Below the pieces are notes generated by a model, which was given only the letters and a program-made list of their open reading frames with translations, searched no databases and was not told where the DNA came from. 37,164 nucleotides of DNA from Myxococcales bacterium. Its GTDB lineage: Bacteria; Myxococcota_A; Polyangia; Polyangiales; Houyiibacteriaceae. Within the stretch, counting starts at the first letter, position 1; the number at the start of each line of letters is the position of its first letter. Positions 1 to 37,164 of the stretch are shown here, in pieces. A program made the position numbers and the translations under genes. The stretch spans positions 1-37,164 of the forward strand of contig JAHBWH010000073.1 in the NCBI GenBank assembly GCA_019637115.1. The letters are read 5' to 3'.

Positions 1-191
1 TCCCCCGCCGTGAGCCACGCGGAGATGTGACGACGTGTCGACATCGCATCACGTCGACTCGGCCGTGTCCTCCCCCGCCGTGAGCCACGCAGAGACGTGG
101 ACGACGTGGATGACGTGTGGACATCGCATCACGTCGACTCGGCCGTGTCCTCCCCCGCCGTGAGCCACGCAGAGACGTGGACGACGTGTGG
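1..191. repeat. Tandem repeat of 70-80 bp units, cut by left edge
   Basis: Units begin at 1, 71 and 151. Each opens with TCCCCCGCCGTGAGCCACGC and the first two close with a GACTCGGCCGTGTCC segment. The units differ mainly in the number of GACGTG-like hexamers inside (70 bp versus 80 bp), so length varies by hexamer gain or loss. The third unit is partial and runs into the leader of the flippase gene. The junction between units carries a 22-bp box (65-86 and 145-166) that recurs inverted at 15104-15125. No convincing gene lies in this stretch. Confidence 0.85.
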
Positions 192-256
192 CCGTCGGTG
201 GACGGCGTTGGGTGGCGGGTGCCGTCGCTCGCGCCGGCTGCTAAGACGCCGCGGCT

Positions 257-1780
257 TTGACTCAGCCGGACGAATCGAAGGGCGGGGGCGTTGCCGGCGC
301 GGGGCGCGGGGCGCTCGCGATCCTCGCGGCGAAGATCTGGTTCGTGCTCTCGAGCTTCGCGATCCAGATCGCGCTGCCACACCTCCTGCCCGACGCGGCC
401 GAGTTCGGCCTCTACCGCGGCACGATGAGCCTCGTCTCGGTCGTCAACAACGTGATGATCGTCGCGACCCTCCAGGCGGTCTCCAAGCACGTGAGCGAGG
501 ACGAGCGGTCCGCGCCCGCCCTGCTGCGGCAGGCGCTTCGCATCCAGCTCGTCACCGGCGGCCTGCTCGCGGGCGTCCTCTTCGTCGCCGCGAGCCCGCT
601 CTCGCGCTTCTTCGTCGACGCCGAGCTCGAAGGCCCGCTGCGCATCGCCAGCGCCGTGCTCTTCTTCAACGCGCTCTATGGCGCGCTCGTCGGCGCGCTC
701 AACGGTCGGCGCCGCTTCCGCGCGCAGGCGGGGCTCGACGCGACCTTCTCGACGCTGCGGACGCTGGCGATCGTCGGTGGCGCCGCGCTCTTCGGCAGCG
801 CCTACGCGGCGCTCGGTGGCTGGGCGGCGGCGGTCGCGGCCATCACCATGATCGCGCTCGTCCTCCTCCGCGGCGTGCTCTTCGGCGCGGAGGGAGAGCC
901 GCTGCCGCTGCGGCGCTGGATCCACTTCATGGCGCCGCTCTGGCTCTACCAGGTCTTCCTCAACGGCATGCTGCTGCTCGACGTGCAGGTGCTGAAGAAG
1001 GCCCTCGGCGAGCTCGGGCTCGCGCAGGGGCTGGCCGAGGACGTGGTCGCCAAGGCGGCCTCGGCGCAGGTCGGCTACTACGGCGCCGCGCAGACCTTCG
1101 CGCTCGTCCCCTATCAGCTCATCTTGGCGCTGACCTTCATCGTCTTCCCGATGATCTCGCGCGCCATCGCGGCCGGTGACGCCGACGCCGCGCGCGCGAC
1201 GCTGCGCGGGGCGATGCGGGTCAGCCTGCTCGCGCTCCTCGCCATCGCCGCGCCCGTCGTCGGCGCGGCCGACGGCGTGATGCGGATCGCCTACCGCGAG
1301 GAGTACCTCGTGGGCGCGCCCGCGCTCGCGATCCTGATCGTCGGCGTCGTGATGTTCACGCTCTTCGTGATCTGCGCGACCGCGCTCTCGGGCGCCGGTC
1401 GGCCCGGCCTCGCGGCGGGCATCGCGGCGGTGGGCGTGGCGGTCGTCCTCGTGGCGGGCACCCTGCTCGTGCGAGCGTCCGGGGGCGGCGAGGCCGCGAT
1501 CCCCGCGATGGCGCTCGGCACCAGCCTCGGCATGGGGCTCGCGTTCGCGCTCGCGGGCGTCGCGGTATGGTTCCGCTTCCGCGCGCTCTTCGCGCCGCTC
1601 ACGCTGCTGCGCGCGGCCCTCGCCGCGTGCCTCGGCGCGGCGACCGCGCACTGGCTGCCCCACGGGACCCGCTTCACGGCGCTCGCTGCCCTCGCGGCAG
1701 GTTTCGTCGTCTACGTCACCGTCCTCGTCGCGACCCGAGAGCTGCGCCGCGCCGATCTCGCGGCGCTCCGCCGCCCGTAG
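257..1780 (+). CDS. Polysaccharide/lipid-linked oligosaccharide flippase (MATE/Wzx superfamily)
   Basis: A 507-residue, almost entirely hydrophobic protein with about 12-14 predicted membrane spans, starting with a span around residues 25-45. The length, the alternating helices and charged loops, and the aromatic-rich middle resemble the MOP superfamily of flippases (Wzx/RfbX, MurJ-like), which move lipid-linked sugars across the inner membrane. The start chosen is TTG at 257; no ATG or GTG lies upstream in frame, and later starts would cut into the first span. No Shine-Dalgarno is obvious. No glycosyltransferase neighbour is visible, so the substrate is unknown. A multidrug MATE transporter is the main alternative. 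Confidence 0.75.
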   Translation: MTQPDESKGGGVAGAGRGALAILAAKIWFVLSSFAIQIALPHLLPDAAEFGLYRGTMSLVSVVNNVMIVATLQAVSKHVSEDERSAPALLRQALRIQLVTGGLLAGVLFVAASPLSRFFVDAELEGPLRIASAVLFFNALYGALVGALNGRRRFRAQAGLDATFSTLRTLAIVGGAALFGSAYAALGGWAAAVAAITMIALVLLRGVLFGAEGEPLPLRRWIHFMAPLWLYQVFLNGMLLLDVQVLKKALGELGLAQGLAEDVVAKAASAQVGYYGAAQTFALVPYQLILALTFIVFPMISRAIAAGDADAARATLRGAMRVSLLALLAIAAPVVGAADGVMRIAYREEYLVGAPALAILIVGVVMFTLFVICATALSGAGRPGLAAGIAAVGVAVVLVAGTLLVRASGGGEAAIPAMALGTSLGMGLAFALAGVAVWFRFRALFAPLTLLRAALAACLGAATAHWLPHGTRFTALAALAAGFVVYVTVLVATRELRRADLAALRRP

Positions 1781-1931
1781 CCCGATCGCGACGCACACCG
1801 CGGAGCTCGACCCCAACCCGGCGCTTCGCGCTCGCTCGGAGCCTCGGCCTTCTCCTCATGTGTCGCTCGACAGGGGCCATCGCAGACCCGCGACGACATC
1901 GACCGCGACCCGGTGATAGCCTCCCGTCCGC

Positions 1932-3209
1932 ATGGCCGGACCCCTGCCTGACGCGCCCCCTGCCGCCCCGGAGAGCGCCGATGGGAAGCTCACTCCCTAC
2001 CAGAAGCGCCTCTTCGTCTTCCTCGGCGTCGCGACCTTCTTCGAGGGCTACGACTTCCTCGCGCTCACGCAGATCCTGCCGAACCTCCAGGCCGACCTCG
2101 GCCTCGGCAACGACGCCGCCGCGTACCTCGTCGGTGTCATCAACGTCGGCACCATCCTCGCGTTCTGGATCGTCCGCCGCGCCGACATCTGGGGCCGCCG
2201 CCGCACCCTGACCATCACGATCGCCGGCTACACGATCGCCACCTTCCTCACCGGCTTCGCCCCCGACGTCTACTCCTTCGCGGTCGCGCAGCTCATCGCT
2301 CGCATCTTCCTGCTCGGCGAGTGGGCGATCTCGATGGTGATCGCGGCCGAGGAGTTCCCCGCGAGCAAGCGCGGCATGGTCATCGGCGTCATCCAGGCAT
2401 GCTCGAGCCTCGGCAGCATCTTCTGCGCCGGCGTGGTGCCGCTCCTGCTGAAGTCCGAGTACGGGTGGCGCACGGTCTACTTCGTCGGGATCGTCCCGCT
2501 CGTCATCCTCGCCTTCGCGCGGCGCTCGCTGAAGGAGACGACGCGCTTCGAGGCGCACCGCGCCGAGGGGGGCGAGGCCGGCTCCCTCTTCCGCATCTGG
2601 AAGACGCCCTACGTCAAGCGCCTGCTGCTCCTCGCGCTCGTCTGGTTCATCGCCTACATCCCGTCGCAGAACGCGATCGCCTTCTGGAAGGTCTTCGCGG
2701 TCAACGAGCGTGGGTTCACCGACGGCGAGGTCGGCCTCGCGATCAGCGTCGCCGCCGTCGTCGCGATGCCCTTCCTCTTCTTCTCCGGCAAGCTCCTCGA
2801 CGTCATCGGTCGTCGCCACGGCGCGGCCGTCATCTTCGGCGTCGGCGCGATTGGCGTGTCGCTCTGCTACACGCTCGAGTCCTTCTGGCCTCTCACCTTC
2901 GCGCTCATGCTCGGGGTCTTCGCCGCGAGCGCGTACCTGCCGATCCTCAACTCCTACACCGCCGAGCTCTTCCCGACCGAGCTGCGCGGGATGGCCTTCG
3001 CCTGGGCGAACAACCTGCTCGGCCGGCTCGGTTACGTCCTCTCGCCGCTGGCGATCGGCCTCATCGTCCGAGAGTCGGGGGCCTTCGGGCCGATCATCGC
3101 GTCGACCGCCGTCTTCAACTTGGTCGCGATCGGGCTCGTCTACGCCACGCTCCCCGAGACGAAGGGCCGGGAGCTCGAAGACACCGCGAGGCTCGACACG
3201 CGCCCGTGA
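1932..3209 (+). CDS. Major facilitator superfamily transporter
   Basis: A 425-residue protein with 12 predicted spans and a soluble loop near residues 200-225. The loop after span 2 carries the MFS motif A pattern (RRADIWGRRRT, about residues 77-87), and a second motif-A-like segment (GKLLDVIGRRHG) lies after span 8. The C-terminal PETKGRELE matches the end signature of the sugar-porter and aromatic-acid porter groups. It probably imports or exports a small organic solute by proton symport in the inner membrane. The start is ATG 1932. It lies 150 bp after the flippase on the same strand, with nothing to suggest a shared pathway. Substrate unknown. Confidence 0.85.
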   Translation: MAGPLPDAPPAAPESADGKLTPYQKRLFVFLGVATFFEGYDFLALTQILPNLQADLGLGNDAAAYLVGVINVGTILAFWIVRRADIWGRRRTLTITIAGYTIATFLTGFAPDVYSFAVAQLIARIFLLGEWAISMVIAAEEFPASKRGMVIGVIQACSSLGSIFCAGVVPLLLKSEYGWRTVYFVGIVPLVILAFARRSLKETTRFEAHRAEGGEAGSLFRIWKTPYVKRLLLLALVWFIAYIPSQNAIAFWKVFAVNERGFTDGEVGLAISVAAVVAMPFLFFSGKLLDVIGRRHGAAVIFGVGAIGVSLCYTLESFWPLTFALMLGVFAASAYLPILNSYTAELFPTELRGMAFAWANNLLGRLGYVLSPLAIGLIVRESGAFGPIIASTAVFNLVAIGLVYATLPETKGRELEDTARLDTRP

Positions 3210-3333
3210 TCGTCGGACAGCGCGTCACGCGCCGTAGGACTCCGCCAGCGAGCGCGTAGGAATGGGTCCTTGTCGGGTGGCGACCGGACGAATCGGAGCA
3301 GCGCGCCCAACCAAACCGACCAATGCTCCCGCC

Positions 3334-3816
3334 GTGATCGAGGTCATCTTCCGCGACGCCGGCAACCTCGTGGGGACCCACGGCGCCCTGCTCATCCAGG
3401 TGCGCTCGGGGCACCTCACCCGCGAGACCATCGATCGCTGCCTGGCCGAGCGCGCGCGCCTCCGCGACGCCGGTCACAAGGTCCCGATGCTGGCGATCCT
3501 CGAAGAGGGGACGCCGATCCCGAGCCGAGAGGTTCGCGCGTATCAGAAGCAGGTCCTCGGCGCGGACACGTTCGACGACGGCCCGATGGCGGTCGCCATC
3601 CTCGGCAGCTCGCCCGTGACGACGCTCCTCCGCACGGCGGCTCGGACGAACACCCTCGTGCGCGATCGCGTGCGGATCACCTCGACGCTCGAGGCCGCGT
3701 GCCGCTTCCTGGCCGAGCACACCGAGCTCTCGGCGGCCGAGCTGCGCGCGGCGGCCGAGGAGGCGCGCGCGCGTCATCGAGAGGCGCTCGCCCGGGGGCC
3801 CGCGCTCGACCGCTGA
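3334..3816 (+). CDS. Conserved-looking hypothetical soluble protein, STAS-like pattern
   Basis: The frame is open from 3262, but the first 24 codons look like untranslated leader, so GTG 3334 (about 160 residues) is preferred. The protein begins with a short beta strand (IEVIFRDAG), followed by alternating strands and helices and an acidic, alanine-rich C-terminal helix. The layout loosely recalls the SpoIIAA/STAS-like single-domain proteins found near regulators in myxobacteria, but no catalytic motif is visible. It has no signal peptide or membrane span. It is followed 214 bp later by pdxH on the same strand. Function unknown. Confidence 0.6.
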
Positions 3817-4030
3817 CGCCGTGCCTGGAGGTCGAGGCGCTGCTCTCGGTTTCGGCGGCCGAGCCGGCGCGAGGTCCCGCTGCGCACGATGGGTCGGGCG
3901 GCCGCGGAGGGCGCGCCTCGAGAACCTCCGACGCCCTTTGCCGCGCCGTCGAGCGCCCCGACCACGGAGCGGCGCGCGTCACCGCGCGTGCTGGCTGGAC
4001 GCGGCGGGTCTCCGACGCAAGAGTCGGCGG

Positions 4031-4666
4031 GTGGCCCGCAACATCGCCGACATCCGCAAAGACTACGCGCGCGCTTCGCTCGACGAGGACGCCGTCGACC
4101 CGAGCCCCTTCGTTCAGTTCCAGCGCTGGCTCGACGAGGCGCTGAGGTCCGAGCTGCCCGAGCCGACGGCGATGGCGCTCTCGACGGTCGACGCGGCCGG
4201 ACGCCCGTCGTCGCGCATGGTCCTGCTCAAGGGCGTCGACGAGCACGGCTTCGTCTTCTACACGAACTACGAGAGCCGAAAGGGGCAGGAGCTGGCCGCG
4301 CACCCTCAGGCAGCGCTGCTCTTCTTCTGGGCCGAGCTCGAGCGGCAGGTCCGGGTCGAGGGCGCGGTCCAGCGCGTGTCTCCGGAAGAGTCCGACGCCT
4401 ACTTCGCGAGCCGGCCGATCACCCACCGCATCGGCGCGTGGGCGTCGCCCCAGAGCCAACCCATCACCAAGCGCGCGCTCGAGCTCCGCATCGCGAAGGC
4501 GACCCTCGCGCACGGGATCGCGCCGTCGCGCCCGCCGCATTGGGGTGGGTTTCGGCTCGTCCCCGATCGCGTCGAGCTCTGGCAGGGCCGCCCCTCGCGC
4601 CTGCACGATCGCCTGCTCTACACGCTCCGAGAGGGCGCGTGGGAGCGCGCCCGCCTCGCACCTTGA
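4031..4666 (+). CDS. pdxH: Pyridoxamine 5'-phosphate oxidase
   Basis: This FMN enzyme oxidises pyridoxamine/pyridoxine 5'-phosphate to pyridoxal 5'-phosphate, the last step of vitamin B6 synthesis and salvage. The protein has the family order: N-terminal [15 protein letters not shown], the FMN-binding [20 protein letters not shown], a SRKGQEL segment, [10 protein letters not shown], and the C-terminal [17 protein letters not shown] and RLHDRLLYT blocks ending in RLAP. The frame is open from 3821, but the first 70 codons have no family similarity and are arginine-rich, so GTG 4031 is chosen. That gives 211 residues, close to the usual 200-220. It appears intact. Confidence 0.93.
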
Positions 4667-4713
4667 GCGCCTTCGAGGCGCACGAACGCGCTGGTCGCTG
4701 GTAGCATCGGGCG

Positions 4714-5652
4714 ATGCCCAAGCAGGTCCGCAAAGTCAGCAAGCGCCCCGCGAAGAAGATCGCGAAGGGCGCTTACCTCTTCGACGCGCCGCCGAGCCCG
4801 TGGCTCGTGCCCTTCGACGGGACGTTCTCGATCGCGAAGGCGCGGAGCGCGCCCAAGAAGTCCGAGCGCGGCAAGGCCGCGCGGCCGGCCAACCGCGCCG
4901 CGCTCCGTGAGCACGTCGGGGCCCTCTACGACCTGCAGCAGAAGCTCTACGCCGACGATCGCTACGGCCTGTTGCTGGTCTTCCAAGCCATGGACGCAGC
5001 CGGAAAGGATGGGACGATCCGCGCGGTGATGACGGGAGTGAACCCGGCCGGTTGCCACGTCACGAGCTTCAAGGGTCCGACCTACGAGGAGCTCGACCAC
5101 GACTTCCTCTGGCGCGTCGCGCAGAAGGTGCCCTCTCGCGGCACCATCGGGATCTTCAACCGCAGCCACTACGAGGAGGTGCTCATCGTCCGGGTGCACC
5201 CCGAGTACCTCCGAGGGCAGCGGCTCCCGCGCGTCGGCGACCAGATCTGGGAGGAGCGCTACGAGTCGATCCGCGACTGGGAGCGCCACCTCGCGCGCAA
5301 CGGTACCGTCATCCTCAAGTTCTTCCTCAACGTCTCGCGGGACGAGCAGAAGAAGCGGCTCCTCTCGCGGATCGACGACCCGACGAAGAACTGGAAGTTC
5401 GAGGCGAGCGACCTCGACACCCGCGAGCGTTGGGACGACTACATGGAGGCCTACGAGAGCGCCCTGAACGCGACCTCGACGCCGTGGGCGCCCTGGTACT
5501 GCGTGCCGGCGGACGACAAGGACTTCATGCGCCAACAAATCGCCGCGATCATTCACCAAACGATGGCGTCGTTGCCCATCGACTTCCCCTCCGTCAGCGA
5601 CGAGAAGCGAGCAGAGCTGGGGATGCACCGCAAGCGGCTGCTCGAGCTCTGA
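4714..5652 (+). CDS. ppk2: PPK2-family polyphosphate kinase (class III-like)
   Basis: A 312-residue soluble enzyme that transfers phosphate between inorganic polyphosphate and nucleotides. Walker A reads QAMDAAGKDGT (residues 91-101) and Walker B reads TIGIFNRSHYEEV (residues 144-156). The stretch between them (VNPAGCHVTSFKGPTYEELD) and the HDFLWR segment are typical of class III enzymes, which tend to phosphorylate AMP and ADP. The N-terminus is lysine-rich. The start is ATG 4714. The class is assigned by eye; class I would need the corresponding residues near Walker B to be compared. Confidence 0.9.
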   Translation: MPKQVRKVSKRPAKKIAKGAYLFDAPPSPWLVPFDGTFSIAKARSAPKKSERGKAARPANRAALREHVGALYDLQQKLYADDRYGLLLVFQAMDAAGKDGTIRAVMTGVNPAGCHVTSFKGPTYEELDHDFLWRVAQKVPSRGTIGIFNRSHYEEVLIVRVHPEYLRGQRLPRVGDQIWEERYESIRDWERHLARNGTVILKFFLNVSRDEQKKRLLSRIDDPTKNWKFEASDLDTRERWDDYMEAYESALNATSTPWAPWYCVPADDKDFMRQQIAAIIHQTMASLPIDFPSVSDEKRAELGMHRKRLLEL

Positions 5653-5778
5653 CGGATCCGCGCGGTGGAGGGGCTCCCATCGAGTGGCCTGCTCGACCCC
5701 ACTCGTATCGACTTCGATCGCCTCGGATGGTCGGATCCCCTTGCGCGCGCCGCGGCGTCGTGTCACTACCCGCGACCC

Positions 5779-6000
5779 ATGTCCATTGGCGAAGCGGTAC
5801 AGTGCAAGCCGGTCGAGGTCTCCGTCGGAGAAAAGGGCCTCGAGCGCGCGATCAAGCACCTCAAGCGGAAGATGGCCGCAGAGGGCATCCTCCGTGAGCT
5901 CAAGCGCCGTCGGCACTACATGAAGCCGTCCGTGCGCCGCCGTAAGAAGGAGGCCGAAGCTGCGCGTCGTCGCCGCAAGCGCCTCAAGACCTTCGGCTGA
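5779..6000 (+). CDS. rpsU: Small ribosomal subunit protein bS21
   Basis: A 73-residue, strongly basic protein. The core SVGEKGLERAIKHLKRKMA, followed by LKRRRHYMKPSVRRRKK and an arginine/lysine-rich tail, is the bS21 pattern; the protein binds 16S rRNA on the 30S platform. The frame is open from 5665, but the upstream codons do not look like bS21, so ATG 5779 is preferred. No clear Shine-Dalgarno is seen, which is common for this gene. A hairpin terminator candidate follows 24 bp after the stop. Confidence 0.93.
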   Translation: MSIGEAVQCKPVEVSVGEKGLERAIKHLKRKMAAEGILRELKRRRHYMKPSVRRRKKEAEAARRRRKRLKTFG

Positions 6001-6023
6001 ACTGCGCTCGTAGCTCACGCTCG

Positions 6024-6053
6024 CACCCCGGCTGCCGTACAGGCGCCGGGGTG
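6024..6053 (+). terminator. Candidate hairpin terminator after rpsU
   Basis: CACCCCGGC (6024-6032) pairs with GCCGGGGTG (6045-6053). GCC/GGC pairs continue inside after a one-base bulge, leaving a 5-base GTACA loop. The following T-run is weak (TTCGT). Confidence 0.6.
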
Positions 6054-6132
6054 TTCGTGCTCCGTCGCGACGGCTCCGCTGCGGCACCGGGAAACCTACC
6101 CGCGCCCGCGCGGAGCCTGTACCTTGCGCGGC

Positions 6133-6660
6133 ATGTCGACCCGCTCGCTCGTCCTGACCATCATCGGCCCCGACCGCCCTGGCCTCGTCGAGGCCCTCAG
6201 CCGAGCCATCGCCGACCACGGCGGCAACTGGCTCGAGAGCCAGATGGCTCGCCTCGCAGGCCAGTTCGCGGGCCTGCTGCGGGTCGAGGTCGACGCCGCC
6301 GACGCCGAGGGCCTGCGTGCGGCGCTCGCGGCCTGCGAGACCGCGGGGCTCAAGGTCCACGTCATCGACGGCGACGACAGCGAGCCCGAGGTGCGGAGCG
6401 TGACCCTCGAGGTCGTCGGCGGCGACCGCCCCGGGATCATGCGGCAGATCTCCCACGTGATCGCCGACAAGGGCATCAACGTCCGGCGCCTCGAGTCGAC
6501 CCGGACCGGCGCGCCCTGGTCGGGCGGCGCGCTCTTCCGCGCGCAGATCGCGCTCGACGTCCCCGAGGGCGCCGCGCTGGACGCGCTCCGCCAGGACCTG
6601 GAGGCCATCGCGCTCGACCTGATGGTCGAGGTCAAGCTCGACGCCGACGACGACGCCTGA
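6133..6660 (+). CDS. Two-ACT-domain regulatory protein, GcvR-like
   Basis: A 175-residue protein with two ACT domains. The first (about residues 5-75) starts LVLTIIGPDRPGLVEALSRA. The second (about 87-168) starts VTLEVVGGDRPGIMRQISHV. Both carry the GxDRPG turn that binds amino acids in ACT domains. The tandem arrangement and size match GcvR, the glycine-cleavage regulator of gammaproteobacteria, and similar stand-alone ACT proteins. ATG 6133 is chosen over the in-frame TTG 6124. No glycine cleavage genes are nearby, so the ligand and target are unknown. Confidence 0.8.
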   Translation: MSTRSLVLTIIGPDRPGLVEALSRAIADHGGNWLESQMARLAGQFAGLLRVEVDAADAEGLRAALAACETAGLKVHVIDGDDSEPEVRSVTLEVVGGDRPGIMRQISHVIADKGINVRRLESTRTGAPWSGGALFRAQIALDVPEGAALDALRQDLEAIALDLMVEVKLDADDDA

Positions 6661-6689
6661 TCCAGATCGGGCACCAGCCGACCATCCCG

Positions 6690-7075
6690 GTCTCGGACGT
6701 GGACGCAGACTCGGACGCAGACTCGGTCTCGGTCTCGGACGGACGCGGACCCGGACGGGGACCCGAAGCCGGTCTCGGACTCAGACTCGGACTGGGTCTC
6801 GGACTCGGACTCGGTCTCAGACTCGGTCTCAGACTCGGACTGGGTCTCGGACTCGGTCCCGGACCCGGACCCGGACCCGGACTCGGACTCGGTCTCGGTC
6901 TCGGACTCGGTCTCAGACTCGGACTGGGTCTCGGACTCGGTCTCGGACCCGGACACGGACTCGGTCTCGGACTCGGACTCGGACTCGGTCTCGGACCCGG
7001 ACACGGACCCGGACACGGACCCGGACCCGGACCCGGACAGGACCCAGACCCCGGACACGGACGCACGCGCCCCCG
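6690..7075. repeat. Intergenic hexanucleotide repeat tract
   Basis: The 493-bp gap between the ACT protein and the sensor kinase is mostly degenerate six-base units such as GACTCG, GTCTCG, GACCCG and GACACG, kept in step for about 380 bp. Any open frame across it reads as a two-residue repeat (Gly-Leu, Ser-Glu or Pro-Ser) with no protein character, so it is not a gene. It sits directly upstream of the kinase at 7154. Confidence 0.9.
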
Positions 7076-7153
7076 GACCCGAACCCGGACCCAGCCCCAC
7101 GCCCGCAGAACCCCGGCACGGACTCATCGGCGCGGGCGTTAGGATGTGCCCCG

Positions 7154-9142
7154 GTGAGCATCTCGACCCGCACCGCCCTCGCGTTCGCGTTCTGCGCGGT
7201 CCTCTGCGCCGGGGCGACGGGCATGCTCCTCTCGTCGCTCTCGCGCGCGAACCTCGAGGACGCGCTCGTCGGGCGGCAGCGGCTCTTCGCCATCAGCGCC
7301 GCGATGGCGTTCCAACACGACCTCGAGCTGGCCACCGAGGAGCTCGAGCACATCGCGCGCATCGTGCGGGAGGAGGCGGCGTTCCGGAGCGCCGACGACT
7401 CCCAGAGCCAGCGCGCGCTCGAGCGGCGGGTCATCCACGAGGCGTGGCGGTTGACCCTCTTCTTCGACGAGGGGGTCGTCCAGCTCGTCGACGCCACGGG
7501 CCGCTGCCTCGCCGCGGAGCCGGGGGGATGCCCGCGCGAGACCTTCGCCGAGCGACCGTGGTTCGTCGAGGCGCGCGACGCGCCGGGAGCGACGCTGCGC
7601 TTCGGGACCGCGCCCGAAGGGCTCCACTCCATCAGCGTGACCGTGCCCGTGCGGGGGGAGCAGGGCGACTCGCTCGGCTTGGTGCGCGGCACGATGCTCC
7701 TCGAGCGCGGCTATTTCTTCGACGAGACCTCCATCGTCCGCGGCGCGATCCCGCCGCTCGAGCGCCCCGACCCCTTCGACCCCGGCCGAGGGCGGCGCAC
7801 GCCGAGCGACGACGCGCCGCCCGGTGAGACCGAGCCCAGGCCGGCCACACCAGCGCCCTCGCTGATGCCTCGACACCTCGTGCTGCTCGGTCCTGGTGGC
7901 GATCCGCTCTTCCACGAGGGCGACCCCCGCCTCGACGCGCCCGCGTGGCGAGATGCGCTCGCGGGCATCGCCCGAGGCGAGCCGGACGCGCGCCTCCTCG
8001 AGCTCGACGGCGAGCGCCTCGTCGTCGCCTGGGCGCCCGTCGGTCGGACGGGCGCGGGGCTCGCCTACTCGTGGCGCTGGGCCGATCTCGACCGCCAGGC
8101 CGACGAGCGCGCGCGCGCCTTCTTGCTCGCGGCGGCCATCGTCGCGCTCGTGGGCATGATCGTCGGCTTCCTCGTGGCGCGTTGGCTCACGCAGCCCGTG
8201 CTCAGCCTCGCGGCCGACGTCGGCGCGGTGCGGCGCGGCGACGCACACCTCGCGACCAGCGATGGGGACGACGAGGTGGCGGTCCTGCGGCGCGCCTTCG
8301 CGGAGGTGGTCGACGAGCTCGCCTCTCAGGGCGCGGTCGCGCGTGCCGATCGTGATCGGGTGACGGAGCTGGCGAGCACGCTCGAGGCGCGCGTCGAGGA
8401 GCGCACGAGGGAGCTCGAGCAGACCCGAGACGCGCTCGTCGACGCCGAGCGGCTGGCGGCGCTCGGGCGCGCGGGTGCCGCGCTCTCGCACGAGCTACGG
8501 AACTCGCTCAACTCGCTCTCCGTCGGCATGGACGCGCTCGGAGCCGGGCTCGCGCCGGAGGGCGCGAAGGCCGTCCGGCAGCAGGTCCGCGCGGAGATCG
8601 CGCGGCTGCGCAGCTTGTCCGATCTGCTGCTCGACTTCGCGCGCCCGCGGCGGCTCTCGCGGACGCCCCTGCGCGCCGGCGCGCTCCTCGGCCGCGCCCT
8701 GGACCTCGTCGAGGACCACGCGCGCGAGCACGACGCGACGCTCGAGCTCCAGGATCGCGCGCCCAACCAGCTCCTCGACGTCGACGCGGACCTGCTGCAG
8801 AGCGTGCTGACGAACCTCCTGCGCAACGCGATCGAGGCGGTCAGCGGCCGCGACGAGCGGAAGGTGCGCGTGCACGCGCGGGTCTACCGCGGCGCGTGGG
8901 TGGTGGAGGTGCGCGACACGGGCCCGGGCATCGAGCCCTCGCTTCGCGACGCGCTCTTCCAGCCCTTCTCGAGCGGGCGGGTCGGCGGCGTGGGGCTCGG
9001 CCTCGCGGTGTCGCGGCGCTTCGCGGAGCTCCACGGCGGCACCCTCGAAGAGCGCTCGGGCAGCGCCGGGCCAGGTGGGGCATGCTTCCGGCTGACGATC
9101 CCGCTCGGCGTCGAGGCGGCAGAGGACGCCCTCGTCGAGTGA
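7154..9142 (+). CDS. Membrane sensor histidine kinase
   Basis: A 662-residue kinase. It has a TM helix at about residues 6-28, then a periplasmic sensing region of roughly 290 residues (Cache-like, with a disordered proline-rich stretch near 205-240). A second TM helix lies at about 321-343, followed by a HAMP linker. The HisKA domain has phospho-acceptor His446 in [13 protein letters not shown]. The HATPase domain has [10 protein letters not shown] (N box), DTGPGIE (G1) and GLGLAVS (G2). The start is GTG 7154; there is no good ATG. The response regulator at 9290 follows on the same strand after 147 bp and is the likely partner. The signal is unknown. Confidence 0.92.
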
Positions 9143-9289
9143 TCGGGTCGCACGCCGCACCAGACCGCCCGTCGTCCCCAAGCTCCCAGCCTCCGTGTCT
9201 CCACGTTCTCCGAGCCCGGCCACTCTGGGCGACGCGAGCCGTCCCCGCCTCCACCTACGCGCCGAACCCACCCGCCGCCGAGTGACACC

Positions 9290-10693
9290 GTGCCCGACGT
9301 CAGCCCCAGCATCCTCCTCATCGACGACGAGAAGTCGTTCCGCGTCATCCTCGAGTCTGCGCTGACGAGCGAGGGCTACCACGTGCGCACGGCGGCCGAC
9401 GTCCGCTCGGCGCGACAGGTCTGGTCCGAGGGCGCGGCCGACCTCGTCATCGTCGATCGCAACCTCCCCGACGGCGACGGCGTCGAGCTCCTCGACGCCC
9501 TCAAGCGCGAGGCCGTGGAGCGCAACCTCGACACGACCTTCCTCGTCGTGACGGCGTACGCCGACGTCGACAACGCGGTGCTCGCGCTCAAGCACGGCGC
9601 CGACGACTACATCACCAAGCCGGTGCAGCTGCCGGATCTGCTCGTGAAGCTCCGCAAGGGCCTCGAGCGGCGCGCCCTCGAGCGGCGGGTCCAGGCGCTC
9701 CGGCGCGGCGAGCCCGACGTCGTCTCGATCCTCCGGCGGACGAAGAGCCAGCGCATGGCGCGGCTGCTCGAGATGGCCGAGCGCGTCGCCGCGAGCCCCG
9801 ACACGCCCGTGCTCGTGCAGGGCGAGAGCGGCACCGGCAAGGATCTCGTCGCGCGCTTCATCCACGCGCTCACGCCGGGCCGCGCCGACAGCACCTTCGT
9901 CGAGCTGAACTGCGCGGCGATCAGCGAGCAGCTCGCCGAGAGCGAGCTCTTCGGTCACGAGCGCGGCGCGTTCACGGACGCGAAGGCCGCCAAGCGCGGC
10001 CTGCTCGAGCTCGCCGACGGCGGGACCGTCTTCCTCGACGAGATCGCCGACCTCGGGTCGACCGTGCAGGCGAAGCTGCTCCGAGTCCTCGAGACGATGC
10101 GCTTTCGGCGCGTGGGCGGCACCCACGACCGCACGGTCGACGTGCGCGTCATCTCGGCGACGCACCGCGACCTCGCCGCGGCGGTCGAGGATCGGACCTT
10201 CCGCCTCGACCTCTACCACCGCCTCGACGTCTTCCACCTCGTCCTGCCCGCGCTGCGCGAACGCCCTGAGGACATCCTCCCGCTCGCCCAGCAATTCATG
10301 ACGATGACCTCGCGGCGCCTCGGCCGACCGCTGAAGACGATCGCGAAGGACGCCGCGGACCTGCTGCTCGCCTACCCGTTCCCTGGCAACGTCCGCGAGC
10401 TACGCAACGTGATCGAGCGCGCCGTCATCCTCGAGCCGAGCGCGCAGCTCACGCGGGCGTCGATCGTGCTCGGACCACACGGCTCGACGCCCCCCGTCGG
10501 ACCCGGCATCGACGCGTTCCTGCGCGTCGACCTCGACGACGCGGGCGCCCCGCCCTCGCTGCGCGAGGTCGAGGCGGCCTACGTCGCCCGCGTCCTCGCG
10601 TACGCGGGCTGGAACAAGACGCGCGCGGCGAAGCTGCTCGGCGTCACGTTCCCGACGATCCAAAAGAAGATCCAAGACTACGACCTCGGCTGA
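9290..10693 (+). CDS. NtrC-family sigma-54-dependent response regulator
   Basis: A 467-residue activator. Its receiver domain (about residues 7-120) has the acidic pair D12/D13, phospho-acceptor D56 (VIVDRNLPD) and K110. The AAA+ domain has Walker A GESGTGKD (178-185), the sigma-54 contact loop written GAFTDA (226-231; most members have GAFTGA) and Walker B TVFLDE. A Fis-type helix-turn-helix near the C-terminus (NKTRAAKLLGVTFPTIQKK) binds DNA. GTG 9290 is the start. It probably pairs with the kinase ending at 9142 and activates sigma-54 promoters; no clear -24/-12 element was found in the window. Confidence 0.93.
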   Translation: MPDVSPSILLIDDEKSFRVILESALTSEGYHVRTAADVRSARQVWSEGAADLVIVDRNLPDGDGVELLDALKREAVERNLDTTFLVVTAYADVDNAVLALKHGADDYITKPVQLPDLLVKLRKGLERRALERRVQALRRGEPDVVSILRRTKSQRMARLLEMAERVAASPDTPVLVQGESGTGKDLVARFIHALTPGRADSTFVELNCAAISEQLAESELFGHERGAFTDAKAAKRGLLELADGGTVFLDEIADLGSTVQAKLLRVLETMRFRRVGGTHDRTVDVRVISATHRDLAAAVEDRTFRLDLYHRLDVFHLVLPALRERPEDILPLAQQFMTMTSRRLGRPLKTIAKDAADLLLAYPFPGNVRELRNVIERAVILEPSAQLTRASIVLGPHGSTPPVGPGIDAFLRVDLDDAGAPPSLREVEAAYVARVLAYAGWNKTRAAKLLGVTFPTIQKKIQDYDLG

Positions 10694-10746
10694 CCCGCTC
10701 GCTCGTAGCCTTGGCTTCCGTTCAGCTTCCCATGAGGGGCTGTCGC

Positions 10747-10764
10747 GCCGTCCGGTAGGGCGGC
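10747..10764. terminator. Short stem-loop between convergent genes
   Basis: GCCGTCC pairs with GGGCGGC (one G-T wobble) around a GGTA loop, in the 95-bp gap between the sigma-54 regulator and the convergent carbonic anhydrase gene. There is no T-run on either side, so termination is only a suggestion from position. Confidence 0.3.
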
Positions 10765-10788
10765 TTGCGAGAACGGCTGAGCTTCTCT

Positions 10789-11424
10789 TCAGACCTCGAG
10801 CCGGTAGATCTCACGGATGTTGGCGAGGATCCCCTCGAAAGGGATGTCGAGATCCTTGAGCAAGCCGTCGTGCAGGTCGAAGACCCAGCCGTGCACGATC
10901 GGGTAGCCCTCCTTCAGGTAGCGCTTCTGCACGCACGCGGTCTTGATCACGTGGATGCACTGCTCCTGCACGTTGAGCTCGACGAGGCGCTTGGCCCGCG
11001 CGGTCGCGTCCTCGATCGCGTCGAGCTCCTTGCGGTGCAGGCGGTAGACGTCGCGGATCTCGCGGAGCCAGGGGTTCAGCAGGCCGAGATCCTGCGACGT
11101 CATCGCGGCGTTCACACCACCGCAGCCGTAGTGGCCGCAGACGATGACGTGCTTCACGCGGAGGTGCTCGACGGCGTACTCGATGACGCTGTGCGCGTTC
11201 AGGTCGGTGTTGACGACGAGGTTCGCGATGTTGCGGTGGACGAAGACCTCTCCGGGCTCGAGCCCCATGATCTCGTTCGCGGGGATGCGCGAGTCCGCGC
11301 AGCCGATGTAGAGGAAGTCCGGGCTCTGTCCCGCCGCGAGCTTTACGAAGTACTCGGGATCGTGGGAAAGCTTCTGCCCGACCCACGCCTTGTTGTTCTC
11401 GAAGACCTGCTTGTAGCGCTCCAT
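10789..11424 (-). CDS. can: Beta-class carbonic anhydrase
   Basis: A 211-residue cytosolic zinc enzyme that interconverts CO2 and bicarbonate. The zinc ligands and catalytic pair are in place: C42, D44 and R46 in GCADSRIP, and H98 with C101 in CGHYGCGGV. The following GLLNPWLREIRDVYRLH and LVELNVQEQC blocks match the E. coli Can-type clade, and the length is typical. ATG at 11424. It is transcribed toward the response regulator at 9290 and away from the lipoprotein gene upstream. Confidence 0.94.
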   Translation of the reverse strand: MERYKQVFENNKAWVGQKLSHDPEYFVKLAAGQSPDFLYIGCADSRIPANEIMGLEPGEVFVHRNIANLVVNTDLNAHSVIEYAVEHLRVKHVIVCGHYGCGGVNAAMTSQDLGLLNPWLREIRDVYRLHRKELDAIEDATARAKRLVELNVQEQCIHVIKTACVQKRYLKEGYPIVHGWVFDLHDGLLKDLDIPFEGILANIREIYRLEV

Positions 11425-11521
11425 GCCGACAATCCTAGCCCAGGAACGCGGCGCGGTGGGCCTGCTTTACGAGGTCTTCAGCTTCCGCAAACGGGCTGCC
11501 AGCGTCCAGGTGTCCGAGCGC

Positions 11522-11606
11522 ACCTCGGGCCCGAGGTCTCGGAGCTGTCCGAGGGTGTCGGAGCCGTCCGAGGGCCGAGGGGGTCGGAGCCGTCTGAGGG
11601 GTCGGA
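11522..11606. repeat. Palindrome plus short GC repeats upstream of carbonic anhydrase
   Basis: A perfect 16-bp palindrome, ACCTCGGGCCCGAGGT (11522-11537), is followed by degenerate repeats of a GTCGGAGCCGTCYGAGGG unit up to about 11606. The stretch lies between the start of the carbonic anhydrase gene and the end of the lipoprotein gene, both on the minus strand. It could therefore terminate the lipoprotein transcript or sit in the anhydrase leader. Confidence 0.6.
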
Positions 11607-11612
11607 GTCGCG

Positions 11613-12467
11613 TCAGCGCGCGCCCTCGGGCACCCGCAGGCCCTCTCGGATCTGCAGGCGCTCGGGGTTCAGGTTCGGGCCCACCTTCAGGCCCTCCGGC
11701 CCGATGCGGAGCCGCTCCACCGCGCGGAGCACGCGCGGGTCGAGCTGGACGGGCTCGAGCATCGCCGAGACGTCGCCCTCCGTCGTCGCGCCAGTCTCCG
11801 CCGCCTCGCCGATCTCCGGCGCGGCCTCCTCGCCCGCGGGCACCTCATCGGCGGGCACCTCGTCGGCGCGCAGCGCCAACCCGCTCGACACGTTCCCCGC
11901 GGCGTCGACCGCGATCACCTCGATCGCCTCGGGCGCGGCGCCCTCGAGCTCGTGGCGGGTCACCTCGCCGAGCTCCGCGAGCGTCAGCGCGCCGTGGACG
12001 AGCCGATAGCCCGTGACGCCCACCGCGTCGTCCGCTGCGGGCCACGTCAGGATCGTTCGGACCACCGTGGGCGCCTCGCCGTCGCTCAGCACGGCCTCGG
12101 CCGTGAGGCGCGCGCCCGCGGGCCACGTCGGCGCGGTGCCGTCGGTGGTGGTGGCGCGCGCGTGAAGCATCTCCCCGCGGTTGCCGGCCTCGTCGATCGG
12201 CTGGACGCTGAACGCGTACTCGGTCGCGTCCGAGAGGTTCGCGACGACGTGCTGACGGGCGTCGCCGCCGACGGTCGCGATCTCGACGTCGTCGCGGAGG
12301 ACACGGTAGCCCGTCACGCCCTTGTCGTCGCTCGCGGCGGGCCACGAGAGCGTCACCTCGTCCGAGAGCGCGCTCGCCGCGAGCTCCGCGTCTGCGGGCC
12401 AGCTCGGCGGCGTGGTGTCGGCGCAGGCGATCGAGAGGATGAGCAGAAGGGGCAGGGCGGCGCGCAT
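11613..12467 (-). CDS. Lipoprotein with two fibronectin-type-III-like domains
   Basis: A 284-residue protein. The signal peptide MRAALPLLLILSIACADT ends in a lipobox with the lipidated residue at C15. Two related domains follow (about residues 20-108 and 112-205). Each begins with a PxWPAxAxL turn and has a LSWPAASDDKGVTGYRV-type strand, an AxEYAFSVQPIDEAGNRG-type strand and a closing strand, which is the FN3 fold pattern. The C-terminus is acidic and low-complexity, then basic. It is probably anchored in the outer membrane or periplasm; binding partner unknown. The frame is open far upstream (to 14372), but that part is antisense to the oxidoreductase gene and is not coding. Confidence 0.72.
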   Translation of the reverse strand: MRAALPLLLILSIACADTTPPSWPADAELAASALSDEVTLSWPAASDDKGVTGYRVLRDDVEIATVGGDARQHVVANLSDATEYAFSVQPIDEAGNRGEMLHARATTTDGTAPTWPAGARLTAEAVLSDGEAPTVVRTILTWPAADDAVGVTGYRLVHGALTLAELGEVTRHELEGAAPEAIEVIAVDAAGNVSSGLALRADEVPADEVPAGEEAAPEIGEAAETGATTEGDVSAMLEPVQLDPRVLRAVERLRIGPEGLKVGPNLNPERLQIREGLRVPEGAR

Positions 12468-12719
12468 GCGCGAGGGCGTTGCGCACGAAGGCGATGGCGT
12501 CAAGGGCGGGGGCGTCCACGTCCGCGACGCCCGCGCACCTCCACGGCGGGCCCGAGCCAGCAGCCACGCACGGCAGCTAACCGCAGCCACGAACCCTCGG
12601 ACGACACGAGGCGGTGCGCGGGCGGTAGGTTGAGGTACGCTCACACCTCGTCGACGGACCTCTCGCGGGGCGGCGCCCTCGAGATCGCCGACGAGCCACG
12701 ACGGATCCACGAGGCCCTC

Positions 12720-14915
12720 ATGACACGCACTGCCTACACCACCTGCGCGCTCTGCGAGGCCATGTGTGGCCTCCGCGTCGAGGTCGCCGGCGACCGCGTC
12801 GTCGAGATCCGCGGCGACGAGGACGACCCCTTCAGCCGCGGCCACGTCTGCCCGAAGGCGCTGGCGCTCCAGGACCTCCACGAAGACCCCGATCGGCTGC
12901 GGCGCCCGATGCGACGTGTGGGCGACACCTGGGAGCCGCTCGGCTGGGACGAGGCCATCGCCTTCGCGGCCGATCGCATCCACGACCTGCAGCGGCGCCA
13001 TGGCGGCGACGCCTTCGCGGCCTACCTCGGCAACCCGACCGCGCACAACCTCGGCGCCATCGTCTACGCGCCGCTCGTGCTCAAGAGCCTGCGCACCAAG
13101 CACCGCTACAGCGCCACGAGCGTCGATCAGCTCCCGCACATGTTCGCGAGCTTCTTCGTGCTTGGCCACCAGCTCCTCTTCGCCATCCCCGACCTCGATC
13201 GCACCGACCTCTTCATCGCCTTCGGCGCCAACCCGCTCGCCTCGAATGGGAGCATCATGACGGCGGGCGACGTCCGCGGGCGCCTGCGCGCGATCCGCGA
13301 GCGCGGCGGTCGCGTCGTCTACTTCGACCCTCGGCGCACGGAGTCCGCCAAGGCGGCCGACGCCCACCACTTCATCCGGCCGGGCACGGACGCCTTCGTG
13401 TTGCTCGCCATGCTCCACGTCGTCTTCGCCGAGGGCCTCGTGAAGCTCGGCCGTTTGGCGTCCTCGTGCGAGCGCCTCGACGTCCTCGAGGCCGTGACCA
13501 AGGCGTACACGCCCGAGCGGGCCGAGCGCGTCAGCGGCGTCCCGGCCGCGACGACGCGCGCGCTCGCGCGCGAGCTCGCGACCACCGAGCGCGCGCTCGT
13601 CTACGGCCGCGTGGGCGCGTGCGTGCAAGAGCACGGCGGGCTCGCGGCGTGGGCGCTGCTCGCGCTCAACCTCGTCACGGGCCACTTCGACGAGCCGGGC
13701 GGCGTCATGTTTCCGACGCCCGCGGTCGACGTGATCCGCGGGGGCGCTGGCGTCGGGATCAGCCGCGGCAGCTTCGGCCGGTGGAAGAGCCGCGTGCGCG
13801 GCCTGCCCGAGTTCGGCGGCGAGCTGCCCGTCGCCTGCCTCGCGGAGGAGATCACGACGCCCGGCGAGGGCCGAGTGCGCGGCCTGCTCACCATCTGCGG
13901 CAACCCGGTGCTCTCGACGCCGAACGGGGCGCAGCTCGAGCGCGCGCTCGCCGGGCTCGACTTCATGGTCAGCGTCGACCCCTACCTCAACGAGACCACG
14001 CGCCACGCGCACCTCATCCTGCCGCCGGTCTCCCCGCTCGAGCGCGACCACTACGACCTCGTTTTCCACGCGGTCGCCGTCCGCAACACCGCCAAGTGGT
14101 CGCCCGCCGTGTTCCCGAAGCCCGAGGGCGCGCGGGACGACGGGGAGATCCTCGGCGCGCTGCTCGAGGCGATCGAGCACCGCCGGGGTCGCCTGACCAA
14201 GCGCGCGCTCCGCGCGACCGCGCTCCGCCGGCTCGGCGCGCGCCGCGTGGTCGACCTCGGCCTGCGCGTCGGCCCCTACGGCGCGGGGGTCGCGGGCGTC
14301 GCCGTCGGCGAGCGAGGGCTCGTCCGCGCGCGCGGCGATCTCTCCGTCGCCGCGCTCGAGCGCGCGCCGCATGGCGTCGACCTCGGCCCGCTCGAGCGCT
14401 GCATGCCCGACCGGCTCCCGCGGCGCGATGGACGTCGCGTCATCGACCTCGCGCCGCAGCTCCTCGTCGACGACCTACGGCGGCTGGACGAGTACGAGCG
14501 CCGGCTCGACGACGCGTCGCCCGCGCTCTCGCTCATCGGACGGCGCCAGCTCCGCAGCAACAACAGCTGGATGCACAACGCGCCGCAGCTGATGAAGGGG
14601 CGCGACCGCTGCACGCTCTTGATGCACCCGAGCGACGCCGAGGCCCGCGGCCTCGCGTCGGGCGATCGGGTCCGCGTCGCGTCGCGCGTGGGCGAGGTGG
14701 AGGCGCCGCTCGAGGTCTCGGACGAGGTCATGCCGGGCGTCGTCAGCCTCCCGCACGGCTTCGGTCACCATCGCCCCGGCGTGCGCCTGCGCGTCGCCGC
14801 CGAGTCCCCGGGTGTGAGCCTGAACGACCTGACGGACGACCGCGCGCTCGACCTACTGACGGGCACCGCCGTCCTCAACGGGACGCCCGTCGAGGTGACC
14901 CGCGCACCAGGCTGA
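12720..14915 (+). CDS. Molybdopterin oxidoreductase with [4Fe-4S] cluster (DMSO reductase family)
   Basis: A 731-residue enzyme of the bis-MGD family. The N-terminal cluster motif is CX2CX3CX27C (C9, C12, C16, C44). GHVCPKALALQDLHEDPDRL and RRPMRRVG follow, as in family members. The middle region contains GANPLASNGSIM and YFDPRRTESAKAADAHHFIRPGTDAF, and the C-terminal dinucleotide-binding region contains NNSWMHNAP and SLPHGFGHHRPG. No Tat signal is visible, so it is probably cytoplasmic. There is no iron-sulfur, membrane or chaperone partner beside it, so the substrate is unknown. ATG 12720 is chosen; the frame is open from 11952, but the upstream part is antisense to the lipoprotein gene. 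Confidence 0.88.
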   Translation: MTRTAYTTCALCEAMCGLRVEVAGDRVVEIRGDEDDPFSRGHVCPKALALQDLHEDPDRLRRPMRRVGDTWEPLGWDEAIAFAADRIHDLQRRHGGDAFAAYLGNPTAHNLGAIVYAPLVLKSLRTKHRYSATSVDQLPHMFASFFVLGHQLLFAIPDLDRTDLFIAFGANPLASNGSIMTAGDVRGRLRAIRERGGRVVYFDPRRTESAKAADAHHFIRPGTDAFVLLAMLHVVFAEGLVKLGRLASSCERLDVLEAVTKAYTPERAERVSGVPAATTRALARELATTERALVYGRVGACVQEHGGLAAWALLALNLVTGHFDEPGGVMFPTPAVDVIRGGAGVGISRGSFGRWKSRVRGLPEFGGELPVACLAEEITTPGEGRVRGLLTICGNPVLSTPNGAQLERALAGLDFMVSVDPYLNETTRHAHLILPPVSPLERDHYDLVFHAVAVRNTAKWSPAVFPKPEGARDDGEILGALLEAIEHRRGRLTKRALRATALRRLGARRVVDLGLRVGPYGAGVAGVAVGERGLVRARGDLSVAALERAPHGVDLGPLERCMPDRLPRRDGRRVIDLAPQLLVDDLRRLDEYERRLDDASPALSLIGRRQLRSNNSWMHNAPQLMKGRDRCTLLMHPSDAEARGLASGDRVRVASRVGEVEAPLEVSDEVMPGVVSLPHGFGHHRPGVRLRVAAESPGVSLNDLTDDRALDLLTGTAVLNGTPVEVTRAPG

Positions 14916-14956
14916 GCGCGGCGCATCCTTGCGAACCGGTATCCTGTTGACGCGCA

Positions 14957-15082
14957 CGTGGACGACGTCGACGCGGACGTCGATGAGGATGGGGACGTCG
15001 TGGACGTCGTGGACGTCGATGGGATGGGGACGTTGACGGAGATGGGGATGATGCGGATGCGGATGCGGATGGATGGGCGGTG
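14957..15082. repeat. GACGTC/GGATGC hexamer tract
   Basis: Immediately after the oxidoreductase gene, the sequence consists of six-base units (GACGTC, GTGGAC, then GGATGC repeated at 15053-15070). It forms the left part of a 344-bp gene-free gap that also holds the inverted 22-bp box and a second hexamer tract. Confidence 0.85.
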
Positions 15083-15103
15083 GATACATCTCTCCCGCGC
15101 GTC

Positions 15104-15125
15104 GGCTCACGGCGGGGGAGGACAC
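15104..15125 (-). repeat. 22-bp box, inverted copy of the box at 65-86 and 145-166
   Basis: The 22 bases here are the exact reverse complement of 65-86 and 145-166 (core CTCACGGCGGGGGAGGAC). Weaker similarity continues on the hexamer side (ACGCGGAGATGT versus ACGCGCGGGAGAGATGT when both are oriented alike). In both places the box adjoins a GACGT-type hexamer tract, so the composite looks like one dispersed intergenic element. Confidence 0.85.
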
Positions 15126-15173
15126 GCCGCGCCACACCGGCGCGGCGCTGATGGGGCTGTAACTTCGTGACAG

Positions 15174-15236
15174 CGGACTCGGACTCGGACTCGGACTCGG
15201 ACTCGGACGGACAGGACCCAGACACGGACTCAGAGG
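15174..15236. repeat. GGACTC hexamer tract
   Basis: A regular GGACTC repeat followed by degenerate GGACAC and CAGACA units. It ends 24 bp from the stop of the convergent marR-type gene. In one frame it reads (Asp-Ser)n, which is not considered a gene. Confidence 0.85.
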
Positions 15237-15259
15237 TCCACGTCCACTGGCACCCCGCG

Positions 15260-15736
15260 TCAGAGCGACCCGAGGTGCTCGTCGAGCGCGGCGAGCGCGT
15301 CGTGGAGGGCGCTCATGCGCGCGGGGCCGATCGCTTCGGCGAGCTGGGCCTCGATCGCCCCGAGGTGCCGCAGGCCGTCCAGGAGGCCCTGCCGACCGCG
15401 CGTCGTGAAGCGGACGAGCTTCGCGCGGCCGTCCGCCGGATCCGGCGTGCGCTCGACCACGCCCATGGCTTCGAGCTCGTCGACCAGCTGACCGACCGCC
15501 TGCTTGCTGACGCCGACGCGCCGCGCGAGCTCCGTGAGGCGCGTGCCCTCGAGGTCGATGTGCGGGAAGAGTGACGTATGCGCGGCGCGGGGCCGTGGGC
15601 CGTGGGCAGGCGCCGGCGCGGTCGCGAGCGCGTGCTCGTTGAGGAGGCGCGCGCAGCGGAAGAGGAGCTGCGCCGTGCTCGCGCGTTTGGCGTGCTCGAG
15701 CGTGGCCTCGTAGGGCTCGGTCGGGGCGAGGGACAC
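15260..15736 (-). CDS. MarR-family transcriptional regulator
   Basis: A 158-residue winged-helix protein. The DNA-binding part spans about residues 62-115: TRLTELARRVGVSKQAVGQL is the helix-turn-helix and DPADGRAKLVRFTTRG is the wing with the DxRxK/R signature of MarR proteins. Helices on both sides form the dimer interface. It starts at GTG 15736, with AGGAT about 10 bp upstream. It is divergent from the DUF4336 gene at 15801. The 64-bp gap holds two matching GTCAA-N6-TTGAC palindromes, so it probably represses both genes until an effector binds. Confidence 0.88.
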   Translation of the reverse strand: MSLAPTEPYEATLEHAKRASTAQLLFRCARLLNEHALATAPAPAHGPRPRAAHTSLFPHIDLEGTRLTELARRVGVSKQAVGQLVDELEAMGVVERTPDPADGRAKLVRFTTRGRQGLLDGLRHLGAIEAQLAEAIGPARMSALHDALAALDEHLGSL

Positions 15737-15754
15737 GATTCGTATCCTAACATC

Positions 15755-15770
15755 GTCAAGTGGGCTTGAC
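15755..15770. promoter_or_regulatory. Operator-like palindrome 1 in marR/DUF4336 gap
   Basis: GTCAA-N6-TTGAC, actually GTCAAG-tggg-CTTGAC with 6-bp arms. It lies 19 bp upstream of the marR start. It is the same class as the second site 23 bp further right. Confidence 0.72.
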
Positions 15771-15777
15771 TACAATG

Positions 15778-15793
15778 GTCAATGGCACTTGAC
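15778..15793. promoter_or_regulatory. Operator-like palindrome 2 in marR/DUF4336 gap
   Basis: GTCAA-N6-TTGAC again, with a different 6-bp spacer (TGGCAC), ending 7 bp before the ATG at 15801. Binding here would block transcription of the rightward gene. The conserved arms with unrelated spacers argue for a protein-binding site. Confidence 0.72.
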
Positions 15794-15800
15794 TAAAGGC

Positions 15801-16547
15801 ATGGCGACGACGATCACCACCACCACCGCCTCGACCACGTCCCCGCGCGGAGCGACGGACCACCGTCTCGTCACGCTCGCGCCGGGCCTGCACGCCGTCG
15901 AGGGCTCGTTCCGCGCGCCTGGCGGCGTCCGCTTCCCCGTCCGCAGCACGATCGTGTCGACCCCTCGCGGCGTCGTGGTCATCGCGCCGATCGACTTCGA
16001 CGAGCCGACCGCGCGCGCGGTCGACACCCTCGGGGAGGTCTCGCTCATCGTCGCGCCCAACCGCTTTCACCACGCCTACGTGGCCGCGGCGCAGGCGCGG
16101 TGGCCCAAGGCGCGCACGCTCGGCGCGCCGGGTCTCGCCGACAAACGCCCCGACCTGCGCTTCGACGGAACGCTCGCCGACGCGGAGCTGATCCCGGGCC
16201 TCCGGGCCTACGCCATCGACGGCGCGCCCAAGGCGTCCGAGCACGTCTTGCTGCACGCGCCGACGCGCACGTTGATCGTGACGGATCTGGTCTTCCACAT
16301 CCGACGCGCCCCGAACGTGATGAGCTGGATCGTCTTCAAGCTGATCGCGCGCACGCTCGGGCACCTCCGCATGAGCCGCCTGTGGCGCTACCTCCGCCAG
16401 GACCGCGGCGCCTTCGAGGCGAGCCTCGTGCGGGTCCTCGCGCTCGACTTCGATCGGCTCGTCGTCGCCCACGGAGACGTCGTCGAGGAGGGCGGTCGCG
16501 ACGCGCTCGCGGAGGGCGTCGCGTGGATCCTCGGGCGCGCGCGCTGA
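15801..16547 (+). CDS. DUF4336 protein, metallo-beta-lactamase-like fold
   Basis: A 248-residue protein. Segments such as VVIAPIDFDEP, LIVAPNRFHHAYV and TLIVTDLVFHI, with the late VVAHGDVV, follow the DUF4336 pattern. That family resembles metallo-beta-lactamase folds but often lacks the full HxHxDH site; here HH and single late H and D residues are visible, but no complete HxHxDH. ATG 15801 is preferred; the in-frame TTG 15789 lies inside an operator-like palindrome. The N-terminus is threonine-rich. It is divergent from, and probably controlled by, the MarR regulator. Substrate unknown. Confidence 0.75.
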   Translation: MATTITTTTASTTSPRGATDHRLVTLAPGLHAVEGSFRAPGGVRFPVRSTIVSTPRGVVVIAPIDFDEPTARAVDTLGEVSLIVAPNRFHHAYVAAAQARWPKARTLGAPGLADKRPDLRFDGTLADAELIPGLRAYAIDGAPKASEHVLLHAPTRTLIVTDLVFHIRRAPNVMSWIVFKLIARTLGHLRMSRLWRYLRQDRGAFEASLVRVLALDFDRLVVAHGDVVEEGGRDALAEGVAWILGRAR

Positions 16548-16800
16548 GCGCGGACGGGCGCTCGGCCGGCGTTCGCGCCAAGCGCGGATGGGTGCTCTAC
16601 CCCTCGGGCGTTCGCGCCGACCGGACGGGCGCTTTACCCCTCGGGCGTTCGCGCTGAGCGGACGGGCGCTCGGCCTCGAGCGTTCGCGCCGAACGGACGG
16701 GCGCTCGGCCTCGGGCGTTCGCGCTGAGCGCGGACGGACGCTCGGCCTCGGGCGTTCGCGCCGGGCGCTCGACCTCAGGCGTGCGCACCGGCGCTCAGCG
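16548..16800. repeat. Tandem repeat of about 40 bp upstream of hybrid kinase
   Basis: At least six degenerate copies of a unit of about 40 bp containing GGACGGGCGCTCGGCCTCGGGCG split over TTCGCGC. It fills most of the 358-bp gap between the DUF4336 gene and the hybrid kinase. Open frames across it on both strands are arginine-rich repeats and are rejected as genes. The copies diverge by single bases and small gaps. Confidence 0.85.
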
Positions 16801-16905
16801 ACCGGCGGGCTCAGCCCCCTCGGAGGTTCGGCGCCGAGCGAGGTCGGTCCGCGGATGGTGAAAGGAGTGTCGACGCGAGGTACTCTTCGATCGAGGGGAA
16901 GACGC

Positions 16906-18408
16906 GTGACCGTGGACATCGATCTCGCCGACGTGCTCGAGCACCTCAACGAGGGCTTTCAGCTCATTGGTCCAGACTTCCGATACCTCTTTGTGAACAA
17001 CGTGGCCGCGACCCAGGGCCAGCGCTCGCGCGACGAGCTCCTCGGTCGCACCATGATGGAGTGTTACCCCGGCATCGAGCAGACCGAGATGTTCGCGCTC
17101 CTCTCGGGATTGCTCGCCGACGGCGGCGCGCACAGCATGGAGAACGAGTTCGCCTTCCCGGACGGAAGCCGCCGATGGTTCGAGCTCCGGATGGCGCGAG
17201 TGCCCCAGGGGGTGCTCATCCTCTCCATCGACATCAGCGAGCGGAAGTCGCTCGAGGCGCAGGTGCGACGAATGCACCGGATGGACGCGGTTGGGCAGCT
17301 CGCGGGCGGCGTGGCGCACGACTTCAACAACCTGCTGACCGTCGTGCAATCGTACGCGTGCTTCATTCGCGACGATCTCGAGCCATCCCATCCGTCACGA
17401 GACGACGCCGAGCAGATCATGCAGGCCGCGCGGCGCGGGGGAGATCTGACCCACCGCCTGCTCGCGTTCGCCCGTCAGCTCCCGAGCACCGAGAGCGGAC
17501 GCGTCGAGGTCGGCGCGGCCCTGAGCGATCTCGAGCTGATGCTGCGCCGAACGATCGGCGAGCACGTCGCGCTCACCTTCGTCGTGCCGACGGGGCTCGG
17601 CAGCGCGGCGATCGCGCCGAGCGAGCTCGATCAGATCGTCGTCAACCTGGTCGTCAACGCGCGCGACGCGATGGAGGGCGAGGGCTCCATCGTGCTCGAA
17701 CTCGACGCGCTCCAGATCGACGAGGCGTGGGTCACCGATCGCAACGTGTCCATCATGCCCGGCGAGTACCTCGTGCTCTCCGTCTCGGATGATGGTCAAG
17801 GCATGAGCCGAGAGGTCCTCGACCAGCTCTTCGAGCCCTTCTTCACGACCAAGCGCGAGGGAGAAGGGACGGGGCTCGGGCTCTCCACGTGCTGGGGCCT
17901 CGTGGGTCGCGCGGGCGGAACGATCACGGTCTACAGCGAGCCAGGGAAGGGCACGACGTTTCGCGTCTACTTGCCGCGCGCGACCGAAGCACATCAGGTC
18001 CCCGCCATCCGGGAGACGACGGCGACGGCGGGGCGTGGTGAGCGCATCTTGGTCGTCGAAGACGAGGCCGCCGTCCGCGAGATCGTCGCGCGCGCACTGC
18101 GCGCAGCCGGATACCGCGCGATCGAGGCCTCGTCCGCCGCCGAAGCGCTGACCATCGCCGAGGAGCTCGGGGGTGAGCTCGACCTGCTCCTCACGGACGT
18201 CGTGATGCCGCAGATGTCGGGGCTCGAGCTGGCCGACCAATTGCGCGGCCGGTTCCCGGCGCTCCGTGTGGTGCTCGTCTCGGGCTTCACGCCCCGCTCC
18301 CTCGAGCATCGAGGGGTCGACCCTCGTGAGTTCCCGATGCTGGTCAAGCCCTTCACCCCTGGCGCGCTCCTGCGCGGGGTCCGCGGCGTGTTGGACGCCC
18401 CGCGCTGA
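16906..18408 (+). CDS. Soluble PAS hybrid histidine kinase with C-terminal receiver
   Basis: A 500-residue cytoplasmic protein without membrane helices. The PAS domain spans about residues 5-115. HisKA follows, with phospho-acceptor H138 in GGVAHDFNNLLTVVQ. The HATPase has NLVVNARDAM, SDDGQGM and GTGLGLSTCWG. A receiver (from about residue 380) has phospho-acceptor D431 (LLLTDVVMP) and a late MLVKPFTP lysine. GTG 16906 is chosen because GAGGGGAA lies 7 bp upstream; the frame is open from 16588, but that part is tandem repeat. There is no DNA-binding output, so phosphate presumably passes to a separate protein. A second hybrid kinase follows. Confidence 0.9.
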   Translation: MTVDIDLADVLEHLNEGFQLIGPDFRYLFVNNVAATQGQRSRDELLGRTMMECYPGIEQTEMFALLSGLLADGGAHSMENEFAFPDGSRRWFELRMARVPQGVLILSIDISERKSLEAQVRRMHRMDAVGQLAGGVAHDFNNLLTVVQSYACFIRDDLEPSHPSRDDAEQIMQAARRGGDLTHRLLAFARQLPSTESGRVEVGAALSDLELMLRRTIGEHVALTFVVPTGLGSAAIAPSELDQIVVNLVVNARDAMEGEGSIVLELDALQIDEAWVTDRNVSIMPGEYLVLSVSDDGQGMSREVLDQLFEPFFTTKREGEGTGLGLSTCWGLVGRAGGTITVYSEPGKGTTFRVYLPRATEAHQVPAIRETTATAGRGERILVVEDEAAVREIVARALRAAGYRAIEASSAAEALTIAEELGGELDLLLTDVVMPQMSGLELADQLRGRFPALRVVLVSGFTPRSLEHRGVDPREFPMLVKPFTPGALLRGVRGVLDAPR

Positions 18409-18439
18409 TCGCGGAGCGGCCACCGGCGGTCCGCAATCC

Positions 18440-18479
18440 GGCGAGAAAATCGTGATCCGCGGGTCGCGATTTTCTCGCC
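18440..18479. other. 40-bp near-palindrome between the hybrid kinases
   Basis: GGCGAGAAAATCG (18440-18452) is perfectly repeated in inverse at 18467-18479, and the 14-bp centre is itself almost palindromic (TGATCCGCGGGTCG). The AT-rich arm is unusual for this region. It could be a terminator for the first kinase gene, a dispersed palindromic element, or an operator for the second. Confidence 0.75.
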
Positions 18480-18556
18480 AGCGGCTGGATCGGCGCCACC
18501 GGCTAGGGTAACTTTTCAAGCGTAGGCGAATTTTGTTCGCTCAAGGGGGCAGGGGC

Positions 18557-21061
18557 GTGACTCCTTCGGGCCAGGAAGACCTCACCCTTCGGGTGGAGGT
18601 GTTGGAGCGTGAGAACCGCGAGCTGCGGGAGCGGCTCGAGCCGCGCCGTCGGCTCGCGATGGTCACGAAGCCGGCCCTGGCGTGTCGGGGGTTGCTCGAC
18701 CAGCTCCCCCACGGGGTCGTCGTGACCGACGCACGCGGCGTCATCACCTCGTGCAACGGGCAGGCGGCGTGGATGCTCGAGCGAGAGGTGGACGAGCTCC
18801 GAGGCGCCACGTTCGAGGTGCTCCGCGACCCCTTGATCCGGCGCGGCTTCACCTCCGCGCTCGCCGGGACGGGGTACCGCTTCGAGGCGCGCTACACGCG
18901 CGCAGACGGGCGCACCTTCGACGTCGAGGTCGAGCTGGACCCCGTGCGAACGGACGAGGGGGTGCTCACGGGCGCGGTAGCCACGCTGCGCGACGTCAGC
19001 GAGCACAAGGCCGTCGAGGCGGAGCTCCGCCTCGCGAAGCGTCGGCTCGAGATCGTGCGGGACCTCGGGGTGCTCGCGACCTCCTCCCTCGAGCTCGACG
19101 TGGTGCTCCTCCGGATCCTCCAGGGCACGCTCGAGGCGTCCGGCGCGACGGCGGGGATGATCTTCTTGCGGGACCCCGGCGCCGACAAGCTGCGGTGGGG
19201 CGCCTCGTTGGGCCTCTCGGACTCGTTCGTCGCCGCCTACCGACAGCGCCTCATCGCGCTCGGCGAGGGCCTGACGGGCACCATCGCCGCGACCGGCGAG
19301 TCGATCTACATCCCGACCGACTCCTCGCGCGATCCCCGCGTCGCGCGTGCCGTCGTGCAGCGCGAGGAGCTCAACTCGTTCATCGGGGTGCCCGTCCGCG
19401 CGGGCGACGAGATCATCGGCGTGATGAACGTCCTCACGCGGCCCCCCGCGGTCCTGGGGCAGCACGAGATCGAGATGATCGAGGCGATCGGCAACCACGT
19501 GGGCTCGGCCGTGCGCAACGCGCAGATCTACGCGCAGCTCCAGGCGGCCAAGGCGAGCGTCGTCGCCGAGCAGCGGCTGACGGGCGCGCTCATCGACGCG
19601 CTCGACGACACCTTCTTCGTTTACGACGCGGAGACCGGGCGCGCGCGCCGCTGGAACCGGGTCTTCCGCGACGTCAGCGGGTACTCCGACCAAGAGATCG
19701 CGGCGCTGAAGGCGCCCGACGCCTATTACGACGCCGCGGAACTGGCGAAGATCGAGGTCTTCGAGCGACGCCACAGGCAGGGGCGCGCGACCTCGGTCGA
19801 GCTGAAGCTGGTCACCAAGCGTGGCGAGCGAGTCCCCTTCGAGTACACGGCGGCGACCGTCGAGGACGAGGCCGACGGCAAGACGTACCTCGTCGCGATC
19901 GGTCGCGACCAGCGCGCGCGCAAGAAGATCGAGGAGGAGCTGCTGAAGGTACAGAAGCTCGAGTCGCTCGGCGTGCTCTCGGGCGGGATCGCGCACGACT
20001 TCAACAACCTGCTCGCGGTCATCGTCGGGGCGCTCTCGTTCTCCAAGATGCGGGCGACCGACGCCGAGGTGCAGCGCGCGCTCGACGACGCGCTCGCGGC
20101 GTGCATGCGCTCGCGGGGCCTGACGCAGCAGCTCCTCACCTTCTCGCGCGAGCACGCGCCTCACCGGGCGCTCACCGATCTCGCAGGCCTCGTGCGCGAG
20201 ACGTGCGGCTTCGTGATGCGCGGGTCGAACGTCGCGTGCGACCAGGCCTTCGCCGACGAGCTCTGGCCGGCCGAGGTGGACGAGGGCCAGATCGGCCAGG
20301 TCCTCCAGAACCTCCTGCTGAACGGCGCGCAGGCGATGCCCAAGGGCGGGCGGATCACCGTCACGGCCGAGAACGTCGAGCTCGACGCCCGCAGCGGGAT
20401 CCCGGTCGAGGACGGGCGCTACGTGCGCCTCTCGGTCGCGGACCACGGGGTCGGCATCGCCCCCGAGCACCTCGGCAAGATCTTCGACCCCTACTTCACG
20501 ACCAAGGACACCGGGACCGGCCTCGGGCTCGCCACGAGCTACTCGATCGTGAAGAACCACGGCGGGCACATCCTCGTGGAGTCCGAGCTCGGGCGAGGGA
20601 CGACCTTCCACGTCTACCTCCCTGCGTCGGAGGGTGGGTCGTCGTCGCCGCGCACCGACGACCACGCCAGCGACGCGCCCTTGAACGCGCGCGTCCTCGT
20701 CATGGACGACGACGCCCTGGTCCGGCGGGTGCTAGGGGCGATCCTGCAGGAGATGGGGTGCACGGTCGCGCTCGCGTGCGACGGGCGCGAGGCGCTCGAG
20801 GCGTTCCGGCAGGCGCGGCAGGTCGGTGAGCCCTTCGACGTCGCGCTGCTGGACCTGACCGTGCCCGGCGGGATGGGCGCCGAGGAGACGATGGCCCGGC
20901 TCCGCCGCATCGATCCGGATGTCCGAGCGGTCGTCGCGAGCGGCTACGCGAACGACCCGATCCTCTCGGAGCTCCAGGCGCACGGCTTCCGCGCGGGGGT
21001 GGCCAAGCCCTTCACGGCCGACACGCTGCGCGCGGCGCTCCGGCGCGCGCTCGTGGGCTGA
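18557..21061 (+). CDS. PAS-GAF-PAS hybrid histidine kinase with C-terminal receiver
   Basis: An 834-residue cytoplasmic kinase. The order is a short N-terminal coiled segment, PAS (about residues 50-155), GAF (about 170-330, with VARAVVQREELNSFIGVPVR), a second PAS (about 345-455), HisKA with phospho-acceptor H480 (GGIAHDFNNLLAVI), HATPase (NLLLNGAQAM, DHGVGIAP, GTGLGLATS), and a receiver with D766 (LLDLTVPGG) and KPFT. GTG 18557 is preferred, with AGGGGG 7 bp upstream; an in-frame TTG lies at 18533. It belongs to the same HisKA subtype as the kinase just upstream, and the pair may share a relay. Confidence 0.9.
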   Translation: MTPSGQEDLTLRVEVLERENRELRERLEPRRRLAMVTKPALACRGLLDQLPHGVVVTDARGVITSCNGQAAWMLEREVDELRGATFEVLRDPLIRRGFTSALAGTGYRFEARYTRADGRTFDVEVELDPVRTDEGVLTGAVATLRDVSEHKAVEAELRLAKRRLEIVRDLGVLATSSLELDVVLLRILQGTLEASGATAGMIFLRDPGADKLRWGASLGLSDSFVAAYRQRLIALGEGLTGTIAATGESIYIPTDSSRDPRVARAVVQREELNSFIGVPVRAGDEIIGVMNVLTRPPAVLGQHEIEMIEAIGNHVGSAVRNAQIYAQLQAAKASVVAEQRLTGALIDALDDTFFVYDAETGRARRWNRVFRDVSGYSDQEIAALKAPDAYYDAAELAKIEVFERRHRQGRATSVELKLVTKRGERVPFEYTAATVEDEADGKTYLVAIGRDQRARKKIEEELLKVQKLESLGVLSGGIAHDFNNLLAVIVGALSFSKMRATDAEVQRALDDALAACMRSRGLTQQLLTFSREHAPHRALTDLAGLVRETCGFVMRGSNVACDQAFADELWPAEVDEGQIGQVLQNLLLNGAQAMPKGGRITVTAENVELDARSGIPVEDGRYVRLSVADHGVGIAPEHLGKIFDPYFTTKDTGTGLGLATSYSIVKNHGGHILVESELGRGTTFHVYLPASEGGSSSPRTDDHASDAPLNARVLVMDDDALVRRVLGAILQEMGCTVALACDGREALEAFRQARQVGEPFDVALLDLTVPGGMGAEETMARLRRIDPDVRAVVASGYANDPILSELQAHGFRAGVAKPFTADTLRAALRRALVG

Positions 21062-21072
21062 GCACAGCTCCC

Positions 21073-21263
21073 GAGTCCGACGCCGACCCCGTATCCGACC
21101 CCGTGTCCGACGCCGTGTCCGACGCCGTGTCCGACCCCGTGTCCGACCCCGTGTCCGACCCTGTGTCCGACCCGTGTCCGACGCCGTGTCCGACGCCGTG
21201 TCCGACGCCGTGTCCGACGCCGTGTCCGACGCCGTGTCCGACCCCGTGTCCGATTCCAACCTT
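21073..21263. repeat. GTGTCCGACGCC/GTGTCCGACCCC 12-mer tract
   Basis: Near-perfect six- and twelve-base units in the 243-bp gap between the convergent hybrid kinase and HtrA-like genes. The copies differ mostly by C/G at one position (GACGCC versus GACCCC), which points to repeat expansion. No gene is seen here. Confidence 0.9.
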
Positions 21264-21304
21264 GTGTCCGATCCCGAGTCCGGTTCGACCCCGCCCCCAG
21301 CTCG

Positions 21305-22438
21305 TCAGTCGACCACTGGGCTCAGGCGCACCCGCACCTCGCGCCGCTGACCGTCGCGCACCACCGTCACCGTCACCTCGTCCGACACCTCGTGGCGGTC
21401 GAGCACGCGGTAGAGGTCGAGGCTGTTGCCGATCGGCTGGCCGTCGATGGCGACGATCAGATCCCCGAGCACGATCGCTCCGGTGCTCGGATCGCGCATC
21501 GTCGGGACGAGCCCCGCCGCCGCCGCGCCGCTGCCCTCCACGACCCCGATGACCAACGCCCCGCGCAGGGCGAGCCGCCGCGAGAGCATACCCTCGTCGA
21601 TCTGCACGCCGAGCCCCGCGCGCTCGACGCGGCCCGTCTCGATGAGCTGCGTGACCACCCGGCGCACGGTGTCGACCGGCACGGCGAAGCCGACGCCCGC
21701 GCTCGCGCCGCTCGGGCTGTAGATCGCCGTGTTCACCCCGACGAGCCGCCCGGCGCTGTCGAGCAGCGGCCCGCCCGAGTTGCCGGGGTTGATGGCGGCG
21801 TCGGTCTGGATCACGCCCTGGATCGGTCGGCCGCCGATGCTCATGATCTCGCGCCCGAGCCCGCTGATCACGCCGCTCGAGAGCGTGTGGTCGAGGCCGA
21901 AGGGGTTGCCGATCGCGAAGACGTGCTGGCCGACCTGGAGGTCCGCGCTCGTGCCGACCGGCAGCGGACGGATCTGATCGGCGGGCGCGTCGATCCGGAG
22001 GACGGCGATGTCCTTCTCCGGGTAGGCGCCGACGAGCTGCGCGCCCCAGACGCTGGCGTCGCCGAGGGTCACGCGCGCCGCGTCCGCCCCCGCGATGACA
22101 TGGAAGTTCGTGACGACGTGGCCGCTGGCGTCCCACAGGAAGCCCGAGCCGGTGCCCTCGGGGAAGGCCATCGCGTTGCGTCGGAAGGGGTCGACGCGCA
22201 CGGCGAGCTTCGTGATGAACACGACGGAGGGCGAGGCGCGCGCGAAGAGCTCGACGGTCGAGCGCTCGATCTCGCTCAGGTCGCCGCGTGGTGTCACCAC
22301 GACGGGCGCGGGTGGCGGCGCGGGCGCTGGCGCGACGGCAGGCGTCACCTGAAGGAAGAGGAACGCGACGACCGCGCCGAGCGCGAGCGAGAGGAACGCG
22401 ACGAGCAGCACGAGCAGAGGGACCGGGTTCCTTCGCAT
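21305..22438 (-). CDS. HtrA/DegP-like trypsin serine protease with PDZ domain
   Basis: A 377-residue periplasm-facing protein. An N-terminal hydrophobic helix (about residues 7-30) acts as anchor or uncleaved signal, followed by a proline/alanine linker. The trypsin-like domain has the catalytic triad H113 (TNFHVIAGA), D143 (EKDIAVL) and S221 (NPGNSGGPLL). One PDZ domain (about 275-375) closes the protein. This is the DegS-type layout: a membrane tether, one protease and one PDZ. It would handle misfolded envelope proteins or signal envelope stress. ATG at 22438; the longer open frame upstream is repeat-derived. Confidence 0.92.
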   Translation of the reverse strand: MRRNPVPLLVLLVAFLSLALGAVVAFLFLQVTPAVAPAPAPPPAPVVVTPRGDLSEIERSTVELFARASPSVVFITKLAVRVDPFRRNAMAFPEGTGSGFLWDASGHVVTNFHVIAGADAARVTLGDASVWGAQLVGAYPEKDIAVLRIDAPADQIRPLPVGTSADLQVGQHVFAIGNPFGLDHTLSSGVISGLGREIMSIGGRPIQGVIQTDAAINPGNSGGPLLDSAGRLVGVNTAIYSPSGASAGVGFAVPVDTVRRVVTQLIETGRVERAGLGVQIDEGMLSRRLALRGALVIGVVEGSGAAAAGLVPTMRDPSTGAIVLGDLIVAIDGQPIGNSLDLYRVLDRHEVSDEVTVTVVRDGQRREVRVRLSPVVD

Positions 22439-22508
22439 CCCAGACAGATAGCACCCAGCCCCCGGCGGGCACGGTCCGGCCTTCGGTGCTCGGGCCATCG
22501 GTGGTTGG

Positions 22509-22672
22509 GCATCGGACACGGGGTTGGATTCGGGGTCGGATTTGGGGTCGGACTCGGGGTCGGACTTGGGGTCGGACTCGGGGTCGGATTCGGGTCGGAC
22601 TCGGGGGTCGGACTTGGGGTCGGACACGGGGTCGGACTCGGGGGTCGGACACGGAGACGGGGTCGGACTGGT
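22509..22672. repeat. GGGGTCGGACTC hexamer/dodecamer tract
   Basis: Repeats of GGGGTCGGA plus CTC, TTT or TTC fill the 312-bp gap between the divergent HtrA-like and TPR genes. Both promoters must lie in or beside it. A purine-rich AGGGGCA stretch follows at 22680-22710. Confidence 0.88.
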
Positions 22673-22750
22673 CGGAGGGGACAGGGGCATGGGCAAGGGC
22701 AGGGGCAGGGGACTGGGACGCGTGATCCGGCATGGAGTAACCTCCAAGAG

Positions 22751-23338
22751 ATGATCGCTCGCGTGCTCCTCGTGCTCGCCTTGACCTTCTCTCTCGCGCG
22801 CTCGTCCCACGCGCAGGACGACGAGGTCGCCTCCGCTCCGACCGAGCGCGACTCGGAGGCGCGCGCGCTCTACCAGGCCGCCGTCGTCGCCTTCGACGAG
22901 GGGCGCTTCGAGGACGCGCTGCGCCTCTTCCGGCGCGCGTACGAGCTGAGCGAGCGACCCGAGCTGCTCTTCAACGTGGGCACCACGGCCGACCGCCTCC
23001 GGCGGGACGAGGAGGCGCTCGAGGCCTTCGAGGCCTACCTGGCCGCGCGCCCCGACGCCGCCAACCGCGCGAGCGTCGAGGCGCGCATCGAGGTCTTGCG
23101 CGAGGCCATCTCGAACGAGCGCGCGGCCCCGACCGAGGCGCGCCCGGTCGTGCTCATCCACGACTACGACGAGCGTCCGACCGAGCCCGCCCGGCGCAAG
23201 TGGTGGATCGGCGTGCTCGTCGCGGCGGTCGTCGTCGCGGGCGCGGCGACGCTCGCGGTCGTCTTGGCCACGAGGGGCCGCTCGAGCGGCGAGGACCCAC
23301 CGCACGACGCCTCGTTCGCGACCTTGGGGAGGTGGTGA
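22751..23338 (+). CDS. Exported TPR protein with C-terminal membrane helix
   Basis: A 195-residue protein. It has a signal peptide ending SSHAQ (about residues 1-22), then tetratricopeptide-like helices (ALYQAAVVAFDEGRFEDALR, FRRAYELSERPELLFNVGTT, DEEALEAFEAYLAARPDA) at about residues 30-115. A proline-rich linker and one membrane helix (about 155-178) follow. TPRs bind other proteins. The stop overlaps the start of the next gene by one base (TGATG at 23336-23340), so the two are translationally coupled and likely act together in the envelope. Confidence 0.82.
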   Translation: MIARVLLVLALTFSLARSSHAQDDEVASAPTERDSEARALYQAAVVAFDEGRFEDALRLFRRAYELSERPELLFNVGTTADRLRRDEEALEAFEAYLAARPDAANRASVEARIEVLREAISNERAAPTEARPVVLIHDYDERPTEPARRKWWIGVLVAAVVVAGAATLAVVLATRGRSSGEDPPHDASFATLGRW

Positions 23339-24768
23339 TGCGCGCGCCGAGACAGCCGAAACCAAGGGCATCCCGCAGCGTGCGGAGCTCAGGCGCAGGG
23401 ACCTCTGGAGCGCGGATCGTTGGAGCGCCGACCCCTGGAGCGCGGACCTCTCGAGTGCCGGCGGCCAGGCGGACCCTCGCGGCGCTGACGCTGCTGACGC
23501 TCGCGGGCTGCGTAGACCCGCACACGCGCGTCTTGCTCGTCGTCGACGCCGAGCCGCAGGTGCGCCTCGACACCCGCGAGGTGATCGTCTCGGTCTATCG
23601 TGGGTCCCTCGGCAGCCCGCCCCAAGAGCGCGACGAGGACCTCGTCGGCCTGCAGAGCTTCGCGTTCCCCGACCAGGTCGAGTGGCCGCTCCGCATCCTC
23701 CTGCGGCCCCAGGGCAACGCCAGCGAGCGCCTCTACCGCGTTCGCGTCCGCGCGTACGACGGCGCCGCGCCCGAGCTGGGGGGACCTGGGCGTTTCGTGG
23801 CGGAGACGCGCGTGCTCAACTCCTACGTGCCCGGCGAGGTCCGCGAGCTCCGCGTTCGGCTCACCGACATCTGCATCGGCGTCGAGTGCGGTGAGAACTC
23901 CCGCTGCGACGCGCAGGGCCTGTGCAACGCGCCGATCGACATGGACGTGCTCGAGCCGCTCGAGCCGGTCGACGGCGGCGTCGGCGACGCGGGCGCGGAT
24001 GGGAGCGCGCCGGACGCAGGCTGCCAGACCGCGGCGGATTGTGACGACGGCGAACCTTGCACCGACGACGCCTGCCGCGACGGGGAGTGCGTGCGCACGC
24101 CCGCGACCGGGGGCTGCGACGACGGAAACTTCTGCAACGGCGCGGACTTCTGCGAGGCGGGGCGCTGCCGCCACGAGGGCGACCCGTGCGCGGAGAGTGG
24201 GCTCAGCTGCGAGGTCGGCCGCTGCGTCGGCTGCGTCGACGAGATGGGGTGCCCCGAGCTGCGCGGCTCGTGGTCGAGCTGCGTGTTCCCGGACCGATGC
24301 GCGGAGGCCGGCACGCGGACGCGCGTCGTGACCATGCAGGTCTGCCTGGAAGGCGCCTGCGAGGCCGCGGGGATGAGGATGGAGTCCGAGGCGTGCAGCC
24401 GCGAGTCGCAGGAGGGCGTGAGCTGCGACGACCCCACGTTCAGCGACTGGGGGAGCTGCAGCGCAGAGTGTGTCGAGCGCCGCACCGTCACGAGCTGGGC
24501 GTGCGCGAGCGGCGTCTGCTCGAGCAGCACGCGCGCCGAGCCGCGGCCGTGTGCGACCTGTCCCGACGCCGGGGTCGATCCGGGGGACGCGGGCGTCGAT
24601 GCTGGATTCGACGCGGGTCTCGACGCGGGCTTCGACGCGGGTTCCGACGCGGGTTTCGACGCGGGTTTCGACGCGGGTTTCGACGCGGGGAGCACGGACA
24701 CCGGCTTGCCGCCGCCTCTCGACTCCGCGTTCGAGCGTATGGACGGCGCCTCGGACATCGAGGACTGA
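23338..24768 (+). CDS. Cys-rich lipoprotein with Asp-Ala-Gly tail
   Basis: A 476-residue lipoprotein if read from ATG 23338, with the lipobox LAGC at residues 55-58. The long 45-residue N-region is built on short DNA repeats (23385-23450); an in-frame GTG at 23455 would give a normal 19-residue signal and may be the true start. The mature part has a beta-rich domain (about residues 65-190) and then dense Cys clusters (DCDDGEPCTDDAC, CDDGNFCNGADFC) like EGF or disintegrin-type modules. Two thrombospondin-like GSWSSC/DWGSC segments follow, then a DAGFDAG repeat near residues 420-452 and a short acidic end. It is cell-surface or outer membrane, coupled to the TPR gene; function unknown. Confidence 0.82.
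   Translation: MRAPRQPKPRASRSVRSSGAGTSGARIVGAPTPGARTSRVPAARRTLAALTLLTLAGCVDPHTRVLLVVDAEPQVRLDTREVIVSVYRGSLGSPPQERDEDLVGLQSFAFPDQVEWPLRILLRPQGNASERLYRVRVRAYDGAAPELGGPGRFVAETRVLNSYVPGEVRELRVRLTDICIGVECGENSRCDAQGLCNAPIDMDVLEPLEPVDGGVGDAGADGSAPDAGCQTAADCDDGEPCTDDACRDGECVRTPATGGCDDGNFCNGADFCEAGRCRHEGDPCAESGLSCEVGRCVGCVDEMGCPELRGSWSSCVFPDRCAEAGTRTRVVTMQVCLEGACEAAGMRMESEACSRESQEGVSCDDPTFSDWGSCSAECVERRTVTSWACASGVCSSSTRAEPRPCATCPDAGVDPGDAGVDAGFDAGLDAGFDAGSDAGFDAGFDAGFDAGSTDTGLPPPLDSAFERMDGASDIED
24605..24692. repeat. In-frame 12-bp repeats encoding (DAGF/L/S)n
   Basis: GACGCGGGTTTC-type 12-mers, seven or more copies, inside the lipoprotein gene. The unit length and GAC start match the intergenic hexamer tracts. 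Here copy-number change keeps the frame and only lengthens the linker. Confidence 0.85.
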
Positions 24769-24804
24769 CGTCTTGCCGCCCAACGGTTGCTGACCGTGCC
24801 GTCC

Positions 24805-24967
24805 GATGACCGGGTCGGAGTCCGAGGACCGAGTCCGATGACCGAGTCCGATGACCGAGTCCGATGACCGAGTCCGATGACCGAGTCCGAGGACGGAGTC
24901 CGAGGACCGACTCCGAAGGGCCGACTCCGAGGACCGACTCCGAAGGGCCGACTCCGAGGACCGAGTC
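24805..24967. repeat. 13-bp tandem repeat GAGTCCGATGACC
   Basis: Four perfect or nearly perfect 13-bp units at about 24831-24890 are followed by diverged 13/14-bp units (GACTCCGAGGACC, GACTCCGAAGGGCC). This opens a roughly 1.3-kb gene-free interval between the lipoprotein gene and nrdJ. Confidence 0.88.
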
Positions 24968-25042
24968 CGTTCTCCACGGGCTCGTTCTGGTCCAGCACCA
25001 GATCGTCGACGTTCCCACAGCTCCTCGCACCGCTGACCGAGA

Positions 25043-25137
25043 CTGGGACACGGAGGCGCGCGGGACACGGACCCGGACGCGGACCGCGGACGCGGACACC
25101 GACACGGACACCGACACGGACACCGACACGGAGGGGT
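25043..25137. repeat. GGACAC/CGACAC hexamer tract
   Basis: Six- and twelve-base units (CGGACGCGGAC, then CCGACACGGACA repeated) about 80 bp after the 13-bp tract. Confidence 0.88.
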
Positions 25138-25277
25138 CTCCCGGGGCCACCCTCGTCACGAAGTGAACGCCAATCACGACGACTCCGGCGCGACGACTCC
25201 GGCCAAGCGGACAGATTCGTCCTTCGGCGCGGCGCGGCACCTCGTCGTCACCGAGGGCCCGGGCCCCCGCCCAGAGG

Positions 25278-25299
25278 TTGTCCACACCCCGTGGAAAAC
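25278..25299. promoter_or_regulatory. DnaA-box-like pair, inverted
   Basis: TTGTCCACA (25278-25286) and, inverted four bases later, a GTGGAAAAC sequence whose complement is GTTTTCCAC. Both fit the TTWTNCACA consensus with one or two mismatches. Confidence 0.4.
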
Positions 25300-25889
25300 C
25301 CGTTTCCATCCTAATTCCCAATAGATGAACCTGGATCTTCACACCTTCGCTCACGAAGCGGAGGTATCTCGCGCGCTCCCCTCGTTGCCTGCCTGTCGCG
25401 GAGCGGCGTCTCCAGGCGGCCGCGGTGACGCCCGCGAGACATCGAAACATCAATGATTACGGGCTAGATCGGGGCTCCGAGGCCGAATTTGTCACCCCCG
25501 TGGTGCATCCTCGACACCTCCCCGCCCTCGCCGCCGAAGCGCGCTCGCTACGCCCCCGATCATGGACCTGCGCCTGCCCCCAAACCCCCGTCACTTGCGG
25601 CTTTCTTGGTCCGGCACCACTACATCTCGTAGGGTTCACGACGTGACGTTACGTGGCCAGCGGTACAACGTCGGTAGCCACCCTGCTACCTCTGCAAAGT
25701 ACGCTCTTTGCGCAGCTCCGACGTCGCCTCCCTCGCTCTCCAACCCAGCGGAATCACGGCGGTCTCGACCTGTCCGAATTTCTCCCTCCACGACCCGCTT
25801 GACTGCCTCGGCTGGGGGGCGTAACCACTGGGCTCCCCCACGGGTTGTGGTGGTCGCCGAGGCACCAGCGCAACCACTTGTGGGTGGAG

Positions 25890-25932
25890 TGTGGATAGGG
25901 TTGTGGAAAGCAGGGGGTGAGCCTGTGGAGGA
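25890..25932. promoter_or_regulatory. Cluster of three TGTGGA boxes upstream of nrdJ
   Basis: TGTGGATAG (25890), TGTGGAAAG (25902) and TGTGGAGGA (25924), all in one orientation, spaced 12 and 22 bp, so roughly on one face of the helix. The complements (such as CTATCCACA) match the DnaA box with one or two differences. They lie about 140-180 bp before the nrdJ start. Confidence 0.4.
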
Positions 25933-26067
25933 CTCGCGGGGGTCCTTCGGTGGGCCGGTGCGCCCTCTAGACCCTCTCCATGGACCCCGCGAGCACCCCT
26001 TAGACTTAAGTTTTGCCTGTAGTTTCGTACGATTGGGTTCGCAGGGGCGAGCCGACCGGAGGATGAT

Positions 26068-29000
26068 GTGGCGCTAGATCGGAACACCAACGGCGAGAAG
26101 GCGACGGACGGGGCCCTGAAGGCCTCCAACAACGCGGAGGGGGGTCTCCGGAGGGCCGAGGTCACCCAGCAGGCGCGCGGCCTCTACATCGACCGGCGCT
26201 TCTCGCGCTCGGGCGAGGACGCCTACGACGCACTCGACTACGAGCTGCGCAACAGCGTCATCACGGGCTCGGACGGCTCGGTCGTCTTCGAGCTCAAGGG
26301 CGTCGAGGTGCCGACGGGCTGGAGCCAGCTCGCGACCGACATCGCCGTCTCCAAGTACTTCCGCAAGGCGGGCCTGCACGGCGACAGCGCCAAGGGCGAG
26401 CGCAGCGCCAAGGAGCTCGTCCGCCGCATCGCGCGCACCATCCGCCGCGCGGGCGAGGAGCTCGGCGAGTACTTCGCCGACGAGACCGCCGCCGAGGCCT
26501 TCGAGCAGGAGCTCGCCCACCTGCTGCTCACGCAGAAGGCCGCCTTCAACAGCCCCGTCTGGTTCAACTGCGGCCTCTGGCACGAGTACGGCATCGAGGG
26601 CGCGGGCGGCAACTACGCCTGGGACCCGAAGACCGACGCCATCGTGATGACGAACACCGCCTACGAGCGCCCCCAGTGCTCGGCGTGCTTCATCCAGAAC
26701 GTCGAAGACGACCTCATGGCGATCTACGACCTCATCAAGAACGAGGCGCGCCTCTTCAAGTACGGGTCGGGCACGGGCACGAACTTCAGCAAGATCCGCG
26801 GCAAGCAGGAGAAGCTCTCGGGCGGCGGCACCTCGAGCGGCCTCATGAGCTTCCTCGAGGTCCTCGACCGCGCGGCGGGGGCCACCAAGAGCGGCGGCAC
26901 CACGCGCCGGGCGGCCAAGATGGTCTGCCTCGACATGGACCACCCCGAGATCGTCGACTTCATCCAGTGGAAGTCGCGCGAGGAGAAGAAGGCGCGCGCG
27001 CTCATCTCCGAGGGCTACAGCGCCGACTTCAACGGCGAGGCCTACCACACCATCAGCGGCCAGAACTCCAACAACTCGCTCCGCGTCACGGACGACTTCA
27101 TCAAGGCGGTCGAGCGCGACGGCGAGTGGCAGACCCGCATGCGCACCACGGGCGACGTGGTCGACACCTACAAGGCGCGCGACCTGTGGCGCATGATCGC
27201 GCAGTCGGCGTGGGAGTGCGCGGACCCGGGCGTCCAGTACGACACGACCATCAACGACTGGCACACGTGCCCGAACACGGACCGCATCAACGCGAGCAAC
27301 CCGTGCTCCGAGTACATGTTCCTCGACAACTCGGCGTGTAACCTCTCGTCGATCAACCTCGTGAAGTTCCTCGACGAGAAGGGCAACTTCGACGTCGAGG
27401 GCTACCGCCAGGCCATCCGCCTGCTCATCCTCGCGCAGGAGATCCTCGTCGACCTCTCCGCCTACCCGACCGCGCAGATCGCCAAGAACAGCCACGACTA
27501 CCGCCCGCTCGGCCTCGGCTACGCCAACCTCGGCACCATGCTGATGCGCCTCGGCATCGGCTACGACAGCGACCTCGGCCGCAGCATCGCCGCCTCGCTC
27601 ACGGCGATCCTCTGCGGCCACGCCTACGCGACGAGCGCGGAGATCGCGGCGAGCAAGGGCCCCTTCCCGGGCTACACGCGCAACCGGCAGCCCTTCCTCA
27701 AGGTGATGAACAAGCACCGCGACGCGGCCTACCGCCTCGACGAGCCAGGCGGCCCCGGCATCGTCGAGGACCAGCCCGCGGGCGCGCCGACCGAGCTCGT
27801 GCGCGCGGCGCAGCAGGACTGGGATCTCGCCGTGAAGCTCGGCGAACTCTACGGCTACCGCAACGCGCAGTCGACCGTGCTCGCGCCGACGGGGACCATC
27901 GGCCTGCTCATGGACTGCGACACGACGGGCATCGAGCCCGACTTCGCGCTCGTGAAGTTCAAGAAGCTCGCCGGCGGCGGCTACTTCAAGATCGTCAACC
28001 AGTCGGTGCCCGCCGCGCTCGAGAAGCTCGGCTACACCGAGGTGCAGGTCGCCGAGATCGTCAGCTACGTCACGGGCACCAACACCTTCACGGGCGCGCC
28101 GCACCTCGGCCGCAAGGCGCTCCTCGAGAAGGGGCTCACCGAGCGCGACGTCGCGAAGGCCGAGGAGGCCCTGCGTGGCAGCTTCGACGTCAGCTTCGCG
28201 CTGGCGCCGTGGGTGCTCGGCACCGAGTGCTTCGAGCAGCGCCTGAAGATCCCGGCCGAGGTCTACACCAAGCCGGGCTTCAACCTGCTGCGGCACTTCG
28301 GCCTGACGCCCAAGCAGATCGAGGAGCTCAACGAGGTCGTCATCGGCCGCATGACGGTCGAGGGCGCGCCGCACCTGCGGCCCGAGCACCTGCCCGTCTT
28401 CGACTGCGCCAACCGCTGCGGCAAGAAGGGGCAGCGCTTCCTCGAGCCGATGGCGCACCTGCGCATGATGGCGGCGGCCCAGCCCTTCCTGAGCGGCGCG
28501 ATCTCGAAGACCGTCAACCTGCCGAACGAGGCGACGGTCGAGGACATCGAGCGCATCTACTACGAGGGCTGGAAGCTCGGCCTCAAGGCGGTCGCGCTCT
28601 ACCGCGACGGGTGCAAGGCCAGCCAGCCGCTCTCGACCAAGTCCGACGACGACAAGGAAGACAAGAAGGCCGAGGCCAAGGCGCCGGCCGTCGAGGCCCC
28701 CGCGCCGCTCCCGGTGGCGGCGCGCAAGGCGCCGAACCCCGCCGTCGAGGGCCTCTGCCCGCCCGAGAGCGTGCGGCACCGCCTCCCGAAGAAGCGCAGC
28801 GGCTTCACGCAGGAGGCGCGCATCGGCGGGCACAAGGTCTTCTTGCGCACCGGCGAGTACCAGGACGGCAACCTCGGCGAGATCTTCATCGACATGCACA
28901 AGGAGGGCGCCGCCTTCCGCAGCCTGATGAACAGCTTCGCCATCGCGGTCTCGATGGGCCTCCAGCACGGGGTGCCGCTCGAGAGCTACGTGGACCAGTT

Positions 29001-29439
29001 CACGTTCACGCGCTTCGAGCCGGGCGGCATCGTCGAGGGTCACCCGAACATCAAGTTCTCTACGTCGATCATCGACTACGTGTTCCGGGTTCTGGGGGTC
29101 GAGTACCTGAAGCGGTACGACTTCGCGCAGGTGCCGCCGAAGGAAGAGCAGACGGAGCTTCTGAGCTCGACGGATGTGGCGGCGGCGCATCGGGCGCAGG
29201 GGGCGGTGTTGACGGATCCGCCTCCCGCTCTAGCGGCCGCGATCGAGCCGGCGGAGCAGGTGGTGTTTGGGTTTGATGATGCGGCGGAGGGCGTCGGGGG
29301 TCAGGTGTCGGCGTTGGATCAGCAGCTGGGCGAGATGATGGGTGATGCGCCGATGTGTGATAAGTGCGGGCATATCACGGTTCGGAATGGGGCTTGTTAT
29401 AAGTGTTTGAACTGTGGGAACTCGATGGGGTGCTCGTGA
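26068..29439 (+). CDS. nrdJ: Adenosylcobalamin-dependent (class II) ribonucleotide reductase
   Basis: A 1123-residue enzyme that reduces ribonucleotides to deoxyribonucleotides using a cobalamin-generated thiyl radical. The class II features are [11 protein letters not shown], the active-site C204 (QCSACFIQN) and NPCSEYMF with radical and acid residues C413 and E415. They continue with [12 protein letters not shown] and the barrel segment [20 protein letters not shown]. The C-terminus carries CDKCG...[14 protein letters not shown], a zinc-ribbon tail with cysteines that likely re-reduce the active site. GTG 26068 is chosen, with GGAGG 5 bp upstream. The last 250-300 bp switch abruptly to T-ending codons (GAT, TTT, TGT) and the DNA stays different beyond the stop. 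Confidence 0.95.
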
Positions 29440-29460
29440 TTTCGCGGGTTTAGTCCCGAG

Positions 29461-29537
29461 TTGGTGACCTGAACGGATGTGCTCATCCGTTTGGGGGATG
29501 GACAGGAAGGAGGCGACCGGTTTAGTCTGGTCGCCTC
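29461..29537 (+). repeat. Duplicated element T, copy 1 (after nrdJ)
   Basis: Matches 33871-33950 at roughly three quarters of positions by eye. Shared segments include GGATGTGCTC, GGGGAT-R-GACAGG and TAGTCT-R-GTCG. It contains an 8-bp hairpin (29472-29479 with 29484-29491, loop TGCT). In copy 2 the same stem survives through three G-U wobbles. Confidence 0.75.
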
Positions 29538-29540
29538 TTT
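29510..29540 (+). terminator. Intrinsic terminator after nrdJ
   Basis: GAGGCGACC (29510-29518) pairs perfectly with GGTCGCCTC (29529-29537) around a 10-base loop, followed by TTT. It lies 71 bp after the nrdJ stop and is the natural 3' end of that transcript. Confidence 0.8.
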
Positions 29541-29616
29541 GCGTTGGGGGTGGAAATGGGGCGGGGGCGATTCGTGAGTTTGGGAGCGCGGGGGCGTCTG
29601 TCGCCCCACGCCAGCG

Positions 29617-29653
29617 CGAGTGCTTTGAGCCGCCAGGGCGAGTACTTTGAGCC
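29617..29653. promoter_or_regulatory. Two 15-bp direct repeats upstream of the ATPase gene
   Basis: CGAGTGCTTTGAGCC (29617-29631) and CGAGTACTTTGAGCC (29639-29653) are 22 bp apart start to start, about two helical turns. They lie about 200 bp before the ATPase start and could be regulator sites. The rest of the 405-bp gap (29440-29844) holds element T, the terminator, a GGGGCG/CGCCCC stem-loop at 29591-29607 and the palindrome at 29739. Confidence 0.45.
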
Positions 29654-29738
29654 CGAGGTGGGCCGATGAAGGAACGAGCCGACGTTCGGCTGGTTCGAAG
29701 AATGCAGCCCGGTTACCACCCCGGACTCGTCGGCCAGA

Positions 29739-29752
29739 ACTTCCCGGGAAGT
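29739..29752. promoter_or_regulatory. Perfect 14-bp palindrome ACTTCCCGGGAAGT
   Basis: A fully symmetric 14-bp sequence 92 bp upstream of the ATPase start. Such sites commonly bind a dimeric repressor, but none is encoded nearby. Confidence 0.45.
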
Positions 29753-30557
29753 GCATCCACCGGCAGTCAAAGGCTCGCACTGTCCCCTATTGGTACTAGG
29801 TCGCCCGTGGAGCCGTAGAGATACTCACCCCGGCTCTCAACCGAATGGACTGCAAGATGTCACATCTAAGAATCAAAAGCTTCTCGGTAAGCGGTCTTTT
29901 TGGTCATTTTGATCATAAGATTTCCTTCAACACGGACGAACGAGTGACGATCATCCACGGTCCGAACGGAGTGGGAAAGACAACGATACTAAGCCTTATC
30001 GAGGCGGTATTTAGGCCGCAATCGCAGGCGTGGAGAGAGATTGAGTTTGCCGAGGTAGAGGTAAAGTTCCTTCGCCATGGGACCTTGACGATACATCGTG
30101 CAAAAACCAAACGTGGCGTCGGCGATGAGTTGAGGTACGCCTATACATACGGTGCACGAAAGTCCGCTTGCACTGTTGTCCTCAGATCGCAGCCAGACGT
30201 TATGGTAGCAATGATCGACAGGATGATTCCATGGATCGAACGTCTTGGACAGCGAGCCTGGCGGGACCGCGAAGTTGGGGATGTAGTCGGGGTCGATGAG
30301 ATCATCGACCGATATGGCGACCTATTGCCCGTTCAACACTCTGGAGTTGACACTAAAGCGAGCAAGGTTCCTGCAGAATGGCTGACGAGTCTTGTCGGCG
30401 GAACATCGGTACAGTTTGTTCGAACGCAGCGTCTTCGTATGGAGCTTAGGGCGGAGCGACATCCCAAACGAGGGCCGCGAGTTCGAGAAGAGAAGGAGCA
30501 TGCTGTCGAGCAACTGGCAGAGGACCTCGCTAGAAGAATCAGAGAGAGTTTACGCGA

Positions 30558-30566
30558 GTCGGGTTC
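30558..30566. repeat. Target site duplication, left
   Basis: GTCGGGTTC directly before the left end of the IS element; identical to 32021-32029. Confidence 0.92.
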
Positions 30567-32020
30567 GGGAATGTCCCGCTGTCTGCTGAAACTGAGCGGC
30601 GGCTTGCCCATCATCAAGCGGCATTCTTCTCGTGGTCAAGTTCTCGGCGCGGTGTCTGGTGCTTCTCGTCATGCTTCCGAAGTGCAGCGACGAGAGCCGG
30701 CATATCTCGGTAGCCCTTCAATCTCCGAAAGCCGGCTTCGGCCTCGGCGACTGCGGCCCCAACCCATCGCAAGATCATCGAGCCTCCCCGCCATCGCTTG
30801 ACTCGGCGTGCGAGGTGGCGCGCGTTGCCGTTGAAGTTCTCGATCGGGTTCGTGGTCGCGAACGAGCGCCCGAGGGTCGGCGAGAGGCCGAGGCCCATCA
30901 CGGTGAGCGTCTCGTCGAGTCCTTCGCGCAGCGATGCCGCTGCCCCGGGATGTTTCGACTCGAGGCTCGCCGCGAGGTTCAAGAGCAGCTTCTTGGCGTT
31001 GTCCGGCTTCCGGCTCTTGTACGCCTGACGCATCGCGTTCCGCGCGTGCGTGTGCCGCTCCTTCGGGAGGTGGCCGAGCACGTTGCGCACCTTGTGCACC
31101 TGGCAGCGCTGCACCAGCGCGCGCTTGCCGTAGGCATCACGGATCGCCGAGCGCAGCGCCTTGCTGCCGTCGATCACGAACAAGCGTGTTCGATCGGCGC
31201 GCAAGCCACGGTGCTGGAGGTCGCTCAGCAGCGCCGAGCACGCCGCGCCGTTCTCCGTCGCCCCCTCCCACAGCCCCAGAACGTGCTTGTTTCCCGACGA
31301 ATCGACGCCGAGTGCGACGAGTACGACGTCGTCCTGGAAGTGCAGCCCGTCGATGAATACGCCCACGAGATCGAGCGCTGAGAGATCCCGGCCGAGCCAC
31401 TCGTTCAGCCGCGCCTGCGTGGCCGCCACGAACTTCCGACTCACCGTGCTCTTGCTCGTCGAGCGCTCTCCCTCCGCGAGCTTCGCTGGCAGCGGCTCGA
31501 GCGAGCGCGCGTACTTTCGTGTCGAGACGCCGACGACCATCTGCTCGTATGCGCGATCACTCATCGGGTCCTTGGCCGCGAGCTGCTTCCACGTCTCGAG
31601 CGCGACCTCACCGTCGTGGCCGACGACACGCGGACGACGCACCTGAACCGTGCGACCGCCCAGCGTCAGGCGTCCTGCCGTCGAGCCGCCACGCGTCACC
31701 TGTCGCTCCTTCGAGTGCTTGTAGCGCTCCCCACACAGCTCGGTGCGCTCCTGCTCCAGCATCGACGCGATCGCCTGCATCCCGAGCGTGTGCACCAGCT
31801 CGCGCAGGTCACCGCGCACCAACTCCGCGAGCGGCAACACCAACTGCGCGAGCACGTTCCTGACCAACGACCCCTCGGCCCCTGCGACCGTGACCTCTTC
31901 CCGAGCCTTCGTCTTCCTGGCAGTCTTTCCCATGGCGGTTTCTCCTTTCAACGAACCCCGATCCTCTTCGGGGCGGAGCAAACCGCCACTCAAATTTTCA
32001 GCAGCCCCCGGGACATCCCC
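30567..32020. mobile_element. IS256-family insertion sequence, complete, 1454 bp
   Basis: Ends in imperfect 25-bp inverted repeats: 30567-30591 begins GGGAATGTCCCG and ends CTGCTGAAA; the complement of 31996-32020 begins GGGGATGTCCCG and ends the same. They match at 21 of 25 positions. A 9-bp target duplication (GTCGGGTTC) flanks it. It carries one intact transposase gene on the minus strand, opposite to the disrupted ATPase gene. The perfect duplication suggests a recent insertion. Confidence 0.93.
30614..31933 (-). CDS. IS256-family transposase (Mutator-like DDE)
   Basis: A 439-residue transposase that cuts and rejoins the IS ends. The catalytic residues are visible: D in VGVFIDGLHFQ, D in RLFVIDGSKALR, and E in NPIENFNGNARH, which belongs to the C-terminal Mutator-type block. 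The QRCQVHKVRNVLGHLP segment matches the conserved CxxH motif of the family. ATG 31933 is chosen, with AAAGGAGA upstream; an in-frame start at 31993 would lie near the IS end. The gene looks complete and has the high-GC style of the backbone rather than the island around it. Confidence 0.94.
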   Translation of the reverse strand: MGKTARKTKAREEVTVAGAEGSLVRNVLAQLVLPLAELVRGDLRELVHTLGMQAIASMLEQERTELCGERYKHSKERQVTRGGSTAGRLTLGGRTVQVRRPRVVGHDGEVALETWKQLAAKDPMSDRAYEQMVVGVSTRKYARSLEPLPAKLAEGERSTSKSTVSRKFVAATQARLNEWLGRDLSALDLVGVFIDGLHFQDDVVLVALGVDSSGNKHVLGLWEGATENGAACSALLSDLQHRGLRADRTRLFVIDGSKALRSAIRDAYGKRALVQRCQVHKVRNVLGHLPKERHTHARNAMRQAYKSRKPDNAKKLLLNLAASLESKHPGAAASLREGLDETLTVMGLGLSPTLGRSFATTNPIENFNGNARHLARRVKRWRGGSMILRWVGAAVAEAEAGFRRLKGYRDMPALVAALRKHDEKHQTPRRELDHEKNAA

Positions 32021-32029
32021 GTCGGGTTC
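32021..32029. repeat. Target site duplication, right
   Basis: GTCGGGTTC directly after the right end of the IS element; identical to 30558-30566. Confidence 0.92.
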
Positions 32030-32661
32030 TCTTGCGGCGTCTTTGGACAGGACTTTCCCTCACCGTCTCTTGGCTGGCAGACTACCGCAGGAAGCCACGG
32101 AACGCAGCATTCGCGCGAAGTATCAAGAGCAGCAGGTGCTGCGCGATCGACTCATGTCTGCTGGACTTATGGACGCGGGGGAGCAGGTACCGCTGCCCGG
32201 CACAGCGCTTGGGGAAAGCGAGCGCAAGGTGCTTTGGTACTATCTCAAAGATGTGAGCGAGAAGCTAAGTGTGTACATGAAGCTTCTTGAACGAGTGGAG
32301 CTGTTTAAGAGTATAATCGACGACAAGAGATTCTTGTATAAGCAGATGGAGATTGACAAGGACGCCGGATTTAGGTTCGTGAATAAGAACGGAAAATTCG
32401 TTCCACTTGGATCCCTTTCATCCGGTGAACAGCATGAGGTTGTGCTTACATATGAGCTTCTATTCGGCTCTCAGGATAAGCAGCTTGTGTTGATCGACGA
32501 GCCGGAGCTTTCGCTGCATGTGCTCTGGCAACACAAGTTCTTGGCAGACATGGGTAGGATTGCCAATCTGGCAAATATCGATTTTGTTATCGCGACGCAT
32601 TCTCCGTCGATTGTCGCAGACCGAGACGACTTGATGGTCGAGCTATCGGGTAGAGGTTGCG

Positions 32662-33516
32662 ATGCTTAGTGCGGTCAACGCCGCGCACGTTGCCGTCGAA
32701 GTAAAGATGATGAGGTCCGGGTTTGGTGGCGCCATTCTCGTCGTAGAGGCAGGGGCGGATAAGCGATTTTTTGACCGACTTATCGACGATAAGTGTCGGG
32801 TGCTTTGCGCACATGGGCGAGACAACGTAGTCGAAGCTTTAGAGAATCTTTCCTCGGATGGCGGCTGTCTCGGGTTCATCGACGCAGATTTCGATAGAGT
32901 GAATGGTGAATCTGCACATAGCAATCACAATGTAGTTAGCTCAGACTTTCATGATGTCGAGATGATGATGTTTATGTCTCCAGCGCTGGACAATCTCCTG
33001 AGAGAGTACGGCAGTGAGAATAAAATTGGAAAGATTGGTGGTGTTGATGAAGTCAGAGAACGGGTCTTAGCCGAATCGGCAAAGCTAGCCAAGATGAGGT
33101 ACCTTAGTCTTAAGAACGTCTGGGGACTAAAGTTCAGGGGAATGGACTACAAGAAGTTTACCGATAGGAGGACGCTTGTGGTGAACTGCCGGTCGGCAGC
33201 GGAGTATATCGTTCGGTTTTCGAGTTCCCCTGCGGTTGAACCGGGCGCCCTAGACCATGAATCATCCCGGGTCGATCTGGACTGTCACCTGGCCGACCTT
33301 TGCTGCGGGCATGATGTTACATCAATCCTGGGGATAGGTATTTGTTATCTCTTGGGATCTCAGGCTTCTTCCGTGGGTTGTCACGAAAGCGTTGAGCGGC
33401 TACTCAGGCTGTTGTATGAGAGTTGCTACTTTCCATTGACCGATGCATTTGCGCGTATTCGAGAGTGGGAGGCCTCGAGCGGTCGCGTTGTGCTTCGGCC
33501 GCTTCCCGGAGAGTAG
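32662..33516 (+). CDS. DUF4435 (TOPRIM-like) effector of a PARIS-like pair
   Basis: A 284-residue protein. The N-terminal half shows the DUF4435 pattern: LVVEAGADKRFF with the TOPRIM-type glutamate E29, AHGRDNVVEAL, GFIDADFDR (D74, D76, D78) and HDVEMMMF. In PARIS, the AriB protein of this family is a TOPRIM nuclease held by the ATPase ring and released when an anti-restriction protein is sensed, leading to tRNA cleavage and growth arrest. Here the start ATGCTTAG overlaps the ATPase stop by 8 bases. The reading frame is intact, but its partner is interrupted upstream, and the IS may cut its transcription. Other ATPase/DUF4435 pairs exist, so the PARIS label is by architecture. Confidence 0.82.
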   Translation: MLSAVNAAHVAVEVKMMRSGFGGAILVVEAGADKRFFDRLIDDKCRVLCAHGRDNVVEALENLSSDGGCLGFIDADFDRVNGESAHSNHNVVSSDFHDVEMMMFMSPALDNLLREYGSENKIGKIGGVDEVRERVLAESAKLAKMRYLSLKNVWGLKFRGMDYKKFTDRRTLVVNCRSAAEYIVRFSSSPAVEPGALDHESSRVDLDCHLADLCCGHDVTSILGIGICYLLGSQASSVGCHESVERLLRLLYESCYFPLTDAFARIREWEASSGRVVLRPLPGE

Positions 33517-33537
33517 TCCCTCTTCGGGGCGGGGTCC

Positions 33538-33577
33538 GAGGCTTCTCCCCGGTCGGGTACTGGGTAAAGGGGGAGAA
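33538..33577 (+). repeat. Island repeat, copy A
   Basis: A roughly 40-bp unit whose consensus is GGGGCTTCGCCCC, then CAGTCGGTACTGGG, then TAAAGGGGGA. This copy starts 22 bp after the DUF4435 gene. Its CCCGGT/ACTGGG hairpin needs one G-T wobble. Confidence 0.85.
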
Positions 33578-33599
33578 CTGGAAGGGGGTCGGGGGACTC

Positions 33600-33827
33600 G
33601 GGGCTGCTTGGGGCTGCTTGCGGTTTGGCTATCCCCTTTGGGGCCAGGTCGACGGGCGATTTGGTCGCGACCAACAGAGCTATGCCCAGCTCGGGCTGTG
33701 GCTGTTGCCGTGCCGAGCAGCGCGTCGGGCCCGTGCCTGCGTTCGCTCGGGTGGGTCGCCGCTCCTGTGGGGGCCTGAGGTCGGCTGACTTCGTCGGCGT
33801 CGTGAACGTCGGAGCCTGGAGCGTCGT
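33600..33827 (-). pseudogene. Module 1: decayed antisense 3' gene remnant
   Basis: On the minus strand, the part near 33745-33790 (GGAGCGGCGACCCACCC) matches the C-terminal end of the gene at the right edge. The GCCCAGCTCGGGCTG stretch matches sequence beyond that gene's stop. No intact frame remains with the same ending. It sits between repeat copies A and B. Confidence 0.55.
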
Positions 33828-33864
33828 GGCTTCGCCTCACTCGGTACTGGGTAAGGGAGGAAGG
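33828..33864 (+). repeat. Island repeat, copy B
   Basis: GGCTTCGCCTCACTCGGTAC followed by TGGGTAAGGGAGGAAGG. This is the most diverged of the GGTACTGGGTAA-type copies and closes module 1. Confidence 0.8.
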
Positions 33865-33870
33865 TGCCGA

Positions 33871-33950
33871 TTTGTGACGCGTTACTGAATGGATGTGCTC
33901 GTCTGTTCAGGGGATAGACAGGGAAAGCGGGAGCACTCTAGTCTAGTCGA
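33871..33950 (+). repeat. Duplicated element T, copy 2 (before cargo 2)
   Basis: Counterpart of 29461-29537. The hairpin (33888-33895 with 33900-33907, loop TGCT) has diverged at three positions, each leaving a G-U pair, so the stem is kept in RNA. The second, terminator hairpin of copy 1 is not preserved. It falls in the leader of the gene at 34023. Confidence 0.72.
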
Positions 33951-34022
33951 AGATTCGCGCTGGAGATGGCTGGAAACGAGTTTTCCGATCTTGAGTCGGA
34001 ACAAACGAAGGAGCGTACTTCA

Positions 34023-34967
34023 ATGAAGTCAGTGGTAGATAGTGTGATGAATGGCATGCATGTCACGAGCGTTGTGAGCATTGTGAGCGTTGTGTACTGC
34101 TTGTCCGCGACCGGTGTGGCCTTTGCCCAGCAGTTGGTCGATGGTGAGTTTAGCTTGACTGATGACCAAGATGGCTCCGATCAGCCTGACCCTTCCGGCG
34201 AACATGGTGGCCTGAGTGAGCGCGAAGTCGCGGATCAATCATCGCTGATTCTCACCGCTCAAGTGCTAGAGCAACTTGAGGTTGTCCGTCAGAATGTCCA
34301 GGCCGGGCAGGAGACCATCGAGCGAACTGCGCGCGAGAATCGAGAAACTGCAGAAAGGGCATCGCTTGACTCTGGGCGCTACGTCACCTTCGGACTCGCG
34401 AGCGGACTTCGGATATCGCCGCGTCCAGGGGTCGCATCGGCTGCGATCGATACTCAAACTGTGGTCGGAGAGAATGGTGATGTAACCCGTCGTACGGTTC
34501 GAGTCGACGATGCGTCTGTAGCTGACTTCTCAGCGGCGTTTGTTTTGCTTGTCTATCCTTGGCCGTATCGAGCCGACCCGGGAATGCGCCTGAAGTCCCC
34601 GTGGCGCGGGTTGAGTAGATTGGGTGTTGCTGCGTCGATATCGTTGATATCATTCTCGAGTTCTACGGAGTCCATAGTCGGTAATATTGAGGGTGGATTG
34701 GGTGTTTCCGTTCGCTTGATTGATCAGTTCCACTTTGCTGTTATGGCTGATTATTCTCGTGTGAGGGTGCCAAGGAGCGGCGTTGCCGACATGGGCGACG
34801 TGGGTTTTCGCGAGCCAACCGGAGAGGTGGTGGGTAGCACGTCAGTTTCAGATGATAGATTCTTTCGAACGATAGGGTCGTTCGCTTTGGCATTTAGGTT
34901 TGTATGGGCGTTCTCGGACCTTGGGCGTCCGGCTCCGAGCGACGCTGTCAAGCCCTCTGGAACGTAG
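34023..34967 (+). CDS. Exported protein of unknown function, possible outer-membrane barrel
   Basis: A 314-residue protein. The signal peptide (about residues 1-35) ends AFAQQ. A short acidic stretch (TDDQDGSDQPDPSGEHGG) is followed by a coiled coil (about residues 75-115: LEQLEVVRQNVQAGQETIER). A beta-rich C-terminal region then has alternating hydrophobic strands (FGLASGLRISPRP, LGVAASISLISF, FHFAVMADYSRVRV, FALAFRFVWAF), as in small outer-membrane barrels. ATG 34023 is chosen, with AAGGAG 9 bp upstream; the frame is open from 33966. GC is low compared with the backbone, and repeats lie on both sides. No family recognised. Confidence 0.7.
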   Translation: MKSVVDSVMNGMHVTSVVSIVSVVYCLSATGVAFAQQLVDGEFSLTDDQDGSDQPDPSGEHGGLSEREVADQSSLILTAQVLEQLEVVRQNVQAGQETIERTARENRETAERASLDSGRYVTFGLASGLRISPRPGVASAAIDTQTVVGENGDVTRRTVRVDDASVADFSAAFVLLVYPWPYRADPGMRLKSPWRGLSRLGVAASISLISFSSSTESIVGNIEGGLGVSVRLIDQFHFAVMADYSRVRVPRSGVADMGDVGFREPTGEVVGSTSVSDDRFFRTIGSFALAFRFVWAFSDLGRPAPSDAVKPSGT

Positions 34968-34970
34968 ATT

Positions 34971-35010
34971 CCGGGGCTTCGCCCCAGTCGGTGCTGGGTA
35001 AAGGGGGGAA
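34971..35010 (+). repeat. Island repeat, copy C
   Basis: CCGGGGCTTCGCCCCAGTCG followed by GTGCTGGGTAAAGGGGGGAA, starting 3 bp after the stop of the exported protein. The hairpin CCCAGT/GCTGGG keeps pairing through one wobble. Confidence 0.88.
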
Positions 35011-35250
35011 GATGCGCCCGGCTCGGGCTGTTGCAGTGCCGAGTCGTGAGCGTCGGCATCCGCCGCGGCGTCGACATTGGACATTGGACGCGACGTCGTC
35101 GGGCGCGCTGCGCGGGTCGGTCTTCGCGTGTCTTCGCGTCGACTGACGCGAGCGCGTCGATGTCGACGTCGGCCTTGAGGAGCGTCGCTGGTTCACGCGC
35201 CGCATTGCGCTCCGCGGCTTCTTGCTCGCGAGCTCGCCGCGCCCGCTGTC
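35011..35250 (-). pseudogene. Module 2: second remnant of the right-edge gene
   Basis: The minus-strand translation contains REQEAAERNAARE and, after a gap, ADVDIDALASVDA. The right-edge protein has AREAAERHAARHE and EPEIDAEALASLT in the same order. The rest is diverged, and no stop or start fits an intact gene. It sits exactly between repeat copies C and D. Together with the 733-bp gap 34968-35700 it holds no intact gene. Confidence 0.6.
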
Positions 35251-35290
35251 CCGGGGCTTCGCCCCCAGTCGGTACTGGGTAAAGGGGGAA
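35251..35290 (+). repeat. Island repeat, copy D
   Basis: Nearly identical to copies C and F. A perfect hairpin CCCAGT-CGGT-ACTGGG lies at 35264-35279, preceded by a GGGGC-TTC-GCCCC stem. Confidence 0.88.
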
Positions 35291-35489
35291 GGTAGTACTT
35301 GTTGGAACCAGGTCGCATGACGGTGTCAGAACTCAAGGCTGCTGAGTCGATGTTCCGCGGGTCTGGATGACTCTCAGATCAAGCGGGGCGGGCGCCGGTT
35401 GGATCGGTGCGGCGCAGGAGCGCTGTGTAGCCTCCACAGGACTCCAGAGAGTCGTCGGTTGAGGAGCAGGGAACGTGGAGGCGACGATG

Positions 35490-35574
35490 GGGTCTCGATC
35501 GCGCTCAAGCCTTCGGGACCCGGGTCGAGCTCGTGGGCCCTTGCTCGCCCTTGCTCCGAGCGCGATCCAGACCC
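35490..35574. other. 85-bp inverted-repeat structure upstream of cargo 3
   Basis: GGTCTCGATCGCGCTC (35491-35506) is inverted at 35558-35573 with 15 of 16 matches. The enclosed 51 bp contain a perfect GACCCGGGTC palindrome and GAGCTC and GGGCCC sites. A long, structured RNA or a recombination remnant is possible. Short open frames on both strands here are not convincing genes. Confidence 0.6.
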
Positions 35575-35700
35575 TGTTCCGCTCGGTTTAATGATGGCCT
35601 GCAGGGGTGTTCGAGGTAGACTCATCACGTCCGCCATAAAAACGGTCGGACGTCCTTCTTTTGTCGTTGAGTGACATGATTGTGTAATGGAGCATAGACC

Positions 35701-36165
35701 ATGAAGCTAGACGCAGCCAACCTGAAGCTATTCTTCCCAGAGAGCCGTGCCAGAACTGCGAAGATGGAGTTCGATCCAAGGAGGGCCTTCGAGAAGTATC
35801 TTCGCGAGGCCATGGAGGCGCTGCGGTGGGATGAGGAGCTCTTGCAGTATCTTCGTTCCCACCGTGTACCGTTCGCCTGGAGATCTCGACTAAGAGCGTC
35901 CGCTGGGCAGACGTATGCAGACTGTGTGAACGATATCATTGAATTCGATCAGCTTCGGCAGAATGCGGCGGGGCACGCGGTTGTCCGAATTGTCACTCTC
36001 AAAGAGATTGCTGCTAGACGCGCACGAGTAGCAACGGAGCAGCTAAGGTTGCTACGCGACTCGTCGCCGCCGGTGATCTGCGGTCCGGCGGAGCTTTTTC
36101 ATCTCGCAGCAGTCTTGTCTGCCGTCGTTCAGATTGTCTTATATCTTATGGTTGTTGTGCGATGA
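35701..36165 (+). CDS. Hypothetical protein with C-terminal membrane anchor
   Basis: A 154-residue protein. The first 125 residues are soluble, helical and charged (AFEKYLREAMEALRWDEELL, IVTLKEIAARRARVATEQLR). One membrane helix follows at about 130-152 (LFHLAAVLSAVVQIVLYLMVVV), placing the bulk in the cytoplasm if tail-anchored. ATG 35701, with GGAG about 10 bp upstream. Its TGA overlaps the next start (ATGA at 36162-36165), so the two are coupled. GC is low for the window. No family recognised. Confidence 0.72.
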   Translation: MKLDAANLKLFFPESRARTAKMEFDPRRAFEKYLREAMEALRWDEELLQYLRSHRVPFAWRSRLRASAGQTYADCVNDIIEFDQLRQNAAGHAVVRIVTLKEIAARRARVATEQLRLLRDSSPPVICGPAELFHLAAVLSAVVQIVLYLMVVVR

Positions 36166-36539
36166 TCAAAATTGCGTTGCTGGCGTCGGTGGTGGTTGCG
36201 CTGTTGTGTGTTGCGTATTTGTTTCGCAAAACAAAGTCGCTCGTAAGTGGGACGACGCATGGTTGGCCGAGGTTCTCTTTGTACGCGACGAAGGTCGTGA
36301 TTGCAGTAATGGGGTGTTTGTGCGCGGCTGCAAACGTCGCTGTCGCACTTGTTTCGGGCGATTGCTCGGGGATTGAGGCGATGTTTTCGATGGCTACAGT
36401 TGTCTGCGTTTGTCTGGTTGGTGCTCTCGTGGTCGTGGTTTCGGCGCCAGTGCAGCTTGCTGCGTTGCTTGCCGAAGGTGGCCTCAAGAGTGTGCCCTCC
36501 GCTGACGTTCAGCCCGGATCGAGAGATGACATGCCGTGA
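36162..36539 (+). CDS. Hypothetical small membrane protein
   Basis: A 125-residue protein with three predicted membrane helices (about residues 2-20, 42-65 and 72-100) and a short soluble tail. The first helix may also act as a signal. It contains several cysteines in and near the helices (residues 16, 52, 54 and around 68-83). It is coupled to the preceding gene by a 4-base ATGA overlap, so the two products probably form a membrane complex. No family recognised. Repeat copy E begins 5 bp after the stop. Confidence 0.7.
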   Translation: MIKIALLASVVVALLCVAYLFRKTKSLVSGTTHGWPRFSLYATKVVIAVMGCLCAAANVAVALVSGDCSGIEAMFSMATVVCVCLVGALVVVVSAPVQLAALLAEGGLKSVPSADVQPGSRDDMP

Positions 36540-36544
36540 CGTCC

Positions 36545-36592
36545 CCCGGGGCTTCAGTAGTAGTCGGTACCTGGTACCAGGCGGAAGGGGGC
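36545..36592 (+). repeat. Island repeat, copy E (GGTACC variant)
   Basis: CCGGGGCTTCAGTAGTAGTC, then GGTACCTGGTACCAGGCGG, then AAGGGGG. It shares the GGTACCAGGCGGAAGGGGGC stretch and the following GCCGGCGG block with copy G. It contains the perfect palindrome CCTGGTACCAGG. Confidence 0.8.
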
Positions 36593-36614
36593 AAGCCGGC
36601 GGGCCGCCGGGGGC

Positions 36615-36656
36615 CCGGGGCTTCGCCCCCAGTCGGTACTGGGTAAAGGGGGAGAA
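36615..36656 (+). repeat. Island repeat, copy F
   Basis: Same as copy D through TAAAGGGGGA, then GAAG. The outer CTTCGCCCCC and GGGGGAGAAG segments can pair, giving a long imperfect fold around the CCCAGT/ACTGGG hairpin. The 342-bp gap 36540-36881 is made of copies E, F and G and their spacers. Confidence 0.88.
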
Positions 36657-36702
36657 GTAAAAGGGGGGTGGCGGGCTCGGGGGTGCTCGGGGTTTGACCG
36701 GT

Positions 36703-36737
36703 GTAGCAGTCGGTACCGGGTACCAGGCGGAAGGGGG
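36703..36737 (+). repeat. Island repeat, copy G (GGTACC variant)
   Basis: AGCAGTCGGTACCGGGTACC, then AGGCGGAAGGGGG. The stretch after it (GCCGGCGGACCGCCGGGG) matches the one after copy E. Confidence 0.8.
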
Positions 36738-36881
36738 CAAGCCGGCGGACCGCCGGGGTCGCGGCGGGTCGTCGGAGGGCCTCGAGGGGTAGGGCGGCCC
36801 GCGAATCCGTGGTGACGGACGGAGCGAGGCCCGGCTCAGGCTGGTGCTGGGCCGGGCAGCGCGGCGGGCGCGCGTCTGCGG

Positions 36882-37164
36882 TCAGTCGGGTGGGTCGCCG
36901 CTCCGGCGGCCGCGGTCGGTCGACGAGGGGGCGGCCTCGGCCTCGGCGTGGGTGGTGGGCGATGCGTCGGGCTCGGGGGTCGGCTCGAGATCCTCGGGCT
37001 GGCGTCGGGAGCCGGACATCGGCGTGAGCGACGCGAGCGCTTCGGCGTCGATCTCGGGTTCGAGGGCGAGCGCGTGGTGGGCCGATACCGGCTTGGGGCC
37101 GCGGTGGGTGGTTTCGTGGCGCGCCGCGTGGCGCTCGGCGGCCTCTCGGGCTCGCGCGCTCCGC
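36882..37164 (-). CDS. C-terminal part of an unknown gene running off the right edge (module 3)
   Basis: The minus strand is open from the window edge to TGA at 36882-36884 and gives 93 residues, with G/C-rich third positions like the backbone. It begins RSARAREAAERHAARHE, continues ALEPEIDAEALASLTPMSGS and ends in a low-complexity acidic, proline-rich and then basic tail. The two best-kept segments recur in the module 2 remnant at 35011-35250, which supports it as real coding sequence. The family is not recognised from this tail; a recombinase or transposase would fit the context but is not shown. Confidence 0.6.
   Translation of the reverse strand, partial: RSARAREAAERHAARHETTHRGPKPVSAHHALALEPEIDAEALASLTPMSGSRRQPEDLEPTPEPDASPTTHAEAEAAPSSTDRGRRSGDPPD

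Follow-up and report, generated by a model that had tools for sequence, protein, structure and literature searches.

Right ends of a RAYT-type transposon beside acquired conflict genes in a myxococcal genome

RAYT transposases are widespread. The gene for such a transposase, tnpA_REP, is usually found as a single, immobile copy, and the REPs of the genome are concentrated around it as though multiplied there (PMC8266576). The clusters formed by REPs include tandemly reiterated units that carry flanking DNA along with the repeat itself (PMC3733652). Serial arrangements are also described for immunity genes: at the T6SS loci of V. cholerae, files of orphan immunity genes arise by sequential displacement (PMC5361080).

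The locus considered here lies in a Myxococcales genome of 8.88 Mb assembled in 434 contigs, and the window, that is the whole stretch of DNA analysed, is the entire contig C406 (37,164 nt). To the right of nrdJ, which ends at 29439, we observed a PARIS pair, an orphan exported protein and a small hydrophobic-looking pair, all coded on the plus strand, which are interspersed with short repeat units and with antisense ends of a transposase gene. A preliminary description had reported such an alternation of cargo with modules made of a repeat and an antisense gene end, and this alternation is real, comprising five units, two remnants and a third gene end that runs off the contig. However, the start it had assigned at 33538 lies too far to the right, as the block opens with the PARIS genes at 29845. 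The features of the island are as follows.

29845..32669, plus strand: cargo 1a, AriA-like ATPase of the PARIS anti-phage system, interrupted by an IS256-family insertion, with AAA domains flanking the insertion
30566..32021, minus strand: IS256-family insertion within AriA, with 26-bp inverted ends
32662..33516, plus strand: cargo 1b, AriB, the DUF4435/TOPRIM effector of PARIS (PF14491, E 1.5e-8; PADLOC AriB, E 8.9e-14)
33528..33574, plus strand: right-end and outer hairpin unit 1, family D1, 12 bp past the AriB stop
33575..33814, minus strand: remnant 1, decayed RAYT 3' tail, stop region and UTR, 74% identical to the C135 3' end over 129 bp
33815..33861, plus strand: right-end and hairpin unit 2, family D1, core TCGGTACTGGGTA
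33885..33949, plus strand: structured 66-bp repeat, resembling at 77% the stretch 29469-29533 that follows nrdJ
33966..34967, plus strand: cargo 2, orphan exported protein with what looks by inspection like a signal peptide
34962..35008, plus strand: right-end and hairpin unit 3, family D1, beginning at the cargo 2 stop
35009..35242, minus strand: remnant 2, RAYT 3' coding end with the UTR mostly deleted, matching C409 and C125
35243..35289, plus strand: right-end and hairpin unit 4, with 40 bp identical to unit 5
35349..35574, no strand assigned: MITE-like element with ends GGGTCTGGAT...ATCCAGACCC
35701..36165, plus strand: cargo 3a, small protein with a C-terminus hydrophobic by inspection, no family match
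36162..36539, plus strand: cargo 3b, small membrane protein by inspection, overlapping 3a by 4 bp
36557..36618, minus strand: additional right-end copy, the final 60 bp of the element, within the hairpin past cargo 3, 97% identical to the C135 locus (L045:10368-10427)
36607..36653, plus strand: right-end and hairpin unit 5, family D1
36703..36881, minus strand: 3' UTR and right end of the intact RAYT element, 95% identical to C135, palindrome GGTACCCGGTACC
36882..37164, minus strand: 3' part of an open RAYT gene that continues past the contig edge, product ending ...GDPPD

Both halves of the interrupted AriA match the PADLOC profiles for AriA/PtuA-type ATPases, and the transposase of the intervening IS256 element (30614-31993) is recovered by NF033543 with E 1.9e-70. 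Cargo 2 displayed neither a family match nor a homolog among the 115 other genomes of the order that were searched, and its arrival is consequently untraceable. A profile search of the cargo proteins of the window returned zero matches to immunity families, and the contig carries no RHS gene. The low GC content previously noted for the cargo was borne out, with values of 0.52-0.56 in the 1 kb adjoining the units; the genome as a whole stands at 0.70. The first stem of the 66-bp repeat is preserved via compensating changes; a search of Rfam for a known RNA family gave no match of note. The MITE-like element is apparently a deleted form of an IS present on contig C390.

The five repeat units, beginning at 33528, 33815, 34962, 35243 and 36607, measure 40-47 bp and belong to a 47-bp family whose members are 62-94% identical to its reference copy. 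Relative to unit 5, unit 4 is identical, unit 3 is 90%, unit 1 is 85% and unit 2 is 80% identical; thus, the least diverged units adjoin the transposase and the more diverged ones lie farther out, although this trend departs from a strictly monotonic order and draws on five short units. The right-end variants at 36557 and 36703 are related to each other, with 88% identity over 69 bp. A search of the whole genome with the 24-base core of the repeat, allowing up to 3 mismatches, recovered it only on contig C406, and the outer GGGGCTTCGCCCC hairpin was likewise confined to this contig within the 565 kb examined for it. A shorter core, TCGGTACYGGGTA, has 16 exact copies in 8.9 Mb as opposed to 1 for the reversed control, and most of these lie just past a RAYT gene's 3' end. 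The 47-base units had predicted fold energies no better than those of shuffled sequences, and the label of hairpin therefore rests on the palindrome itself. A link to phages or viruses was rejected, as the exact core is absent from viral contigs.

The antisense gene end in these modules is the C-terminus and UTR of a RAYT-type transposase with the HUH and tyrosine motifs. The terminal gene fragment of the window (36882..37164) encodes a product with 90% amino acid identity to residues 385-477 of a complete copy on contig C135, which is 477 residues long. When this protein was used as a query it matched 17 places in the same genome, many of them at contig ends, a pattern to be expected where an assembly is interrupted by near-identical copies; several gene copies are indeed 90-95% identical to each other. 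Of 116 genomes of the order, 54 contain homologs; proteins of this type measure about 420-530 residues and have a long C-terminal tail ending in DPP[DAER]. An alignment of 22 homologs revealed that H66 and H68 of the HxH motif and Y131 are invariant. The NCBIfam model REP_Tyr_transpos (NF047646) matches 15 of these 22 (best E 2.7e-19); the C135 protein itself falls below its threshold, and the 90% identical copy on C423 scores 5.4e-4. The Pfam Y1_Tnp model yields weak matches in 3 of the 22 (best 0.001), with none in the genome under study. The sole match in the PDB is TnpA_REP (4er8, E 0.03). Based on the HxH motif and tyrosine, the matches to REP_Tyr_transpos and the nature of this solved relative, we identify the protein as a RAYT-like HUH transposase, and from its family membership we infer that it is likely to cut DNA.

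The two remnants are different parts of the gene end that have decayed independently. When each was aligned to the 3' end of the C135 gene, it beat 300 of 300 shuffles, whereas in the alignment of remnant 1 with remnant 2 as many as 16 of 300 shuffles were equally good. This latter result rules out the first two modules as copies of a single deletion product. Past the stop codon, the gene copies share the UTR and then the palindrome GGTACC(C/T)GGTACC or a decayed form of it. Over the 460 bp shared by the window (36705-37164) and C135 the DNA is 95% identical, and since this match stops just past the palindrome, the repeat marks the right end of the element. Accordingly, the repeat is the right-end palindrome of a RAYT element together with a site-specific flank. 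The palindrome, GGTACCNGGTACC, is found on the 3' side only; the left end bears different, GC-rich hairpins common to C135, C422, C18 and C423, which suggests that the two ends of the element are unlike each other, rather than that a gene is bracketed by a pair of inverted REPs. At the right end, the order GTAG-TC-palindrome occurs at C135, C122, C198 and position 36557 of the window, and other feet are seen at C409, C125, C391 and C387. In this genome, 5 of 7 sites carry direct repeats of the right end with its local flank, 19-38 bp long, and in the sister species two copies do so over 20-23 bp; of the control windows, 9% reach 18 bp. At C125, C135, C409 and C391 the right end is repeated with a differing local flank.

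We then examined what adjoins the right ends elsewhere in the genome. DNA of less than 0.60 GC borders 5 of the 12 measured right ends (C406, C122, C391, C387 and C86) against a background of 2%, a rough figure drawn from 237 kb in overlapping windows, and the remaining 7 lie in ordinary high-GC DNA; none of 8 left-end flanks is low in GC. The right end on C122 adjoins an RHS gene with Imm8 (E 1.3e-12), that on C387 an RHS gene that has Peptidase_M91 as its tip, plus a small gene at the immunity position, and that on C391 a TIR effector, namely a CAP12-type TIR protein, within a transposon-rich island. On C86 an Imm1 gene (E 2.8e-6) is flanked by two right ends that are 98% identical over 41 bp, and another RAYT gene fragment follows this stretch, reproducing the alternation of C406 with an immunity gene as the cargo. 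The stop codon of the acquired gene usually faces the right end. An independent count based on the RHS marker TIGR03696 (PF03527 proved too narrow) identified four RHS loci in the genome, and three of these (C122, C387 and C357) have a tip, an immunity gene and a convergent RAYT tail within 2 kb. For about 12 right ends, a simple estimate assuming uniform placement gives P ~4e-9 for this association, and the RHS-linked tails come from three RAYT subfamilies. Thus, in this genome the right ends abut acquired conflict genes, including PARIS, RHS toxin-immunity pairs, Imm1 and a TIR effector, far above chance.

In related genomes the link of right ends with variable genes is weak. Across 11 relatives, 42 RHS loci had sufficient sequence, and only one of them (G016 C126) carries a convergent RAYT; starting from the RAYT side revealed two more RHS-RAYT cases (G008 C212, and G063 C3 on the same strand). 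The right ends of relatives are without general low-GC cargo (mean GC 0.69 upstream versus 0.68 downstream, 16 copies), and low-GC cargo is likewise missing from those of the sister species. A search for an empty site of the C406 island found none. Of the expectation that such modules border variable genes, the part concerning this genome therefore stood, at the five low-GC right ends, the three RHS loci and C86, but it did not extend to the seven right ends in ordinary DNA or to the RHS loci of relatives. The special association suggested with nrdJ did not hold, and nrdJ was rejected as a conserved insertion site, for the nrdJ flanks examined in relatives are devoid of RAYT genes.

The preliminary description had also likened the island to a cassette array that could have a capture mechanism of its own. 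What it took for a dedicated module is instead the 3' end, with its right-end hairpin, of a RAYT-family (HUH/Y1 single-strand-DNA) transposon present in many copies, and we consider it more probable than not that this element was repeatedly inserted, and decayed, beside acquired conflict genes. Many copies of the element exist, several of them near-identical. Such a transposon would favour sites at the 3' ends of acquired genes and at right ends left by its own earlier insertions, or would persist best there, so that new insertions would land beside an older right end; the inserted copies would then undergo 5' truncation and decay, and the right end with its flank would be multiplied locally, as is known for REP clusters. 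As the outer hairpin of the C406 units was not seen at element ends elsewhere, independent insertions are insufficient and local copying must be added to the account. The intervening genes would be accessory genes that accumulated at the same permissive spot, perhaps with help from recombination of one repeated right end with another. From one draft genome, preference, recombination and survival bias are indistinguishable. The seven right ends in high-GC DNA and the single RHS locus of 42 in relatives stand against this account. Were the island simply a decaying, non-essential region that collects IS256, MITEs and RAYT elements, the alternation would call for no mechanism, and both the IS256 and MITE insertions on C406 and the location of about half of the right ends elsewhere would fit; yet the RHS association in this genome, spread over three RAYT subfamilies, and the matching alternation at C86 make such a chance pile-up improbable.

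Two further explanations assign the right end a more direct part in the build-up of the file. Incoming toxin-immunity or defence units might recombine via the repeated right end, together with the RHS core at RHS loci, as short stretches of homology, leaving older immunity genes behind as orphans, each with its own right end. The order of RHS gene, tip, immunity gene and RAYT at C122, C387 and C357, the orphan Imm1 between right ends at C86 and the precedent of V. cholerae T6SS (PMC5361080) are all consistent with this. Nevertheless, we regard it as unlikely, since C406 has no RHS gene, its cargo proteins belong to no immunity family, and its identical units lie beside the transposase with the most diverged ones farthest away, which is the reverse of insertion at the distal, toxin-side position. 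Alternatively, the transposase might actively cut the right-end palindromes and add single-stranded gene units beside its own right end, in the manner of an integron with a different enzyme. The single orientation of all units, cargo stop codons placed about 12 bp or less from the hairpin and right end, units flanking the cargo on both sides on C406 and at C86, similarity falling with distance from the transposase, and the restriction of accessory genes to the right-end side would all follow from such capture. However, about half of the right ends lack cargo, no unit was found at two places or in another genome, the modules hold decayed gene ends rather than clean sites, the right ends of the sister species are without low-GC cargo, and the gradient itself is limited by the few units noted above. 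We accordingly hold active capture of this kind to be improbable, and equally so its fuller form, in which a RAYT-type HUH transposase would serially add acquired toxin-immunity and anti-phage genes next to the right end of its own element, with a fresh right-end palindrome closing off each addition. Returning to repeated insertion and decay beside acquired genes, RAYT tails may on that reading mark how anti-phage and toxin-immunity genes come to be lined up serially.

In terms of described systems, cargo 1 has the arrangement of AriA and AriB in PARIS, an ATPase with an adjacent DUF4435 protein, differing in that its AriA is broken by IS256. The island resembles an integron cassette array in its single orientation, a recombinase gene at one end and a hairpin repeat after each gene, but an integron-type cassette was rejected, given that the units have no pair of attC cores (GTTRRRY/RYYYAAC is absent from all five by inspection, as had been stated before for GTTRRRY), the enzyme is an HUH transposase and the repeats carry decayed gene ends. 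With the IS200/IS605 elements it shares dispersed near-identical copies and fragments as well as hairpins at the left and right ends; in contrast, the profiles favour RAYT (15 of 22) over Y1_Tnp (3 of 22), the C-terminal tail is long and no tnpB was noticed. The TIRYTs (TnpA_Y1 subclass 2.1) likewise possess a RAYT-related Y1 transposase with a long C-terminal domain, but by inspection the ends here differ from the GGGGWSAS inverted repeats reported in TIRYTs. RAYT/TnpA_REP and the REPtrons (TnpA_Y1 class 2) have in common with this element the HUH and tyrosine core, a right-end palindrome with tandem copies that carry flank, and a location past gene ends. The genes described here differ from them in being multi-copy and near-identical, with many ending contigs, in having the palindrome at the 3' side only and the long C-terminal tail DPP[DAER], and in the number of palindromes, about 16 in this genome versus hundreds, which falls short of the more than 100 dispersed REPs typical of that class. 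Finally, the immunity genes queued past a toxin gene at C86, C122, C357 and C387 recall the orphan immunity files of V. cholerae T6SS and of RHS/CDI loci; the cargo belongs to immunity families at C86 (Imm1) and C122 (Imm8) though not on C406. The described files are ascribed to homology-assisted recombination without a dedicated repeat, whereas here each gene is bounded by a transposon right end. A multi-copy RAYT that caps three of four RHS loci and alternates with immunity and defence genes thus links the role of RAYTs to the formation of orphan-gene files, and of these results its association, beyond chance, with the toxin-immunity and defence genes of this genome most deserves to be followed up.

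Two copies of a structured repeat of 66-78 bp lie in the window, the first directly after nrdJ and the second ahead of the exported-protein gene that forms cargo 2, together with two features related to mobile elements:

29463-29540, structured repeat, copy 1
30566-32021, IS256-family element interrupting the AriA gene of the PARIS anti-phage system
33879-33956, structured repeat, copy 2
35349-35574, MITE-like element with ends GGGTCTGGAT

Copy 1 of the repeat folds with a z of -6.9, and compensating changes preserve the first stem; it has no notable match to any Rfam family, and no third copy was found in the 668 kb of loci searched. The PARIS genes and module 1 are enclosed between the two copies. 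As the IS256-family element splits AriA, PARIS is probably inactive here. Elsewhere in the source genome, a full IS on contig C390 (L052) shares the GGGTCTGGAT ends of the MITE-like element, and contig C6 (L051) carries a further deleted copy.

On contig C391, a 2-oxoacid dehydrogenase E1-beta gene is truncated at a RAYT tail remnant (locus L049, 8860-9340), and the N-terminal part of this gene was not found in the 18 kb of sequence examined. Beyond the remnant lie three right ends, then the gene of a TIR effector and an island rich in transposons. In the related genome G008 (contig C212, L155 3-4740), an RHS tip accompanied by an immunity-like gene is separated from another RHS fragment by a RAYT in antisense orientation. 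At L045 8417-8660, L053 9089-9119 and L121 5614, older RAYT fragments or right ends lie upstream of an intact left end, 100-300 bp away from it, which suggests that RAYT inserted repeatedly at the same spots.

Follow-up and report, generated by a model that had tools for sequence, protein, structure and literature searches.

The locus raises two questions: whether two overlapping reading frames near the end of a contig, P1 and P2, are genes that work together, and whether their position near a PARIS-like block says what they do. The window, that is, the whole stretch of DNA that was analysed (37,164 nucleotides, contig C406, 1-37164), belongs to a genome of 8.88 Mb in 434 contigs, in which both P1 and P2 are single-copy. 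The earlier note had read the frames as a tail-anchored 154-residue protein followed by a three-span 125-residue protein, and the open reading frames and the hydropathy profiles, with one C-terminal hydrophobic region in the former and three regions in the latter, agree with this description.

P1 (35701-36165, + strand) is a complete frame of 154 codons that ends in TGA. Its ATG at 35701 is the earliest start 3' of an in-frame TAG lying two codons upstream, and a Shine-Dalgarno-like GGAG (35689-35692, + strand) stands 8 nt 5' of that ATG. A sigma-70-like promoter was sought upstream of the pair and none was found. The sole strong hydrophobic region of P1 is C-terminal, with its peak at residues 135-153. 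Residues 1-127 are predicted to be an all-helical cytosolic part, followed by a membrane helix at about 129-153; the AlphaFold single-sequence model of P1 is poor (mean pLDDT 48.7). P2 (36162-36539, + strand) is a complete frame of 125 codons beginning at 36162 with the earliest ATG, GTG or TTG within its open frame. Its three membrane regions (2-20, 45-63 and 75-93) are joined by a basic first loop (+4) and a short acidic second loop (-2). At least three hydrophobic segments were also observed in 72 of 1000 shuffled P2 genes, which makes hydropathy alone the weaker evidence. The AlphaFold single-sequence model of P2 was poor as well (mean pLDDT 63.7), and a fold search with it gave no match at E ≤ 0.001 in the PDB or BFVD; the row that looked best, a protein of Pithovirus in BFVD (prob 0.97, E 0.66), was put down to a generic resemblance between helical bundles and rejected.

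The stop TGA of P1 and the start ATG of P2 share the four nucleotides ATGA (36162-36165, + strand), as claimed before. No Shine-Dalgarno-like run was found before the P2 ATG, and this, together with the overlap, is in keeping with translational coupling. The frames themselves were scored for codon usage with a model built from the remaining low-GC genes nearby (the ariA parts, ariB and P3). P1 scored 0.19 bits per codon (shuffle mean -0.106) and P2 0.005 (shuffle mean -0.218), values that were reached by none of 2000 mononucleotide shuffles in either case and that correspond to z of about 5.7 and 3.5, derived from the shuffle means and standard deviations. For both genes the remaining five frames scored below the annotated one. 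Leave-one-out controls gave -0.004 for ariB and 0.048 for P3, so that P1 and P2 are at the level of these accepted neighbours. A single long frame is common in DNA of this kind, since an ORF of at least 150 aa was present in 320 of 2000 dinucleotide shuffles of 35575-36556; an overlapping (0-30 nt) same-strand pair with each member at least 120 aa appeared in 3 of 2000. The pair also joins a soluble partner to a membrane protein within a single operon, but this is a weak feature, common to many pairs that are unrelated. We are confident that P1-P2 is a real orphan cargo pair.

The composition of the pair points to a foreign origin, and here too the earlier note, which had placed the pair as cargo in an island, was borne out. 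P1 and P2 have a GC content of 55-56% and a GC3 of 0.59-0.61, resembling ariA, ariB and P3 and unlike the host ribonucleotide reductase (RNR) gene (68%, GC3 0.96). The island codon model was preferred over the host model by 0.98 (P1) and 0.95 (P2) bits per codon, where the host model was trained on one gene, RNR, and the comparison value of -1.03 comes from half of RNR, itself in the training set. An empty site downstream of RNR was sought in 12 of 15 relatives having an RNR match; what follows the gene varies from genome to genome and no clean site was found, and in the same search three contigs (G046, G025 and G016) stop within about 0.8 to 1.5 kb of the RNR gene. We read P1-P2 as a horizontal acquisition, carried as cargo by a low-GC stretch that is rich in IS elements and follows the RNR gene of the host. 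A direct repeat of 85 nt, 71% identical, was also observed at 29469-29553, after the RNR gene, and at 33885-33969, before P3; it could mark an insertion boundary.

The same stretch carries the PARIS-like block, whose identity is supported by profile. An ariA-like AAA ATPase gene (29845-32669, + strand), of which both halves match Pfam and PADLOC models, adjoins a complete ariB-like DUF4435 gene (32662-33516, + strand; Pfam and PADLOC models), so that an AAA_15/AAA_21 ATPase gene stands next to a DUF4435 gene, as in PARIS. The ATPase gene is not intact, a qualification that the earlier note had lacked: it is split by an insertion sequence of 1454 bp (30567-32020, - strand) with a Mutator-type Transposase_mut gene (30614-31993, - strand), which we take to be IS256-like. 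The ends of the insertion are imperfect terminal inverted repeats, and a 9-bp direct repeat, GTCGGGTTC, flanks it on either side as a target duplication. Because the two ariA-like halves are in one frame across the insertion, the insertion is the visible disruption of the gene. The pair had been placed beside this block. The PARIS genes are indeed near, but "beside" is loose, as 2184 bp separate ariB from P1, filled by P3 and by repeat and IS debris.

P3 (33966-34967, + strand) is a neighbouring cargo gene, an orphan of 333 aa with a hydrophobic, signal-like N-terminal segment; its true start is probably codon 20 (34023). No relatives of P3 were found in the order, in plasmids, in phages or in IMG/VR. 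Between the P3 gene and P1 lies repeat debris (34962-35289) with two copies of a 47-nt repeat, which occurs at 33528, 33815, 34962, 35243 and 36607, and the sequence between the two copies has weak similarity to the tail of a multi-copy gene. It is followed by the remnant of a repeated element (35349-35574) with 78% identity to contigs C6 and C390 of the same genome, both of which carry IS transposase genes of the IS66 or IS21 type (IstB). On one of these two contigs (L073, 3439-5436 and 5766-5981) the repeated element stands upstream of a further AAA ATPase gene of low GC, which matches AriA, mad3 and GajA-type models, with an AriA model as its best match in PADLOC and an IS66 gene nearby.

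Downstream of P2, repeat debris leads into the 3' part of the multi-copy gene (- strand) and then to the contig end (36557-37164). Positions 36705-37164 are 95% identical to L020 3968-4427 on another contig, where they correspond to the 3' part of a frame of 526 aa (L020 2670-4250) that has no Pfam match. This gene, which by its resemblance may be REP-associated and transposase-like, has further copies elsewhere, three of them near contig ends, and its decayed tails also occur between the cargo genes. The contig ends 625 bp past P2 inside the multi-copy sequence, which would explain the assembly break at the window end, and a gene downstream of P2 could thus be hidden from view.

The earlier note had seen no known family in either protein, and our searches of genomes, IMG/VR, plasmids, phages, Pfam, PADLOC, NCBIfam, PHROGs and the PDB gave the same result; "unrecognised" here means orphan. 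No credible relative of P1 was found in the order (183 genomes), and none of P1 or P2 in a phylum draw (377) or in the class (317), where the sole match of each at E ≤ 0.001 was the genome itself. Neither had a credible relative in GTDB species contigs, scanned with peptide patterns, or in IMG/VR, plasmids or phages; scans by pattern detect close relatives only. Weak genome matches at E 0.0008-0.01 per genome were rejected as chance (P1, 7 foreign among 377 in the phylum draw and 2 foreign among 183 in the order; P2, 6 foreign among 377), since about that many would be expected by chance from 377 genomes. Those of P1 all lie inside ORFs of 207-647 aa, and none of the foreign genomes matched both proteins.

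Against Pfam, PADLOC, NCBIfam, PHROGs and PDB sequences nothing rose above noise. Neither P1 nor P2 fits a model of a catalogued anti-phage system in PADLOC-DB 2.0.0, with 0 families at E up to 1, the AriA and AriB models included. For phage lysis (holin-type) families, PHROGs gave one row for P1 (phrog_32687, E 0.13, rejected) and none for P2, and the phage records gave none. Other candidates were rejected likewise: for P1 an inactivated HAD model (a chance-level score of 15.8 bits, where the cut-off is 240), COX1 and DUF6197 for P2 (sub-threshold in single-sequence profile scans), two oxidase/transferase models for P2 (sub-threshold in a profile scan) and two PDB sequence rows for P1 (E 0.21 and 0.61; none for P2). 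The rejected profile matches are far under the curated cut-offs wherever a cut-off exists. No RNA family reached its gathering threshold in the window, and a literature search returned nothing on the pair. As P1 and P2 are without homologues, the comparative evidence for function, namely conserved residues, recurrent neighbourhood and selection, is removed.

Two known systems come closest. PARIS (the AriA AAA ATPase with AriB, a DUF4435 Toprim nuclease) lies 2.2 kb upstream, within the same stretch of low GC, but neither P1 nor P2 matches any PARIS protein, and no P1-P2-like pair is annotated next to ariAB in the two loci examined of 15 plasmid ariB-like loci. The other is an anti-T7 pair of a HAD-like hydrolase and a transmembrane protein, one of the P4-satellite systems reported in PMC9122126. 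By that description it is alike in having two genes, one soluble and one membrane, in a variable locus that also harbors PARIS; it differs in that P1 is no HAD protein and has a membrane helix of its own. According to the same paper, the membrane proteins of anti-phage systems already known are believed to act as effectors of cell suicide (PMC9122126).

The best overall explanation, to which we give a probability of roughly 0.4, is a co-translated, horizontally acquired cargo pair in which a membrane effector with a cytosolic partner is the leading proposed mechanism. The tail helix of P1 would enter the inner membrane and leave the helical body in the cytosol, the three helices of P2 would be inserted in the membrane, and coupled translation would supply the two in similar amounts. 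That they form one membrane complex seems to us somewhat better than an even bet. P1 might then serve in the cytosol as sensor or restraint, and P2, in the membrane, would act on the bilayer once released, as happens in other small accessory systems that pair a soluble with a membrane protein. The suggestion that such pairs are often phage-defence or toxin systems found no support for this one: no defence model was matched, no relative offered a neighbourhood, and PARIS is interrupted and apart from the pair. The tie to defence is position alone, weaker than the earlier note had it, and a putative defence or toxin-type membrane effector is doubtful. Less likely still is that P1-P2 represents the first example of a so far unrecorded kind of two-protein membrane unit for defence or toxicity, in which a tail-anchored sensor in the cytosol would restrain a three-helix membrane effector.

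Other explanations were weighed, each of them improbable. P1, P2 and P3, whose signal-like N-terminus would suit an outer-membrane protein, might form one envelope-spanning accessory complex that does not serve defence. All three are orphans on the same strand, with a GC of 55-56% and membrane or export features, but P3 and P1 are 733 bp apart, with repeat and IS debris in between, and no relative carries the three together. A toxin-antitoxin type of pair, with P2 as putative membrane toxin and P1 as its antagonist, retained in the mobile stretch by addiction, is compatible with the size, gene order, coupling and mobile context. Here P1 is itself membrane-anchored, which is unusual for an antitoxin, and neither protein matches a family, so that we consider this type unlikely. 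The frames could lastly be non-functional, either what is left of acquired DNA or young genes that are not under selection, as the lack of relatives in any collection searched, the broken ariA and the flanking IS debris would allow, but both are intact, their codon statistics equal those of the recognised neighbour genes and a Shine-Dalgarno-like site is present, which leaves low odds for this reading.

P1-P2 is best read as an ordinary orphan cargo pair that probably makes an inner-membrane two-protein unit, and as it stands it is one among the many pairs of this kind that mobile DNA carries. It serves as a caution that nearness to a PARIS block, broken here, is weak evidence of defence. Should P1-P2 prove to have a phenotype, it would open the way to a family absent from every library used here.
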